A stretch of 64,000 bases of DNA from NCBI GenBank assembly GCA_002368155.1, contig AP018180.1, forward strand, positions 4,657,014 through 4,721,013, read 5' to 3'. The notes under the pieces are model-generated. The model was not told the origin of the DNA and searched no databases. It worked only from the letters and a program-made list of their open reading frames with translations. The translations under genes and the position numbers were made by a program. The DNA is from Nostoc carneum NIES-2107 (lineage in GTDB: Bacteria > Cyanobacteriota > Cyanobacteriia > Cyanobacteriales > Nostocaceae). Every line of letters begins with the position of its first letter. Positions within the stretch are counted from its first letter, which is position 1. This document shows, in pieces, positions 1 through 64,000 of the stretch.

Positions 1-161
1 GACTGTCAACAACCCTTGATTTCATATTTCACAAATCATTCGGGATTGCTATATAAAGTATAAATTGGTTTAGTTACATATTACTGAGATATAAAATTTA
101 TTTAAATGAAAAATCAGGATGTTTTTATTCTTGGTTTTATGTTCCCTAACTATATTGCTAT

Positions 162-1037
162 ATGTTGAATTTGCTTTTAGAACCGCTGCAGTTTGAGTTT
201 ATGCGAAATGCATTGTTTACAGCAATTATGCTGGGTGGATTGTGTGCAGTTGTTGGTAGTTATTTGATTGTGCAACGCATGGGTTTATTGGGAGATGTGA
301 TTGCTCATGCAGTTTTACCAGGATTAGCGATCGCCTTTTTTTTCGGGGTCGATATTTTCCTGGGTGCATTCATTTCTGGGACAATCAGCACCTTAATTAT
401 TGCCTGGATTCAATCTCAGTCACGGGTAAAAGTTGATGTAGCAATGGCGATGGTATTTTCTGGTTTTTTGGCATTAGGTATTATGCTAATTACTTTGCTT
501 AAAAGCAAACTAGATTTACATCACTTTCTCTTTGGCGATATTTTAGGTGTTACCGAATCTGATGTTTGGCGCACTCTAATTATTACAGTGATTGTTTTAT
601 TGAGTGTCAAGCTTTTTTATAAAGAGTTATTGTTTTACACCTTTGACTCTCTAGCGGCTCAAGCAATAGGCTTACCTGTAAATTTAATTCATATTGGTTT
701 AATTTCGGCTATTACTCTCACTATCATTGCTAGTATGCAAGCTGTAGGTGTGGTATTGGTAGTATCACTGTTAATCGGGCCAGCTATAACAGCTTATTTA
801 TTAGTCAAAGAATTACATCAAATGATGCTCTTAGGCGCAATTATTGGTGTGATTGGTAGTGTGACTGGAATGTATATTAGCTACTATTTAAATGTGCCAT
901 CAGGGGCAGCAATTGTTTTAGTTATTTCTGTACTATTTTTGTTAGCACTTTTATTCAGTCCCAGCCAAGGAATATTAACACGCCTGAAAATGGCTCATCG
1001 TTCCCCCAGAATTTTCCAGCGCAAAAGTGAGCATTAG
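162..1037 (+). CDS. Metal ABC transporter permease (ABC-3 family, Zn/Mn type)
   Basis: A 291-residue, very hydrophobic protein with about eight predicted membrane helices. It matches the ABC-3 family of permeases (ZnuB/MntB/SitD type) that form the inner-membrane channel for zinc or manganese uptake. Visible family features are the N-terminal run through VQRMGLLGDVIAHAVLPG (residues about 38-55) and the late QAVGVVLVVSLLIGPAITAYLL segment (about 193-214). The length is typical. Its ATPase and substrate-binding partners are not in the window and would be expected to the left of base 1. Zinc and manganese cannot be told apart from this sequence. The ATG start is the first in frame. Confidence 0.85.
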   Translation: MLNLLLEPLQFEFMRNALFTAIMLGGLCAVVGSYLIVQRMGLLGDVIAHAVLPGLAIAFFFGVDIFLGAFISGTISTLIIAWIQSQSRVKVDVAMAMVFSGFLALGIMLITLLKSKLDLHHFLFGDILGVTESDVWRTLIITVIVLLSVKLFYKELLFYTFDSLAAQAIGLPVNLIHIGLISAITLTIIASMQAVGVVLVVSLLIGPAITAYLLVKELHQMMLLGAIIGVIGSVTGMYISYYLNVPSGAAIVLVISVLFLLALLFSPSQGILTRLKMAHRSPRIFQRKSEH

Positions 1038-1430
1038 AACTTTTCCCAAAGTTTTTTTGACCGGGGGGAGGGTAAATGCTTTAAACCCTTCCCCAATCTA
1101 CACCTGTCAATAAGCTATTCTGCTTTTAAGTTGCACAATCCCTCATGAGGGCTGTTAACGCTTGACCGTTAACAGTTAACAGCCTTCTTGAGTAGTTATG
1201 CAATTTAGGCGCGTATTAGCTTATTTGTGTGTTTAACTACTATTTTTAGGCTGCATTATCTTTAAAAAATTGTTACATTTCTTATAGATAGACAAATCTT
1301 TGTTGACTAAAAAGGGGTGTAAGGGTATAGCGATATGGAATTTTGTTGATAGTTAACCGTCAACAGTCAACAAACACCTAGTTTCAGCATCCTTACTCCC
1401 CATATACCCTTATTTTTGACAGATTCCACC
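1038..1430. other. Intergenic region with inverted repeats, no gene seen
   Basis: About 390 bases without a credible ORF. A G-rich/C-rich inverted repeat at about 1062-1093 could form a hairpin after the permease gene but has no T run. Short repeats built on GTTAAC/GTTGAC words occur at 1149-1182 and 1346-1376, typical of cyanobacterial intergenic repeats. Any promoter for the oxygenase gene should lie just before 1431, but I cannot place it. Confidence 0.5.
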
Positions 1431-2867
1431 ATGTCTCAAAGTGTTTTACACTCAGAGGAAAATTCTCTCAACGTAATTTCTCAACCCGAAGTATCACAAA
1501 ACCTGACTGCTGGTGGACTCGATCCCAATCGTTTTGACTGGCAGGAAGTTTGGTATCCTGTCGCTTACATCGAAGATTTAGATAAATCTCAGCTAACTCG
1601 CTTTACTTTGCTAGAACGAGATTTAGTTTTGTGGTGGGATAATAATGAAAATACTTGGCGGGCTTTTGAAGACCAATGTCCGCACCGTTTAGCGCCACTA
1701 TCCGAAGGCAGAATTAATGAAGACGGCTGGATAGAATGTCCCTATCATGGCTGGGCTTTTTCGGGAACAGGTAAGTGTGAGGTGATTCCCCAGCAAAAAG
1801 CTGGGGGAAAGGCCGAAGTATCTCAACGTGCTTGTGCTACTTCATTACCTACTACAGTACGTCAAGGACTTTTGTTTGTTTATCCAGGGAAAGCTGAGAA
1901 TGCACAACAGACAAAGGTTCCGGTTGTCGATGTTTTAGAAGAAGATGCTGATGGCTGGGTATGTCTGAATACTTTTCGAGACATACCTTATGATGCCTTG
2001 ACGTTGATGGAAAACGTCCTTGACTCCAGCCATATCCCTTACACCCACCACCGCACTGTCGGTAACCGCGCTAATGTCTCGGCGGTGGAATTAGAGGTTG
2101 TAGAATCTGGGAAATGGGGATTTAAAGGTACTTGGGAAGAAGGGCCACGCAAAGGAACTTTGGGGCGACAAGATACTACTTTTATTGCGCCTGGATTAAT
2201 GTGGCATGATTTGACATCCAAGCAGTTTGGCAGGACAGTCACAGTAGTTTACGCAACTCCCATTCGTAAGGGAGAATGTCGGCTATTTGCCCGCTTTCCT
2301 TTTAAGTTCTCTTCCAAACTACCAGGGATATTCCTCAAGCTAACTCCCCGTTGGTACTCACACATTGGTCAAAATGGTGTGCTAGAAGATGACCAGATTT
2401 TCTTGCATTATCAAGAACGGTATCTAGAAAAACGCGGTGGTAGCGCTAACTTTAACAAGGCGTTCTATTTGCCAACCACAGCTGATAGTTTTGTCTCGCA
2501 GTTGCGTTCCTGGGTGAATCAATATAGTGCGGAATCTTTTCCGGGAGAGAGTTTAGCACCACCGCTACCCAAAGAAGTTTTACTCGATAGATACCATTCT
2601 CATACCAAACACTGCGCTAGTTGCAGCACCGCCTTGAAAAACTTACAACGGTTACGGCTGGGATTAGCGGTAGTCACAGCATTGATTTGGGGTTTATTGC
2701 CTTTAGTCATGTTGATTCAGGGTGAAGTTTCTGCGATGACTTTTGCTATCTCTAGCGTGGCTACTTTGCTTGGTGGCGGAATGTGGTTCGGTTTAGGGAA
2801 GTTTAAAAGAAGATTTTACGAAGGTAGGGAAGTCCCGCCGAGAAATTTACCGGAACGCAAGCGGTAG
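1431..2867 (+). CDS. Rieske oxygenase of the pheophorbide a oxygenase/TIC55/PTC52 type
   Basis: A Rieske non-haem iron oxygenase of about 478 residues. The [2Fe-2S] site is CPHR then CPYHGW (about residues 83-86 and 103-108). A mononuclear-iron motif follows (ENVLDSSHIPYTHH, about 194-207). Near the C-terminus come a CASC pair and a hydrophobic stretch that looks like two membrane helices. The late CxxC pair plus a membrane anchor is characteristic of the PAO/TIC55/PTC52 branch, which acts on chlorophyll-type substrates in plants, so a tetrapyrrole substrate is likely but inferred. An in-frame TTG lies five codons upstream at 1416. I prefer the ATG at 1431, though neither has a clear ribosome site. 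Confidence 0.8.
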   Translation: MSQSVLHSEENSLNVISQPEVSQNLTAGGLDPNRFDWQEVWYPVAYIEDLDKSQLTRFTLLERDLVLWWDNNENTWRAFEDQCPHRLAPLSEGRINEDGWIECPYHGWAFSGTGKCEVIPQQKAGGKAEVSQRACATSLPTTVRQGLLFVYPGKAENAQQTKVPVVDVLEEDADGWVCLNTFRDIPYDALTLMENVLDSSHIPYTHHRTVGNRANVSAVELEVVESGKWGFKGTWEEGPRKGTLGRQDTTFIAPGLMWHDLTSKQFGRTVTVVYATPIRKGECRLFARFPFKFSSKLPGIFLKLTPRWYSHIGQNGVLEDDQIFLHYQERYLEKRGGSANFNKAFYLPTTADSFVSQLRSWVNQYSAESFPGESLAPPLPKEVLLDRYHSHTKHCASCSTALKNLQRLRLGLAVVTALIWGLLPLVMLIQGEVSAMTFAISSVATLLGGGMWFGLGKFKRRFYEGREVPPRNLPERKR

Positions 2868-2880
2868 AAATAATAGTTTG

Positions 2881-2945
2881 GGTGAAAAGTTAAAGGGTAA
2901 GGGTGAAAGGTTTTTATCTGCCTTTTCCCTTTACCTTTTTCACTT
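2881..2945. terminator. Long imperfect hairpin after the oxygenase gene
   Basis: A purine-rich arm (GTGAAAAGTTAAAGGGTAAG and onward) is followed by its pyrimidine-rich near-complement, ending in CCTTTTTCAC. It lies 14 bases past the stop codon and could fold into a long hairpin in either transcript. A related repeat occurs at about 29495-29570, so it may be an interspersed repeat that also works as a terminator. Confidence 0.4.
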
Positions 2946-2988
2946 AAATATTTAGTAATCGGTATTTGAATATTCTTATGACTAGTAT

Positions 2989-4437
2989 CCCTCTTCTGTC
3001 ACTTTCCGGAATAACCAATTAGTAAAGAAGCTAAATCATCCAGAAGCATAACAGGGTTTAAATTGATTCATTGCAGCAATTAAATGATTGAATCCCAGTA
3101 ACAAATGTGAATTAGGGAAAATACTTAACCAGGGATAAATTAACCAAAATAATAAAAGTGGTTGGATAATGAGACGCAGATTATTTAAAGTATTCTTCCA
3201 TCCAGATTCATGGTTCCATTGCGGATGCTTGGAAAAATCCACCTCACTATTTTCTTGTACCTCAGTCTCAAGTTTACGAGATTGATTTAAGCTTAAGAAG
3301 ACTGGAGAATTTAAACTAATCAATGTGTAAACACAAAAAATAATCTCCCACCACCTCTCAATATGTTGGAAATTAGTAAAACGGTAATCTGTCCAACCTA
3401 GTTCCTGTTTACACTGTCGAAACCCATATTCAACCCAGGTTCTTAATCCATATAAGTCACCTAAGATTTTCTTGAGATTACCTTGCAGATTCGTCATCAC
3501 AAAGGAGGTAGAATTTTCGGGCATGGTTTCTGGGTCAGTAGTTATTTCCCAGTAAGTTATGGCTCTTTTTTTCCCATAAATTATTTCCCTAATATATCTT
3601 GTTTCTGATTTTTGATTACTAAATGTTCTCTCAAATTTACACCACTTATTTGCCCTAACGCTTTGTCCTGCTGGCAACCAGACTCCATGATTACTTCTAA
3701 TTGATACTACATAACCTAATTTATATTCAGCTACTTTTCTAATAAATTCACTACTTTCACCATACAAACTATCAGCTAGTACTAATTCAATATTGAACCC
3801 TGCCTCCATTAATTCTGTAATTATCTCTGATGCTAACTCTATTTTAGTTTTATATTTATCTGACTCTTTTAATGTTCCTTTTGGTTTAAATATTTTGACG
3901 ATTAATGGAAAAGTTATATTAGCATAAACTCCATAAGCATTGACTGAAACTATTCCATTATCTACTTTACCCACGCTTCCTAAATATTGTCTAGCTACAT
4001 AATCAGTCTTTTTACCTTTTTTCCTATCTCCTGTTTCATCTATTACTAATGTAATTGCCCGACCATCTAATTGTTTCTTTAACTTATTTAATCTTCGTTC
4101 TTTTAATTTCTTGACTGACCAATTTGAATTGGCTAAGAAATGGTGTAATGATTGGGCCGAATTTATGCTCACTACCTTTGCTATCTCTGGTAACGATTTT
4201 CGTTTTATAGTTGATGTTATCCCCATGTGTAAATATTTGAAGCACTCATAATTCCTGACTTCTTTAAATACGTCTTTATACTCTGCACAATATTCATCTA
4301 TGAGCGTAACTGTTGGGTGAGCATCTCGACGTAAATGTTTGAGGATTTGTAATTCTACATCCATTGCCCTACTTACCTTTCAGGGTTTTTTCTGTTCATC
4401 CTTTTATTTAGAATACCCGGAAAGTGACAGAAGAGGG
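2989..4437 (-). mobile_element. IS701-family insertion sequence, apparently intact
   Basis: A 1,449-bp element bounded by a perfect 21-bp terminal inverted repeat beginning CCCTCTTCTGTCACTTTCC (2989-3009 and the complement at 4417-4437). It holds one transposase gene on the minus strand. TAT is present directly outside both ends (2986-2988 and 4438-4440), possibly a short target duplication. The right end abuts the TATA that flanks the neighbouring IS630-like element, so one IS landed at the edge of the other. Confidence 0.85.
3036..4364 (-). CDS. IS701-family DDE transposase
   Basis: A 442-residue transposase filling the IS. The likely acidic catalytic residues are in VIDETGDRKKGK (about residues 106-117), LADSLYGES (about 196-204) and the late WVEYGFRQCKQELGW segment (about 311-325). 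This D-D-E pattern and spacing fit the IS701 branch of DDE transposases. The frame is unbroken and the terminal repeats are perfect, so it may still be active. IS701 itself was first described in Calothrix (from memory). Confidence 0.88.
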   Translation of the reverse strand: MDVELQILKHLRRDAHPTVTLIDEYCAEYKDVFKEVRNYECFKYLHMGITSTIKRKSLPEIAKVVSINSAQSLHHFLANSNWSVKKLKERRLNKLKKQLDGRAITLVIDETGDRKKGKKTDYVARQYLGSVGKVDNGIVSVNAYGVYANITFPLIVKIFKPKGTLKESDKYKTKIELASEIITELMEAGFNIELVLADSLYGESSEFIRKVAEYKLGYVVSIRSNHGVWLPAGQSVRANKWCKFERTFSNQKSETRYIREIIYGKKRAITYWEITTDPETMPENSTSFVMTNLQGNLKKILGDLYGLRTWVEYGFRQCKQELGWTDYRFTNFQHIERWWEIIFCVYTLISLNSPVFLSLNQSRKLETEVQENSEVDFSKHPQWNHESGWKNTLNNLRLIIQPLLLFWLIYPWLSIFPNSHLLLGFNHLIAAMNQFKPCYASG

Positions 4438-4448
4438 TATAGCGTTTC

Positions 4449-5051
4449 TCAGTCTGGTGAAGTACAGTAGCAACAATGGGTAAACCAATTATAAATATCA
4501 TTCAATGAAACTTGATTAAAAGCAGTTTCAATCGCTTTTGCTAAATCTGGATAACTTCTAGCTCCAATAGAACGGAGTAGATTTTTAACTTTTGACCAAC
4601 AATTTTCTATTGGCGAAAAATCAGGAGAATATGGTGGTAAATAAATCAATTTTGCTCCGGCGGACTCGATTAGTTTTTCAACCTCTTTGCCTTTATGAAT
4701 TGAGCAATTGTCCATGACTACGTAGGCACCCTCCCACAGTTTTGGAACTAATTTTTGAGAAATATAAGCTTCAAATGTCAGCCCGTCAGTTGCACCTAAA
4801 ATGCTATATTGACTAATCAAACCACAAAGACCAATTGCACCAATTATAGAGACATTTTTACTACGCTTCTGAGGTCGTGAGCCATGCGCTCTTTTACCCT
4901 TTTTGGCACGGGCTGAATGTCTTATTAAAGATAGATTAGCTCCTGCTTCGTCAAGAAATATAAGGTTTTCAGTGGGTATACCATTAATTTTAAGCCAAAA
5001 TTCTACTCTTAATGATTGAACTCTTTCAGTCTCTTTTTCGTCAGCGTGCAA
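4449..5051 (-). CDS. IS630 transposase, downstream frame (DDE catalytic part)
   Basis: A 200-residue frame carrying the catalytic domain of an IS630/Tc1-like transposase: FLDEAGANLS (about residues 32-41), VMDNCSIHKG (about 111-120) and SPIENCWSKVK (about 145-155) supply the D, D and E. The start shown is the first ATG. The functional product is probably a fusion: a -1 shift on the A9 run at 5054-5062 carries the upstream frame into this one just before this ATG. The upstream partner is at 5009-5404. Confidence 0.8.
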   Translation of the reverse strand: MHADEKETERVQSLRVEFWLKINGIPTENLIFLDEAGANLSLIRHSARAKKGKRAHGSRPQKRSKNVSIIGAIGLCGLISQYSILGATDGLTFEAYISQKLVPKLWEGAYVVMDNCSIHKGKEVEKLIESAGAKLIYLPPYSPDFSPIENCWSKVKNLLRSIGARSYPDLAKAIETAFNQVSLNDIYNWFTHCCYCTSPD

Positions 5052-5404
5052 TGTTTTTTTTTGACGCTGATTTCCATTTTTTTGAGCATTCGGTCTACTG
5101 TAGCGATACTAATCGTTATCCCTATTTTATCAAAGAGGCTCTCACGAATTTCTTCCAAAGTGGCATCGTTCTTGGCTTCTACTATTTCAAAAAGAACATC
5201 CAATTGTTCCTCATTTAACTTTGGTGGAGTTTGCTTAGTTCTGGTTTTTGGAGCAATATTGTTTGTTTCTCTATATTGTTTTAGTAGTTTCTCAATAAAA
5301 CTTAAACTGACACAAAATCTTTTGGCTAAATCACGTTGTGATATTTCACCTATCTTATAGGTATCAAATATTTTTTGGCGAAAGTCTAGGGAATATGGTT
5401 TCAT
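5009..5404 (-). CDS. IS630 transposase, upstream frame (DNA-binding part)
   Basis: A 131-residue frame with a helix-turn-helix region (ISQRDLAKRFCVSLSFIEKLLK, about residues 19-40) and a second HTH-like segment before the junction. It is the N-terminal half of an IS630-type transposase. On the coding strand, nine consecutive A (complement of 5054-5062) follow ATCAGCGTC. Slipping back one base, or adding one A, reads straight into the catalytic frame at 4449-5051. Unshifted, the frame ends after about 20 more residues. Confidence 0.78.
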   Translation of the reverse strand: MKPYSLDFRQKIFDTYKIGEISQRDLAKRFCVSLSFIEKLLKQYRETNNIAPKTRTKQTPPKLNEEQLDVLFEIVEAKNDATLEEIRESLFDKIGITISIATVDRMLKKMEISVKKKHCTLTKKRLKEFNH

Positions 5405-5555
5405 TTTTATACTTGAGGAGATGCTCAGATTTAATCTTACAGTCTAAGTTATAAGCGTACTCCACTAGCCTGAGAAACGCTATAATTTCCCAGCATCAGA
5501 AGATTTGAATAGTGGTTTTGCAAGGCTTCAGGCTATTCAATGGGATAGGCTGGGC

Positions 5556-5741
5556 ATGGGAGAGAAAGACGAAACGCTAACAGAACTAATGGTAGAATTT
5601 CTGTCACGAGTTAGAGAATGGGCAAAAATTTTGCAAAGTGAGCAAAGGCATATTTTTCAAAATCTTGCTATCCAAATTCGCCCTGATATCGAAATCCCAT
5701 GTTTCATAGTGCAATGGTTGGAAGAGTACCAAATCAAATAA
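5556..5741 (+). CDS. Small unrecognised ORF, possibly cut by the IS insertion
   Basis: About 61 residues from ATG 5556, or 78 from TTG 5505; the frame stays open back into the IS630 end at 5480. The product is charged and helical-looking (MGEKDETLTELMVEFLSRVR and onward) with no family I recognise. It may be the 3' remnant of a gene whose start was lost when the IS elements arrived, or a genuine short gene. No upstream half was found left of the IS pair. Confidence 0.35.
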   Translation: MGEKDETLTELMVEFLSRVREWAKILQSEQRHIFQNLAIQIRPDIEIPCFIVQWLEEYQIK

Positions 5742-5756
5742 TGTTGGGCACATATC

Positions 5757-5806
5757 AATATATTTTAGAGGGCAAGGCAGTGCCTTGCCCCTACCTATTT
5801 GTATAC
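5757..5806. repeat. Interspersed palindromic repeat (copy at 48882-48935)
   Basis: Contains AGGGCAAGGCAGTGCCTTGCCC, an inverted repeat around GGGCAAGG/CCTTGCCC, preceded by ACATATCAATATATTTTAGA. Nearly the same words appear in reverse orientation at 48882-48935, so this is a dispersed intergenic element. Confidence 0.55.
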
Positions 5807-5882
5807 AAAAATGTCAATTTTTTTATATTAAATTTGTGATTAAGAATGAATTAGAACAGCTTAAAAAATAATGCAAGCTGTT

Positions 5883-8003
5883 CTAAACAACTTGAAAATT
5901 AAAGCTGAGAGTTGCCCAATTGTTTACATCTAATACATAAGAGTCAGCAGCAGTAGCGTTAATTTCTGTTTTCATAGGACTAGCATTATGTAAATCTTGT
6001 AGTAAGGCTTGGGCAACTTCTAAGGGATTTAATAATGGGCCGATGGGTTGTTGATCTGTTGTCTGATTTTTAGCGGTTTCCAAAGTAGTTAGGGTTTCAT
6101 TGAAGGGACTGGTACTAAAAATTAGTTGATGTTCGCATTCATAAGCTGGGCCGGGAATTACCCATTCAGCCGCCGCAGCGCTTTGTGGTAAGGTGAATGT
6201 TTCACCTGGAGCTATAACTAATTGTTTCACCAAGGGTTTTAAAGGGGAACTGTTGGGTTCTGAGGAAGTTTGCCAGGGATAAAATGCGATCGCACTTCTG
6301 TTATTCTTTAATCCCAGTAAGATTAAATATACGGCGCGATCGCCTAAATTTTGTAAGCGATATTGCAATTTACTACCAATGGGTACAATCCTAGTGCTGG
6401 GTGATTTGTTGGTGGTAGTTTCATTACCTAGAGTCCGCATGGTTTCTCGTTGCATAACTACACGGGGCGCTAAAGTATTAATAATCTCCAGGCTGGCTTT
6501 GATGGCTAACCGGGAAGAACCCTCATTTTCCGTAAGTCGCCATAATTTAGCAGCTAACAAGGTGGGGAATTTCGGTGCTACCCTTTGCACTGCGATTTTT
6601 ACCGCTTCTCCGGGTTCGCCAGCAATGTTAGGTAGAGCTTCGCCACTAAGAGAAAATAAACTGTAGCGTGTAGGTGTTGGCGACAGTTTGCCAAATAGAT
6701 AATCTGCTGGTTGTTCTCCCGCCACGACAGCCGAGACATGGGCAATGGAAGCAAAGGCGCTAGTAGCATCTACGCGTTCAATTCTTTCTAGTGCTGTATC
6801 TAAAGCTACAATTAAACCGATATTGCGGGGTAAAACGCGCACAGTTTCTTGTACCAGTTGCCCTACTTGTAAAGGATTAGTAGGATTAGCAGTCGAGAGT
6901 TGTGCTTTGGCTGTTAACCCAGCACGCGATCGCAATATTAGCAGTTCTCCGGTAACTAAGCTAAATCGGGAGTTAATACTGTAGTTTTCCAATACTTGGG
7001 GTGGTAATCCCGCTAACCATAGACTCACGGTTTTGCCATCTTCTTCTATGGCCGTAATTGCACCTTCACCCCCAACTAAGATATCAGGAGCAAAATTATC
7101 CGCAATTAAAGCCGCTTGGGGATTTTTCTTACTACTCACTAAAGCTGGCTGTTGCTTGCTACCCAGCTTACGCATTGCAGTTTCTACTTGGGAGAGGCTG
7201 ACTTGAATTGTCTTAGTCGGTGTCACTTCCCATAAATATTGCGTTAAGGCGTAGGTAAATAACCCCGCGCTAAAACCTGATAGCAAAACTTCCCGCGCTG
7301 CTTGCTGGGAATCTCCTGTGGCGGACAATAGCAACGGTGGGGTAACTTCTCCCTTAATGAGAGAATTTTGCGTTTTTAGTTGTTTAAGAAATTCCAGTTC
7401 TGCAGTTGCTAGCTGACTATCTACTTCGGGACGGGAACGCACTCTTAAGCCTGGTAACCCAGCACTATTTGGCCCATAGTAGCTAGTATCTAATACTGCA
7501 GTGACCCGATCTGTAGAAAGCGATCGCAACAATAATAATAAAGTTTCTTCAAATAAATAATTGCTATTTTGACTATTTTGTGTATTAACTGCGATGAGAG
7601 CATTTTGCACCTGATCGGCTTCTAGCTTGATGCGAGTACCATAGCCGCTAAAGTGAAATACCACAACATCACCTGTTCTCGCTTGCTTACCCAGATGTTC
7701 TAAAAAAGCCGCTTCAATGAATTCTCGGTTAGCTTGTTCCTCTGTTAACGTGAGGATATTGGCTGCAGGGAAGCCAAAGCGATGCATCAGCAGTTCTTTT
7801 TGCAGTTCAACATCAGTTAAACACCCACTCAGAGCAGGATTTTGGGAGTATTGATTAATGCCAACTAACAACGCCAACTTACGCACACTAGGTTGCGCTA
7901 ACGCTTGGTAATAGCGATTTCCCCAGTTCAACCACTCAGCTTCAGTTATACCCAAAACTGCGAGAGTTGAACCAATCCGTTGTAAAAAAGTCCGACGCTT
8001 CAT
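5883..8003 (-). CDS. Tat-exported caspase-fold protein, Tyr-Ser (inactive-type) orthocaspase
   Basis: A 706-residue peptidase C14-like protein. The N-terminus (KRRTFLQ followed by a hydrophobic stretch) looks like a twin-arginine export signal. The caspase-fold domain spans about residues 40-300 (LALLVGINQY strand). Where active family members have SGHG with catalytic His, this protein has FHFSGYG (Tyr about 121). Where they have D-x-C-H-S-G with catalytic Cys, it has LDTSYYG (Ser about 174). Both dyad residues are therefore replaced, the known YS pseudo-variant of cyanobacterial orthocaspases. About 400 residues of unassigned sequence follow and may be a binding or surface domain. It is probably non-proteolytic. 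Confidence 0.85.
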   Translation of the reverse strand: MKRRTFLQRIGSTLAVLGITEAEWLNWGNRYYQALAQPSVRKLALLVGINQYSQNPALSGCLTDVELQKELLMHRFGFPAANILTLTEEQANREFIEAAFLEHLGKQARTGDVVVFHFSGYGTRIKLEADQVQNALIAVNTQNSQNSNYLFEETLLLLLRSLSTDRVTAVLDTSYYGPNSAGLPGLRVRSRPEVDSQLATAELEFLKQLKTQNSLIKGEVTPPLLLSATGDSQQAAREVLLSGFSAGLFTYALTQYLWEVTPTKTIQVSLSQVETAMRKLGSKQQPALVSSKKNPQAALIADNFAPDILVGGEGAITAIEEDGKTVSLWLAGLPPQVLENYSINSRFSLVTGELLILRSRAGLTAKAQLSTANPTNPLQVGQLVQETVRVLPRNIGLIVALDTALERIERVDATSAFASIAHVSAVVAGEQPADYLFGKLSPTPTRYSLFSLSGEALPNIAGEPGEAVKIAVQRVAPKFPTLLAAKLWRLTENEGSSRLAIKASLEIINTLAPRVVMQRETMRTLGNETTTNKSPSTRIVPIGSKLQYRLQNLGDRAVYLILLGLKNNRSAIAFYPWQTSSEPNSSPLKPLVKQLVIAPGETFTLPQSAAAAEWVIPGPAYECEHQLIFSTSPFNETLTTLETAKNQTTDQQPIGPLLNPLEVAQALLQDLHNASPMKTEINATAADSYVLDVNNWATLSFNFQVV

Positions 8004-8096
8004 AAATTCGCTATCAGCCCTCAGCCCATCAGCATAACAGCTTAAAGGGCTAAAGCCTGTAGTGTAAAGTTAAACTCGATACTGTTTGGGAATAGC

Positions 8097-8230
8097 AAGG
8101 GGCATGGGGCATGGGGCATAGGGCATTGGTAATGGGTAATGGGTAATTGGTAATTGGGAATCTTCCTCATCTCCCTAATCCCCAGTCCCCAGTCCCCAAT
8201 CCCCAGTCCCCAATCCCCAGTCCCCAATCC
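8097..8230. repeat. Short tandem heptamer repeats (STRR) between two genes
   Basis: Heptamers of the GGGGCAT type (8099-8128), then GGTAATG/GGTAATT words, then eight or more CCCCAGT/CCCCAAT units (8177-8229). They reach the last base before the sat stop codon. This matches the short tandemly repeated repetitive sequences known in heterocystous cyanobacteria. Small ORFs across it are artefacts of the repeat. Confidence 0.85.
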
Positions 8231-9409
8231 CTACGCTAACACCTGCACCTTCATTGCTCTTGCTAACTCCGCTGCTACTTCGGGACGAGAAAATTCTGGG
8301 GGAGGTAGTTCACCACGACGCAGCATTTCTCTAACTTTAGTTCCCGACAGGTGAACGCGTTCTTCTGGCTTGCTGGGACTAGTTTTGGTTGTGGCCATTT
8401 GTTTGGTACGGGTACAGTAAAACGCGTGTTCAAACTTCATTGGTACAATACCCAATTCGCCTGGCTCAAATTCATCAAAGATGTATTGAGCATCGTAGGT
8501 TCCATAGTAATCACCAACGCCTGCATGATCGCGTCCCACAATAAAGTGAGTACAACCGTAGTTCTTGCGGACTAAAGCATGGAAAATGGCTTCTCTAGGG
8601 CCAGCGTAACGCATAGCGGCTGGGTTAATTGCCAAAATCACCCGATCTACAGGATAGTAATGTTCCAGCAAAATTTCATAGCAGCGCATCCGCACATCAG
8701 CCGCGATGTCATCTTCTTTTGTTGCCCCTACTAATGGGTGCAAAAATAGACCATCTACGGTTTCTAGCGCACACTTTTGAATATATTCATGGGCGCGGTG
8801 GATAGGGTTGCGAGTTTGAAAGCCAACGATAGTTTTCCAGCCTTTAGTTTTGAACATTTGCCGAGATGCGGCAGGATCGATTTGGTAGGCGGGAAACTGG
8901 GGATGGGGGTTGCGTTGTAATAGCCAGACATCACCAGCCAGATTTACAGACCCTTGGTTATAGACTACTTGCACACCTGGATGTTTAGCATCATCAGTGC
9001 GATAGACATTAATAGCTTCGCGGTTTTTGTCGTAGGTATACTTTTGGGATAGCTGTAAAACCCCGATATACTCGCCATTGGGGTTATCCAGACGAATTAA
9101 GCCACCTTCCTTGAGCGGGGAAGCTACTTCTTCGGTTACCGACAGTGTAATAGGAATTGACCAAACAACACCATTAGCTAGGCGCATTTCCGTAACCACG
9201 CGATCGTAGTCTTCTTGGTTCATAAAACCTGTGAGTGGACTAAAACCGCCGATCGCAATCATCTCTAAATCAGAAACGGCTCGCTCGTCAAGTTGCACTC
9301 TTGGCAAAAACTCAGCCTTTGAGAGAAACTCTTCTCTTTGTTCTGGCGTAGCGATGCGATTAACCAACTGTCCACCGTGCGGGGCTATGGCTTCTGGATG
9401 GTGACTCAA
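8231..9409 (-). CDS. sat: Sulfate adenylyltransferase (ATP sulfurylase)
   Basis: A 392-residue protein that forms adenylylsulfate from ATP and sulfate, the first step of sulfate assimilation. It has the family signatures [11 protein letters not shown] (about residues 199-209) and GRDHAG (about 293-298), plus the N-terminal PUA-like part. The length fits the single-domain bacterial form. It is transcribed alone; the next gene downstream on this strand is the caspase-like gene, across a repeat-filled spacer. The start is the only ATG that keeps the conserved N-terminus. Confidence 0.95.
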
Positions 9410-9647
9410 CGTAATCCCCTCTTCGAGTTAAGGTAATTGTTTCAAACTATGTACTAACTTATCAAAATGCTGACACATAGATAAAAAGAGTTTCGGGAAT
9501 TACTACAGCAGGGTTAACTAACACCGAAGTACCGTTTTTGTCCCTCCAAAATACTAAGTAGCATTTAATACTAACTAGATACGAAATTATTATAAAGATA
9601 CAATGTCTATTGTATGAATAGTTACTTATAGATAAGGACAAATCAAT

Positions 9648-10817
9648 ATGGGATTTGCTGAAGATATTGCCAAATTATCTGAACAAGTGCTGAAGCGAGC
9701 AGAAAAAGCTGTTGGTGAAGAAGCAACTAAGATGTCATTGATTGTGCCTTTTTTGAGTGTGCTTGGCTATGATGTTCACGATCCTAGCGAAGTAATGCCA
9801 GAATACATAGCAGATTTTGCAATTAAAAAGGCTGGACAGTTTGAAAAGGTAGATTATGCCTTAGCTATTAACGGTAGTATAGTCATGCTTGTAGAAGCAA
9901 AAGCCCGTGGTCAAAAAGCTGAGGCACATGATGGACAACTAAGCCGCTATTTCAATGGGCTTTTAAGCACAAAAATTGCGATTGTTACTAATGGGATTGA
10001 CTACCGCTTTTTTACTGATTTGCGTGACAAAAATGTCATGGATAAGGAACCATTTTTTGCTTTTAATATCCTTAATTATGATTTAAAAGATATTGAAAAT
10101 CTTAAATTCTTTCATCGTGAAAATTTTGACATCGCAGCTATTACCAGCCATGCTGAAGAGATGGTGTATGTTAAAGGAATGACTCAACTAGTTGGGAATA
10201 TTTTACGTTCTCCTTCTGACGAATTTGTTCGTTTCTTGTTGACAGAACTGGGTAAAGTTGCTCCTAGTTATGAACTACAAAGTCGAATTACCAACAAAGT
10301 TATTGAAAAGTTTCAGCCAATTGTCAAAAAGTCTATTCAAGCTAGTATAGTAGATTTGATGACTAGATCACTGAGTCAAGAAATGGCTCAACCTATAGAA
10401 TTTGAAGTAGAAAAAGAAATTGAAGAAGAGGAACAAGTACAAGATTTAGCAGATTCAAAAATAGTAACAACTGATGAAGAGTTAACTGCTTTTGAAAAAA
10501 TTAAAGCAATTACGCAAACCTCCAAAAATTACAAGTATGAAGTTAAGTACAAAGATACCGCTGCTTACTTTGGCATAAATATTGGAAAAACTACTTGGTG
10601 GTTTCTGAGACTTTATCTCTCTTCTAAGAAAAAAAGTTTTATTACTCGCTTAACGATAGATGAAGTCAAGTCTTTAGCACCAAGTTTTGAAGTTCAGGAA
10701 GTAACGGCTTCTTTAGGGGATGCTACATCAAAAGTCCTAATTTCTTCTATTAATGATTTTGATAAGCTTGGATCACTGATTCTTAGGTGTTATGAGGCTG
10801 AAGCGGCGAAACACTAA
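9648..10817 (+). CDS. Stand-alone type I restriction HsdR-N-like nuclease-domain protein
   Basis: A 389-residue protein resembling the N-terminal nuclease domain of type I restriction R subunits, but with no helicase part. A PD-(D/E)xK pattern can be read as Asp56 (YIADF), Asp69 (KVDYAL) and Glu83-x-Lys85 (LVEAKARG). The C-terminal third is acidic and then shows an alpha/beta region with no assigned family. No hsdM or hsdS gene is nearby, so it is an orphan that may act in defence, DNA repair or an unrelated role. The ATG follows a plausible AAGGA-type ribosome site (about 9636-9640). The nuclease fold is likely; the function is unknown. Confidence 0.65.
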   Translation: MGFAEDIAKLSEQVLKRAEKAVGEEATKMSLIVPFLSVLGYDVHDPSEVMPEYIADFAIKKAGQFEKVDYALAINGSIVMLVEAKARGQKAEAHDGQLSRYFNGLLSTKIAIVTNGIDYRFFTDLRDKNVMDKEPFFAFNILNYDLKDIENLKFFHRENFDIAAITSHAEEMVYVKGMTQLVGNILRSPSDEFVRFLLTELGKVAPSYELQSRITNKVIEKFQPIVKKSIQASIVDLMTRSLSQEMAQPIEFEVEKEIEEEEQVQDLADSKIVTTDEELTAFEKIKAITQTSKNYKYEVKYKDTAAYFGINIGKTTWWFLRLYLSSKKKSFITRLTIDEVKSLAPSFEVQEVTASLGDATSKVLISSINDFDKLGSLILRCYEAEAAKH

Positions 10818-11220
10818 CTATTTGTATACTAGACGGTGCGTTAGGCGCAAGAATAGTGATTTTGTGACCAATCATATCGAAAATCTGTGTCTAACACACC
10901 CTACATTAATTACTTGAATTACTTGATAGATAATCTTTTAAAGCTTACATCGCTTAGGAAAACTATTGGCCTATTAACAGGTCAGTAATCTAATAGTTAT
11001 GAAAACACTGGCAATGTTCTCCCTTTGGATAGAGGAAAAACTCCCTACTCGCGGTAGAGCCAACTCAATGATTACAAAGGTTATTCTGAATCATATCAAA
11101 GGCTGAGTAACAAATAAAACACAACTTAAAAAATCAAATTTTTCACATAAATGAAAAGTTTTGGTTAATGCAAAGTCTTGTTTGTCAATATTTCCTAGTC
11201 GAGGAGTGGAATAAAAGGTT
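10818..11220. other. Intergenic region containing a dispersed repeat fragment
   Basis: The only notable content is at about 10833-10912: GGTGCGTTAGGCGC, a roughly 45-base core, then a partial complement TAACACACCCTACATTAATT. It aligns with the inner part of the larger element at 24080-24332. Nothing else is recognised. A ribosome-site-like GGAG precedes the next ATG at about 11203. Confidence 0.55.
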
Positions 11221-11925
11221 ATGAATAATCCAGGCGATCGCGAAAGCTATCACAGTGAAAATAGGCAAGAATCTTATACAGATGCTAACGGTGAGACTCG
11301 TACTCACGTGCAGAGAACTACGGAAACAGTTAACAACCCAGGTAATTATAATTCCTATGGCAGTGGTTATGTAACCGGTCGCAACGCTGAACGCAGATAT
11401 CAAGAAGCTAATTTAGTAGAGCGTGATAATAGTAATACTGCTAATGGTTTATTGTTAGGTGTCATCCTAGCTTCTTTAGTGACCTTGGGTGCAGCCGCAT
11501 TCTGGTATTTCAACCAGCGTAACAATGAACCTGTGAACAATGCTGCGCCAGTATTCGTTCCTGTACCATCTAGTGCTAGTCCTTCCCCTGCTGCTAGTCA
11601 ATCTCCTCCAACAAAAACCACAATCATTGAAAGAACCAGAGAAGTACCTGTTGTAATTCCTCAGCAGTCTGCGCCTTCACAATCTGCGCCTTCACAACCA
11701 AATATTAATATTACTGTTCCATCTCAACGACCTGCTGCGGAAAGAGTTCCATCTGCATCGCCATCACCATCGATTCCCAGCAGCCAAAGTCCAACTGATA
11801 ACTCTTCGACTCAAGATAAGAGCAGCGATACACTGACAAATTCTCCACTTAAGGGAGCAGGTCAGTCAAACACTGACTCTAACAGTGGTACTTCGTCTTC
11901 TGGAGACAGTAAGACTGGTCAGTAG
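11221..11925 (+). CDS. Single-pass membrane protein with a proline/serine-rich tail, function unknown
   Basis: A 234-residue protein. It has a polar N-terminus of about 75 residues rich in Asn, Tyr and Arg, one hydrophobic helix (about residues 77-95, GLLLGVILASLVTLGAAAFW) and a long low-complexity tail of Ser, Pro and Gln with SPSP and QSAPSQSAPS repeats. The tail is probably outside the cytoplasm or cell-wall spanning. I do not recognise a family, and no neighbour suggests a role. Confidence 0.6.
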   Translation: MNNPGDRESYHSENRQESYTDANGETRTHVQRTTETVNNPGNYNSYGSGYVTGRNAERRYQEANLVERDNSNTANGLLLGVILASLVTLGAAAFWYFNQRNNEPVNNAAPVFVPVPSSASPSPAASQSPPTKTTIIERTREVPVVIPQQSAPSQSAPSQPNINITVPSQRPAAERVPSASPSPSIPSSQSPTDNSSTQDKSSDTLTNSPLKGAGQSNTDSNSGTSSSGDSKTGQ

Positions 11926-12583
11926 GTGTTTGTTGTTGGGGAAGGGGGAAGGGGGAAGGGGGAATGGGTAATTGGTTTTTGTTCTCCCTCATCTCCCTCA
12001 TCTCCTCTGTCTCTCAAACACCAAACCTCACTTATTAAGAAAAATTGCCAAAATGTTGCGGTAAATTAACAGCGATCAAGTTTGGTAAATATGTGGTTCA
12101 GTATGGAAAGTAGGTGCTACATTAAGAACAAGGTACAAAAAGGTTAAAAGTTCACCAACAAACCTTTCAATTAGAGCCTGTGCCTCCTGCTCTAATGTTC
12201 TCGCAATCACTGCTCAGTTGTAGCATCCATTGAAAGTGTTTTCGCCTTAATCTCATCGATAATCTTTTTGGAGGTGATCGAACGCACAGCCAGAAATGCC
12301 TGCCTAGTTGGATCAAGGATGCACAAATGGTTTCTGGAGAGAGCGATTGCGAAGATTGTTACAGTCCACATTAGTTGTAGCTATTTCCCTCTGAATTTTA
12401 GAATCTTCTCGAAACAATTGCATTTTTCATCAACCGCCTGAAGCTGCTGATATTCTCCCATCGTAGCTCTAGGCGGTTAAATGTGTTTAAAGGTTGACTA
12501 TGCAATGTTGGCTGTTGATAGTCAGAATGAAAAAATGTGCAGAGTTCCAGCAAGAGTATCCGAATAAATGAAATGTTTCTGGA
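11926..12583. other. Intergenic region: heptamer repeat, hairpin and a short open minus-strand frame
   Basis: 11938-11964 holds four GGGGGAA-type heptamers. On the minus strand, about 12355 down to 12207 is open for about 49 codons and reads like coding sequence (ILDPTRQAFLAVRSITSKK), but it has no good start, so it may be a gene remnant. At 12428-12480 the arms AACCGCCT and AGGCGGTT form a perfect 8-bp stem with a loop of about 35 bases. No known RNA family was recognised. Confidence 0.4.
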
Positions 12584-13417
12584 CTATTCACGAATTAAGG
12601 TAATTACAGTTACTTCTGGCGGACAAAATAAGCGTCCTGGTCGATAAGTTCCTAAGCCACGATTGATATATAACTGATTACTACCAACTTTGTGAAATCC
12701 TTGCGCCCATTCCCAATATCGCACTACTTTAGAGAAATCTCCTAGGAAAAAAGATACCCAACTCCGCAATTTTTTGGGTAGTTTCTTCAACAGCTTTTTA
12801 TAATGAAACACCAAAGGGCCAATACCTGGTATGACTATATGACCTCCGTGAGTATGACCAGATAGCTGTAAATCTACTCGCCATTGTTGCAATATCTTAG
12901 CAGTATCGGGGTTATGAGATAAAACAATGCGGGGTGTGGCGGAGTCTACTTGATTCATGATTGGTGCTGGTTTAAATTCTCTTGACCAATAATCAGCTAA
13001 TCCGATCAATGGTAATTCTGTGCCTACAGGATAAGCGATTTCGTTCCACAAGACATTAACTCCAATGTTAGTAAATGCATCTGTGACTTCTGCTTTGGAG
13101 TGACTGTAATGGATGTCATGGTTACCAAGTATGGCATATACTCCATAACGACTTTCTAGATATTTGAGACGTTGAGTTAATTTATGAATCGGAGTCGGAT
13201 CGTCTGTTACATAGTCACCAGTTAAGACTACTACATCAGGTTCGGCTTCATTACTCAGTGCGATCGCTTCTTCTAACATTTCATCCGATAATCGCAAACC
13301 ATCGTAATGAAAATCTGATAACTGAACTAACTTTAAGCCTTCTAAAGATACAGGTAAGTCTCTAATCTTAACCGTTAGTTTATCTACTCTTAAATGTCCT
13401 GTAAATAACCAGTGCAT
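12584..13417 (-). CDS. Calcineurin-like metallophosphoesterase (YaeI-type), copy 1
   Basis: A 277-residue phosphoesterase with the full metal-binding set: SDFHYD (about residues 34-39), LTGDYV (about 64-69), GNHD (about 97-100), SHNPD (about 166-170) and GHTHGG (about 186-191). The family hydrolyses phosphodiesters, and YaeI-type members have been linked to lipid or cell-envelope substrates; the substrate here is unknown. It is a close paralogue of the gene at 13656-14486, with the same strand, length and motifs, so the pair arose by tandem duplication. The 238-bp spacer suggests separate promoters. Confidence 0.85.
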   Translation of the reverse strand: MHWLFTGHLRVDKLTVKIRDLPVSLEGLKLVQLSDFHYDGLRLSDEMLEEAIALSNEAEPDVVVLTGDYVTDDPTPIHKLTQRLKYLESRYGVYAILGNHDIHYSHSKAEVTDAFTNIGVNVLWNEIAYPVGTELPLIGLADYWSREFKPAPIMNQVDSATPRIVLSHNPDTAKILQQWRVDLQLSGHTHGGHIVIPGIGPLVFHYKKLLKKLPKKLRSWVSFFLGDFSKVVRYWEWAQGFHKVGSNQLYINRGLGTYRPGRLFCPPEVTVITLIRE

Positions 13418-13655
13418 AACTTAATAGACACTCCTCATAGCAGCGCTTACAGCTTACCAAAAAATAAAATATATCTTAAATTAAGAATTCTTTAGAATGG
13501 GTATCAATACTTGATAGTTAAAATGTTGACAGTTGACTGCTGACTGTTGACTGGTAATGAGTATCTGTTTTAGCTTAAATAAAGATTGGTGTTTGCTTGA
13601 GCAAAATTCAATCTATTTAATTAAATTAATATTTTGGCTGCAATTTATTTAAAAA

Positions 13656-14486
13656 TTACTGACTTTGGAGGGTGATGATAGTAACTTCTGGTTGACAAAA
13701 TAAACGTCCAGGTAAATAAGTTCCTAACCCACGATTAACATATAATTGATTTTTGCCTATTTGATGTAAACCCTGTGACCATTCCCAATGACGTACTGTA
13801 TAGTTACTCACTTGTAAAAATGGCATGAATTGGCGCACTTTTTTAGGAATTTTTTGCACAATTTTTCTGTAATATACTAATGCTGGGCCAAATCCGGGAA
13901 TTACGATTTGACCACCATGAGTATGACCAGATAATTGCAAATCTACACGCCACGCTTGCAATAATTCTGCAGTATCAGGGTTGTGAGATAGTACAATCCG
14001 AGGAATATCAGGATCTAGCTGATTCATGACTGGTACAGGGTTAAATTCTCGTGAGTAACGATCTGCTAACCCTACTAATGGCAATTCTCTTCCTAAGGGA
14101 TAAGCAATGTCATTCCAAAGAACAGGAACACCAATTTTATTGAAAGCATCTGTAATTTCTGGTCTTGAGTGTTTATAACATATATCGTGATTGCCCAGGA
14201 TGGCATAAATACCTGCACGACTTTGGAGATTTTTCAGCCTTAGCACTAGCCTGTGAATTGGTTCTGGGCTTCTGTTGACATAGTCTCCAGTCAATAAGAC
14301 TAAATCTGGTTGGGCTTGGTTGCTAACTGCGATCGCCTGTTCTAACATCGCTTCCGATAGCCCAAAACCATCGTAATGAAAATCTGACATCTGCACCAGC
14401 TTTTTACCTTTTAAAGATGCAGGTAAGTCTGTAATCTTAACCGTCAATTTTTCTGTACTCAACGGCCCAGATAGTAACCAGTGCAT
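13656..14486 (-). CDS. Calcineurin-like metallophosphoesterase (YaeI-type), copy 2
   Basis: A 276-residue paralogue of the downstream gene. It keeps all metal ligands: SDFHYD, LTGDYV, GNHD, SHNPD and GHTHGG, at nearly the same positions. The two differ mostly around residues 200-245, after the last motif, where substrate specificity could diverge. The N-terminus MHWLLSGPL matches the MHWLFTGHL of copy 1, which supports both starts. Two active-looking copies suggest related but distinct substrates. Confidence 0.85.
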   Translation of the reverse strand: MHWLLSGPLSTEKLTVKITDLPASLKGKKLVQMSDFHYDGFGLSEAMLEQAIAVSNQAQPDLVLLTGDYVNRSPEPIHRLVLRLKNLQSRAGIYAILGNHDICYKHSRPEITDAFNKIGVPVLWNDIAYPLGRELPLVGLADRYSREFNPVPVMNQLDPDIPRIVLSHNPDTAELLQAWRVDLQLSGHTHGGQIVIPGFGPALVYYRKIVQKIPKKVRQFMPFLQVSNYTVRHWEWSQGLHQIGKNQLYVNRGLGTYLPGRLFCQPEVTIITLQSQ

Positions 14487-14645
14487 AGCGCGCTTAATAA
14501 TCCTAACTATTAGCGCTTATAGCTTAACTAAAAATTCTGCGATCGCCTGTTCAACTGAAACAACTTCTTGAAAACTTCATGAATTATCTAATTTATTTAC
14601 GTATTTGTACTTAATATAGTTTATAGAATCTGAAGATTGCAGGAA

Positions 14646-15842
14646 TTAACTGAGTTGAATTCTCTTGATGATGACGACGCAACCAGCTGTGATGAAAAAA
14701 GCTAATTCAGAGAGCAAGAAAGCAAGTAATGATGTAAAAAACTCATATTTAATTAAAATTGCGACTATAGCAGTAGCGCCAGCACCACCACCAAAATATA
14801 AACCAGTGGCTAAACCTGCTTGCTGTGGAGAAACTTTTCCTAAACAGAAAGGAATCATGCTGACTAAAAGTAGCCCATAGCTAACACCAAAACCAAGTAT
14901 ATAAGCTACGACTAAATTATCAATATCGTTTAATAATGCCAGTCCCATTAAACCTGTCATTGAGCCTAAGCCTAGTAACAAGACTTTATTAGTACCTATT
15001 TGGGCTGTCAATTCTCCCAAAATTACTGAGGACATTGCAGATACTAAAAGTATGCCAGAGGTAATAAATTCTAGCCTGAGTCCGGGTAGTTGAGCTTGTA
15101 GGACTTGGGGGAACATTGACATGAGCAGATTGACTTCTAATCCTGCTCCTAAGCCAATCACAAATATTAAAAATAATAATAAAGCAGGAGCGTTAGGGGA
15201 TAAATCTTCATTGAGAGGATATTGAGTTAAAGAATATGGGGGAGTAAGCGATCGCAAAATATATGCACCTATCACTAAGGCGATCGCACCTAATAGAAAG
15301 GTAATCGATGCGCCGATACTATTCATAAATTTATGGAAAAATGGCCCAATCGCCCCAATCAAGCCAAAGACAAATACTAAAACCGCATTAGCTTGTGGTA
15401 ATTCTGTCACTGGTGCTAACTGTGTGAGTAGTGCGATCGCAGGGCCACGAAAAACAATCATTGCAATCACCCAAACTGTCATCAGTACAGGAATTAACCA
15501 ACGTCCACCCCCTTGTAAATTTTGTTCCATTAACAGCGATAGAACCACGAAAATCAACCCCGCCAGAATTACCCCTACACTAATCATGGGTAGGCGATTA
15601 CCCCAGCGTTGCTGAATGCTATCGGAAAATCTTCCCACAAAAGGTTCGATAAATGTAGCGAGTAACCCTTGGATTATCCCCAGCCAAGCAGCTAATTCTC
15701 CAAATTTGAGTTTCTGTAAAATTTTTGGTTGATAAAAACTATAAGCCATCCAACTGAGCATGATTGCGGCTAGTAAAGCCGCTAATCCCCAAACTTGTCG
15801 CCATAAAATTTCAGTCGGACGGGAATCGAAAGATTTAACCAT
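14646..15842 (-). CDS. MFS transporter, function unknown
   Basis: A 398-residue integral membrane protein with about 12 predicted helices and a loop signature after helix 2 (EPFVGRFSDSIQQRWGNR, about residues 62-79) like that of the sugar/cation-symporter or SLC45-like branch of the major facilitator superfamily. The substrate cannot be called. It stands alone between the phosphoesterases and a long intergenic region. Confidence 0.75.
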   Translation of the reverse strand: MVKSFDSRPTEILWRQVWGLAALLAAIMLSWMAYSFYQPKILQKLKFGELAAWLGIIQGLLATFIEPFVGRFSDSIQQRWGNRLPMISVGVILAGLIFVVLSLLMEQNLQGGGRWLIPVLMTVWVIAMIVFRGPAIALLTQLAPVTELPQANAVLVFVFGLIGAIGPFFHKFMNSIGASITFLLGAIALVIGAYILRSLTPPYSLTQYPLNEDLSPNAPALLLFLIFVIGLGAGLEVNLLMSMFPQVLQAQLPGLRLEFITSGILLVSAMSSVILGELTAQIGTNKVLLLGLGSMTGLMGLALLNDIDNLVVAYILGFGVSYGLLLVSMIPFCLGKVSPQQAGLATGLYFGGGAGATAIVAILIKYEFFTSLLAFLLSELAFFITAGCVVIIKRIQLS

Positions 15843-16690
15843 GCTTTTGTTTTACTCTTTTATATCAGCGGTGCGATTTTAGGACAAGTCTGATAGGAAA
15901 AAAGGCATGATAAATTGCATTATTCTGGGGTAAGCCAGGTATTCAGGAAAACGAGGCAAAGGTAAATAACCAATGACAAATAATTATTGTTTGTCAGTCA
16001 AGAACAAACAACTTATCCCATCAGCAAAGATATTTTGCCTGAATTAAAGTATTATTTTTAACTATGGCTTGTGATTATAACCGTGACTCTACAGAAGAGC
16101 CAAGGGTGAAATCTCCTCAATTACTTGCTGTGCGATCAATTATTTTTATTCTATAACCGTTGTGCTAAAACCACACAGGGGTTAAACCTAACATTGTCAA
16201 GTAATTTTATTTATAAATTTATGGTTTTGTTTTGTATTAGGTACTATGAATTATAGATTCTAAATTCAAAAGTCAAATAATTCTAATGTTTGCCATATAA
16301 GGAAATTTCAAATCATCTATGGTTATCAAAAAGTCAAAATAAAATAGGAACTAGGAAATTGAGAGGCTATTTATAAGGTAAATATTAAGTAGGGGAGCCA
16401 CTGCGTTGTGTTAAGGCTGTGCTGGGATTTTAGAACTTAAGAGAGTGAGATAATTAGCCGTAACGTACCATCTTTCTCTGTGCGTTATAGCAACGCTTAA
16501 CGCACCCTACTGGCGTGGCAAGCCTTAAATGTTGCAATAGAAATTTAGTTTTATCCGCTTTTATCTGCGGGTAATTTTTTCTAATCTAATGCCTCATTTT
16601 AGTCTAGACACGCTACTACAATTTAAGGTTTACTTTATAACCAAAATTAAAATTAACATTTACAATTTATAGCGATAAAGCGCAAATTTT
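15843..16690. other. Long intergenic region, about half of it a MITE-like element
   Basis: From 15843 to 16360 I see no gene or RNA structure, only AT-rich sequence with short repeats such as TAATTATTGTTTGTCAGTC. The rest is the dispersed element listed at 16361-16643. No ORF of convincing composition occurs on either strand. Confidence 0.5.
16361..16643. repeat. MITE-like dispersed element, divergent copy of 24080-24332
   Basis: It begins GAGAGGCTATTTATAAGGTA, continues with TTAAGTAGGGGAGCCACTGC, and later has TTAGCCGTAACG and AACGCACCCTAC. It ends with GGTTTACTTTATAACC, a partial complement of the start. The same blocks in the same order occur at 24080-24332. It is non-coding and probably mobilised by a transposase elsewhere. 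Confidence 0.6.
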
Positions 16691-18052
16691 TTATTGTGGA
16701 TGAGGACGGACGCACTTTAAAGAGTTAGGATCGTTGTAGTCATGGTGGCTAGCTTTATATTTATCTGGGTATTTCATTTTGCAATAAGCATCTAAGTTCA
16801 TACCCACTCGTTTGATTTCATGCTGCTTCGGTGCGGGTACTGCAAATGGGTAATTACCTGGGGTTGGTTTTAGTCTATATAAACAAACCCAACGAAATAC
16901 AGGCCAAACGTCTGTGTATTCATCTTCATAGTATGGCCCTTTTTTTTCGATATTTTCTATACCATCTAGTTGAGCTTCAGGTATATCTTGATAAATCAAG
17001 TTACTATTACAAACATCTTGCAAATCGATTTTTACTTCATTGGTATTTTGATTAGCTCTATCTGTAATTATTTTCTGAAGAATTGGCCAACAAGCAAATA
17101 TAGCATTAATAGATAGCGATAAACTTAAAATAATGGTTGTAATTAAAGGATATCGATATATGTATTTTGTATAGGCACGATAACCATTTAATTGGGTTGG
17201 CGGTATAGCAGATACTACTTTAGTTATTTGAGTAAGTTCTATCAAAGCCTCTGTAGCTGATTGATAGCGGTTTTCAAAATTCCGACATACCATTTTGTTG
17301 AGAAATGAAGCTAGAGAGTTGCTGACATTTGGTGCATGTTTGCGCCAGATAATTTCTCCTGAAGAGTTTTTTTCTAGATTTCTAGGGGGAATACCAGTTA
17401 TAGCTTGAATTGCTAACACTCCAAGAGCATAAATATCACTACATAATTCGGGACGACCTTCTTCTTGTTCAATAGGTATGTAACCAGGAGTACCAATACT
17501 ACGAGTGATACTGCCACTTGTGTTATCTTCATTCACTTCTAAGGTGCTAATTTCCTTAACTGACCCAAAATCAATTAGAACAATTTTCTTATCCGAGGAT
17601 CGCCGAATTAAATTTGATGGTTTAATATCTCGATGAATAACGTTTTCTTGATGCACTAGCGCTAAAACTTCAAGAATATCTTGTAGTAAAGCAATTACTT
17701 TATTTTCATTTAAGGCATGATATGGAATAATTTCTGATGTTAAATCTTTTCCGTCTATGAATTCCTGAACTAAATAGAATTCTTCATTTTCTTCAAAATA
17801 GGCAAATAATTCTGGAATCTGATCGTATTTTTTGCCTAGTCGTTCCAAAACTATCGCTTCTCGTTCAAATAATTTACTAGCGTATGGCAAAGTATGTGGA
17901 TCATGTCTGCGTAAACTTAGTTGTTTAACTACCAATTTACAATGGTTTAGTCGGTCTTTATCAACAGCCAAATAAGTAATACCAAATCCACCGCTTCCTA
18001 GACGCTCTTGAATGCAGTAGTGCCCTCTGAGTATTGTCCCATTTTGAAGCAT
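16691..18052 (-). CDS. Serine/threonine protein kinase with C-terminal membrane segment
   Basis: About 453 residues. The kinase domain covers about residues 7-270: glycine loop LGSGGFGITYLA, VVKQL lysine, HRDIKPSNL catalytic loop, IDFGSVK, then GTPGYIPIEQ activation segment. One hydrophobic helix (about 300-322) follows, then an outer domain of about 130 residues with several cysteines and no family I recognise. This is a typical cyanobacterial Hanks-type receptor kinase. The frame opens 14 codons earlier at 18094, but GATGGAG eight bases before the ATG at 18052 favours that start, which also fits the family N-terminus MLQNGTILRG. Confidence 0.88.
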   Translation of the reverse strand: MLQNGTILRGHYCIQERLGSGGFGITYLAVDKDRLNHCKLVVKQLSLRRHDPHTLPYASKLFEREAIVLERLGKKYDQIPELFAYFEENEEFYLVQEFIDGKDLTSEIIPYHALNENKVIALLQDILEVLALVHQENVIHRDIKPSNLIRRSSDKKIVLIDFGSVKEISTLEVNEDNTSGSITRSIGTPGYIPIEQEEGRPELCSDIYALGVLAIQAITGIPPRNLEKNSSGEIIWRKHAPNVSNSLASFLNKMVCRNFENRYQSATEALIELTQITKVVSAIPPTQLNGYRAYTKYIYRYPLITTIILSLSLSINAIFACWPILQKIITDRANQNTNEVKIDLQDVCNSNLIYQDIPEAQLDGIENIEKKGPYYEDEYTDVWPVFRWVCLYRLKPTPGNYPFAVPAPKQHEIKRVGMNLDAYCKMKYPDKYKASHHDYNDPNSLKCVRPHPQ

Positions 18053-18578
18053 ATTAGTATCTCCATCTACTAGTAGTTTTTTGTTGCACCACACTATAGA
18101 TTAAAAGTGACCTGTTGGTTATTCTTTTAAGCTTTATATAGCTGGAATTTACTAGACAACAAAGCTAACAACAATTAACTTAGGCATTGAAAGCATTATT
18201 TTCCAATTCTGGTTGTAAATTATTTTTTATATTGGTAGTGTATTTCACTTCAAAGTGTTATCCAACTTTTACAAAAAAGTTGAGAAAATAGTGATTTATA
18301 AGCGGGCTTTAAAGGATATACCAGTAGTCCAGCACCAATAAACTGAATTCTATTAGGAATATTAAAGGAAAAGGCGAAAATTGAAAAACTTTTCCTTTTT
18401 CTTAATACAAAAATTTACATGTTAGGATTTTATAACAATACTTGCTCAGTGATTTAAATGATTTTTGCCGACAACACCAATTTTGTATAAATACTTAATT
18501 TTTAGTCAGAAGTGAGCAAAATCAAAAGAGGTTTTTGAACACAGCAATGTATTGATGAAAGTTAAACAGCAGATGTCA
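18053..18578. other. Intergenic region, AT-rich, one hairpin
   Basis: Apart from the hairpin at 18364-18400, nothing is recognised. It contains the kinase promoter region (minus strand) and the downstream region of the carotenoid-isomerase-like gene. Confidence 0.45.
18364..18400. terminator. Terminator-like hairpin
   Basis: AAAGGAAAAG and CTTTTCCTTT form a perfect 10-bp stem around a 15-base loop. TTTTT follows on the plus strand. For the gene at 18579 (minus strand) the hairpin lies about 180 bases past the stop but lacks a T run in that direction, so its assignment is uncertain. Confidence 0.4.
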
Positions 18579-20093
18579 TCATTTTCTCAGATTATGTAAC
18601 AAATTTTCTGTCTGCTGTAGATTTACTAAAGTATTCGCGCATAAAATACCAGATGCAGCAACAGCTGGGACACCAATACCAGGGATGGTGCTATCACCAA
18701 CGCGATATAAACCCTGTATTGGCGTGTGCGTGCTAGGAAACATTCCCTGATCAGCAGCAATGGCTGGGCCATAGGTTCCGCGATATCTGCGGAGATAATG
18801 AGCATGGGTGAGGGGTGTGCCGATGAGTTCTATAACTACACGCTCTCGGATATCGGGGATAATGCGCTCTAAGGCGCGGTATAAAGGTTGTGCTTTCTGG
18901 CGTTTCTTGTCTGCATAATCTTGATTGCGTTCCCAGCCAGTGTAAGGTTCTAAGGTGTAAGCATGAACTACATGATGTCCCTCTGGCGCGAGTGTTGCAT
19001 CCCACACTGTGGGAATCGAAATCATGCAAGTATTGCCTGGAATTGTAATATCTTGATGGGAATCGTGGACTACTACATGATGTCCGGTTAAATTCTCTAA
19101 ACCATCCGCCTTGATACCTAAATGCAAATGCATAAAACTATCAACGGCTGGCGTATCTAAAGCTGCTTGGCGGAAACTTGCAGGTAAATCTTCGGGACGT
19201 AGCAAATGATTGTAAGTATCCCAAATACTCGCATTGGAAATGACAATTGGCGATCGCAAAATTGCACCTGTTGCTAACCGCACACCCACAACTTTGCTTG
19301 ATTCCACTAAGATTTGCTCGACGTGACATCCTAAACGCAGTTCTCCCCCCCAGCGTTCTAATCCTTTAACTAAAGCCTGAACAATTGCTGCACTTCCCCC
19401 AAGAGGATATTCCACCCCCGCACGGGAACGTTCGCCTAACATAAAAGCTACTTCTGGGGCAATTGTGCCATGAGCCTTCAACCCTGAAAGTAAAAAGCAT
19501 TCTAAATCAATTAGCCGCCTTACCCAAGGGTCTTTGACTGTTGCATCCATGACATTACCCGCTGAACTTTGCACCAGTGGTAAGTAAGGCAGCATTTTCA
19601 GCAATGATGGTAAGTAACTTTTTATTAATGTAAGCATTACTTGCCAATCTGAGCGTAACGCTAAAGTAGGAATACCCCGCATCGCCTCATACAAGCCTAA
19701 CAAGCGTGCTGTAAACTGTTGCAGTTCTCGCGCGCCTTGGGGTGTAACTCGCTCCACCTCCTGCCAATAACGTTCAGCATCGCTGTAAACTGCAATAGTC
19801 CCTTCAGGAAAATGGTAGTGTCCCAAAGGATCATAAGGTATAACTTGAATGGATTCACCAAGCACATCCAAAACTTGTTTGAGCGGATTTAAGCTTTGGG
19901 TATCACTCAGACCACAATAGAAAGAAGGGCCAGAATCAAATTCAAATCCCCGTCGTCTAAAACTATGAGCAGCACCACCCGCAATTGTATGGCTTTCGCA
20001 GACAATTACACGCTGACCATAACGAGCCAGTAAACCCGCAGTACACAAACCACCGATACCGCTACCAATTACAATGACATCACTATCTTGCAT
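18579..20093 (-). CDS. CrtISO/phytoene-desaturase-family FAD oxidoreductase
   Basis: A 504-residue flavoprotein with an N-terminal dinucleotide-binding motif (VIVIGSGIGGLCTAGLLA, about residues 6-23), an AGGAAHSF segment next to the flavin and the C-terminal GLYRVGDSTIPGIGVPA motif that closes the FAD site. This layout is that of carotene isomerase (CrtISO/CrtH) and related desaturases. Cyanobacteria often carry several paralogues, so the exact carotenoid or retinol-type substrate is uncertain. An in-frame start 10 codons upstream (20123) exists, but the family usually begins right before the first beta strand, so I use ATG 20093. It is divergent from the ABC gene at 20205. Confidence 0.75.
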   Translation of the reverse strand: MQDSDVIVIGSGIGGLCTAGLLARYGQRVIVCESHTIAGGAAHSFRRRGFEFDSGPSFYCGLSDTQSLNPLKQVLDVLGESIQVIPYDPLGHYHFPEGTIAVYSDAERYWQEVERVTPQGARELQQFTARLLGLYEAMRGIPTLALRSDWQVMLTLIKSYLPSLLKMLPYLPLVQSSAGNVMDATVKDPWVRRLIDLECFLLSGLKAHGTIAPEVAFMLGERSRAGVEYPLGGSAAIVQALVKGLERWGGELRLGCHVEQILVESSKVVGVRLATGAILRSPIVISNASIWDTYNHLLRPEDLPASFRQAALDTPAVDSFMHLHLGIKADGLENLTGHHVVVHDSHQDITIPGNTCMISIPTVWDATLAPEGHHVVHAYTLEPYTGWERNQDYADKKRQKAQPLYRALERIIPDIRERVVIELIGTPLTHAHYLRRYRGTYGPAIAADQGMFPSTHTPIQGLYRVGDSTIPGIGVPAVAASGILCANTLVNLQQTENLLHNLRK

Positions 20094-20110
20094 TTTTGCC
20101 GCTTCGCGGA

Positions 20111-20204
20111 GTCCAAAGTCCAAAGTCCAAAGTCCAGATTAACTTATTATGGCTCTTGACCCTTGACCCTTGACCCTTGACCTTTGACCTTTGACTTTTG
20201 ACCA
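20111..20204. repeat. STRR heptamers in a divergent promoter region
   Basis: Three to four GTCCAAA units (20111-20136) and about seven CTTGACC/TTTGACC units (20154-20203). The second block ends directly at the ATG of the ABC ATPase gene, so it occupies the place of the ribosome site and probably much of the promoter. Confidence 0.8.
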
Positions 20205-20987
20205 ATGACAGAACCATTAATTGAATTAAGAGGCGTGTCTAAGTCCTTTGGTAGTAACAAGGTTTTAGATCGTGTGGATTTAACAATACATCAGGGAGAA
20301 GCACTAGGAATTATTGGCCCTTCTGGGACTGGTAAATCTACAATTTTGCGGGTGATTGCGGGATTGCTACCTGTGGATGAAGGGGAGATATATGTCCGGG
20401 GAGTGCGGCGTACGGGTTTGATTGAGGATGCGGCTGATAATGTGGGGATTGGGATGGTATTTCAGCAAGCAGCTTTGTTTGATTCGCTGACAGTAGAAGA
20501 GAATGTGGGGTTTTTACTGTATCAGAATTCCAAAATAGCGCGATCGCGCATTCGCCAACTGGTGAATACAAAATTGGAAATGGTAGGTTTACCGGGAATT
20601 GGTGAACTTTATCCATCGGAACTTTCTGGGGGTATGCGGAAACGCGTGAGTTTTGCGCGTGCAATTATGTCTAACCCCGAAAGCGATCAGCAGGGGCCAG
20701 AACTGTTACTCTACGATGAACCAACAGCCGGACTCGACCCCATTGCTTCCACAGTCATCGAAGATTTAATTCGTCATTTGCAATGTTCACAAGGAGTTTG
20801 TAGCACTTATGCTATTGTCACCCATCAAGACAGCACAATTCGTCGTACCGCTGATAGAGTGATTTTTCTCTATCAAGGTAGAGTGCAGTGGCAGGGTACA
20901 GTTGATGAAATAGATAGCACAGACCATCCATTGATTAGACAATTTATGAGTGGAAGTGTGCAAGGCCCAATTCAGGTCGTCGGCTAG
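20205..20987 (+). CDS. ABC transporter ATPase of the MlaF/TGD3 lipid-transport type
   Basis: A 260-residue ATPase with Walker A GPSGTGKST (about residues 38-46), signature LSGGMRKRVSFARA (about 139-152), Walker B LLLYDEPTAGLDP (about 168-180) and switch VTHQD. The match to MlaF, and the MCE gene starting 18 bases after its stop, place it in a phospholipid trafficking system between membranes, like Mla of Gram-negatives or TGD1-2-3 of chloroplasts. The permease (MlaE/TGD1) is not in the window and must be encoded elsewhere. The repeat directly before the ATG leaves no clear ribosome site. Confidence 0.85.
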   Translation: MTEPLIELRGVSKSFGSNKVLDRVDLTIHQGEALGIIGPSGTGKSTILRVIAGLLPVDEGEIYVRGVRRTGLIEDAADNVGIGMVFQQAALFDSLTVEENVGFLLYQNSKIARSRIRQLVNTKLEMVGLPGIGELYPSELSGGMRKRVSFARAIMSNPESDQQGPELLLYDEPTAGLDPIASTVIEDLIRHLQCSQGVCSTYAIVTHQDSTIRRTADRVIFLYQGRVQWQGTVDEIDSTDHPLIRQFMSGSVQGPIQVVG

Positions 20988-21004
20988 ATGGATGGAGGAA
21001 AAAT

Positions 21005-22441
21005 ATGCGATCGCGAACATTTAGAGAAGGTTCTGTAGGGCTGTTGATCCTAATGGGAGTGGGAGCATTTGGATTAATAGTCATCTGGTTGAATCGCGTT
21101 AGCACTAGTCGCGGTTCATACAAGGCAATTGTGGAATTTGCGAATGCGGGCGGGATGCAAAAAGGCGCAACAGTCCGCTACCGTGGCGTAAAAGTGGGCA
21201 ATATCTCCGCAATTCGACCAGGGCCAAATAACATTGAAGTAGAAATTGAAATTCCCCAAGCTGATTTAATTATTCCTAGTAATGTAGTAGTTGAAGCCAA
21301 TCAAAGTGGACTGATTAGCGAAAGTATCATTGATATCACCCCTAAAGCTGCTTTACCTGCTGGGGTGATTGTTGCTAAACCACGAGATAAAAATTGTGAT
21401 CCTCAACTAATTATTTGCAATGGTTCACGGCTAAAAGGTCAAGTTGGTATCAGTGTTGATGAACTGATTCGCAGCTCAACTGAGTTGGCGACTGTATATA
21501 ATAACCCCAAATTTTATAGTAATGTTAACAGGCTATTAGAAAGCTCCACCGCCGCCGCCACTAGCTTGACTTCTTTGAGCCGCGACCTTAGGGTTTTATC
21601 TAGAAGCGCTCAAGGTCAACTAAGCACATTTGGTGCTACAGCTACCTCTGTACAACGGGCGACTAATCAATTAACCGCATCTAGTACGAAAACAGTCAAT
21701 CAACTAGGTTCAGCCGCCACCCAATTTAGTTTAACTGCAAGTCAAGCCAGTCGGCTGTTAACTAACTTAGATAATTTAGTCACTAACAACCGTTCTTCAC
21801 TGGTTGCGGCTTTAAATAATATCACTGAAACCAGCAACGCTTTACGCACTACAGTTAGCGGCTTATCACCTGCAGTTAATCGCTTAACTCAAGGAGAAGT
21901 AATCAGAAATTTAGAAACTCTTTCAGCAAATGCAGCACAAGCATCAGCTAATTTACGCGATGCAACCAAGAGTTTAAACGACCCCAAAAACACTGTATTA
22001 CTACAACAAACTCTCGATTCTGCGAGAGCAACTTTTGAGAATACTCAAAAAATTACTGCTGATTTAGACGAGTTAACAGGCGATCCCACTTTTAGAAGTA
22101 ATCTGCGACAATTGGTCAATGGTTTGAGTAACTTAGTATCTTCCACCGACCAAATGCAACAGCAAGTAGAGGTGGCTGCTACTCTAGATTCACTCAAAGC
22201 ATCAATTAATAAACCAGGTGATAAACCCGGTAATCAACCTAATCTTGTACTGGCGACTCCAACCGTAAAACCAGAGGCGATCACTATTAATCCTTTACCT
22301 ACCACTGTTAAAAGTGCAGACAAACACTTCCCATCAGCTGTAACTATAACTACGCCAGAATCATCTTCAGAAAAGTTATTACAACAACTCAGACAGTATC
22401 AAAAGCAGCGGGAAGAAGAGAAGATAGAGGCGAGGAATTAG
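21005..22441 (+). CDS. MCE-domain (MlaD/TGD2-like) lipid-transport protein
   Basis: A 478-residue protein. It has an N-terminal membrane anchor (about residues 10-30, VGLLILMGVGAFGLIVIWL), an MCE domain (about 40-115, with RYRGVKVGNI), a long Ser/Thr/Ala/Asn-rich helical region (about 155-400) and a proline-rich polar tail. MlaD-type proteins bind and pass lipids. The long helical part is typical of cyanobacterial members and may span the periplasm. It follows the ATPase gene by 17 bases with GGAGGAAA before the ATG, so the two form an operon. Confidence 0.88.
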   Translation: MRSRTFREGSVGLLILMGVGAFGLIVIWLNRVSTSRGSYKAIVEFANAGGMQKGATVRYRGVKVGNISAIRPGPNNIEVEIEIPQADLIIPSNVVVEANQSGLISESIIDITPKAALPAGVIVAKPRDKNCDPQLIICNGSRLKGQVGISVDELIRSSTELATVYNNPKFYSNVNRLLESSTAAATSLTSLSRDLRVLSRSAQGQLSTFGATATSVQRATNQLTASSTKTVNQLGSAATQFSLTASQASRLLTNLDNLVTNNRSSLVAALNNITETSNALRTTVSGLSPAVNRLTQGEVIRNLETLSANAAQASANLRDATKSLNDPKNTVLLQQTLDSARATFENTQKITADLDELTGDPTFRSNLRQLVNGLSNLVSSTDQMQQQVEVAATLDSLKASINKPGDKPGNQPNLVLATPTVKPEAITINPLPTTVKSADKHFPSAVTITTPESSSEKLLQQLRQYQKQREEEKIEARN

Positions 22442-22442
22442 G

Positions 22443-22481
22443 AATTAGGGATTGGGGACTGGGGACTGGGGACTGGGGATA
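22443..22481. repeat. STRR heptamers (GGGGACT)
   Basis: Four or more GGGGACT/GGGGATT heptamers directly after the MCE stop codon. They are the complement of the CCCCAGT heptamers at 8177-8229. Confidence 0.8.
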
Positions 22482-22507
22482 AGGGACAATAACTTTTAAC
22501 TTTTGAG

Positions 22508-22569
22508 TAAAGACGCGATGAATCGCGTCTCTGCAATTCTTGTACAGACGCGATTCATCGCGTCTCTCC
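22508..22569. repeat. Paired GACGCGAT palindromic repeats
   Basis: Two copies of an inverted repeat with arms AGACGCGAT and ATCGCGTCT, at 22510-22531 and 22547-22567. One further copy lies at 34154-34174. It is a common dispersed cyanobacterial palindrome. The second copy lies about 12 bases before the next ATG, so it may form a hairpin in that leader. Confidence 0.7.
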
Positions 22570-22581
22570 AACCCTTAACTT

Positions 22582-23637
22582 ATGAAAGATAATCAAAATT
22601 TTTTCCTGCGTAATATTTGGTACTATGCATTGCCTAGCGATCGCCTGAAGCCTGGTAAGATGATTGCCCGTACTTTTTTGGAAGAACCAGTATTACTATG
22701 TCGTACCCTTGAGGGTAAGGTGTTTGCGGTGCGGGATATTTGTCCCCATCGTGGTATACCTTTAAGCTGCGGTCGCTTTGATGGGCAAGAAGTAGAATGC
22801 TGTTATCATGGTTGGCGTTTTGATCATGGGGGGCGTTGTACTGTCATTCCTTCTTTAACTGAAGGACAAGACGTAGATTTAAACCGCTACAATGTTGAAT
22901 CTTACGAAGTGCGGGAAACTCAGGGTAATATCTGGATATATATGCCAGAACCAGGAAAATCTCAAGGTTCGCCTTCAGATATGGAAATTCCTGTGATTCC
23001 CGGTTTTGGCGATCGCCCGCCGCAGTTAGTTGAGGTAATGCGGTTTCCCTGTTTTGTCGATCATGCAATCTTAGGTTTGATGGATCCCGCCCATTCGCCT
23101 TATGTGCATCGCGTCTGGTGGTGGCGTTCTGGACAACTACACGACGAAATTAAGCAATTTGACCCTTCACCTTATGGGTTTACCATGCGTAAACACCAAT
23201 TACCCGCGAATACAGGTTCAGCTTATAAATTCATCGGCGGCGGAATTCCCGAAACCGAAATTTCTTTCCGCATCCCCGGAGTGAGAATCGAAAACACCAC
23301 AACCGCCAAGCATCAAGTTTGCAACTTGACAGCAATTACACCAATTTCGGAAACAGAATGCGAAGTGAATTTTGCCTTTTATTGGACAGTTCCTTGGGCT
23401 GGATTTGCCAAGCCGTTAATTCGTCTATTTACACGCGCCTTTCTTGACCAAGACCGCAGAGTAGTTGAAAAGCAGCAAATTGGTTTAAAACACGATCCGG
23501 TACTGCGATTAATTAAAGATTCCGATGTACAGGCGCAATGGTATTACCAATTAAAGCGCGAGTATGCCCGTTCTTTGGCTGAAAATCGTCCCTTTACCAA
23601 TCCGGTGAAGAGTCAGCTGTTGCACTGGCGGGCTTAA
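22582..23637 (+). CDS. Rieske [2Fe-2S] aromatic-ring-type oxygenase, alpha subunit
   Basis: A 351-residue oxygenase. The Rieske ligands are C54/H56 (CPHRG) and C73/H76 (CCYHGW). The mononuclear iron motif is DHAILGLMDPAHSPYVH (about residues 156-172). It lacks the C-terminal CxxC and membrane segment of the gene at 1431, so it is the soluble vanillate-demethylase-like type. Neither the reductase partner nor the substrate is evident. It follows the MCE gene by 140 bases filled with repeats, so co-transcription is possible but unproven. Confidence 0.82.
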   Translation: MKDNQNFFLRNIWYYALPSDRLKPGKMIARTFLEEPVLLCRTLEGKVFAVRDICPHRGIPLSCGRFDGQEVECCYHGWRFDHGGRCTVIPSLTEGQDVDLNRYNVESYEVRETQGNIWIYMPEPGKSQGSPSDMEIPVIPGFGDRPPQLVEVMRFPCFVDHAILGLMDPAHSPYVHRVWWWRSGQLHDEIKQFDPSPYGFTMRKHQLPANTGSAYKFIGGGIPETEISFRIPGVRIENTTTAKHQVCNLTAITPISETECEVNFAFYWTVPWAGFAKPLIRLFTRAFLDQDRRVVEKQQIGLKHDPVLRLIKDSDVQAQWYYQLKREYARSLAENRPFTNPVKSQLLHWRA

Positions 23638-23766
23638 TTTGGTGTTGAGTTTAAGGATAGCGCATTAAGCGTGCAGGGGGGCAGGGGAGCCAGCGCCGTG
23701 GGCGGGTTTCCCGACTTGAGGCGACTGGCGTGGCAGGGAGCAAGGGAGAGAAAGATTATCCTTGAT

Positions 23767-24012
23767 TGTATCGGGATACATTGTTAATGCATGGGTTTAC
23801 ATTGGCAATGTATCGGGATGCATTGTTAATGTATGGGTTTACATTGGCAATGTATCGGGTCACATTGTTAATGTATAGGGTTACATTGGCAATGCATCGG
23901 GTCGCATTGTTAATGTATGGGGTTACATTGGCAATGCATCGGGTCGCATTGTTAATGTATGGGGTTACATTGGCAATGCATCGGGTCGCATTGTTAATGC
24001 GTGGGCTGGCAA
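23767..24012. repeat. Tandem array, 42-bp unit made of two 21-bp halves
   Basis: Five full 42-bp copies start at 23767, 23809, 23851, 23893 and 23935, then a shortened copy at 23977-24012. Copies four and five are identical. Each copy splits into two related 21-mers (TGYATSGGK...CATTGKYAA). Unit junctions create small palindromes such as CATTGGCAATG. There are no spacers, so it is not a CRISPR array. Confidence 0.9.
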
Positions 24013-24079
24013 AGATAATTCATGAGTGCGATCGCCTAAAATTTTGTTATGGGAAAATCCTCTGGCAAGTCGTAAGTTA

Positions 24080-24332
24080 GAGACCATTTATAAAGTAAAT
24101 CTTAAGCAGGGGAGTCACTGCGTTGCGCGGGTTCCCCGCGTTGTAGCAAGTGGCGTTGTGTTACGGCTATGTAAAGAATTTGGGGCTTAGTGACAATTAA
24201 ATTTAGCCGTAACGCACCGCCGCATCGATGGTGCGTTAGGCGCTAAAATAATGCTTCTGCGACAAATCATATTGGAAATCAGCGCCTAACACACCCTACA
24301 TTAATTTTATTTTTACTTTATAAATAACCTCT
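24080..24332. repeat. MITE-like element with terminal inverted repeats
   Basis: About 253 bases. The left end GAGACCATTTATAAAGTAAA is mirrored by the right end, which read in reverse is GAGGTTATTTATAAAGTAAA. Inside is a nested inverted repeat (GGTGCGTTAGGCGC, with a near-complement at about 24279-24297). It has no ORF. A divergent full copy is at 16361-16643 and an inner fragment at 10833-10912. Confidence 0.7.
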
Positions 24333-24389
24333 TATTTGTGAGAAACTACAAATGAAAAATCTCACTAGACTAAATTAGTATCAATAACT

Positions 24390-25742
24390 ATGAGTATATC
24401 TAATAATCAACTGGCTAATACTCTCAAAAAAGCTTTTCAAGTTTGTACTTTAGAACCCTTGGAAGGTGACGACATCGAAAAATATTATGTTGATTTATCA
24501 GCAGTACGCAAAACCTCAGCCGTTGATAGCGTTAGTACTATTTTAGATTTTCAAGAACCAGCAGATTTTAGCACTATTTTATTTACTGGTCATCGTGGCT
24601 GTGGCAAAAGTACCGAGTTAAAGCGCATTCAAAAGCTTTGGGAAAAAAGTTATCATGTGATTTATTTAGAAGTCAATGAAGAAACAGATATTAATGATGC
24701 CAGCTATACAGATTTATATTTAATTGTGATTAAGCAAGTAGAATTTGAATTGAGAAAATTAGGTTTAAATTTTGACGAAAAGCTATTACATAACTTTGAA
24801 GAATGGTTTAAGGATATTACACAAGAAACAGAAGAAACTGTAGAGAAATCGGTCAGCATTGAAGGAGAAGCCACACTGAAGCCTGAAGCGCCATTTATTG
24901 CGAAATTAATGGTGAAATTGCTGGCACAAATTAAAGGTTCTGATAAACAAAAAACTACGATTCGCCAAACTTTAGAAAAAGACTTGTCTCGCCTGAAGGC
25001 AGATATTAATTTATTGCTAGGTGATGCTTACGTTAAACTGAGAAAAAAATACCCAGATTATAAAGGTCTGCTAATTATATTTGACAATCTAGATCGAGTG
25101 CCACCAGCAGTTGCTAACCATTTATTTTTTGATTACGCGGCTCAGTTGCAGGAATTACACTGTACCATTATTTATACAGTGCCAATTTCTATTTTGTGTT
25201 CGCCTAAAAACCCCTTGGCGTTGTTTGATGGTAATCCCCATATTGTGCCAATGGTGAATATATATGAATTGGAACGGAAGACTTGCGATTTAAAGTGCAA
25301 TCAAGCTGGACTAGATGCAACAGCAAGTTTAATAGAAAAGCGCGTAGATATTGCTGCTGTATTTGAATCTCGCCAAGAATTGCTAGAATTAGCCAAAGCT
25401 AGTGGTGGTCATGTGCGCCAATTAATGCAAATGATGCGGACTGCTTGTCAAACTGCTAGTACACGCAAGCATCCTAAAATTACGGCTGAAGATGTCACCT
25501 ATGCTATCAAGCAGCAGCAATTTAGCTTTGAAAGATTTATCCCTGAAGAACATTATTTATATTTAGCTCAGGTATGTATCACAAAAGATGTCAGTAAAGA
25601 TGATATTGGTCAGTTGATGTTATTTAATACCTCAGTTTTAGAATATAACGGCAATCAAAGGTGGAACTACCCCAATCCAGTGGTGAAGCAAAATGAATTC
25701 TTCAAAAAAGCACTTGAATCAGCAATTGCAGGACAACCATAA
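24390..25742 (+). CDS. AAA/STAND-like ATPase paired with a TPR protein
   Basis: A 450-residue P-loop ATPase. Walker A is GHRGCGKST (residues 67-75) and a Walker B-like GLLIIFDNLDR lies at about 226-236. A charged insertion (about 148-205) separates them, and a helical region follows that resembles the lid and winged-helix part of ORC/STAND ATPases (ASGGHVRQLMQMM, about 335-347). The next gene overlaps it by 50 bases, so the two are translationally coupled and probably work together. I do not recognise a named family. A signalling or defence switch is conceivable by analogy but not shown. Confidence 0.7.
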   Translation: MSISNNQLANTLKKAFQVCTLEPLEGDDIEKYYVDLSAVRKTSAVDSVSTILDFQEPADFSTILFTGHRGCGKSTELKRIQKLWEKSYHVIYLEVNEETDINDASYTDLYLIVIKQVEFELRKLGLNFDEKLLHNFEEWFKDITQETEETVEKSVSIEGEATLKPEAPFIAKLMVKLLAQIKGSDKQKTTIRQTLEKDLSRLKADINLLLGDAYVKLRKKYPDYKGLLIIFDNLDRVPPAVANHLFFDYAAQLQELHCTIIYTVPISILCSPKNPLALFDGNPHIVPMVNIYELERKTCDLKCNQAGLDATASLIEKRVDIAAVFESRQELLELAKASGGHVRQLMQMMRTACQTASTRKHPKITAEDVTYAIKQQQFSFERFIPEEHYLYLAQVCITKDVSKDDIGQLMLFNTSVLEYNGNQRWNYPNPVVKQNEFFKKALESAIAGQP

Positions 25743-27633
25743 TACCGAGCTTGGGCAATTTATTACACTGAATCAAGATATATTTGCTGAATTACTCACT
25801 TTTATCGACTTTGCCGAAAAATTCACGCTGGGTTTTGTAGAAGTTAATTTCCCGCCAGATATAGATTTATTGATTGCAGCTTTGCAAACTCATCCAGAAT
25901 GTCAACAGATTCAGCTTTGTGTTCTCAATTTCCCTGATGAAAACTTGCGGTTTCTACGAGATGAAATTGTGAAAGAACTAGCGAATATTCAAGTAGAGGC
26001 AAACAAGAAATTAGTTTTGCTGGTACGGGGACTAGAAAAATCTATCGGCGTTTATGGTGAATATCCCCCAGTATTACAAGACCTGAATTTTGTTCGCGAT
26101 GCTTATAAAAGAACAGTTCCTCATCCGATTTTATTTATTCTGCCAGACTATGCCATTACTCGCCTAGCTAAATTCGCCCCAGATTTTTGGGCTTGGAGTT
26201 CTGGAGTATTTCGCTTTAAAACGCCAGAAAACACTAAAGAAAATGCATTAAACCAAGCTCAAAATACAGAAGGTATTGTAGATAGATTACCGCCACCAGA
26301 AAAGCAAGAGCGCATAGATCTATTAGACCGTCTGTTGATGGAATATAAACCCACGGGGTATCATGTACCAGAGGGAAATATCCGCAGATATAGTAATGTT
26401 TTACATCAGTTAGGAGTGGCTTATATTAGTCATAGAAAGCCAGAGAAAGCTAGGGAATATTTAGCAGAAGCTGAGAAAAACGCTGAGAGTCTTCAAGATA
26501 GTAGCTTGCAAATAGAAGTTCTCAATTCTTTAGGAAATACTTATTCTCAAGAAAGACAATTTGAAACAGCAATTACTTATTATCAACAATCATTAAATAT
26601 TGCCCAAAAGCTAGAAAATAAGCAAGAGGAAGCTACGGCTTTGTTTTATTTGGGTAATGCTTACTTAGAATTGAGACAATTTGCACAAGCTAATGAATTT
26701 TACCAGCAGTGTTTAAAGATCGAGCAAGAGCTAGGCGATCGCTATTCCCACGCCTCTACCTACGGACAGTTGGGAATGCTTGCCCAACAATTACGGGAAT
26801 ATGAGGAGGCACGGCGCTATTACCAACAGGCTTTAGCTATTTTTAGCGAATATGGCGATCACTATTCCCAAGCCAACATCTACCACAACTTGGGAATAGT
26901 CGCCCAACAATTGCAGGAATATGAGGAGGCGCGGCGCAATTATCAGCAAGCTTTAGCTATTTGTATCGAATATGGTGATCGCTATAACCAAGCCAGCACT
27001 TACCACCAGTTGGGAATAGTCGCCCAACAATTGCAGGAATATGAGGAGGCGCGGCGCAATTATCAGCAAGCTTTAGCTATTTGTATCGAATATGGTGATC
27101 GCTATAACCAAGCCCGCGTCTACCACGAGTTGGGAAGAGTTGCCCAAAACTTGCGGGAATATGAGGAGGCGCGGCGCAATTATCAACAAGCTTTGGCTAT
27201 TTGTATCGAATATGGCGACCATTATAACCCAGCCCGCACATATTACCAGTTGGGAATGCTTGCCCAACAATTGCAGGAATATCAGGAGGCACGGCGCAAT
27301 TATCAACAGGCTTTAGCTATCAAAATCGAATATGGTGATCGCTATTCCCAAGCCAGCATTTACCACAACTTGGGAAGAGTTGCCCAAAAATTGCGCGAAT
27401 ATGAGGAGGCACAGTGCAATTATCAACAAGCTTTGGCTATTTTGATCGAAGATGGCGATCGCTATTCCCAAGCTAGCACCTACTACGCTTTAGGATTGCT
27501 TGCAGCAGAAGCAGAGGAAAACTACCCAGAGGCGAGGGCGAATTTGCAGACAGCGTTGGCGATATATATTAAGTATAAAGATGAATATCGAGCAGCAGCA
27601 GCGCGCGAGATTTTAGAAAGATTACCGGAGTAA
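25693..27633 (+). CDS. TPR protein with N-terminal P-loop-less ATPase-like domain
   Basis: A 646-residue protein. Residues about 15-185 form an alpha/beta domain with a Walker B-like strand (KKLVLLVRGLEKS) and a PHPILFILPDYAITRLA strand but no Walker A, like a degenerate NTPase domain. About 220-645 is TPR: two degenerate repeats, then six 40-residue repeats built on YHQLGxVAQxLxEYEEARRNY, then a decayed one. It overlaps the ATPase gene by 50 bases; a GGTGAAG site precedes the ATG. It presumably senses or binds a partner through the TPRs and responds with the adjacent ATPase. Confidence 0.72.
   Translation: MNSSKKHLNQQLQDNHNTELGQFITLNQDIFAELLTFIDFAEKFTLGFVEVNFPPDIDLLIAALQTHPECQQIQLCVLNFPDENLRFLRDEIVKELANIQVEANKKLVLLVRGLEKSIGVYGEYPPVLQDLNFVRDAYKRTVPHPILFILPDYAITRLAKFAPDFWAWSSGVFRFKTPENTKENALNQAQNTEGIVDRLPPPEKQERIDLLDRLLMEYKPTGYHVPEGNIRRYSNVLHQLGVAYISHRKPEKAREYLAEAEKNAESLQDSSLQIEVLNSLGNTYSQERQFETAITYYQQSLNIAQKLENKQEEATALFYLGNAYLELRQFAQANEFYQQCLKIEQELGDRYSHASTYGQLGMLAQQLREYEEARRYYQQALAIFSEYGDHYSQANIYHNLGIVAQQLQEYEEARRNYQQALAICIEYGDRYNQASTYHQLGIVAQQLQEYEEARRNYQQALAICIEYGDRYNQARVYHELGRVAQNLREYEEARRNYQQALAICIEYGDHYNPARTYYQLGMLAQQLQEYQEARRNYQQALAIKIEYGDRYSQASIYHNLGRVAQKLREYEEAQCNYQQALAILIEDGDRYSQASTYYALGLLAAEAEENYPEARANLQTALAIYIKYKDEYRAAAAREILERLPE
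26761..27480 (+). repeat. Six in-frame 120-bp tandem repeats inside the TPR gene
   Basis: Copies start at 26761, 26881, 27001, 27121, 27241 and 27361. Those at 26881 and 27001 are almost identical at the DNA level, including silent positions, which points to recent unequal crossing-over and possible copy-number change. Confidence 0.9.
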
Positions 27634-27752
27634 TGAGCAATTGGATAATTTATTTTCTGCCAGTCCCTAACAATTCAAGGATAAATTATAGTTTTTGGAT
27701 TTCCCTAACTGGCCGGATAATAAATATTTTGGTCTTCTAACTGTTCTAAAGT

Positions 27753-28928
27753 ATGAATAATGCAGGTAAAACACCTGTCTCATTAGGGCTGTTGGGTGCA
27801 GCTGCTTTTATGGTAATTGCTGATGTGCGGGTAATTGACCCACTTTTGCACATCATTGCTGACGAGTTTAAAGTTGGTGTGGGTAGTGCGGCAATTATTG
27901 TCAGTGCCTACACCATACCTTATGGATTATTTCAATTAGTTTACGGCCCGTTAGGCGATCGCATTGGCAAACTGAAAGTCATTACAGCTGCACTCACAGC
28001 CTTTGCTGTAGGAACTGCAGCTTGTGCTTTTGTGCCTAATATCATGCTTCTCACGTTACTGCGCTTCCTTACTGGTGTGGTAGCAGCCGGAATTATTCCC
28101 GTTACTTTAGCTTATATCGGTGACAACTTTCCCTACGAACAACGCCAAACTGCGATCGGTAAATATTTAAGCGCGCTGGTATTAGGACAAATTCTCGGCG
28201 GTAGTTTGGGCGGTATCTTTGGACAATATGTTAGTTGGCGAGAGTTGTTTTTAGTATTTGGAGTTGTCTCGCTAGTTATATCTATAGAATTGTGGCGAAA
28301 AATTGGCAAACTACGTCATGAAACACATTCTCATGTTCCCTTTGGTTGGGCAACATTCCGCCCTTATTTGCAACTGATGACACAACCAGCTGCTCAAACT
28401 GTAATTATCGGCGTATTTATTGAAGGCTTTTGCTTATTTGGCGGATTTGCTTATGTGGGTGCATTCCTCAGAGACAGATATAGCTTACCTTATGTAGCAA
28501 TTGGCTTTATGATTAGTGGCTTTGGCATAGGTGGACTAATTTACAGCCGTTCAGTCAAGTATTTGGTGCGGCGATTAGGGGAAAGGGGGTTAATGGGGTT
28601 TGGTGGGGTATTGATGTGTATTTCTTTTTTAGCGATCGCATTATTGCAAAATTGGGTGCTGTTTGTTCCCTTCAATATTCTTATGGGATTAGGCTTTTAC
28701 ATGATGCACAGCACATTGCAAACCCAAGCCACAGAACTTGCACCTGAAGCGCGGGGAACTGCGGTGTCGCTATTTGCCTTTAACTTATTTATTGGACAGG
28801 GAATTGGTGCAGCCGCCTTTGGCAGGATTGTGGATAATTACGGCTATATTCCTTGTTTTATCATTACAGGAATTGCGATCGCCTTGCTTGCCCTTTGGCT
28901 AGTCAAGCAGAAACAGCAGTTGAATTGA
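27753..28928 (+). CDS. MFS transporter of the DHA1 efflux type
   Basis: A 391-residue, 12-helix permease. It has the motif A-like loop YGPLGDRIGKLKV (about residues 64-76) after helix 2 and a motif C-like glycine-rich helix 5 (LVLGQILGGSLGGIFG, about 142-157). These mark the drug/metabolite exporter branch (DHA1). The substrate is unknown. It is transcribed in the same direction as the AAA/TPR pair but starts 119 bases after it; a shared transcript is possible. Confidence 0.8.
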   Translation: MNNAGKTPVSLGLLGAAAFMVIADVRVIDPLLHIIADEFKVGVGSAAIIVSAYTIPYGLFQLVYGPLGDRIGKLKVITAALTAFAVGTAACAFVPNIMLLTLLRFLTGVVAAGIIPVTLAYIGDNFPYEQRQTAIGKYLSALVLGQILGGSLGGIFGQYVSWRELFLVFGVVSLVISIELWRKIGKLRHETHSHVPFGWATFRPYLQLMTQPAAQTVIIGVFIEGFCLFGGFAYVGAFLRDRYSLPYVAIGFMISGFGIGGLIYSRSVKYLVRRLGERGLMGFGGVLMCISFLAIALLQNWVLFVPFNILMGLGFYMMHSTLQTQATELAPEARGTAVSLFAFNLFIGQGIGAAAFGRIVDNYGYIPCFIITGIAIALLALWLVKQKQQLN

Positions 28929-28930
28929 TA

Positions 28931-29134
28931 TTACTCAGGTTTTTTGTGCCATTGCTCATCTGCACCTTTTTCATAATCACGCTTCACCGCCGCCCAAGCA
29001 ACCTTAAATGCTGTTTCTTCTTCCTCATATTCAGAGATTGCATTATTAAACGCAGCCAAGAATATTTCCTTTGCGTGTTTGGGTAGATGGTTTTTCACAG
29101 AGTCTGGTAAATCCGCTATATCTTGATAAGGCAT
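28931..29134 (-). CDS. ChaB-family small protein
   Basis: A 67-residue protein with the ChaB pattern DLPDSVKNHLPKHAKEIFLAAF followed by EEETAFKVAWAAVKRDY. ChaB proteins are small helical proteins first linked to the cation transporter ChaA; their action is not well understood. The stop codon lies two bases from the stop of the convergent MFS gene. Confidence 0.85.
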   Translation of the reverse strand: MPYQDIADLPDSVKNHLPKHAKEIFLAAFNNAISEYEEEETAFKVAWAAVKRDYEKGADEQWHKKPE

Positions 29135-29592
29135 AGATTTTCACTCTCACTGCTAGTTCTTACTCACTAGCTTTCATTGCGATTAGCGCTCTTTCATCTG
29201 CCCCTAGAACACCGATTCAGTATTCGGAATCATGACGAAAAAACCAGGTTTCGTGAGTCGTAACAAGGAATGTTTCGTTGTAAAAGACGTTAAAACAGGG
29301 GTTTTCAGTCTCGTCTTTTATTAGTGAATCGGTGTTCTAGTGATAAATACAACTCATACCGTAGTGAAGTTCTAGGGGATAATCAAAAGCGATCGCACTT
29401 GTGAAAAAAATTTATTTTCAACAAAATTCACGACTCCGTTGAGAAACTACCCAATTATCATTTTCCCACTCATCTCCTCAAAATTGATTTTGGCGAAAAG
29501 GTTAAAGGTTAAGGGTGAAAGGTTTTTTTCTTTTCCTTTTCCCATTCCCCTTTTTCCCCTTAACCGACAAGTATTGTCATCCCCATTAAACT
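29135..29592. other. Intergenic region with a MITE-like element and a purine/pyrimidine repeat
   Basis: Holds the inverted-repeat element at 29204-29340. At about 29495-29570 a GGTTAAAGGTTAAGGGTGAAAGG-type purine stretch (shown only in part) runs into TTTTCCTTTTCCC, like that at 2881-2945. Nothing else is recognised. Confidence 0.5.
29204..29340. repeat. 137-bp MITE-like element with perfect 16-bp terminal inverted repeats
   Basis: Ends are CTAGAACACCGATTCA (29204-29219) and its exact complement (29325-29340). The interior has no ORF. CTAG at each tip could be a duplicated target rather than part of the repeat. It looks like a non-autonomous transposon whose transposase is encoded elsewhere; its ends do not match the three IS elements in this window. 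Confidence 0.75.
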
Positions 29593-30390
29593 ATGCCCAA
29601 AGTCCACGTTAACGGAATCGATTTATTCTATGACATCCAAGGCAAAGGTGAGCCATTACTATTAATTTCCGGCTTCTTGTGCGATCATGCTTATTGGTCA
29701 TTGCTGATGCCTTCACTGAAACAGTATCAAGTAATTCGCTTCGATAACCGAGGCTTTGGGCGAACTTCTGCACCTGATAGTCCCTACACTATTCAGCAGA
29801 TGGCAAATGATGCAGCCGCACTACTAGAAACAATCGGTATAAATAAGATACATCTAGCAGGGCATTCAATGGGAGGCTTAATTGCTCAAGAACTTGCATT
29901 AGCACACCCAGAAAAAGTAAAAAGTTTAATACTACTCTCATCCCTAGCCAAGGGTGATGCTCTATTCAATAGTATTGTCTCCACCTGGGGAGAACTCCCC
30001 CGCATTCTTGACTGGAAAACTTACCAACAAGTTATCTTACCGTGGATATTTACCGATGAATTCTACTCTATTCCTGGCATGATAGATGCGATCATCAAGA
30101 TGGCGGTTAACTATCCATTTCCACCAACCCTTCATGGAATCTATCATCAAAGCCGCGCTATCGTGAACTGCGATACTACACAACGCCTCAAAGATATTCC
30201 ATGCCCTACTTTAGTTATGGTAGGTAAACAAGATATTCTCACCCCTGTAAAATTTTCTCACCAACTTGCCCAAGGTATTCCCCAAGCGGAACTTGTAGTG
30301 CTCAACTCTGTTGGACATGGCTTTTTGATTGAGTCGCCGGAAGATGTAGCCGCCGCAATGCTAAAGTTTCTCTCAACTCAACAGTTTTGA
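29593..30390 (+). CDS. Alpha/beta-fold hydrolase
   Basis: A 265-residue alpha/beta hydrolase. The nucleophile elbow is GHSMGG with Ser92. The acid is probably the Asp in VGKQDILTP (about residue 215) and the base the His in VGHGFLIESPE (about 243). An oxyanion-hole motif ISGFLCD lies near residues 25-31. There is no signal peptide. The substrate (ester, lactone or other) cannot be told. Confidence 0.85.
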   Translation: MPKVHVNGIDLFYDIQGKGEPLLLISGFLCDHAYWSLLMPSLKQYQVIRFDNRGFGRTSAPDSPYTIQQMANDAAALLETIGINKIHLAGHSMGGLIAQELALAHPEKVKSLILLSSLAKGDALFNSIVSTWGELPRILDWKTYQQVILPWIFTDEFYSIPGMIDAIIKMAVNYPFPPTLHGIYHQSRAIVNCDTTQRLKDIPCPTLVMVGKQDILTPVKFSHQLAQGIPQAELVVLNSVGHGFLIESPEDVAAAMLKFLSTQQF

Positions 30391-30485
30391 GTAATTACTT
30401 AGCACTCTTAGGATTTTCCGAAATATGATATCTCTGTGATGTAGCTATAGAACAGCAAGATACATGAGAGCTAACTGGAATATTT

Positions 30486-30875
30486 ATGAAATCCTCTCCC
30501 CTAGCCTTAGCTGTTGTCATTGGTGCACTTACCATCAGCCAGAGTGCTTACGCTAACCAAAAGAATGTTCCATCTACAAATAGCCAGAATCATCAAGCTG
30601 CGGTTTTAGCAACAAAACCATTGTCATTGATTGGTAAATGGGGTTATAGTCTCAACCAAAATAATTCTCCAGCAACAAGCAACACAATTTTGCGAGAGCA
30701 AGATAGTGTATGCAAAAATCTTAACCCATTTGATATTATTAAAAACCCTAATATTTTATTTACGCCCTGTCAGCAACCAACAACTAAAACAACTGCCCAA
30801 CTCTCTGAACCAATTGAATATTTAAAAGTCCCACCGCTCGAATCTGGAATTAAGGTAACAGTTTCCAAATTTTAA
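30486..30875 (+). CDS. Small exported protein, function unknown
   Basis: A 129-residue protein with a clear Sec-type signal peptide (MKSSPLALAVVIGALTISQS then AYA, cleavage about residue 23). The mature part is polar, Gln/Asn/Thr-rich, with two cysteines (about residues 78 and 98) that could form a disulfide. No family is recognised. GAGAGCTAACTGG lies before the ATG but gives no strong ribosome site. Confidence 0.55.
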   Translation: MKSSPLALAVVIGALTISQSAYANQKNVPSTNSQNHQAAVLATKPLSLIGKWGYSLNQNNSPATSNTILREQDSVCKNLNPFDIIKNPNILFTPCQQPTTKTTAQLSEPIEYLKVPPLESGIKVTVSKF

Positions 30876-31047
30876 AATTCATTATAAAAACTGGTTGTGC
30901 GTTATGAATTATTTACTATAAAATCTTCTTTTGATTCAAGATAATCTGTTCCATATTTAACTTGCATATATTGGGCGGGCAAGATGCCCACCCCACAATA
31001 GATATACAATTTCAGATTATGCAACCTAAATGTGGTTTAGCTTATTA

Positions 31048-32551
31048 CTGGAGTTTAGACTAAATGGGAGAGATGAAAGAGAAAAAGGGGATGTCTGATT
31101 GAAGACAGTCCCCCTTTCGGCAGAAGCTAAGAGAGAATCACCTACTCTTATCTGCCAATATGAAACGTGCCAGACTCGAAGAATTTCGTCAAGCAGCCTA
31201 TACGCATCTAGGCAAAGCACATGATGCAACATTTGAACTAACAGATGCGATACTGTTGACCCGTAATGTCTACAGTCTGGCAGATTTATCTTTATCGCCA
31301 GTGTTTAGACGCAAATGGCCGAGTATCTATGAAGCGATACAAGATACCAAACCAGACCGCGAGAAATTAATGGAGTTATATATCAAGCAAATACCAACAG
31401 AAAAACGCATATTGTTGGCAGGAGATCATACAGCTTGGTCACGCCCAGATGCGGTGACACTCAAAGAACGGACAATAGAACACAGTAGCACAGAGATCGC
31501 GGGAAATAAACCGATTACGATTGGGCAGGGATATAGTACTATAGCTTGGATACCAGAGGATTCAGGAAGTTGGGCACTACCGCTGAGGCATGAACGGATT
31601 ACCAGTTGGGACAATCCGATTGAGAAAGCAGTTGAACAACTCAAAAAGGTATGTGAATCAATGTCTGTTCGACCAATTTCGCTTTGGGACAGTGAATATG
31701 GTTGTGCGCCTTTTGTGTTAAAGACAGCTAGTATAAAAGCCGATATCTTAGTTAGACTACGTTCAAATCTGTGTCTATGGGGCGCACCACCTGCTTACTC
31801 TGGCAAGGGTCGTCCTCGCAAGCATGGTGCTCAATTTAAACTCAATGAACCCTCAACCTGGGGCGAAGTGGCATCTGTGCTGGAAGTAAATGACCCAAAA
31901 TTGGGACGAGTTAAAGTCAGTCTGTGGGAAGATTTGCATTTTCGCAAAGCTGCTACACGCCCCATGACGCTACTGAGGGTGGAACGTCTTGATCTTGATG
32001 GCAATTTGAGAGTATTAAGACCCTTGTGGTTAGCTTGGGTTGGGGAACAAATGCCACCATTGGATGAAGTTTGGCGATTGTACTTGCGCCGATTCACGAT
32101 TGACCATTGGTATCGCTTTCTCAAGCAACGCTTACATTGGACAGTACCAAAATTCAGTACTCCAGAACAATGTGAACATTGGAGTGACTTAATGCCGTTA
32201 ATGACCTGGGAGTTATGGTTAGCTCGTGATATAGTTGCTGATAATCCTCTTCCCTGGCAAAAGTCAATGGATAAATTGACCCCAGGACGAGTTGCTCAAG
32301 CTATGGGTGGAGTTTTCGCTGCGATTGGTACTCCTACCTCTCCACCCAAACCTCGTGGAAAGTCCCTTGGGTGGACACCAGGTAAAGCCCGTAACCGGAA
32401 AATACGATATCCAATTGTTAAAAAGACTGCTTCTAAACCACGGAAAGAGGAACAAAAATCTGCTTAATCTCAAATATCTTCATTCTTGAAGGTTGTGTTT
32501 TATGAACTCAGCACTGCTGGGTCATTTGTTGCTGCCTAGTCTAAACTCAAG
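31048..32551 (+). mobile_element. Insertion sequence with 15-bp ends and a 6-bp target duplication
   Basis: A 1,504-bp element. The ends are CTGGAGTTTAGACTA (31048-31062) and, on the other strand, CTTGAGTTTAGACTA (32551-32537), a 14/15 match. TTATTA flanks both sides (31042-31047 and 32552-32557), showing a recent insertion. It holds one full transposase gene. Confidence 0.88.
31160..32467 (+). CDS. DDE transposase, IS4/IS701-like
   Basis: A 435-residue transposase. Likely catalytic acids are in LAGDHTAWS (about residues 92-100) and LWDSEYG (about 171-177). The usual late motif with Glu reads RRFTIDHWYRFLKQRLHW here (about 310-327), with Asp where Glu is common. I recognise it as a cyanobacterial DDE transposase of the IS4/IS701 superfamily but cannot name the element. 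It is not closely similar to the IS701-like transposase at 3036. Confidence 0.82.
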   Translation: MKRARLEEFRQAAYTHLGKAHDATFELTDAILLTRNVYSLADLSLSPVFRRKWPSIYEAIQDTKPDREKLMELYIKQIPTEKRILLAGDHTAWSRPDAVTLKERTIEHSSTEIAGNKPITIGQGYSTIAWIPEDSGSWALPLRHERITSWDNPIEKAVEQLKKVCESMSVRPISLWDSEYGCAPFVLKTASIKADILVRLRSNLCLWGAPPAYSGKGRPRKHGAQFKLNEPSTWGEVASVLEVNDPKLGRVKVSLWEDLHFRKAATRPMTLLRVERLDLDGNLRVLRPLWLAWVGEQMPPLDEVWRLYLRRFTIDHWYRFLKQRLHWTVPKFSTPEQCEHWSDLMPLMTWELWLARDIVADNPLPWQKSMDKLTPGRVAQAMGGVFAAIGTPTSPPKPRGKSLGWTPGKARNRKIRYPIVKKTASKPRKEEQKSA

Positions 32552-32591
32552 TTATTACAGAAATATTAGATTGTTTGCTGTACAGATAATC

Positions 32592-32619
32592 GTAGGGGCA
32601 CAAAATATTGTGCCCCTAC
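32592..32619. repeat. Perfect hairpin repeat (GTAGGGGCACA)
   Basis: An 11-bp perfect stem with a 6-base loop, about 40 bases past the IS. Such GTAGGGGC palindromes are dispersed in cyanobacterial intergenic DNA. There is no T run, so it is not a classical terminator. Confidence 0.65.
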
Positions 32620-32805
32620 TCGTGTAATTCATTTACCTGAAATATAGTGATTCGCAAAAGCTTCGTAATTAATAATTCGTAATTGGAGGCGGTTTCAAAA
32701 ATTGCAAGAAATTAGAGAAGATTTACAGCATAACTGAAATCCATCTCAATTGCCTTGGGATAAATGCAAGTAAAAAATTACGAATTACGAATTACGAATT
32801 AGTAA

Positions 32806-34014
32806 TTAAACTACCGTTGCTGTAGCTTTCAAATCAAAAATCTTTTCGATGATATCTTCGACAACTTTATCGGGTGTAGAAGCACCAGAAGTAATACCTA
32901 CAGCAATCTTGCCATTTGGTAACCAGTTATCTGTAGTGACTATCTCCCCAGTTAATTGTCGATGTTCAATAGATTTTGCTGATTTAATGCGCTCTACACA
33001 ATCAATGTGGTAAGAAGGAATTCCGCGCTCAAAAGCTATCTGTTGTAATTGCGTAGTATTAGAAGAATTAAACCCACCAATTACTATCATCAAATCAAGA
33101 TTTTGTTGTACTAAATCCAACATTGCATCTTGGCGTTCTTGAGTAGCGTCACAGATAGTATTGAAGCTTTGGAAATGTTGATTGATTTCTGTAGGGCCGT
33201 ATTTATGCATCATAGTACGCTCAAATAGCCTACCAATTTGTTCGGTTTCGCCTTTGAGCATTGTTGTTTGGTTAGCAATCCCCACCCGTTCTAAATCTTT
33301 ATCGGGATCAAATCCGGCTGAACAGGCTTTGGCAAATTTTTGCAGAAATTCTTCGCGATCGCCTCCGTGGAGAATATAGTTGGTAACATATTCTGCTTCC
33401 CGCATATTCAGCACAATCAGATATTTCCCCGCAAAGGAACTGGTAGCCACGGTTTCTTCGTGCTTGTATTTACCGTGAATAATCGAGGTATAGTCAACTT
33501 TTTTGTGCTTTTCGACGGTATTCCAAACTTTAGATACCCAAGGACAGGTTGTATCAACGATTTTGCAGCCTTTATCATGGAGAATCTGCATTTCCTGAAC
33601 ACTAGCCCCAAATGCAGGTAAGATGACTACATCTTCATTCTCAACTACAGTAAAGTCTTTTTTCCCCGCATTCACAGGAATGAATTTAACTTCCATCTCC
33701 TGCATTCGCTGATTCACAGAGGGATTGTGAATAATCTCATTAGTAATCCAAATGCGCTCATTGGGGAAGTGCTGGCGGGTTTCATAAGCCATTGCTACTG
33801 CACGTTCTACACCCCAGCAGAAACCAAAAGCTTGCGCCAACAGAATTGTTACCTCACCTTGTTCTAAAGTGTAATTGCGATCGCGAATCTGTTGGATTAA
33901 GTTACTCTGATACTCAGACTGTAACTGAGTAGCCACTTCCGCCTGATGACCAAATCCTTTGCGATTATAGTTTTCCGAATGTTGGAGGCTACGTTTAAAA
34001 GCTTTTGTATCCAT
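32806..34014 (-). CDS. ispH: 4-hydroxy-3-methylbut-2-enyl diphosphate reductase
   Basis: A 402-residue enzyme of the cyanobacterial/plant-type IspH (LytB), the last step of the MEP isoprenoid pathway, giving IPP and DMAPP for carotenoids, quinones and the phytol of chlorophyll. The three [4Fe-4S] cysteines are in GFCWGVERA (about residues 66-74), DTTCPWVS (about 153-160) and [10 protein letters not shown] (about 285-294). The extra N-terminal 60 residues are usual in cyanobacteria. It is transcribed alone. Confidence 0.95.
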
Positions 34015-34198
34015 TGAATTGTTTTAGTTAGTTCACCATCTCTCATTTTCTCTCGTCAAGACACTAATGAGGCGGTAACATAACTTAAACTAAGTATGGG
34101 GCATAGGGCATGGGGCATTGGGTATAGGAGGAAAATAACTTTCGACTCTTGTACAGACGCGATTCATCGCGTCTCTTCAACTCCCAACTCAGCACTAA

Positions 34199-34402
34199 CT
34201 AATCGACTACTTTGATTAATCCGCCTTGCACAGCTTGAAAAACTTTGTTGATTTGCAACATTTCCTGTTCGTTCAAATCTTCTTTAGATAGCAAGGCTGA
34301 CATTAATAGCTGTTGGTCTTGGCGTGTAATTCTACGGATATTTAAGATACGCTCAAAAACTGCTTCTAACTGTATTTGATTTGTGGGTGCAGTGATTAAC
34401 AT
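34199..34402 (-). CDS. Small conserved-looking protein, function unknown
   Basis: A 67-residue, helical, charged protein. LEAVFERILNIRRITRQDQQ followed by LLMSALLSKEDLNEQE resembles small cyanobacterial hypothetical proteins, but I cannot name a family. It lies between ispH and cpcF on the same strand with its own upstream spacer. Confidence 0.6.
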   Translation of the reverse strand: MLITAPTNQIQLEAVFERILNIRRITRQDQQLLMSALLSKEDLNEQEMLQINKVFQAVQGGLIKVVD

Positions 34403-34729
34403 ATTTTGTTAACAAAAATTACTTGATTAATATAATATCTATAGTTAAACTAACAATTTTTGATAAAGCTTGACATTCGTACCTATACGGAAACCCCAAA
34501 GAGTATTAACTATAGGGGTTTTCATGTAAATGGAATCAACTACCTATCCCCAATTCCCAGTCCTTGACAGGTGTAGGTTTATGATGTGGGTGTGAGCATT
34601 CACAACTGGAAACTAGAAAATAAAAATTAGCTTGAACCAAAAATTAACTCGCACTATACCTCACAGAAGTTAGTATGGGCTAATTCTTGATTCAAGCAAA
34701 AATTCAGGACTAAAATCCTGACCCAGAAA
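34403..34729. other. Intergenic region with a terminator and a second hairpin
   Basis: Contains the cpcF terminator at 34697-34721. Another inverted repeat has AAACCCC (34491-34497) and GGGGTTT (34513-34519) as arms. A TATAATA-type box on the minus strand near 34430 could belong to the promoter of the small gene at 34402. No ORF is supported. Confidence 0.45.
34697..34721 (-). terminator. Rho-independent terminator after cpcF
   Basis: On the minus strand TCAGGA, loop TTTTAG, TCCTGA, then ATTTTTG, nine bases past the cpcF stop. A short but well-placed stem with a T run, the probable end of the cpcB1A1EF transcript. Confidence 0.65.
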
Positions 34730-35551
34730 TTATTCATCCGTATTTTTAGCGATCGCTACTGCCAGTTGTTCATAACGGCGTGGATCACCTTCAGCAAAAA
34801 CTAACCGCTCTTGCCCTTTGCGTCCATAAAGCTCTTCCATAATCTTCTGCCAGTCCATAGAAGACAAGGGGGAAGGGCGATTGTCTATATGTTGGGTTTG
34901 AGTGGTAGCTGTTGCTGTCTGCAGTTCTTGCTGTGCCATTAAGACACGGGCGCGTACTGGCCAACTCTCATTTTTAGCAGCAATTTGCTCAAAATGTGAC
35001 AGAATTTGTGATCGCCAATCTGGATGACTCACAGCAATTGCGTTGGCAAGAAACTGTAAGCCAACGATGGCTGAATAGCGTACCACCCACTCTTCATCTT
35101 CTTGAGCTACAAATAGCAAGGCTTCCATTGCTTCCGCTTGGGCAATTTCTAGCAGATCTTCTGGGAACCAATGCCATTTCATCATTCCTAATCCCTTTGC
35201 TGCTGCACGCCGAACACTTAGGGCAAAGTCAGCAGTGGCTGCGCCTAACAAGGTGACTAATCCTCGAGGATCGCCAATTCCTGCTAGGGTGCGGATTGCC
35301 CAAGACCTGGCTGTGTAGTTATGCATATCGAGCAGTTCCAACAGAGATGGAACTGCGGGTTCGCCAATTTGGATTAACCCATCGACAGCTGCAACTGCTG
35401 CACCTGGATTGTTATAGCTCAAAGCAGCAATTAGGGTAGGAATAGCTCCTTCTAAACGGGCTGCTGCTAGGTTTTTGACAGCTTCTTGTAAAAGGATAGA
35501 AGAATTTGCTTCTTCTACTGCACGAATTAGACTATTGAGGGAATCAGGCAT
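34730..35551 (-). CDS. cpcF: Phycocyanobilin lyase subunit CpcF
   Basis: A 273-residue HEAT-repeat protein (repeats such as PSLLELLDMHNYTARSWAIR and RRAAAKGLGMMKW). It forms the CpcE/CpcF heterodimer that attaches phycocyanobilin to Cys84 of the phycocyanin alpha chain. It lies 51 bases after cpcE on the same strand, and a terminator follows it. It probably also serves the second CpcA, since cpc2 has no lyase genes of its own. Confidence 0.92.
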   Translation of the reverse strand: MPDSLNSLIRAVEEANSSILLQEAVKNLAAARLEGAIPTLIAALSYNNPGAAVAAVDGLIQIGEPAVPSLLELLDMHNYTARSWAIRTLAGIGDPRGLVTLLGAATADFALSVRRAAAKGLGMMKWHWFPEDLLEIAQAEAMEALLFVAQEDEEWVVRYSAIVGLQFLANAIAVSHPDWRSQILSHFEQIAAKNESWPVRARVLMAQQELQTATATTQTQHIDNRPSPLSSMDWQKIMEELYGRKGQERLVFAEGDPRRYEQLAVAIAKNTDE

Positions 35552-35602
35552 GGGGAAGAAGAGAAGCGATAAGTTCTACCTTTTACATTTTCGCTCTTTC
35601 TG

Positions 35603-36433
35603 CTACAGTAACGCATCCATTAGTTGCATCACTTTAATTGCACCAGCGGATAAATCTTCTGGTTTTGTCGGTTGGAATTGCTTTTCCAGCAAACCTTTGA
35701 GAGATATTAACTTCAAGCTGTTTTCTGCTAGGGTATCAGCGATCGCTTCTGCTGCTGGTAAATAGCCAATCGCCCCTAAATCTGAAAGTACTGCCCGACG
35801 TAGTTGCAAATCATCCTGAGCAAGTGCCTGTACTAGGCGCTCGGCATACTGATTGTAACCTGCAGTTGATTCTGAGGTGAGTTGATACATCGCCCTGGCT
35901 GCGGAATACTGAATCCGAGGCACGGGATGATCTAAAAATTCTTGAATAATGGAAATTGCATCGCTTGCCCCCAAGGTTCCCAATGCCTCTATAATGGCAT
36001 CGAAGGGTTGGGCTAGTTGGGGTGGTTCTGGTGCTGGTAGGGTTCCTGGAACTTGATCATTGAGTAATTCGATTAGCCTAGAAATGCTGGATGAGTCGCC
36101 TAACATTTCCAGAGATTGGGCTGCAGCTTCACGCACATAAAAATCAGAACATTCCAGCGCTTTAATTAATGCGGGAACGGCTCGCTTTTCTCCTAATTTT
36201 CCTAATGCTCTGGCTGCATTGCGCCGCAGGGGATAGCCACCAACATTAGTGCGATCGTCTTCGTCTTCTAATGCTTGAATCAACACATCAATGGCTTCTG
36301 GAGCATCAACTCGAAACCGCCCTAACCACCAAGCCGCATACACGCGCAATCCTAAATCTTCACCTTGGAGATTAGCGATCGCCTGTTCTACAGTTAATTG
36401 GTTATCGTCCTGGATATTAGCTGCGTTTTCCAC
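35603..36433 (-). CDS. cpcE: Phycocyanobilin lyase subunit CpcE
   Basis: A 276-residue HEAT-repeat protein. The N-terminus LTVEQAIANLQGEDLGLRVY and the repeat AAWWLGRFRVDAPEAIDVLI are typical of CpcE. It is the lyase partner of CpcF for the alpha-84 bilin. A strong hairpin between cpcA1 and cpcE (36483-36540) should let only part of the transcripts continue, which fits the small amount of lyase needed relative to phycocyanin. Confidence 0.93.
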   Translation of the reverse strand: MENAANIQDDNQLTVEQAIANLQGEDLGLRVYAAWWLGRFRVDAPEAIDVLIQALEDEDDRTNVGGYPLRRNAARALGKLGEKRAVPALIKALECSDFYVREAAAQSLEMLGDSSSISRLIELLNDQVPGTLPAPEPPQLAQPFDAIIEALGTLGASDAISIIQEFLDHPVPRIQYSAARAMYQLTSESTAGYNQYAERLVQALAQDDLQLRRAVLSDLGAIGYLPAAEAIADTLAENSLKLISLKGLLEKQFQPTKPEDLSAGAIKVMQLMDALL

Positions 36434-36482
36434 TTTCTGTTCCTGTTCTCTATGCCCTCTGACAAATGCCTATACATGACAA

Positions 36483-36540
36483 TGCCCGGAGAGGTAAACA
36501 ATCACTAACTTCTGTCAGTCATTGTATACCCCTCCGGGCA
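36483..36540 (-). terminator. Intercistronic hairpin between cpcA1 and cpcE
   Basis: The arms TGCCCGGAGGGGTATACAAT (minus strand) and ATTGTTTACCTCTCCGGGCA pair over about 20 bp with few mismatches around a short loop. There is no T run. It is probably a partial terminator or RNA-stabilising 3' end for the abundant cpcBA message. Confidence 0.75.
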
Positions 36541-36552
36541 ACAACATCTTAA

Positions 36553-37041
36553 CTAGCTTAATGCGTTGATAGCGTAGTCGATGTAGGAGTTTGCTTCAAC
36601 AGCAGGGTCGCCACTTAAACCGTGGTTAGCTTTGATGTATTTCAAAGCTTCAACATACCAGCTGGGAGATAGATCAAATGTGCGGTTGATTTCAGCGATA
36701 CCACCAATTAGGTAGTCATCCAATGGGCCTGTACCACCAACAACTAGGCAGTAGGTAACCATCCGCAAGTAGTAGCCGATGTCACGAACGCACTTGTCTT
36801 TGCCGGTTTGAGTAGAAGCAAAGTTAGGGCCGTTTTGGCTGGTGGTGTAGGGGAATTTGCTGTAAACAGCATTAGCAGCACCAGAAGCTAAGCTAGAAGC
36901 CTTTTCGGTTAATGCTTTTGCAGCAGCTAAGCTAGCAGAAGCTTGACGGAAACGACCAAATGCGGTTTGGATTTCGGTGGAGCTCAGGAAGCGTCCTTGG
37001 GAATCAGCAGCAGCTACTGCTTCGGTCAAAGGGGTTTTCAT
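36553..37041 (-). CDS. cpcA1: Phycocyanin alpha subunit, set 1
   Basis: A 162-residue phycobiliprotein with bilin-binding Cys84 in [10 protein letters not shown]. It pairs with CpcB1 to form phycocyanin hexamers in phycobilisome rods. The frame extends six codons upstream (37059), but [10 protein letters not shown] is the invariant family start, with GGGAGAA about 8 bases before it. Differences from CpcA2 lie mainly at residues 40-80 (for example [14 protein letters not shown] here versus [14 protein letters not shown]). Confidence 0.95.
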
Positions 37042-37159
37042 GATCAGATTTTCTCCCAATAATCTTTTTTGATGAAATAGCTTTTAGCAATCGTTTCAGT
37101 TATCTAAATGTCTGAAACCGCTCAAAAAATCGATTCCAAAAAATCGATGATATAGCTGA

Positions 37160-37678
37160 CTAAGCAACAGCAGAAGCAGCCTTATCGAAGTAGCTTGCAA
37201 CTTCAGCCATTAAGCTGGCGCAATCGCCTCTGGTAATACCATTGGTGTCGCCTGCGATCGCTAGAGCAGCATCTTTCATCTTTTGAACGCCAACTGCTAC
37301 GGAAGAACCGGGAGTTCCTAGCGCCAAGTAGGTTTCTTTTAAACCGTTGAGGCAGCGATCGTCTAAAACGCTTGCATCACCTGCGAAGATTGCATAGGTA
37401 ACGTAGCGTAAGATGATTTCCATGTCACGCAAGCAAGCAGCCATACGACGGCTGGTGTAAGCGTTACCACCAGGAGCAATCAACTGAGGCTGTTCTGCAA
37501 ATAGAGAACGAGCTGCATTTGCCACAATTGTGGAGGAGTTGCCGGTAATACGGTTAACAACGTCCATGCGCTTGTTGCCATCAGCAACTAAAGCACTGAG
37601 AGCATCTATTTGAGAACCACTCAGGTATTCACCTCGTGCGTCAGCTTGGGAGACTACTTTTGCAAATGCGTCTAACAT
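37160..37678 (-). CDS. cpcB1: Phycocyanin beta subunit, set 1
   Basis: A 172-residue phycobiliprotein with bilin cysteines 82 (AACLRDME) and 153 (GDCASLM) and Asn72, the site normally methylated. First gene of cpcB1A1EF, 118 bases before cpcA1. No linker genes follow, and there is no L box upstream, as expected for a constitutive phycocyanin set. Confidence 0.95.
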
Positions 37679-38422
37679 ACACTCAATTTCCTAATTAGTT
37701 TAGTCGAGTATGGCTTGGATTAGGTTAAAACCCAGTTTGATAGAGCTAGGCAATACAGCTGCCCCAGTAGCCCGATCAACTAAAAGCAGTAGCTTTAATC
37801 ACTGCTGAAACCTTCCGCTTATTCCCTTAAGGAAATTTGAAAGATTTTTTAATTCTTAAACAATTGAAAAACTTCACTCATTTAAGATGGATGGAAAACC
37901 TGCTTCTTTTCTGTGAAGCTTTCCATTCCTTGTTTATACTATATCGTTGGATCGTTTGTTTATTACGAATTGTCAAGTTGGTCGTATTATGAGGCTGAAT
38001 TGCTTAACCAGTAAGCTTTTCGCCTTTATTAACAAAATTTCTATTGCTTAACACTTATTAATCAATACTCGGTCGCTTTGACTTTCCAGTTATGGCAGCG
38101 TAGCCAGATACCCTTGATTTTCAGCCCAGTTCAAAATGATAGCTTAGATTAAGAAGTATTAAGGAAGTGAGTTTTTACGTTACATTCTCTGGGCTATTTG
38201 GTCTGGTTAATGAGTTTGACAATTATGAAACTATGCAGAATTCCCACAAACTACTTACCTCTGTACTAAAAGCTTAGGGCTGAGTGAGAGAATGCGATCG
38301 CTCCTCCTGAGTTGGGCTGTACAAGTATCAACACAGAATTCATGCATAGATGACTTGTCTGTTCCCCGTTCCCTATTAGACATCTCCAAAAATAAACTTA
38401 ATGATGCAACATTAATTAATGA
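37679..38422. promoter_or_regulatory. cpc1 upstream region: putative promoter and leader hairpin
   Basis: On the minus strand a TATAGTATAAA stretch (about 37943-37933) could be the -10 box. Ten bases later a stem-loop begins: ATGGAAAGCTTC pairing with GAAGC/TTTCCAT (37926-37891). The message leader would then be about 250 bases with a hairpin near its 5' end, a layout known to stabilise photosynthesis transcripts. A TTGACA at 37976-37971 is too far from this -10 (27 bases) to be a normal -35 box. No L box was found here. Confidence 0.4.
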
Positions 38423-38629
38423 TTAAGATTTAGTAGCAGTCCAACCTTTCTTGATCAATGCCAAAAAGGTAGTAATGCCTTTAGAAAATCCGTGAGGATC
38501 AGGCAAAACATACTCTGGAAACTCTTCATACGGTCGCCATTCTTCAGATGAATTATGCCGCAAGTACAATACTCGCTCGTCTCCTTCTAATTTCCAGAGC
38601 ATTTGACCACCAGTTGGTATCTCAGTCAT
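38423..38629 (-). CDS. Small protein between the two cpc operons, function unknown
   Basis: A 68-residue protein (MTEIPTGGQMLWKLEGDERV...). It has several aromatic residues and a final GWTATKS, with no family recognised. The frame is open nine codons upstream (38656), but CAGGAG ten bases before the ATG at 38629 fixes the start. It lies on the same strand, downstream of the cpc2 terminator and upstream of cpcB1, so it could have its own promoter. Confidence 0.6.
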   Translation of the reverse strand: MTEIPTGGQMLWKLEGDERVLYLRHNSSEEWRPYEEFPEYVLPDPHGFSKGITTFLALIKKGWTATKS

Positions 38630-38744
38630 GGCTGCTTTCTCCTGTTTTGCAAACAAATATACTCACGAACAGTTTGCTATTGCTATATTTTGTCCGATCA
38701 AAGAAAAGACACAGGGAATTCAGATGACAAAAATATTCCATCCC

Positions 38745-38775
38745 TGCGGGACGCTACGCGAACGCTATGGCAGCA
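38745..38775. repeat. Dispersed GC palindrome
   Basis: CCCTGCGGGACGCTACGCGAACG, a very common dispersed repeat of Nostocales genomes, with the CCTGCGGG and CGCTACGCG words. The plus-strand frame open across it (38628-38849) is not a believable gene. Confidence 0.6.
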
Positions 38776-38827
38776 CAAATAACGCAGGAATAAGAGAAGA
38801 AAGACTATATTGCTCTGAGATATGGCA

Positions 38828-38863
38828 AAAAATGGGCGTGGGAAATTAATATTTTCCACGCCC
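38828..38863 (-). terminator. Rho-independent terminator of the cpc2 operon
   Basis: On the minus strand GGGCGTGGAAAATATT pairs with AATTTCCCACGCCC and is followed by ATTTTTTG. It lies 43 bases past the cpcD2 stop. Strong GC stem plus T run. Confidence 0.85.
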
Positions 38864-38905
38864 GCAGATATCATAGATGATTGCTGTTAACTTTCCAATG
38901 CATTT

Positions 38906-39163
38906 TCAGTTTTCCGATGCATCTTCAGTTGAATTTTCACCTGCAGGACGGATGTTAACAATTTTGCCGCCTAAGCGGGTGATGCGACGCATCTCTTCAT
39001 TCATCCGGCTGTAAGGGACTTGAATCTCAATCGTGCTGCTATTGCGAATCTGATAACGATTGTTATCAGTTTGCTCGTTCTGGCGCAATCCTTCTACTTC
39101 GTAAACAAAGACGCGATTGTCTGAACCGGAACTAGATCTTCTGGTCAATACAGAACCTAACAT
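38906..39163 (-). CDS. cpcD2: Small rod-capping linker CpcD, set 2
   Basis: An 85-residue CpcD-domain protein (VFVYEVEGLRQ, IQVPYSRMNEEMRRITRLGG, KIVNIRP). It caps the outer end of phycocyanin rods. Last gene of cpcB2A2H2I2D2, 14 bases after cpcI2, followed by a strong terminator. Confidence 0.92.
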   Translation of the reverse strand: MLGSVLTRRSSSGSDNRVFVYEVEGLRQNEQTDNNRYQIRNSSTIEIQVPYSRMNEEMRRITRLGGKIVNIRPAGENSTEDASEN

Positions 39164-39177
39164 AATAGTTCTATCTC

Positions 39178-40050
39178 CTATTGTGCAAAAGTAATGCTAG
39201 CAACCTTACCACCCTGCTTATTGATTTGCTGTAGGGTGTTAGATAGCTGTTCGTAGGGGACAATGAACTCTTTGTTGCTACGACGAACTTTTGGATATCT
39301 TGGCAGACTGATACCCGTAACTTCGATTCTGTAAAGGCGTGGGGTAGAGCCTTGAGAGGATCTACCAAAGGTACGGCTGGGTGCAGTTCCTTGTTTGGAA
39401 GGTAGGTAAGACCAACCTTGAGTACCACCAGAAGGTGCGATAATCGCAGTTGCGCTATTTGTAGCTAAGTCAGATGCGAGACGAGAGCTGCTACCTGCTA
39501 GCTGAGAGCGATCGCTATTCGCATAACCACGGTAAAGGCGGAACATACGAGTAAACCCGACAGTTCTTTGACCAACACCTGTGGTTACAAAGTCCCGATA
39601 GTAGGGAACTATCGAATCTCCAAAATAGGTATCATATTCGGCAGAATCTATATAAGAATCGATGTCTGCGTCGAACCCTTGATTTTGGTAGCGATCGAGA
39701 TGCTCAATCACTTCCGACTCATCGTAAGGAGCTCGTCCCAACAAATGCTTAAAGTTCAATTCAATTACCCGAGTTTGAAAATGTGGGTAAAGAAACTTTG
39801 TTTTGTATAATTCTGATTTAGCTACTGCGCGAACAAAATCTCTGACGCTCAGTTTACCATTGGTCAACAACGACTCTAAGCTGATGAGACGTTCTGACTG
39901 CATCAAGTAGTCATTACCTAATACCTGACGATAGACTGCCTGAATAACAATCTTGGCATCTTCTGCTGTCCAGTTTGGACGCAGTTCAACAGGACTTGTT
40001 TGGTCAAAAACCGTAGTTCCCAAACGAGATGCTGCGGATGTAATTGGCAC
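39178..40050 (-). CDS. cpcI2: Phycocyanin rod linker, set 2 (second)
   Basis: A 290-residue linker. The PBS-linker domain (Pfam 00427 type) covers about residues 20-150 ([35 protein letters not shown]), and a CpcD-like domain covers about 235-288 ([19 protein letters not shown]). It sits in the hexamer cavity and joins phycocyanin discs in the rod. It resembles CpcH2 throughout; the pair arose by duplication. It starts 47 bases after cpcH2. The H/I naming follows the Fremyella cpc2 operon. Confidence 0.9.
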
Positions 40051-40097
40051 GAATAGCTCTCCTTGTAGACTTTTTGATGTGGCAAATTTGATTCAGT

Positions 40098-40907
40098 TTA
40101 GGCAGGAGAAATATTAACTACGCGACTACCTCGCTGATTCAGTCTTTGCAGAGTTGGTGATAGTTGGTCGTAACTGACCAAATACTCTTTCATACTACGT
40201 CTGATTTGGGTAGTACGCCCTCTATCTGCTTGGATGACACGTACTCGGTAAAGCTGTCCGCGATCGCCTCCGACTACACCAGTCAGTCCCTTACCAAAGT
40301 TAGGAGTCTGAATACTGCTAGCCAGATTCATTGCTAGATCTTGGGTTAACCAAGCAGACTTGTTTTTACCTTGGGAGCGATCACTGTTAGCATATCCCCG
40401 ATAAATCTGAAACATCCGGTTGAAGCCTACTGTCTTTTGTCCCGGTTGAGTTTCAAATCCCCGATAATGAGGCACAATCGCTTCGCCAAAGCTTTCTTGA
40501 TATTCGGCTGAATCAATATATGAATTGATTTCTGCCTCGTATCCTTTCTCTGTATAAAGGTTGACGTGGTAAGAAATCTCTGATTCGTCGTAGGGCGCAC
40601 GACCAAGCAGATGCTTGTAGTTCAGTTCGATAAAGCGGACTTGAGGCGTAGAGTAAAAGAACTTTTGGCGATATAGTTCAGATTGTGCTAATAACCGCAC
40701 AAAATCTCTCACGCTAATGTTACCCTGATGCAATAGCGATTCTGCACTGGTGAGGCGTTCGCTTTGCATCACGTGGTCATTACCAAACACTTGACGATAA
40801 GCAGCATGAATTACTGCTGGTACGTCACTACTAGCTCTCAATTCTGTGGGAGCTGTGCTAGCAAACGGTTCAAATCCTAGCTGACGGGCCGCCGTGGAAC
40901 TAGTCAT
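40098..40907 (-). CDS. cpcH2: Phycocyanin rod linker, set 2 (first)
   Basis: A 269-residue linker with the same two domains as CpcI2: PBS linker about residues 20-150 ([35 protein letters not shown]) and CpcD-like about 213-266 ([21 protein letters not shown]). It follows cpcA2 across a stable hairpin (40943-41007), which probably keeps linker output below that of the apoproteins. Confidence 0.9.
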
Positions 40908-40942
40908 GACTGAATCTCCTGAATTTCAATCAGAAAAAACAT

Positions 40943-41007
40943 GCCCAGAACCCCATAAAACTGCCCATGCTAGAAATTAGCATCCACAGCCTTTAGTTGT
41001 TCTGGGC
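40943..41007 (-). terminator. Intercistronic hairpin between cpcA2 and cpcH2
   Basis: GCCCAGAAC (40943-40951) and GTTCTGGGC (40999-41007) form a perfect 9-bp outer stem; inside it ATGCTA and TAGCAT form a second stem. No T run follows, so partial termination or RNA 3'-end protection of cpcB2A2 is more likely than full termination. Confidence 0.7.
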
Positions 41008-41019
41008 AAAAGGAAAACC

Positions 41020-41508
41020 CTAGCTTAGGGCGTTGATTGCGTAGTCAATGTAGGAGTTTGCTTCAACAGCAGGATCACCACTCAAACCATGATTAGCTTT
41101 GATATATTTGAGAGCTTCAACATACCAGCTGGGAGACAGATCAAAGGTGCGGTTGATTTCTGCCAAACCACCAATTAGGTAGTCATCTAGAGGGCCTGTA
41201 CCACCAGCAACTAGACAGTAGGTAACGATGCGAATGTAGTAACCGATGTCGCGTGCACACTTGTCTTTACCGCGTTGGTCAGAAGCGAAGTTCTTACCTT
41301 GCATTTGGGTGGTGTAGGGGAACTTTTGGTAAACTGCGTTAGCAGCACCTTGAGCCAAGCTGTTAGCTTTGCTGCTTAATGCTTTAGCTGCATCTAAGCT
41401 AGCAGATGCTTGACGGAAACGACCAAAAGCAACTTGAAGTTCTGTGGAGCTCAAAAACCGACCTTGGGAATCTGCGGTAGCTACGGCTTCGGTTAAAGGT
41501 GTTTTCAT
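41020..41508 (-). CDS. cpcA2: Phycocyanin alpha subunit, set 2 (red-light type)
   Basis: A 162-residue phycobiliprotein with Cys84 in [10 protein letters not shown]. It is highly similar to CpcA1 but diverges around residues 40-82. It lies 69 bases after cpcB2 and before the linker genes. It has no lyase of its own, so it presumably uses CpcE/F from the cpc1 operon. Confidence 0.95.
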
Positions 41509-41577
41509 GCTGATTATTCTCTCAACAAATATGTAAAGTTGTGCGTCAGAAAGTAGAAATAATTAAGTAGCGATGTA

Positions 41578-42096
41578 CTAGCCAACTGCAGCAGCAGCGC
41601 GATCGAAGTAGCTACCCAATTCAGCCATTAAGGAGCTACAGTCACCACGGGTAACACCGCTGGGGTCGTTAGCAATAGCGATCGCAGCTTCTTTCATCTT
41701 TTGAACGCCAGTAGATACGGAAGCGCCAGGAACACCTAATGCTTGATATGTTTCGCGAAGACCGTTCAAGCAGCGATCGTCTAAAACGCTAGCATCACCT
41801 GCAAATACTGCGTAGGTTACATAGCGTAAGATGATTTCCATGTCGCGTAAGCAAGCTGCCATACGACGGTTGGTGTAAGCATTACCACCAGGTGCAATCA
41901 ACTGGGGTTGCTCTTCAAATAAAGCGCGAGCTGCATTGGCAACGATTGTGGAGGCATTGCCGGTAATGCGGTTAACAACATCCATGCGCTTAGAACCAGC
42001 AGCAACCATATCTTTCAATGCATCGATTTCTGCATCGCTAATGTATGCGCCTCTAGTATCAGCCTGGGAAACTACTTTGGTAAAAGCGTCAAGCAT
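41578..42096 (-). CDS. cpcB2: Phycocyanin beta subunit, set 2 (red-light type)
   Basis: A 172-residue phycobiliprotein with Cys82 (AACLRDME), Cys153 (GDCSSLM) and Asn72. First gene of a five-gene operon cpcB2A2H2I2D2, the arrangement of the red-light-inducible phycocyanin operon of Fremyella diplosiphon. A perfect L box lies 376 bases upstream on the coding strand, implying RcaC control. Confidence 0.94.
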
Positions 42097-42472
42097 TCCA
42101 GCATCTCCTAAAAATATTACTATGCTGTGGATTCAAACTAGGTTCAAAATCCGATCCTTGATGTGGATGAGCATATTTACTGACTTTTTAGATGTTGCCG
42201 TTATGAGCAACCAGCACAATAGTCGCCAGGAAATTTCATTCGCTTGGCAATCGGGGTAAATTTACCCCTAATTCTGTTAGCTAGTTTTCAGTGACTAACG
42301 GTACAGCTATACATCAATACTGCTATTATCCACAACAACTAATTTCTTAAAGGCCCACAAGCCTAGATTAATGAAATAGCTGTTCATCAATTTTTCAGAT
42401 ACCGAACTTTCTCTATCGAGGGCAGAGCGTTCAGCGGTTTTTTGAACCTGAAATTGATTAAAGCAATCCGTT

Positions 42473-42490
42473 TGTGCAAATTTTGTGCAA
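42473..42490 (-). promoter_or_regulatory. L box (RcaC site) of the cpc2 operon
   Basis: On the minus strand TTGCACA-AAAT-TTGCACA, a perfect match to the TTGCACA-N4-TTGCACA consensus known for RcaC sites in type III chromatic acclimation. It is oriented with cpcB2 and lies 376 bases before its ATG, which implies a long leader or a distal activator site. Expected effect: activation in red light. Confidence 0.85.
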
Positions 42491-42609
42491 ATTTAAATGT
42501 GTCTTCAGATAATTAGTTAAAAAATATTAAGCAAATGCTGAAACCCTTTGATAGCAAGGATTGTTTATATTTTGGTTTTGTCTTTAGACTTAAATTATAG
42601 TTACAAACA

Positions 42610-42708
42610 GTTACATTTAGATACATTGTTCGGAAAGCAAAATGTTATTACTCGCAAAATTCAGTTTCGGAACTCAATTCTTACAATTCGTTACATTTTG
42701 ATACATTG
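42610..42708. repeat. Two 19-bp direct repeats exactly 80 bp apart
   Basis: GTTACATTTAGATACATTG at 42610-42628 and GTTACATTTTGATACATTG at 42690-42708 differ at one base. They lie 120-220 bases beyond the L box, upstream of cpcB2. They may be operator sites for an unknown regulator. Confidence 0.55.
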
Positions 42709-42906
42709 ATATACAACCAAGTCAGCAGCAGATTTTATGCTTGTATTGATGCGTTAATGCGAATCGCTTGTATGTCAGTTTAATTTATTAAATAATTCTT
42801 AAGCAAGGCCAACATCGAACAAATATTTGATATTTAATTTCAGACAGCAAAAATTACCAGGAAGGCAAGAGCAATCCTGGTTGACAAAATTTCATGGAAT
42901 TTAGCT

Positions 42907-43650
42907 TTAAGCTACATAGTCAAAAAGCATAGTTGTCATGTAGCGATCTGCCCATTCTTTACCGAAAGACTTTTCCAGAACGCGCCGGGTTTTGTCATTT
43001 TGCTGCTGCTTTGTACAGTAATTGCGTTGTCCTGCCAAAACTCTAGAGATATCAAGATTGGATGTTAAAGGTGTCTCTGATGCAGCAATCTGACAATGAA
43101 TGGTTAAATATTCGCGAACGCGGTTGTGAAACTTTTCTTCTTCTTGAGCATTTTCTGGGCGCACAAACAGGCAAAATTGCGAGAAAATATCGCCCCAAGG
43201 CGGTAAAGCCCGTGGTTCAGAAAACTCAATTTCCGGTAAAGCAGACAAATGCTGATAATAGCGTGACGGTAGACTGCGATCGCTACTGATGGGAGACAAA
43301 TCTGCGATCGCTGCACTAATCAACCCACCTTTCCCGCCTACCAAATCTGTACCAAACATGGGAATCGGGTATTCAGGATTGGGGAACATCACACAGTGCA
43401 GAATATCTAAACCATTGCCAACCTGCGCCAATTCTAGATGCAGTTTGCGAAATTGCGGAGCTTGGTAGCAATGATTTTCAATGATCAGCCGTTCGCCTTC
43501 CAAATGTCCCTCGACATAGCCTAAACCTTCTGGGACAGAGTAAGGGGAGATATCCAGGTATTTTTGCCAAATTTCTTCAATCGAATCCGCCAACCTGTGG
43601 ATTAGGGGATGCTGGCGATTTCTCAACGACGCTTCCATAGACTTCAACAT
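42907..43650 (-). CDS. pcyA: Phycocyanobilin:ferredoxin oxidoreductase
   Basis: A 247-residue bilin reductase that turns biliverdin into phycocyanobilin, the chromophore of phycocyanin and phytochromes. Key residues by family alignment: Glu in LHLEL (about 73), His in DILHCVMFPNP (about 85) and Asp in MFGTDLVGGKGG (about 102). An L box 45 bases before the start ties it to the cpc2 operon next door. GAGAAG just before ATG 43650 supports that start; a second ATG lies at 43638. Confidence 0.95.
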   Translation of the reverse strand: MLKSMEASLRNRQHPLIHRLADSIEEIWQKYLDISPYSVPEGLGYVEGHLEGERLIIENHCYQAPQFRKLHLELAQVGNGLDILHCVMFPNPEYPIPMFGTDLVGGKGGLISAAIADLSPISSDRSLPSRYYQHLSALPEIEFSEPRALPPWGDIFSQFCLFVRPENAQEEEKFHNRVREYLTIHCQIAASETPLTSNLDISRVLAGQRNYCTKQQQNDKTRRVLEKSFGKEWADRYMTTMLFDYVA

Positions 43651-43695
43651 ACGCTTCTCTTTGAGTATAGGATTAACCTACCTTGGCGTATAGCC

Positions 43696-43713
43696 TGTGC
43701 AATAGCTGTGCAA
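43696..43713 (-). promoter_or_regulatory. L box (RcaC site) of pcyA
   Basis: On the minus strand TTGCACA-GCTA-TTGCACA, a perfect consensus match. Downstream a TATACT (43669-43664) could be a -10 box. It sits much closer to its gene than the cpc2 box does, so RcaC would act near the -35 position here. Confidence 0.85.
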
Positions 43714-43815
43714 TTTGCAGATTGGAGTATTGGGTTAAACAATTTGGGATTTTAGATTTAGCCCATACCTTAGATTGAGCTACTTCCATTGAGAATTATA
43801 TATTTGGCAGAAATT

Positions 43816-44124
43816 TTACTCGGTTTCCAGATTTCTTTGTTTCCAATAATTTGGTTTGCGCTTACTATGTGCGATCGCAATTACCCAAATCACTGCTTCC
43901 AACTCTGTATAAAAAATTATATAGGGAAAACGTTGAATAGTATAACGACGGATTCCTGCAATTTTGTGTGGGGTTCCTAAATTAGGATTTTGCTGAATTT
44001 TCAGAATAACTTTTTCCACTTCAGATAGTAAATCTAGTCCCAAGCCTATTTTTTGAGCTTCATAGTAAGCTATGGCAGCATCAAGCTCTTTTCTAGCTTC
44101 TGTGTGGATAACAATAAACTTCAC
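43816..44124 (-). CDS. RelE/ParE-type toxin
   Basis: A 102-residue protein of the RelE/ParE fold (IVIHTEARKELDAAIAYYEA at the start, IRRYTIQRFPYIIFYT and VIAIAHSKRKPNYW at the end). Toxins of this fold cut mRNA on the ribosome or poison gyrase; which applies is unclear. It overlaps the antitoxin gene by 4 bases (ATGA), a typical toxin-antitoxin arrangement. Confidence 0.85.
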   Translation of the reverse strand: MKFIVIHTEARKELDAAIAYYEAQKIGLGLDLLSEVEKVILKIQQNPNLGTPHKIAGIRRYTIQRFPYIIFYTELEAVIWVIAIAHSKRKPNYWKQRNLETE

Positions 44125-44351
44125 GAATACTTTTCTCGTAATTCAGAAAATACTTGAGATGATGGTTCTCCAATAGCTGTTTTGCAATTAATATCTTGCA
44201 ACCTTTGGTTTAATTCTGTATCCCAAGCAGTTTCCAGATTATCATCTATCTCTTCATCTAGAGAATGAATTAAAAAGTAGGCAATTTCAGCACGTTCTTT
44301 TGCAGAAAGTTGAGAAAGTTCGAGTTTAAGTTTTTCTGCAGTTTCACTCAT
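44121..44351 (-). CDS. Antitoxin of the addiction-module component family
   Basis: A 76-residue acidic protein (SETAEKLKLELSQLSAKERA, then EIAYFLIHSLDEE). This matches the small addiction-module antitoxins that precede ParE-like toxins. The frame opens at 44369, but the second Met (44351) gives the usual N-terminus. Translation is coupled to the toxin by the 4-base overlap. Confidence 0.8.
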   Translation of the reverse strand: MSETAEKLKLELSQLSAKERAEIAYFLIHSLDEEIDDNLETAWDTELNQRLQDINCKTAIGEPSSQVFSELREKYS

Positions 44352-44408
44352 ACTTTGGAGTCTTCCCAAGGATTATAAAATTGGCTCAATTATCTGATCG
44401 TAGCTCCT

Positions 44409-44624
44409 CTACTCATGATTTAGGGAAGTTTCAGCATTCAAAGCTTCTAACATGATATTGGCAGCCTCTACCGCATCATAGGGAGACCAAACAGGATATG
44501 ATGCACCGGATTTTATTAAATTATTTTCTTCATTTGCTAGCTCGGCAGCCAAAAGTTGAATAACCTGGAGTTTATCTACGCGATTAAGTCTGCGTAATTG
44601 TTCCACTAATTCAGTAGATACCAT
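44409..44624 (-). CDS. Small antitoxin-like protein without a partner toxin
   Basis: A 71-residue protein (LVEQLRRLNRVDKLQVIQLL, then YPVWSPYDAVEAANIMLEAL). It resembles a widespread cyanobacterial small-protein family often found as a possible antitoxin. I am not certain of the family. An upstream start at 44678 is possible. It lies just ahead of the toxin-antitoxin pair. Confidence 0.55.
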   Translation of the reverse strand: MVSTELVEQLRRLNRVDKLQVIQLLAAELANEENNLIKSGASYPVWSPYDAVEAANIMLEALNAETSLNHE

Positions 44625-44758
44625 TGTTAAGCAAGGGTGTTTATTGGTTGATATCCATTTTAAGAATAACCTGTACAAGCATAATTTCGCTTGGCTTGTA
44701 ATGATCTGAAAGTGCGATTCCTATATCTGGCTACGCCTACGCAAAAGCTGTTTTCGAT

Positions 44759-44989
44759 ACTACAATTGCTGTTTCTGACACTACAATTGCTGTTTTTTAT
44801 ACTACAATTGCTGTTTCTGACACTACAATTGCTGTTTTTTATACTACAATTGCTATTTCTGACACTACAATTGCTGTTTTTTATACTACAATTGCTGTTT
44901 TTGCGATCGCAAAAGCTATATTTGATACTACAATTGCTATTTTTGAGACTACATTTGCCGTTTTTTATACTACAATTGCTATTTCGGGA
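44759..44989. repeat. Tandem array of eleven 21-bp units in an alternating 42-bp pattern
   Basis: Units ACTACAATTGCTG+TTTCTGAC and ACTACAATTGCTG+TTTTTTAT alternate from 44759. One unit in the 44885-44926 block has been replaced by TTTTGCGATCGCAAAAGC-type sequence containing a HIP1 site, yet keeps the length. Every unit has the palindrome CAATTG. The open frame across it encodes only a leucine/phenylalanine heptad and is rejected as a gene. Confidence 0.9.
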
Positions 44990-45072
44990 GTCGCCAAAAT
45001 AGCTTTTGAGGCAAGATTTGCTATTTTGGCGGTGTTAGGCAAAGAGCATAGGATGTCAATTCACAGTTAAAT

Positions 45073-48000
45073 TTATACTGTTACACCTTCCAATTCTTCA
45101 TCTGTTAACTCATACAATTGGCGTAATTTATCTAACTTATCTTGATCGGCTTGCCAGAAACCCCGCCCATGCGCTTCTAACATTCTGCCCACAATATTGC
45201 GGAATGCTTCCGGATTTGCCTTGCGTAACTTCTCCGCCATCTCTGCATCTAGGGCGTAAGTATCCGCAGCTTGGTCATATACCCAATCATCAGTAAAATC
45301 CGCAGTACCGCCCCAACCAATTAACGCCGTCATGCGTTGGGAGATTTCAAACGCACCACCAGAACCTTGATTAGCCATAGCTTGCGCCCATTTGGGATTG
45401 ACTAATTTTGTGCGGTACTCCATTCGCAGTAAATCATCTAAGTTGCGGGGTGTGGTGTCTTTAGAAAAACTTTCGACAAAACTGGTTGTAATTTTTTTAC
45501 CACGCTGTTTTTCTGCGGCTTTCTTTAACCCGCCAGTATTGGCGTAATATTCTTGAATATCGGTAATGCCATATTCTACCGAATCAATTTCTTGGACAAT
45601 GCGATCGCTTGTTTTCAATAAAGTATTTAATACTTCCGGCCTAGCCTGTCCTTTATCTTGTCTCCCATAGCTGAAAACATTGCGGCTTTGCCAAGTATTA
45701 CCTAACTCTTCACCGGATTCCCAATTTCCATCAACAACTTGATCATTTACCAAAGAACCAAAATCTCCGGCTGGGTTAGAAAATAATCTTGCAGAGACAT
45801 TTTCTACACCTTGCGCCTTTAAAGCTAAAGCGTTTTTCCGAATAAAATTCTCCTCTTCCGGTTCCTCAGCTTCCGCAGCCCGTTGAAATAAATCATCTAA
45901 TAATTCGATGATATTGACAAAACTATCGCGGAAAATTCCTGAGAGATTTCCTAACACATCAATCCGGGGATGTCCTACTTCAGTTAAAGGTTTTAACTCA
46001 TAACGAACAATTCTCCCCGTTCCCTCCTTTACAGGTTCAGCACCAACTAATTCTAATAGAATCCCCAAGGATTCACCCTTAGTTTTAATCGCATCTAAAC
46101 CCCATAACATTACCGCCACAGTTTCCGGATATTTGCCATGTTCTTGTAAATGCTGGGCGATAATTTTTTGAGCAATTTCTCTACCTCTTGCATAAGCCGC
46201 AGGTGAAGGCATTCTATAAGGATCTAAAGCATGAATATTTCTCCCTGTAGGTAACACACCCGGCCCATCTCTTAACAAATCACCACCAGGTGCAGGTGGA
46301 ATATATTCACCATTCAAACCTCTTAATAAATTCGTTAACTCTTCCCTAGATTGTACTAACAAATCTCTTATTTCTTCCCCTTCGCGCCCTTCTCTTCTTT
46401 GCAGTTCTTCCCCAAAATAAGCTTCTAAATAAGCCGCCAACTTTTCCTCATCAGGTTCCTCACCCAAAGTATGTAAACCAGAAGAAAATAACCGACTTTC
46501 TAAAACCTGCAAATACTCATACAACTTCACCAAATAGTCATCAAAAACATGAGAACTAAACATTCTCACATTTTCATAACTAAAAGGAATACCCAATTTT
46601 TTCGCATCTGCTAAAGGACAATCGGCTTCTAAACCAGTGTCTATAATTTTTGTACAAATAGCTTCCTTCAGGGCGTAATTCTTTTGCGGGTCTTCTCGAT
46701 ACTCAGAAATTAAATCTCTCAGCGCCAACAATTCCTTATACAACCCAGCACGACCATAAGGCGGCACATTATGAGAAATTAACACCCCATAACCGCGACG
46801 CTTTGCCAAAATCGACTCCGAAGGATTATTCGCCGCATATATATATAAATTAGGAATATCTCCTAACAAAATATCCGACCAAGAATAACCCGTATTACCT
46901 AAAGGAGAACCAGGTAACCATTCCACAGTTCCATGCATTCCAAAATGCACCACAGCATCAGCTGCAAATTCATTTTGTAGCCATTTATAAAAAGCCGCAT
47001 ATTGAGGATGGGGAGTTAAATCTCTCTCAAACATTAACCGCATCGGGTCACCTTGTAAACCCAAAGGTGGCTGTACACCTATCCAGATATTTCCTAACTG
47101 TACGCCCCCAATTTGAAACTCATCACCATAGGTTTTAATCCCCGTCCCTGTAAGAGATTTCCATTGTTTTTCAATCCGAGAACTGCGGAGATAGCCTAAC
47201 CATTTTTCCAGCGTCCGCACATTCACAGTATTAACCGCCGATTCACGCCGATTCACGCCGCTATCTATCTGCGTTAATCCGTGTGCATCTGCAGTTTTAA
47301 TCTCTTCATCTGCTTCCTTTACCCAGCGAATTAATTCTTCTCCATCATCAGGTAAATCTCCAACTGCATAGCCTTGTTTTTTCAATGCATCTAAAAACTT
47401 CAACAAGCTGCGCGGCACATTTAATAAAGCGGCTGTCCCCACAGCCCCATAACCAGGAGGAAAGCCATATAAAATAATTGCAATCTTCCTTTCCGATGCA
47501 GGTTTTTGGCGTAAATTAATCCAGCTTTTCACCCTACCAATTAATCGCTGTACCCGTTCGGGAACTAAATAAATATCTTCACCAACTAAACCGCCAAGGG
47601 GAACCGTATCAATCGCCCCATCTAATTCAGGTAAAGCGTATAACACTACACTTTGTAAACCACCAATACCTTGACGCGTCCAAGAATAAATATCTTGAAT
47701 TAATAACGGTGCTGCAACAAAATAAGGGACATTTTTCGCTGTCAAAATACGTTTAGCAACTTCTACCTGTCGCCCTGCTTCCATTGAACCAGCCGGGCCA
47801 CCAACTAAAGGAAAACCAATTGTAGAGACTATCGCATCAACTTTCACCGCTTCCTTTGAAAGCGACGGAGTTTCATTATTACCAAGTTCTCTTTGCTGAA
47901 TTTCATAATCGGTTGTCATCCAATCTCTAACAGCCACGTGTCCTTCCACACCATTAATAAAAATTGGTAAAGGAATTAACCCAGCCGCTTCAAAACGGCG

Positions 48001-48759
48001 AATTAATTGCGGAATATATGGTTGTTTTGTAATAACGTGTTTGCGATAAAGGAGAATACCAACTACCGGATTTTGAACTTGGAATTGCTGCTGATACCAT
48101 TCTAAATACGCCTTTGGCGATTCAAAAAAGCCTTGATAATCTGGATGCAATAATCCCATATTGGGAGTTTCCACAGGCGCAGGAATATCGCCAACTTTTA
48201 ACCCCAAATATTTTTCCGCTATTGTCCAAAATAATGCTGCAACATTTTCAGGGCCGCCAGCATTCCAATAACCATAAATAATTAACCAGTTGCGTAAATC
48301 TTGCACCTTCTGCACTGGCACATATTTGAGTAATTTCGGCCCTACCTTTAAAAAGCTAATATAACCAGCGAGTTTATCTTCTTCTCTACCGTTACTAAAT
48401 TTATCCAGAATGAATTTTACAGGCTTAGGCATACCTTTGGGTTTATCGCCAATGGCAAAATCGCCCAGCTTGGTTAAACTCATCAATTCCAAAGCCGACT
48501 CAAACACCAAGCGGATGGGAATTTGGGAGATGTGATCGCGCAACCACAAAACCTGGTCATAATCAAATAGCAAGCTGCCAAAAAATACCTCAGCGTCTTG
48601 GAGTGCTGTTTCTACTTCCTGGCGCTTGGTGGTAATATCGCGATCGCTAAACACGCGAATGTCCAACTCAGAACAACGCGAGTTAGCTAAAAAAGCTGCT
48701 TTTCTGTACAAATCAGCGTTAAAGGATTCAAACCCAGCAATCAAGACGATGCGTTTCAT
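45073..48759 (-). CDS. chlH: Magnesium chelatase subunit H
   Basis: A 1,228-residue protein, the porphyrin-binding catalytic subunit that inserts Mg into protoporphyrin IX with ChlI and ChlD (not in this window). It is recognised from the CobN/ChlH fold and nearly invariant stretches such as GIKTYGDEFQIGGVQLGNIW, HFGMHGTVEWLPGSPLG and AANNPSESILAKRRGYG. Around residues 485-512 an extra stretch (TADAHGLTQIDSGVNRRESA) lies in a normally shorter linker; its DNA contains a tandem GATTCACGCC repeat. The frame is unbroken. Confidence 0.95.
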   Translation of the reverse strand: MKRIVLIAGFESFNADLYRKAAFLANSRCSELDIRVFSDRDITTKRQEVETALQDAEVFFGSLLFDYDQVLWLRDHISQIPIRLVFESALELMSLTKLGDFAIGDKPKGMPKPVKFILDKFSNGREEDKLAGYISFLKVGPKLLKYVPVQKVQDLRNWLIIYGYWNAGGPENVAALFWTIAEKYLGLKVGDIPAPVETPNMGLLHPDYQGFFESPKAYLEWYQQQFQVQNPVVGILLYRKHVITKQPYIPQLIRRFEAAGLIPLPIFINGVEGHVAVRDWMTTDYEIQQRELGNNETPSLSKEAVKVDAIVSTIGFPLVGGPAGSMEAGRQVEVAKRILTAKNVPYFVAAPLLIQDIYSWTRQGIGGLQSVVLYALPELDGAIDTVPLGGLVGEDIYLVPERVQRLIGRVKSWINLRQKPASERKIAIILYGFPPGYGAVGTAALLNVPRSLLKFLDALKKQGYAVGDLPDDGEELIRWVKEADEEIKTADAHGLTQIDSGVNRRESAVNTVNVRTLEKWLGYLRSSRIEKQWKSLTGTGIKTYGDEFQIGGVQLGNIWIGVQPPLGLQGDPMRLMFERDLTPHPQYAAFYKWLQNEFAADAVVHFGMHGTVEWLPGSPLGNTGYSWSDILLGDIPNLYIYAANNPSESILAKRRGYGVLISHNVPPYGRAGLYKELLALRDLISEYREDPQKNYALKEAICTKIIDTGLEADCPLADAKKLGIPFSYENVRMFSSHVFDDYLVKLYEYLQVLESRLFSSGLHTLGEEPDEEKLAAYLEAYFGEELQRREGREGEEIRDLLVQSREELTNLLRGLNGEYIPPAPGGDLLRDGPGVLPTGRNIHALDPYRMPSPAAYARGREIAQKIIAQHLQEHGKYPETVAVMLWGLDAIKTKGESLGILLELVGAEPVKEGTGRIVRYELKPLTEVGHPRIDVLGNLSGIFRDSFVNIIELLDDLFQRAAEAEEPEEENFIRKNALALKAQGVENVSARLFSNPAGDFGSLVNDQVVDGNWESGEELGNTWQSRNVFSYGRQDKGQARPEVLNTLLKTSDRIVQEIDSVEYGITDIQEYYANTGGLKKAAEKQRGKKITTSFVESFSKDTTPRNLDDLLRMEYRTKLVNPKWAQAMANQGSGGAFEISQRMTALIGWGGTADFTDDWVYDQAADTYALDAEMAEKLRKANPEAFRNIVGRMLEAHGRGFWQADQDKLDKLRQLYELTDEELEGVTV
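47226..47303. repeat. Intergenic-type repeat carried in frame inside chlH
   Basis: Includes two GATTCACGCC units and TCTGCGTTAATCCGTGTGCA, words that look like cyanobacterial intergenic repeats (compare TTTATCTGCGGG near 16560). It encodes the extra stretch of about 20-26 residues in the chlH linker. Confidence 0.5.
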
Positions 48760-49096
48760 GCCGTAAGCTACGAAATACTTCTTTACTTTGATCTTAAACG
48801 GGCTGGCAAGCTGATTGCAGAATATCTACCTCGTGGCGAGAATTAACGGGACTTCCAGCTAAAAAAATATACTATTGCTAGGGGTAGTAGGGCACAGCCT
48901 TGCCCTCTAGAATATATTGATGTGTAGCAAACATGATTGGAATTGGCATTAGATAGAGCGATCGCAAAATAGAAAAGCTGCGATCGCTGAGTAAACACAC
49001 AATAAGTACCTAAACAGAATTATTAAATGCTCTTTTTTTCTCTCCCCTGTTCCCTCTCTCCAGGAATTTAATTTTGCACAACTACTGATTGGGTAA
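48760..49096. other. Intergenic region between por and chlH
   Basis: Contains a reverse copy of the palindromic repeat at 5757-5806 (48882-48935) and a HIP1-based hairpin: AGCGATCGCA (48957-48966) pairing with TGCGATCGCT (48979-48988), 10 bp, 12-base loop. The hairpin follows por and may mark its 3' end, though without a T run. The chlH promoter should lie between 48760 and about 48880. Confidence 0.55.
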
Positions 49097-50649
<1,553 letters not shown>

Positions 50650-51750
50650 ATGAACTCAGATAATCCCTTAGTTTCGGTGATCATACCTGCCTATAATGCA
50701 GAGAGATTTATAGGTAAAACATTAAAGTCTGTTTTAGCTCAAACATATATCAATATTGAAGTTTTAGTAGTTGATGATGGTTCTGTAGATAGAACTGCTG
50801 AAATCGTTGCATCCTTTGCTCAAATAGACAATCGCGTGATTTTAATTAAGCAGCCAAATCAAGGTGTAGCCATTGCACGCAACACAGCTATTGCTAAGTC
50901 TATAGGAGAATATATTGCCCCTATAGATGCTGATGATATCTGGTATCCTCAGAAATTAGAAAAACAAGTTAAATGTTTCTTAAACTCTGATTCATCTGTA
51001 GGATTGGTTTATACTTGGTCAGTTTTGATTGATGAATATGATGCTATTATTGACCATTTCAATATTAATATTAGCAGTATAGAAGGTGAAGTATATAAAA
51101 AGCTTTTATATATCAATTTTCTGGGAAATGCTAGCGTACCACTCATCCGTCGAGTTTGCTTTGAAAAAGTAGGAGGCTACCATACTCAACTAAAACAGCA
51201 TAGCGCTCAAGGATGTGAAGATTTAGATATTTATCTACGAATTGCCGAACATTATCAGTTTCGTGTCGTGCGCGAATTTTTGATTGGCTATCGTCAGGTA
51301 ATTGGCAGTATGTCTAAGTCATATATATCAATGGAAAAGTCTTATGACTTAGTGATGAAATCTTGTCAGCAGAGACATCCAGAAATACCCAATTATATAT
51401 TTTATTGGTCTGCTAGCTATTTTCGATACTATCTAGCAAGAGAAAGCTTTAAATCTGAACAATTTAGGGATACTATTCTTTACCTTTACAAGGCTGTCGA
51501 ATTAGATGCCACATTGCTTTTACATCAAGATTTCTATGCATTATTTATTAAGATAATTATTAAACAGCTATTTAAAGATTTAATTTGTCAAAGTAATTAT
51601 ACTGATTGGTTGAATTTTTACAGAGAAAAAGTAAAAGTTAGATTTCATCATCAAAATGAAGTGAGCAACATTAATCGGATAAAAATTAAAAATATCAGCT
51701 TTTTCAGCATTTATAATCTGATTTGGCACGAAAGATTTTTTAGCTTGTAA
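50650..51750 (+). CDS. Family 2 glycosyltransferase
   Basis: A 366-residue GT-A-fold transferase. N-terminal VSVIIPAYNAERFIGKTLKS, VVDDGS (about residues 40-45) for the nucleotide and IDADDIW (about 95-101) for the metal/UDP-sugar. The C-terminal 150 residues are helical and unassigned. It opens a cluster for assembly or decoration of a surface polysaccharide. The sugar is unknown. Confidence 0.85.
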   Translation: MNSDNPLVSVIIPAYNAERFIGKTLKSVLAQTYINIEVLVVDDGSVDRTAEIVASFAQIDNRVILIKQPNQGVAIARNTAIAKSIGEYIAPIDADDIWYPQKLEKQVKCFLNSDSSVGLVYTWSVLIDEYDAIIDHFNINISSIEGEVYKKLLYINFLGNASVPLIRRVCFEKVGGYHTQLKQHSAQGCEDLDIYLRIAEHYQFRVVREFLIGYRQVIGSMSKSYISMEKSYDLVMKSCQQRHPEIPNYIFYWSASYFRYYLARESFKSEQFRDTILYLYKAVELDATLLLHQDFYALFIKIIIKQLFKDLICQSNYTDWLNFYREKVKVRFHHQNEVSNINRIKIKNISFFSIYNLIWHERFFSL

Positions 51751-51873
51751 CAAGTAATATTAATATTAATTATTTTTATAACTTCAATGATAATCTGTAC
51801 TTTACCAACTTGCAATCTGCTGTATCAAATAAACTGTAATTTTGCTGATGTCATTTAGTAGGAAGCCTCTGAT

Positions 51874-53169
51874 ATGTCTAATACAGCAATTAAAGTTGAA
51901 AATGTCAGCAAAAAATACATTATTGGACATCAGCAGCAGGGACAATCTCAATATAAATCTTTGAGGGAAGTAATTAGTAATAGAGCTAAAGTCTTAACTA
52001 GAAAATTATTGCACATGAATAGAGAAATATCTAATCCCAACCGTGAAGAATTTTGGGCATTGAAAGATATTTCTGTGGAAATTAAGCAAGGAGATAGAGT
52101 TGGGATTATCGGGCGTAATGGCGCTGGTAAGTCAACTTTATTAAAGATATTAAGTCGAATTACAGAACCCACTCATGGCAAAATTTATATCAAAGGTAGA
52201 ATAGCAAGTTTATTGGAAGTTGGTACTGGTTTTCATCCAGAGTTGACAGGAAGAGAAAATATTTTTCTGAATGGTGCAATTTTGGGTATGAGTAAGATAG
52301 AAATTAAAAGAAAATTTGATGAAATTGTAGCTTTTGCAGAAGTTGAAAAGTTTTTAGATACTCCTGTGAAACGTTATTCTTCTGGAATGTATGTGCGCCT
52401 AGCTTTTGCTGTGGCTGCTCATTTAGAACCAGAAATTTTAATTGTAGATGAGGTATTAGCAGTAGGCGATGTACAGTTTCAGAAGAAATGTTTAGGGAAA
52501 ATGGAAGATGTATCAAATATTGAAGGAAGAACTGTAATTTTTGTGAGTCACAATATGGATGCGATTCAGCGATTATGTAACCAATGTCTACTTTTAGAAT
52601 CTGGTCAATTGCTGATGCAAAGTGATACTGCTAGCGTTGTTCAACAATATCTTTCTAAAAATTTGTACCAGGCTTCACCGAATACTTGGATTGATGTCTC
52701 AACTGTAGAGAGGTTCGGTACTGGAGAAGCAAAATTTTTAGCAGTTCAATATAGTAGCCTAAATCAAGCAATAGGATTTAAACCATATTCCAATGGTTCT
52801 TTAGAATTTTTATTAAAAATTGCATCAGATGAAACTTATGCGATTAATAGTTTAGGAGTTAGCTTGCGGAACCATAGTGGCTCAGTATTAGTAAATGCCG
52901 ATATAATTTCTATTGGCAAAACTATCAAGCTGAAACCAGGCGAAAATTTAGTCAGGATTAAAATTGACAAATTATATCTTAATCCGGGAATTTACTTTTT
53001 GGGTTTATGGTTAGACAAATTGGGAACAAGTAGCGCTAATGATGCTTTAGACTATATAGAATTTGCCTGCGAGATTGAAGTAGTAAATTTGGAATATTAT
53101 TCTCATGAATGGGGAATACAGGCGATTGGGCCTGTTGTTTGTAATTTCTCATTAATAGAAGATGAGTAG
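51874..53169 (+). CDS. Polysaccharide ABC exporter ATPase (Wzt-like)
   Basis: A 431-residue ATPase. Walker A GRNGAGKST (residues 80-88), Q-loop region, signature YSSGMYVRLAFAVA (about 168-181) and Walker B ILIVDEVLAVGD. Residues about 265-430 form a beta-rich Wzt C-terminal domain that in O-antigen exporters reads the end of the glycan. No Wzm permease is in the window, so the partner is encoded elsewhere. It lies between glycosyltransferase genes. Confidence 0.88.
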   Translation: MSNTAIKVENVSKKYIIGHQQQGQSQYKSLREVISNRAKVLTRKLLHMNREISNPNREEFWALKDISVEIKQGDRVGIIGRNGAGKSTLLKILSRITEPTHGKIYIKGRIASLLEVGTGFHPELTGRENIFLNGAILGMSKIEIKRKFDEIVAFAEVEKFLDTPVKRYSSGMYVRLAFAVAAHLEPEILIVDEVLAVGDVQFQKKCLGKMEDVSNIEGRTVIFVSHNMDAIQRLCNQCLLLESGQLLMQSDTASVVQQYLSKNLYQASPNTWIDVSTVERFGTGEAKFLAVQYSSLNQAIGFKPYSNGSLEFLLKIASDETYAINSLGVSLRNHSGSVLVNADIISIGKTIKLKPGENLVRIKIDKLYLNPGIYFLGLWLDKLGTSSANDALDYIEFACEIEVVNLEYYSHEWGIQAIGPVVCNFSLIEDE

Positions 53170-53208
53170 GTTTGAAGTTGCTGTTACTCAAAGCTAGGTT
53201 AACTTCTT

Positions 53209-54105
53209 ATGAAGAATCAGCCTTTAATTTCAATTATTATTCCTTTCTTCAACAATGAGAATTTCTTAGAGGAAGCAATAGAAAGTGTAATTTCGCAAAC
53301 TTATACAAATTGGGAAATTTTATTAGTAGATGATGGTTCTAGCGATACTAGTACTGCAATCGCTCAAAAATATGCTGCTAAATATGTTCGTAAGATTTTT
53401 TATTTAGCACATGAAAATCATCAAAATAAAGGTAAAAGTAGTTCGCGTAATTTGGGTATATCTCATGCAAAAGGTGAATATATAACCTTTTTGGATGCTG
53501 ATGATATTTTCTTACCATTAAAACTAGAAAAACAAATAACTATTTTACAGTCTCAACCTGATGCTGTGATGGTTTATGGTAATACCTTATATTGGTATAG
53601 TTGGACAGGCAATCCAGCAGACAAACAACGGGACTATATTCCAGAACTGGGAATTAAGAATAATAGCCTAATTCAGCCGCCATCATTGCTACTAATTTTA
53701 TTAGGTGATAAGGGTACTGTTCCTTGTATTTGTAGTTTTTTGATAAAACGTAAGTTCGTGGATAATATTGGTGGTTTTGAAGAAAGTATCCAACATCTTT
53801 ATGAGGATCAAGTCTTCTTAGCCAAAGTTTTTCTGAATGCACCTGTATTTGTTGAGGATGGATGTTGGGAAAAGTATCGTCAGCGAGATGATTCTAGTTG
53901 GCACATTTCATTGTACACAGGTGAAGATGAGCGGGCGCACTTAATTTTTCTCAATTGGCTAGAAACATATTTAAGTGAACAAGAATGTAAAGATGCAGAG
54001 ATAAAGCGAGTTCTGCAAAAACGTTTATTCGCCTATCGCTATCCAATATTTTCAAAAATATCAAAGCGCTTTCAAGACCTTGTAGGAAAGATGAAAGTAC
54101 TTTGA
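53209..54105 (+). CDS. Family 2 glycosyltransferase
   Basis: A 298-residue GT2 enzyme (ISIIIPFFNNENFLEEAIES, LVDDGSSD, FLDADDIFLP). It is closely related to the N-terminal half of the next gene, sharing the HQNKGKSSSRNLG and VMVYGNT regions, so the two arose by duplication. It starts 39 bases after the ABC gene, consistent with one operon. Confidence 0.85.
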   Translation: MKNQPLISIIIPFFNNENFLEEAIESVISQTYTNWEILLVDDGSSDTSTAIAQKYAAKYVRKIFYLAHENHQNKGKSSSRNLGISHAKGEYITFLDADDIFLPLKLEKQITILQSQPDAVMVYGNTLYWYSWTGNPADKQRDYIPELGIKNNSLIQPPSLLLILLGDKGTVPCICSFLIKRKFVDNIGGFEESIQHLYEDQVFLAKVFLNAPVFVEDGCWEKYRQRDDSSWHISLYTGEDERAHLIFLNWLETYLSEQECKDAEIKRVLQKRLFAYRYPIFSKISKRFQDLVGKMKVL

Positions 54106-54173
54106 TAATCTACAAAAATAATTAAATACGATTGTTTAATTTTAGTTTATTAAAATTCCCATATCCCACCCAA

Positions 54174-55850
54174 ATGAACAATATTAATAATAGCCAACCC
54201 CTAATCTCTTGTATCATCATCTTTTTAAATGCAGGAGAAACATTTTTTATAGAAGCTATAGAAAGCGTCTTCGCTCAAAACTATAAGAATTGGGAACTCT
54301 TATTAGTGGATGATGGTTCAAATGATGAAAGTAGCGCTATTGCTTTGCAGTATGTTCAAAAGTATCCCGAAAAAGTTCGTTATCTAGAACACCCAAATCA
54401 TCAGAATCGGGGTATGAGTGCTTCGCGTAATTTGGGTGTCTTTCATGCAAAAGGTGAGTATATTGCTTTCTTAGATGCTGATGATATCTGGCTACCACAA
54501 AAATTAGAAAAGCAAATAAGTATTTTAGCAGCTTACCCAGAAGTTGGGATGGTTTATGGCTCAAGTCGGTTTTGGTTCAGTTGGACAGGTAAACCAGAAG
54601 ATGTAAAACGCGATCGCCAAAGAAAATTGGGTGTGACACCTGATACTGTAGTAAAATCGCCAGCACTCATCAGCCTATTTTTAGAACAACAAGCAGAGAC
54701 TCCAGGTACTTGTAGCGTTCTCCTCAGACGTGATGTGGTGAAAGATGTTGGTGGATTTGAGGAATCTTTTCGCGGAATGTTTGAGGATCAAGCTTTTTTT
54801 TATAAAGTTTGTCTAAAATTTCCTGTATTTGTCGAAAGTGGATGTTGGGACAGATATCGTCAGCATTCTCAAAGTTCTTGTTCTATCGCAGAAACTCAAG
54901 GAGAATATAATCCTGAGCAACCAAATTATGCTTATTCTACTTTTTTAAATTGGTTAGAGCAATATTTATTAATACAAGAAATTACGGATCAGAAAATTTG
55001 GCAAGCACTCAGAGTTGTTCTACTTCCTTACCGACATCCTTACTACATAGCCAAGATATATCTATCAAAACGCTTTTATGAATTCAATAGATATATGAAA
55101 AAGATTCTCAAATTAATTGTTCAACAAACATTACCTATTTCTATTCAGAATCAGCTTAAGTCTCATCTGAGACGAATAGAATATTATCCATCTGTCGGTA
55201 AAATAAACTTTGGTGATTTACGACGGCTAAAACCTGTTAGCCAAAGCTTCGGATATGACAGAGGTTTACCCATTGATCGTTACTATATCGAAAATTTTTT
55301 GGCTCACCATGCTGAAGATATTCGGGGAAATGTTCTAGAAATAGGCGACAATTTTTATACTATGAGATTTGGAGGCGATCGCATTACCAAAAGTGATGTA
55401 TTACACATTAAAGAAGGCAACACAAATGCCACAATTATCGGTGATTTAGCTAATAGTGATAACATTTCTGCTGATACATTTGATTGTCTAGTGTTAACAC
55501 AAACTCTGCATTTCATTTATGATATTCGTGCTGCAGTCAAAACTATCTACCGTATATTAAAACCAGGTGGTATAGGTTTAATTACTGTTCCCGGAATCAG
55601 CCAAATTAGTGTTGACGAGTGGCAAGATTATTGGTGTTGGAGCTTCACAGCTATATCTGTGCAGAAGTTGTTCGTGGAAGTTTTTCCTCCAGAAAATCTG
55701 CAGATAAATACTTATGGTAATGTCTTAGCTGCAACTTCCTTTCTCCAAGGATTAGCAACCGAGGAACTAAGAAAACAAGAGTTGGATGAGCATGACCCAA
55801 GTTATCAAGTTTTAATTACTATTAGATGTGTCAAATCAGCATATAAATAA
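54174..55850 (+). CDS. Family 2 glycosyltransferase fused to a methyltransferase-like domain
   Basis: About 558 residues from ATG 54174; a TTG 14 codons upstream (54132) is less likely. Residues about 8-280 are a GT2 domain (LLVDDGSND, FLDADDIWLP) like the previous gene. Residues about 370-545 look like a class I methyltransferase with a weak SAM motif (NVLEIGDNFYTM) and a clear post-motif (TFDCLVLTQTLHFIYDI, ILKPGGIGLIT). The combination suggests transfer plus methyl capping of a sugar. The stop overlaps the next start by one base (TAATG). Confidence 0.78.
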   Translation: MNNINNSQPLISCIIIFLNAGETFFIEAIESVFAQNYKNWELLLVDDGSNDESSAIALQYVQKYPEKVRYLEHPNHQNRGMSASRNLGVFHAKGEYIAFLDADDIWLPQKLEKQISILAAYPEVGMVYGSSRFWFSWTGKPEDVKRDRQRKLGVTPDTVVKSPALISLFLEQQAETPGTCSVLLRRDVVKDVGGFEESFRGMFEDQAFFYKVCLKFPVFVESGCWDRYRQHSQSSCSIAETQGEYNPEQPNYAYSTFLNWLEQYLLIQEITDQKIWQALRVVLLPYRHPYYIAKIYLSKRFYEFNRYMKKILKLIVQQTLPISIQNQLKSHLRRIEYYPSVGKINFGDLRRLKPVSQSFGYDRGLPIDRYYIENFLAHHAEDIRGNVLEIGDNFYTMRFGGDRITKSDVLHIKEGNTNATIIGDLANSDNISADTFDCLVLTQTLHFIYDIRAAVKTIYRILKPGGIGLITVPGISQISVDEWQDYWCWSFTAISVQKLFVEVFPPENLQINTYGNVLAATSFLQGLATEELRKQELDEHDPSYQVLITIRCVKSAYK

Positions 55851-56878
55851 TGATAAGATATGGATTTAGCCACCTCAGGAAAATTTATCAACAAATTCGC
55901 CAAAGATTAGCATCTAAAGCCGTGATTTTGATGTATCACCGGATTGCAGAAGTAGATATAGATCCTTGGGGATTGTGTGTTACTCCTCAAAACTTTGCCC
56001 AACAACTAGAAGTTTTAAAACAATATACTAATCCCCTAAGTTTGCAGAAATTTGTCACAGCTTATCGCAATAACAAGATTCCCCATCGCGCAGTAGTAAT
56101 CACATTTGATGATGGTTATATAGACAATCTCCATCATGCAAAACCTCTGTTAGAAAATTACAATATTCCAGCAACTATCTTTATTAGTACAGGTTATTTA
56201 GAACAACAGCGTGAATTTTGGTGGGATGAGTTAGAACGAATCCTTTTGCAAATTGGTAAATTACCGGAGCAGCTAACCCTAAGTATTAACGGTAATGTAC
56301 ATCAGTGGGAGCTAGGCACAGTCGCAAATTATAGCAAAGAAGAATATCAGCGCGATCGCACTTGTAAAGCCTGGGAAGCTTTACCAGGTTCTCGCATGAA
56401 TTTTTACTACAAAATTTGGCAAATATTACAACCTTTGCCTACTACTGAGCGTCTGCAACTATTAGCAGATATCGATACCTGGACAAATAACAAATCTATA
56501 GTAAGTCAAGCTTCTCGCCCTTTGTTAGTTGAGGAATTATCTGCATTAGCTGAGGGGAAACTAATTGAAATTGGCGCACATACAGTTAGCCATCTATATC
56601 TTTCCAGGCAATCAAAAAAAATACAACTTCAGGAAATCTTACAAAGTAAAATTGATTTAGAGAAAATTTTAGCTCGTCCAGTTACTAGTTTCTCTTATCC
56701 CTTTGGCGATCGCACAGCAGAAACAGTTGAGCTAACTAAAGCAGCCGGATTCAATTGTGCCTGCTCTACAGATGAAAATATTATTTGGCAATCAGGTGAC
56801 TATTTTCAATTACCTCGCATTGCTGCTGCTAACTGGAATAGAGAAGAATTTCTCCAGCAACTATTAAAGTGGTTTTGA
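55850..56878 (+). CDS. Polysaccharide deacetylase (NodB-homology domain)
   Basis: A 342-residue carbohydrate esterase family 4 protein. VVITFDDGYIDN (about residues 83-94) holds the two catalytic/metal Asp, HTVSHLYLS (about 242-250) the His pair, and SYPFGDR (about 280-286) the conserved Pro motif. There is no clear signal peptide. It removes acetyl groups from a sugar polymer, probably the product of the neighbouring transferases, with which it is translationally coupled. Confidence 0.85.
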   Translation: MIRYGFSHLRKIYQQIRQRLASKAVILMYHRIAEVDIDPWGLCVTPQNFAQQLEVLKQYTNPLSLQKFVTAYRNNKIPHRAVVITFDDGYIDNLHHAKPLLENYNIPATIFISTGYLEQQREFWWDELERILLQIGKLPEQLTLSINGNVHQWELGTVANYSKEEYQRDRTCKAWEALPGSRMNFYYKIWQILQPLPTTERLQLLADIDTWTNNKSIVSQASRPLLVEELSALAEGKLIEIGAHTVSHLYLSRQSKKIQLQEILQSKIDLEKILARPVTSFSYPFGDRTAETVELTKAAGFNCACSTDENIIWQSGDYFQLPRIAAANWNREEFLQQLLKWF

Positions 56879-57046
56879 TTTTTATATCTGCTGTATTTAA
56901 ATTAAATTCAATGGCAATATTCAAACCCAATGGCTGATTTTTAATCTTTGGATACATGATACTGTGAGATGAAATCTAGAAATCAATATCCCTAAAATCC
57001 TTATTGATGAAATTTTATCTAAAACCCCATAAGTAAATTAGCAGTT

Positions 57047-57598
57047 ATGGAGAAATTACTTTTTGTTGATTGGCAGGCAATTTTTATTCCTAGCATTAGT
57101 ATTTTGGAATTAATTATCCGTGGCTCATTAGTCTACCTGGCTTTGTTCTCAGTGTTACGCTTGCTTCCTAGCCGACAAATGGGAACTCTAGGAATTACCG
57201 ATTTATTAGTAGTTGTGTTATTCGCGGAAGCTGCTCAAAATGCAATGGCCAGTAATTACACGTCTATTACTGAGGGAGCCATTCTAGTAGGAACCGTAAT
57301 TTTTTGGAGCTATTTACTTAACTGGTTAGGTTACAAACTTCCGGAGTTTCAGCGTTTTCTCAATCCGCCTCCACTGTTATTGGTAAAAAATGGTCGGATT
57401 ATTCATCGGCATTTAGAACGAGAATTAATTACAGAGGACGAGTTAATGAGTAAACTCCGCCAACAAAGTGTAGAATTTTTAACTGATGTCAAGTTGGCTT
57501 ATATGGAAGCCGACGGTAGCATTAGTGTCATTACATCCGAATCTAAAACTAGTTCTCTAGCTAACCAAGAATCTAAAACAAAAAGCGATCTGCCCTAA
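57047..57598 (+). CDS. DUF421 (YetF-like) membrane protein
   Basis: A 183-residue protein with three N-terminal membrane helices (about residues 15-105) and a cytoplasmic alpha/beta tail beginning PPLLLVKNGRIIHRHLERE. This is the DUF421/YetF pattern, common but functionally unclear. It starts 168 bases past the polysaccharide cluster and 40 bases before purB. Confidence 0.8.
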   Translation: MEKLLFVDWQAIFIPSISILELIIRGSLVYLALFSVLRLLPSRQMGTLGITDLLVVVLFAEAAQNAMASNYTSITEGAILVGTVIFWSYLLNWLGYKLPEFQRFLNPPPLLLVKNGRIIHRHLERELITEDELMSKLRQQSVEFLTDVKLAYMEADGSISVITSESKTSSLANQESKTKSDLP

Positions 57599-57638
57599 TA
57601 AAAATGTAAAATATGACGGTTGTATTCTGTGGCGGACT

Positions 57639-58934
57639 GTGATTGAGCGTTATACTTTGCCCGAAATGGGTAATATTTGGAGTGAAGCCTATAAACTGAA
57701 AACTTGGTTGCAAGTAGAAATTGCTGTTTGTGAGGCACAGGCTGAACTTGGTTACATCCCATCTCAGGCAGTTGAAGAGATTAAAGCAAAGGCGAATTTT
57801 GACCCAAAGCGGGTGCTAGAAATTGAAGCTGAAGTCCGCCACGATGTCATCGCCTTTTTAACAAATGTCAATGAATATGTTGGTGATGCTGGGCGTTATA
57901 TTCACCTGGGTTTAACTAGTTCTGATGTGCTAGATACAGCTTTAGCATTGCAATTGATAGCTAGTTTAGATGTGATTTTACAGCGCCTCGAAGATTTAAT
58001 TCAGGCGATTCGTAAAAAGGCAAAAGAACATCGCAATACGGTGATGATTGGGCGTTCTCATGGCATTCATGCTGAACCCATCACCTTTGGATTTAAGTTA
58101 GCTGGGTGGTTAGCAGAAGTATTGCGACACCAAGAAAGATTGCAAACTCTCCGCAAAACAATTGCTGTGGGTAAAATTTCTGGTGCAGTAGGAACCTATG
58201 CCAATATTGAACCACGTGTAGAAGCGATCGCTTGTCAAAAACTGGGACTGAAACCTGATACTGCTTCTACACAAGTCATTTCCCGCGATATCCACGCTGA
58301 TTACGTGCAGCAATTAGCTTTAGTTGCCGCATCTATTGAACGCTTTGCTGTCGAAATTCGTAATCTGCAAAAAACAGACGTTCTCGAAGTTGAAGAATTT
58401 TTTGCCAAAGGCCAAAAAGGTTCATCAGCTATGCCGCACAAACGTAATCCCATCCGTTCCGAACGGCTAACAGGGATGGCGCGGTTAGTGAGAAGTCATG
58501 CAGGTGCAGCTTTAGAAGATATCGCCCTCTGGCATGAACGAGATATTTCCCACAGTTCTGTAGAACGGGTAATTTTGCCAGATGCTTGCATTTTGACTCA
58601 TTTTATGCTTAAAGAAATCACCGATTTGGTAACTAACCTATTGGTGTATCCCGAGAATATGCAACGCAATCTCAACTGCTATGGCGGCGTAGTATTTAGC
58701 CAAAAAGTACTACTAGCTTTAGTAGAAAAGGGAACCAACCGCGAAGAAGCATATGCGATAGTTCAAGAAAATGCTCACACCGCTTGGAACAAAGCAGAAG
58801 GCAATTTCCACGATTTAATTGCTAAAGATCCACGTGTAACTCAAAAGTTATCACCAGCAGAAATTGAGTTTTGTTTTGACCCCCAACAACATCTGCGTCA
58901 TTTAGAACAGGTTTATCAACGGTTAGGGATTTAA
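57639..58934 (+). CDS. purB: Adenylosuccinate lyase
   Basis: A 431-residue enzyme acting twice in purine synthesis, removing fumarate from SAICAR and from adenylosuccinate. Signature GSSAMPHKRNP (about residues 261-271), catalytic GRSHGIHAEP loop (about 134-143) and TSSDVLDTA (about 87-95). The start is GTG at 57639; the first downstream ATG would delete conserved N-terminal residues (ERYTLPEMG). Confidence 0.95.
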   Translation: MIERYTLPEMGNIWSEAYKLKTWLQVEIAVCEAQAELGYIPSQAVEEIKAKANFDPKRVLEIEAEVRHDVIAFLTNVNEYVGDAGRYIHLGLTSSDVLDTALALQLIASLDVILQRLEDLIQAIRKKAKEHRNTVMIGRSHGIHAEPITFGFKLAGWLAEVLRHQERLQTLRKTIAVGKISGAVGTYANIEPRVEAIACQKLGLKPDTASTQVISRDIHADYVQQLALVAASIERFAVEIRNLQKTDVLEVEEFFAKGQKGSSAMPHKRNPIRSERLTGMARLVRSHAGAALEDIALWHERDISHSSVERVILPDACILTHFMLKEITDLVTNLLVYPENMQRNLNCYGGVVFSQKVLLALVEKGTNREEAYAIVQENAHTAWNKAEGNFHDLIAKDPRVTQKLSPAEIEFCFDPQQHLRHLEQVYQRLGI

Positions 58935-58936
58935 AA

Positions 58937-58966
58937 ATTGGGCATGGGGCATAGGGCATGGGGCAT
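58937..58966. repeat. Short heptamer repeat (GGGCATG)
   Basis: Three to four GGGGCAT/AGGGCAT units just past purB, the same family as at 8099-8128 and 34096-34125. Confidence 0.7.
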
Positions 58967-59132
58967 TTGTATTTCCTCTTTCTCCTCTGCTTTTCCCTGC
59001 CCTCAGTCCCCAAAACGGATATTTTTTTTGTAAAATATTATATAGACCGTATACTTAAACTTTTTAAGCTCTAACTGTTAATTATTGTTTTACGAAGTAT
59101 AATTAATAACTATAAGACTATTTAGTAGCACT

Positions 59133-59708
59133 TTGAATGCACTAATGATTGATATCCTAGCCACACTTTCTGCTTCGGCGGCTGCAGGAATCAGAATTGG
59201 TATACCCTTACTGATTATCGGATTGTTGCACGGAGGTCAATTGTGGTCAAAAGTTCCGCTTTTGGCTCACATTTCGCCATCGGTGTTGTTAGGCTTCTTT
59301 AGTATTTGGTCTTTGCTCGAGCTATTTGCTTCTAAAAAGCGTTTGGGGCAGAGAGTACTACAAATATTTGAGTTATTATTGTCCCCCATTGTGGGTGCAA
59401 TTATGGGGTTAGCTGTATCTTCCACAACAGCTGCTCCAAATTGGCTAATTGCTTGTATTGGCGGTTTGTTAGCTTTGGTATTTCAACTGGTGCAAGTCGG
59501 TTGGTTTTATCGCTTGCGTGGCTTACCATTGTGGGCAGTTTTTCTACAAGATTTTTTATGTGTTGTTTTAGTACTATTTGCCTTTAATGCTCCTTGGCCT
59601 GGAGGATTAATCACTTTTGCCCTTCTCTGGTTTGCAATTCATAGCGCCAAGCAATGGTATGACTGGTATTGGCAATATCGCCGTCAACGTTCAAAAGCAA
59701 GGTATTAA
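59133..59708 (+). CDS. DUF4126-like membrane protein
   Basis: A 191-residue protein with about five hydrophobic helices. The start DILATLSASAAAGIRIGIPLL and the PIVGAIMG segment resemble DUF4126 proteins, whose function is unknown. The start shown is TTG (59133); ATG at 59145 is equally possible and loses four residues. It lies convergent to the WD40 gene, with only three bases between the two. Confidence 0.65.
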   Translation: MNALMIDILATLSASAAAGIRIGIPLLIIGLLHGGQLWSKVPLLAHISPSVLLGFFSIWSLLELFASKKRLGQRVLQIFELLLSPIVGAIMGLAVSSTTAAPNWLIACIGGLLALVFQLVQVGWFYRLRGLPLWAVFLQDFLCVVLVLFAFNAPWPGGLITFALLWFAIHSAKQWYDWYWQYRRQRSKARY

Positions 59709-59711
59709 GGG

Positions 59712-60764
59712 TTATTTTGGTAATACCTGCCAAATATTAATAATGCCATCCTGACTGGTACTAGCAAGAGTTTTGCCATCAGGATTGAAAGCGACAGACC
59801 AAACTTTTTCTTTTTGGGCAGTCAAAGTACCGATCAGTTTGCCTGTGCTAATATTCCATAGCTTGATGGTACCGTCTTGACTACCACTAGCGAGACTTTT
59901 TCCATCTGGACTGAAAGTAACGGATCTCACTTCAGCTGTATGACCAGTCAAAGTGTAGATGAGTTTGCCAGAATTAACATCCCACAATTTAATAGCATTG
60001 TCACGAACGCCAGTGGCAAAGGTTTTTCCATCTGGGCTGATAGCGACATCATTAATCAATGATTGAGCATCAAAACTGCGGATAACTTTACCAGTACTGA
60101 TATTCCACAACTGACTAGTACTACCTGAACCACTTCTAGCAAACAATTCCTGACCATCTGGGCTAAAAGCTATGGGTACAGATTTGAAATTATCAAATCC
60201 TTTTGCAGAAGCATTCGAGTCCTCAGGGATGGGAATAATTTTGCCAGTGCGCCAGTTCCACAGCCTAATATTAGCGCCCTGGTCAAGACCCGTAGCTAGT
60301 GTCTGCCCATCAGGACTAAAGGCTACATCAATTACAGGTTCTGAATGCTTGAGAGTACGGGTAAGTTCCCCAGTACTAACATTCCAGAGATAAAGATTTC
60401 CATTTTGACTACCACTAGCAAGAATCTGACCATCTGGGCTAAAATTGACAGCCCAAGCCTGTCCATTAAAGGTACGGATGAGTTTTCCTGTGCTGGGATT
60501 CCAAAGTTTAACGGTTTTAGCACCAGCACTAGCAAGAACAAAACCTACAGGATTTTTTGCCCTAGATACTTCTGGAGAATAAGCAACCGAATAACCCGAA
60601 TCTGACTCTGTTGAGAGTTTGCGGAGTGGTTGACTATTTGGTGAAGATTGGGTACTAATTTCCTGAATTCTGGAAGTAAATGCAGTGCAACCGGAAACAG
60701 CAGTAGTTACTAAAATAAGAGTCCATATTGTGAGTGCTTTCCCAGGAATTTGGTTGAGAGTCAT
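59712..60764 (-). CDS. WD40-repeat lipoprotein
   Basis: A 350-residue protein with a lipoprotein signal (hydrophobic stretch ending AVSGC, Cys about residue 26). After a linker come about seven WD40 repeats (about 60-348) built on VAFSPDGQTLASGSQDGTI...LWN, a complete propeller. It is likely anchored to a membrane outside the cytoplasm. The frame opens at GTG 60815, but ATG 60764 places the signal correctly and has GAGGTG upstream. Confidence 0.8.
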   Translation of the reverse strand: MTLNQIPGKALTIWTLILVTTAVSGCTAFTSRIQEISTQSSPNSQPLRKLSTESDSGYSVAYSPEVSRAKNPVGFVLASAGAKTVKLWNPSTGKLIRTFNGQAWAVNFSPDGQILASGSQNGNLYLWNVSTGELTRTLKHSEPVIDVAFSPDGQTLATGLDQGANIRLWNWRTGKIIPIPEDSNASAKGFDNFKSVPIAFSPDGQELFARSGSGSTSQLWNISTGKVIRSFDAQSLINDVAISPDGKTFATGVRDNAIKLWDVNSGKLIYTLTGHTAEVRSVTFSPDGKSLASGSQDGTIKLWNISTGKLIGTLTAQKEKVWSVAFNPDGKTLASTSQDGIINIWQVLPK

Positions 60765-60843
60765 TTTAGGTTTGCACCTCAAGCTTGATAAATGACTCGA
60801 CTCTTTCAATAACACTCTGTTCCGTTGTTAGTCTGCGTAGAAG

Positions 60844-62007
60844 TTATAACAAGCCAATCATGTGTAGTAGTCCCCGTCCGGTAACTAGCTCAATAATCAG
60901 AGCAATAAAGCCAAGCATGGCAATTCGGCCATTCCAGACTTCAGCGCTGGTGGTAATCCCCCATTCCCAACGTTCTTGGGGGTACATTTTCACCTTCTTC
61001 TTCATTTGGGTGACTTGTGATAGCTTCAAACTAGGTTGCTTTAGCGAATCAATCACCAAATCTGCTAATGCTTTAATAAAGACTGGATGGGTATTAGGAG
61101 CAGCTACACGCCGGAAGTTGTGAATCCCAGCTTCTTCAGCTATTTCACGATACTCAATATCAATTTCCTGCAATGTCTCAATATGTTCTGAGACAAAACT
61201 GATAGGTACGACAACTAAATCTTTAACGCCTTTTTCTCCTAATTCTTTCAGCGCATCTTCAGTGTAGGGTTGCAGCCACTCTACAGGGCCAACACGACTT
61301 TGATACGCTAAGGTATGAGCATTAGGACGATTGAGGGTACGCATAATGAGAACAGTACATTCCTCAATTTCTTGCTGATAGGGGTCACCTGCTTCTTCAA
61401 CGTAGCTTTTCGGTACGCCATGAGCGCTGAAGAAGATATGAACATCATTAGGATTAGGATATTGGTCGAGTTCTTGGGCGATGAGTTCTGCCATTGCTTG
61501 CAGATAGCCCTGTCGTTTATACCAAGAAGGAATAACAGTGTATTCCAGAGGTTGAATTTTGGGATTTTCTTGCCAGAGTTTTTCTAGAAGTCGGAAGCTA
61601 GAACCACTGGTACTAATAGAAAATTGTGGGTATAGGGGTAAGATAACCAACTGTTCAATCTGATCTTGAGCTAGTTGAGCGATCGCTTCTTCAGTATAGG
61701 GATGCCAATAGCGCATTCCTAAATATATCTTGGCTTCTTGCCCTAACTCTCTCAATTGTTCTCTCAGCGCTTCTCCTTGCGCTTCGGTAATGCGTCGCAG
61801 TGGCGAACCACCGCCAATTTGCTTGTAGTTTTCTTGTGATGTTTTCGTACGTCGTGAAGCAATAAACCAAGCTAGGGGTTTTTGCAGCCAACGAAATGGT
61901 AGGCGAATAATTTCTGGATCAGAAAACAGGTTAAACAAAAATGGCCCAACATCTTCTAACTTATCTGGCCCGCCGAGATTGAGTAATAAAACGCCTACAC
62001 GACCCAT
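60844..62007 (-). CDS. hemH: Ferrochelatase with C-terminal chlorophyll-binding-type helix
   Basis: A 387-residue enzyme that inserts iron into protoporphyrin IX to make haem, the branch opposite Chl[20 protein letters not shown] (about residues 190-208) carries the active His, and [17 protein letters not shown] (about 230-246) the conserved core. After a proline/lysine linker, about residues 345-387 form a CAB-like helix ([20 protein letters not shown]), as usual in cyanobacteria and plastids. That helix can bind chlorophyll and ties the enzyme to the thylakoid. Confidence 0.95.
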
Positions 62008-62101
62008 AGCAGTTACTTTCCCCTAACCCTTTCAGTTTTTTTTACTAATGTTAACAATATATCTTTATTAAATATAAAGGTTAATAGGACTCAATGATGT
62101 C

Positions 62102-62728
62102 ATGGCAACAATTTTAAGAGACTGGAGTTATCGTTATCAGTGGTTATATGACGGCATATCTGGTTTAGCGGCGTTAAGTGTAGGCGGTGAAAGTCGGTTT
62201 CGGCAACTAGCTTTGCAAGGCTTAACCATTTCCTCAGACAGCAAGATTTTAGATTTATGTTGTGGTAGTGGACAAGCTACACAATTTTTAGTAAAACTTT
62301 CACAAAACGTAACAGGGCTGGATGCATCTCCCTTATCTTTGAAGCGGGCGAAGCAAAATGTACCTAGTGCCTCTTATGTGGAAGCATTTGCAGAAAATAT
62401 TCCCTTTGCAGATAGTGAATTTGATGTAGTGCATACAAGTGTGGCATTACACGAAATGGAACCTCAGCAATTGCGGCAAATTATTAGTGAGGTTTATCGA
62501 GTTCTGAAACCAGGGGGTGTGTTTACATTGGTAGATTTTCACGCTCCCAGCAATCCCATATTTTGGCCTGGGGTATCACTGTTTTTGCTGTTGTTTGAGA
62601 CAGAAACAGCCTGGCAATTAATCAAGACAGATTTACCAAAATTGTTAACAGAAATTGGCTTTGAAGTTAGTAAAACAACTTTATATGCAGGTGGAAGTTT
62701 ACAAGTAATTCAAGCTAAAAGATCATGA
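62102..62728 (+). CDS. Class I SAM-dependent methyltransferase
   Basis: A 208-residue methyltransferase with motif I LDLCCGSGQATQFLV (about residues 43-57), the acidic GLDAS after strand 2, FDVVHTSVALHEM motif and the post-motif VLKPGGVFTLVDFH. UbiE/BioC-like. The substrate is unknown. Divergent from hemH with a 94-base shared upstream region. Confidence 0.8.
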   Translation: MATILRDWSYRYQWLYDGISGLAALSVGGESRFRQLALQGLTISSDSKILDLCCGSGQATQFLVKLSQNVTGLDASPLSLKRAKQNVPSASYVEAFAENIPFADSEFDVVHTSVALHEMEPQQLRQIISEVYRVLKPGGVFTLVDFHAPSNPIFWPGVSLFLLLFETETAWQLIKTDLPKLLTEIGFEVSKTTLYAGGSLQVIQAKRS

Positions 62729-63181
62729 GTTAAGCAGCATTTCTTTCGTATAGGCACAGCATAAATAAAATTATGATATGGGATTCATATTTGATTTCTG
62801 AAATACACCTATGATGTGTTGGAGCGTAGCGCAACGAACCAAATACCAAAATATGACGCGATATCACGAAGTGTAACGCACCCTAAACATACTTAGATTT
62901 TGTCAATAATCAAATCTGATTCTTATATGTGCCAAAAGAATGTGGATGTTGTAATCCTAAAGTGTGGTCTATTAACTGAAAATAGATGTAATGCGCTGAG
63001 TGTTATAAGTGACTAATAGAGGGGAATACTGAAACTAGTACAGCACTGCGGAAATAAAGCAACTAAACCTTTAAAAAAGAAGTTTTGCTTCTAAAAATAT
63101 ACGAAGAGCTTACTTGATAAGCTCTTTCAATTCCGTGTGGCTGCAATTGGTTATCAGTAGCTTCTTAATCTATTTCTCAAT
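62729..63181. other. Intergenic region with a degenerate dispersed repeat
   Basis: A repeat-like patch at about 62818-62890 has AGCGTAGCGCAACGAACC and GTGTAACGCACCCTAAAC, similar in wording to the ends of the 24080-24332 element. At 63091-63125 CTAAAAATATACGAAGAGCT meets CTTGATAAGCTCTT, a weak hairpin. No ORF is supported. Confidence 0.4.
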
Positions 63182-64000
63182 ATGACACAGCCCAATACTC
63201 TCGAACTGGCAAAGCAAGGTGATGCCAATGCTATTAATAGTCTAATTACTGAGTGGTTAGGCTTACCTAGCATTACAGCAAAAACAAGTTTGAAACAGGA
63301 TTGCTTACAGGTAATGCTGGAATCGGCAAACATTCCAGAGCAAAATTCATTAGTCCCATTAATTCATCATGGATTAATTAATTTAGGTCTCCAAACTTTT
63401 AAAAAAGTCAAAATATTTGGGCGAGAAGCAGGAGAAGATTTTCCTGATTGGCAACAAGAATTTGAACTAGAAATACAGCCAAATTCACCTGCATTAACAC
63501 CTCAAGCAGATACTGCTACTGAATCTGCAACTGCAATTGCTAAGACAACAAAAGACAGTCAATTATCTGTACAACAACCATCTTTCTTTGATTCATTATT
63601 TGGAGTAGTTGCAGGAACAGCAGACGCAGTAAGTAGTGCTGCTTTCCACACTGGACAGGCTGTTGCTGGAGCCGCTATGGGAATTGGTGATGCTATTGGA
63701 GGTGCAGCATGTGGTGCAGCAGATGGTGTTGTTCAAACTGGACAAGCGGTTGCAGGAGCATCTGTAGAAATAGGTGGGGCTATTGGTAGCGCAGCTTTCC
63801 AAGCAACACAAGTAGCAGGGCAAGCACTAGCAATTGTTGGTAATAATCCCCCATTGCGATCAGCAATCAAATCTTTAAATCAAGATTGGTTGAATCCGTT
63901 TATAGAAAAAATTGATGTCGTTAAAGCAGAGGCTGCTGTTAAAAAAATACAGCAAGAACACCCCAATCAAAAACCAGGAGAAATTGCCCATCATTTGATG
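63182..64000 (+). CDS. Partial gene: protein with glycine/alanine-rich repeats, function unknown
   Basis: The frame is open from ATG 63182 to the window end (273 codons, no stop). Residues about 1-100 are an ordinary soluble domain (LELAKQGDANAINSLITEWL) with a segment that looks like a small helical unit. About 140-220 holds a hydrophobic Gly/Ala-rich part with near-repeats (HTGQAVAGAAMGIGDAIGGA, QTGQAVAGASVEIGGAIGSA), perhaps membrane-associating. About 235-273 becomes charged (WLNPFIEKIDVVKAEAAVKK). The rest is outside the window. I do not recognise a family. Confidence 0.65.
   Translation, partial: MTQPNTLELAKQGDANAINSLITEWLGLPSITAKTSLKQDCLQVMLESANIPEQNSLVPLIHHGLINLGLQTFKKVKIFGREAGEDFPDWQQEFELEIQPNSPALTPQADTATESATAIAKTTKDSQLSVQQPSFFDSLFGVVAGTADAVSSAAFHTGQAVAGAAMGIGDAIGGAACGAADGVVQTGQAVAGASVEIGGAIGSAAFQATQVAGQALAIVGNNPPLRSAIKSLNQDWLNPFIEKIDVVKAEAAVKKIQQEHPNQKPGEIAHHLM

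Follow-up and report, generated by a model that had tools for sequence, protein, structure and literature searches.

Does the direct repeat that stands before the bilin reductase gene pcyA of Nostoc carneum NIES-2107 bring chromophore synthesis under the regulator of the inducible phycocyanin operon cpc2? We analysed a stretch of 64,000 nucleotides of this genome (the window) and suggest that the repeat is an RcaC site in the pcyA promoter, serving red-light activation together with cpc2, and that a reversed box at cpeC serves repression. We estimate the probability of this reading at about 0.92. The genes concerned follow each other on the minus strand in the order pcyA, box, cpcB2-cpcA2-two rod linkers-small linker, second cpcBA and two HEAT-repeat genes:

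43713-43696, minus strand: L box of pcyA, TTGCACAGCTATTGCACA (TTGCACA-GCTA-TTGCACA), 0 mismatches to TTGCACAN4TTGCACA
42907..43650, minus strand: pcyA, phycocyanobilin:ferredoxin oxidoreductase, 247 aa, single copy, PF05996
42473..42490, minus strand: L box of cpc2, TTGCACA-AAAT-TTGCACA, perfect, 376 nt before cpcB2
41578..42096, minus strand: cpcB2, phycocyanin beta of the inducible operon, PF00502
41020..41508, minus strand: cpcA2, phycocyanin alpha, named from its translation and position
40098..40907, minus strand: cpcH2, rod linker, PF00427 and PF01383
39178..40050, minus strand: cpcI2, rod linker, named by its resemblance to cpcH2 and its position
38906..39163, minus strand: cpcD2, small rod linker, named by position and length
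34730..37678, minus strand: second phycocyanin operon, cpcB-cpcA with two HEAT-repeat (cpcE/cpcF-like) genes, names from translations

The reductase is PcyA rather than PebA or PebB, with 59-97% identity to 80 related loci versus 23-28% to an adjacent reductase pair, which we read as pebA/pebB from domains, position and background knowledge. It is the sole match at E<=1e-60 in its genome, and this pair makes up the two other matches. The region before pcyA holds a ParE/antitoxin pair, short repeats, and chlH-like and por-like genes, the latter two named from their translations. The ParE-family toxin and the addiction-module antitoxin occupy 43816-44369 (minus strand), between pcyA and the chlH-like gene, and a short tandem repeat of actacaattgctgtttt-like units spans 44740-45000, in the interval from this pair to the chlH-like gene. 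A further ORF composed of repeats is found at 23766-24080.

The consensus TTGCACAN4TTGCACA is what we take to be the RcaC site. The perfect L box that the original prediction placed before pcyA is indeed there, its distance to the pcyA start codon (ATG, 43650) being 45 nt, and 57 nt to the next in-frame ATG (43638, MEASLR). Both the pcyA and the cpc2 boxes are oriented with the direction of their genes. Matches in the whole genome (9,359,223 bases, 4 contigs) number 2 without mismatch, 10 with one and 73 with two, whereas a third-order Markov model trained on 218 kb of the same genome leads one to expect 0.12, 4.8 and 92. The reversed pattern serves as a weak genome-wide control; the Markov expectation is preferred because that pattern holds CpG. 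Both perfect boxes of the 9.36-Mb genome fall in the window, one before pcyA and one before cpcB2, and two seen against 0.12 expected are not the work of chance. A chance match could be argued from the two-mismatch boxes, whose number is at chance level, but 0.0008 perfect matches are expected in 64 kb and the box is conserved in distant relatives, so that this explanation is already refuted and its probability practically nil; the prediction had also called such an accident very unlikely.

Since the counts lie near the Markov expectation, most imperfect boxes can be chance, and we rejected them as further members of the regulon with the exception of the box at cpeC. Among the ten one-mismatch sites, compared by eye with the ORF lists, only this one has a convincing gene behind it. 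The whole-genome match list holds no box with <=2 mismatches near rcaC (L148), near the pebAB-like pair and rcaE (L221), or upstream of the second cpcBA operon. A TTCCARAATNNTTGCACAGNNGTAACACA-like motif, part of the two-mismatch matches, recurs in the genome (L014/L015, L018/L019) and looks like a dispersed repeat. Some perfect boxes in other genomes of the order sit within unrelated ORFs and were excluded as evidence.

The regulators that such a box calls for are encoded elsewhere in the genome. A protein with two receivers, Trans_reg_C and Hpt domains, 651 aa long from an internal ATG, lies at L148:7112-9064, and we take it to be RcaC from its domain order, its length and its phyletic pattern. 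Its neighbours are a regulator and a linker with a C-terminal hydrophobic segment, which we presume, by resemblance, to be CcaR-like and CpcL-like. RcaE is encoded at L221:13969-16083. Over residues 136-323 it shares 185/188 positions with 8k9o (PDB, ‘histidine kinase’; E 5e-115), and it also matches PDB 7ckv ‘RcaE’ (E 4e-99). The solved domain comes from Fremyella, and so high an identity hints that the genome belongs to a near relation of F. diplosiphon. A receiver-only protein adjoins RcaE and is read as RcaF from its position; the pebA/pebB-like pair is found at L221 as well. Upstream of cpeC (L003) there is a one-mismatch box, reversed and 257 nt from the start codon (L150:9311-9328), and the same reversed arrangement with one mismatch recurs at seven more cpeC loci (L034, L035, L041, L046, L056, L281, L282). 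Judged by gene content and box positions, the boxes, RcaE, RcaC, the RcaF-like receiver and the reversed cpeC box make up the arrangement known from type III chromatic acclimation (CA3).

For the co-occurrence of box and RcaC in relatives we compared the best 80 of 101 pcyA loci, a sample hence biased toward the pcyA of the window. A box counted as present if any fetched pcyA copy had one with <=2 mismatches, on its own strand and no more than 150 nt away. An RcaC orthologue was scored at >=55% identity across some 340 residues or more, or as adjoining pieces; the screen scored 25 candidates per genome (20/20 in G014), and the RcaC+ set was assembled by hand. Among 66 genomes, with L035 and L037 left out of the counts, the box is present in 24/35 RcaC+ and in 1/31 RcaC- genomes (Fisher p 1.7e-8), and a perfect box in 9/35 and 0/31, respectively; the reversed pattern gives 0 and simulated upstream regions 0.3%. 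The sole boxed RcaC- genome (L060) likely retains a 39-codon rcaC relic, with 59% identity, 124-240 nt upstream of pcyA. This relic lies at about 7761-7877, the pcyA box there is degenerate, and no intact RcaC orthologue was found in that genome. The original prediction had named absence of the box in close relatives with CA3 as its refutation, and it passes this check: L031 and L032, the nearest relatives with a name (97%), have an identical box at an identical distance and a perfect cpc2 box. The nearest unnamed relative, L280, carries a pcyA box with one mismatch. The box, its orientation and spacing, its conservation and its co-occurrence with RcaC, as well as the RcaE, RcaC and RcaF-like genes, are direct observations on these genomes.

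Eleven of the 35 RcaC+ genomes show no box at <=2 mismatches at the fetched copies (L040, L043, L049/L087, L052, L057, L059, L064, L066, L069, L070/L083, L072). Among them, L052 has a box with 3 mismatches, and L059 has a decayed box with the second promoter element described below kept. One of the two pcyA copies of G016 lies at a contig end (L049, which begins at the contig start and counts as an unexamined copy), so that the unboxed score of this genome rests on the other copy (L087); the tally is the same. In L043 an unboxed pcyA follows a boxed cpc operon after a gap of ~1.8 kb. Elsewhere pcyA without its own box is found beside boxed cpc2 (L040, L059, L069, L072, L087) or beside boxed linker genes (L083), and since unboxed pcyA adjoins boxed cpc2 or linker genes in these six loci, control of pcyA by its own box is not obligatory. 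Where two pcyA copies were examinable (11 genomes), exactly one is boxed in 9, neither in 2 and both in none.

Several observations on more distant genomes stand beside these counts. In L099 and L106, counted as RcaC-, pcyA lies behind a boxed cpc operon and there is only a 43-46% RcaC-like protein. The Xenococcus-type loci L084, L099 and L106 have a box of this kind, with 2, 1 and 0 mismatches, lying behind pcyA, and only a 43-47% RcaC-like protein. In one cyanobacterial family (f20; L237-L250) a perfect box, mostly TTGCACAARAATTGCACA-like, precedes cpcB by 110-353 nt in 12/14 loci, L244 and L250 being the exceptions. RcaC orthologues of L169, L172-L176 and L178-L180, mostly Pseudanabaena, are shorter frames of 507-535 aa, with a strong match over about residues 1-376 and, in those read next to pcyA, a further matching piece, which gives the impression of a missing middle part.

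The genome of the window contains 27 Trans_reg_C matches, among them several multi-receiver RcaC-like paralogues, and one may ask whether another OmpR-class regulator uses the box. Box presence tracks the RcaC orthologue, however, and many RcaC- genomes possess RcaC-like paralogues of 37-47% identity, among the matches listed, yet have no box. Moreover, the introduction and Scheme 1 legend of PMC8256508 ascribe the binding to RcaC. We consider such a regulator very improbable.

The gene order in relatives was compared as well. With rcaC scored at >=50% identity, on the same strand and ending <600 nt upstream of pcyA, it lies directly upstream of pcyA in 21/80 loci; a box (<=2 mismatches) is present in 14 of these and absent in 7. 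Several genomes show the order rcaC-[box]-pcyA-[box]-cpc2, and the loci with rcaC directly before a boxed pcyA include L039, L046, L056, L058, L071, L073, L088 and L091. In L039 the box begins 3 nt after the rcaC stop codon. In Tolypothrix FACHB-123 (L037) cpcL-ccaR-rcaC-pcyA-cpc2 are kept together and pcyA has no box. In N. carneum rcaC stands apart from pcyA, ~0.78 Mb away at L148 beside the ccaR- and cpcL-like genes, as though it had moved away.

The promoter was compared by aligning 28 pcyA promoters on the box; L088, whose start was not located, was left out of this alignment and of the element counts. Behind the boxes the window holds three further features:

43680..43687, minus strand: second conserved element of the pcyA promoter, GCCAAGGT, consensus GYCANNGT, +9 to +16 behind the box
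43664..43669, minus strand: candidate -10 TATACT, 26 nt behind the pcyA box, less conserved
42456..42466, minus strand: conserved block behind the cpc2 box, TTGCTTTAATC

Columns +9, +11, +12, +15 and +16 are 92-100% identical, GYCANNGT is exact in 21/28 boxed pcyA promoters, and at least four of the five key columns agree in 27/28. Upstream of the box there is no conservation, with at most 60% identity per column in the same 28 promoters. At the same position behind cpc boxes GYCANNGT occurs in 0/26; cpc promoters carry instead TTG-CTTTAATC at +7 to +17, where ten of the eleven columns are 100% identical and the other 58% (24 cpc promoters, i.e. 27 minus three of Xenococcus type). A generic sigma-70 promoter scan reported no promoter at the pcyA box, nor the TATACT candidate; the same scan gave a single terminator-like site (42253-42268, plus strand). 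The GYCANNGT element is probably the -35 region or a contact of sigma or RcaC, and RcaC would then be placed just upstream of a weak -35 region at pcyA. Where transcription starts, and what the second element does, we infer.

The same alignment bears on the thought that the box is a relic of an ancestral rcaC-pcyA order, no longer used since rcaC moved. The 14 loci with rcaC directly upstream of a boxed pcyA speak for such an origin, as does the distance of rcaC in our genome, where the 2.85 kb before pcyA showed no remnant of rcaC. Against it stand the two arms of the box, perfect here and in two relatives, and the conservation of box and second element across promoters whose sequence upstream of the box is unconserved. 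We consider this idea very improbable, a little less likely than the use of the box by another regulator.

The history of pcyA itself was followed in a second sample, 80 genomes of the family of the window, which we read as Nostocaceae from the named relatives within it. This sample and that of the named relatives share genomes and species and their rows are related, so that the two are not independent. The pcyA matches form two identity groups relative to the gene of the window: type 2, 12 genes with 73-100% identity (our own included), and type 1 with 62-68%; G194 and G388 gave no pcyA match. A box (<=3 mismatches), 42-76 nt before the start, is present at 12/12 type-2 genes, which widens the observation made in the close relatives. 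Of the 73 type-1 pcyA places 67 were examined; 0/67 have a box at <=2 mismatches, and there is one 3-mismatch match, at another place.

The distribution of RcaC follows that of type 2. All 12 type-2 genomes have an RcaC orthologue, with 63-100% identity at full length in 11 and as two pieces in G384. Of the other 68 family genomes one has it, G373 (84%), with type-1 pcyA only and with no box found in the 5 kb around rcaC; in the remaining 67, RcaC-like matches (E 1e-120 or better), among those listed, reach at most 45%, and 26 genomes show none. The sole type-1 pcyA match of G373 (L343, L307) is reported with one internal TAA. In 5/12 type-2 genomes, our own included, the boxed pcyA is the only pcyA at E 1e-60, and both types are present in 7.

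A PcyA tree of 99 rows shows the same division. It is unrooted, 14 of the 67 type-1 genes were entered and L049 was labelled unboxed; a branch with support 100/99 splits 34 unboxed rows, the 14 type-1 genes among them, from 65 others, which include all 32 rows boxed at <=3 mismatches. The box label changes 10 times on this tree versus 27 times in shuffles. We lean to the view that cyanobacterial pcyA comprises two long-separated lineages, of which type 2 goes together with the colour-switch genes and includes all the boxed copies that we found, and that type 2 has replaced type 1 in some members of the family including N. carneum, so that here the whole supply of phycocyanobilin, the chromophore of RcaE included, would depend on a colour-controlled promoter with GYCANNGT.

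We propose the following course of events, in which RcaC binding and the response to light are taken by analogy from papers on other strains. In red light RcaE, via RcaF, would phosphorylate RcaC, a response regulator of the OmpR class. RcaC would then bind the direct repeat with its 11-bp period just upstream of the core promoter of pcyA and activate it, and would act likewise 1.2 kb downstream, at the box of cpc2. PcyA would supply phycocyanobilin for the newly made inducible phycocyanin, and at the reversed distal box upstream of cpeC the same RcaC would repress the phycoerythrin linker operon. The original prediction held that chromophore and apoprotein are probably switched together from adjacent units; the separate boxes before pcyA and cpc2 support it and, because each unit has its own, make it the natural reading.

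In green light, too, the cell depends on its sole pcyA, whose product serves allophycocyanin and RcaE itself; the gene must hence be expressed then as well, and its switch cannot be all-or-none. A variant of the main reading is that RcaC binds the box and only fine-tunes pcyA, with basal expression from an RcaC-independent promoter and a modest rise in red light. It draws on the single copy of pcyA, whose product is required in green light as well, and on the pcyA boxes being less often perfect, 8/23 distinct boxes versus 17/27 cpc promoters, whereas neither box of the window has a mismatch in either arm. We regard this variant as a serious possibility, its chances being a little below even.

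Direct repeats of the Pho box and of other OmpR-class regulators have 7-bp arms and an 11-bp period and are bound by a winged-helix response regulator. The L box is similar in its two 7-bp arms and 11-bp period; it differs in sequence and signal and seems to lie upstream of the -35 region rather than to replace it. The study of Alvey et al. from 2007 reportedly concerns pcyA in Fremyella. As in the RcaC L-box system of Fremyella diplosiphon, the box here stands before cpc2 and pcyA in the gene direction, is reversed and distal before the green-light operon, and RcaE and RcaC are in the genome; nothing differs in kind, although the box at our cpeC deviates at one position and the match list gives none (<=2 mismatches) close to the pebAB-like pair. 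Alvey et al. 2007 and Li et al. 2008, on the RcaC L box of F. diplosiphon, are cited in PMC5784247 and PMC8256508. For Synechococcus sp. PCC 7335 the introduction and the Scheme 1 legend of PMC8256508 state that phosphorylated RcaC activates pcyA and cpc2 through the L box, as is predicted here, and describe the arrangement found in type III chromatic acclimation; the repressed target named there is pebAB, whereas here the reversed box is at cpeC.

RcaC/L-box activation of pcyA with cpc2 is thus published biology in kind; the finding is correct and of a known type. The separate boxed pcyA lineage, the rcaC-pcyA-cpc2 order in several genomes, the sole-copy status and the second promoter element GYCANNGT may be new. 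In those portions of the open-licence literature that we consulted we found no description of the two pcyA lineages or of a second element behind the pcyA box.

Read from sequence alone, the CA3 regulon of N. carneum covers both chromophore and apoprotein synthesis. The link between the box and pcyA is kept as far as Leptolyngbya- and Pseudanabaena-type genomes and tracks RcaC. The second element offers a defined target for learning how RcaC activates, and the sole copy raises the question of how one colour-controlled pcyA is reconciled with the need for phycocyanobilin in green light, for allophycocyanin and RcaE.
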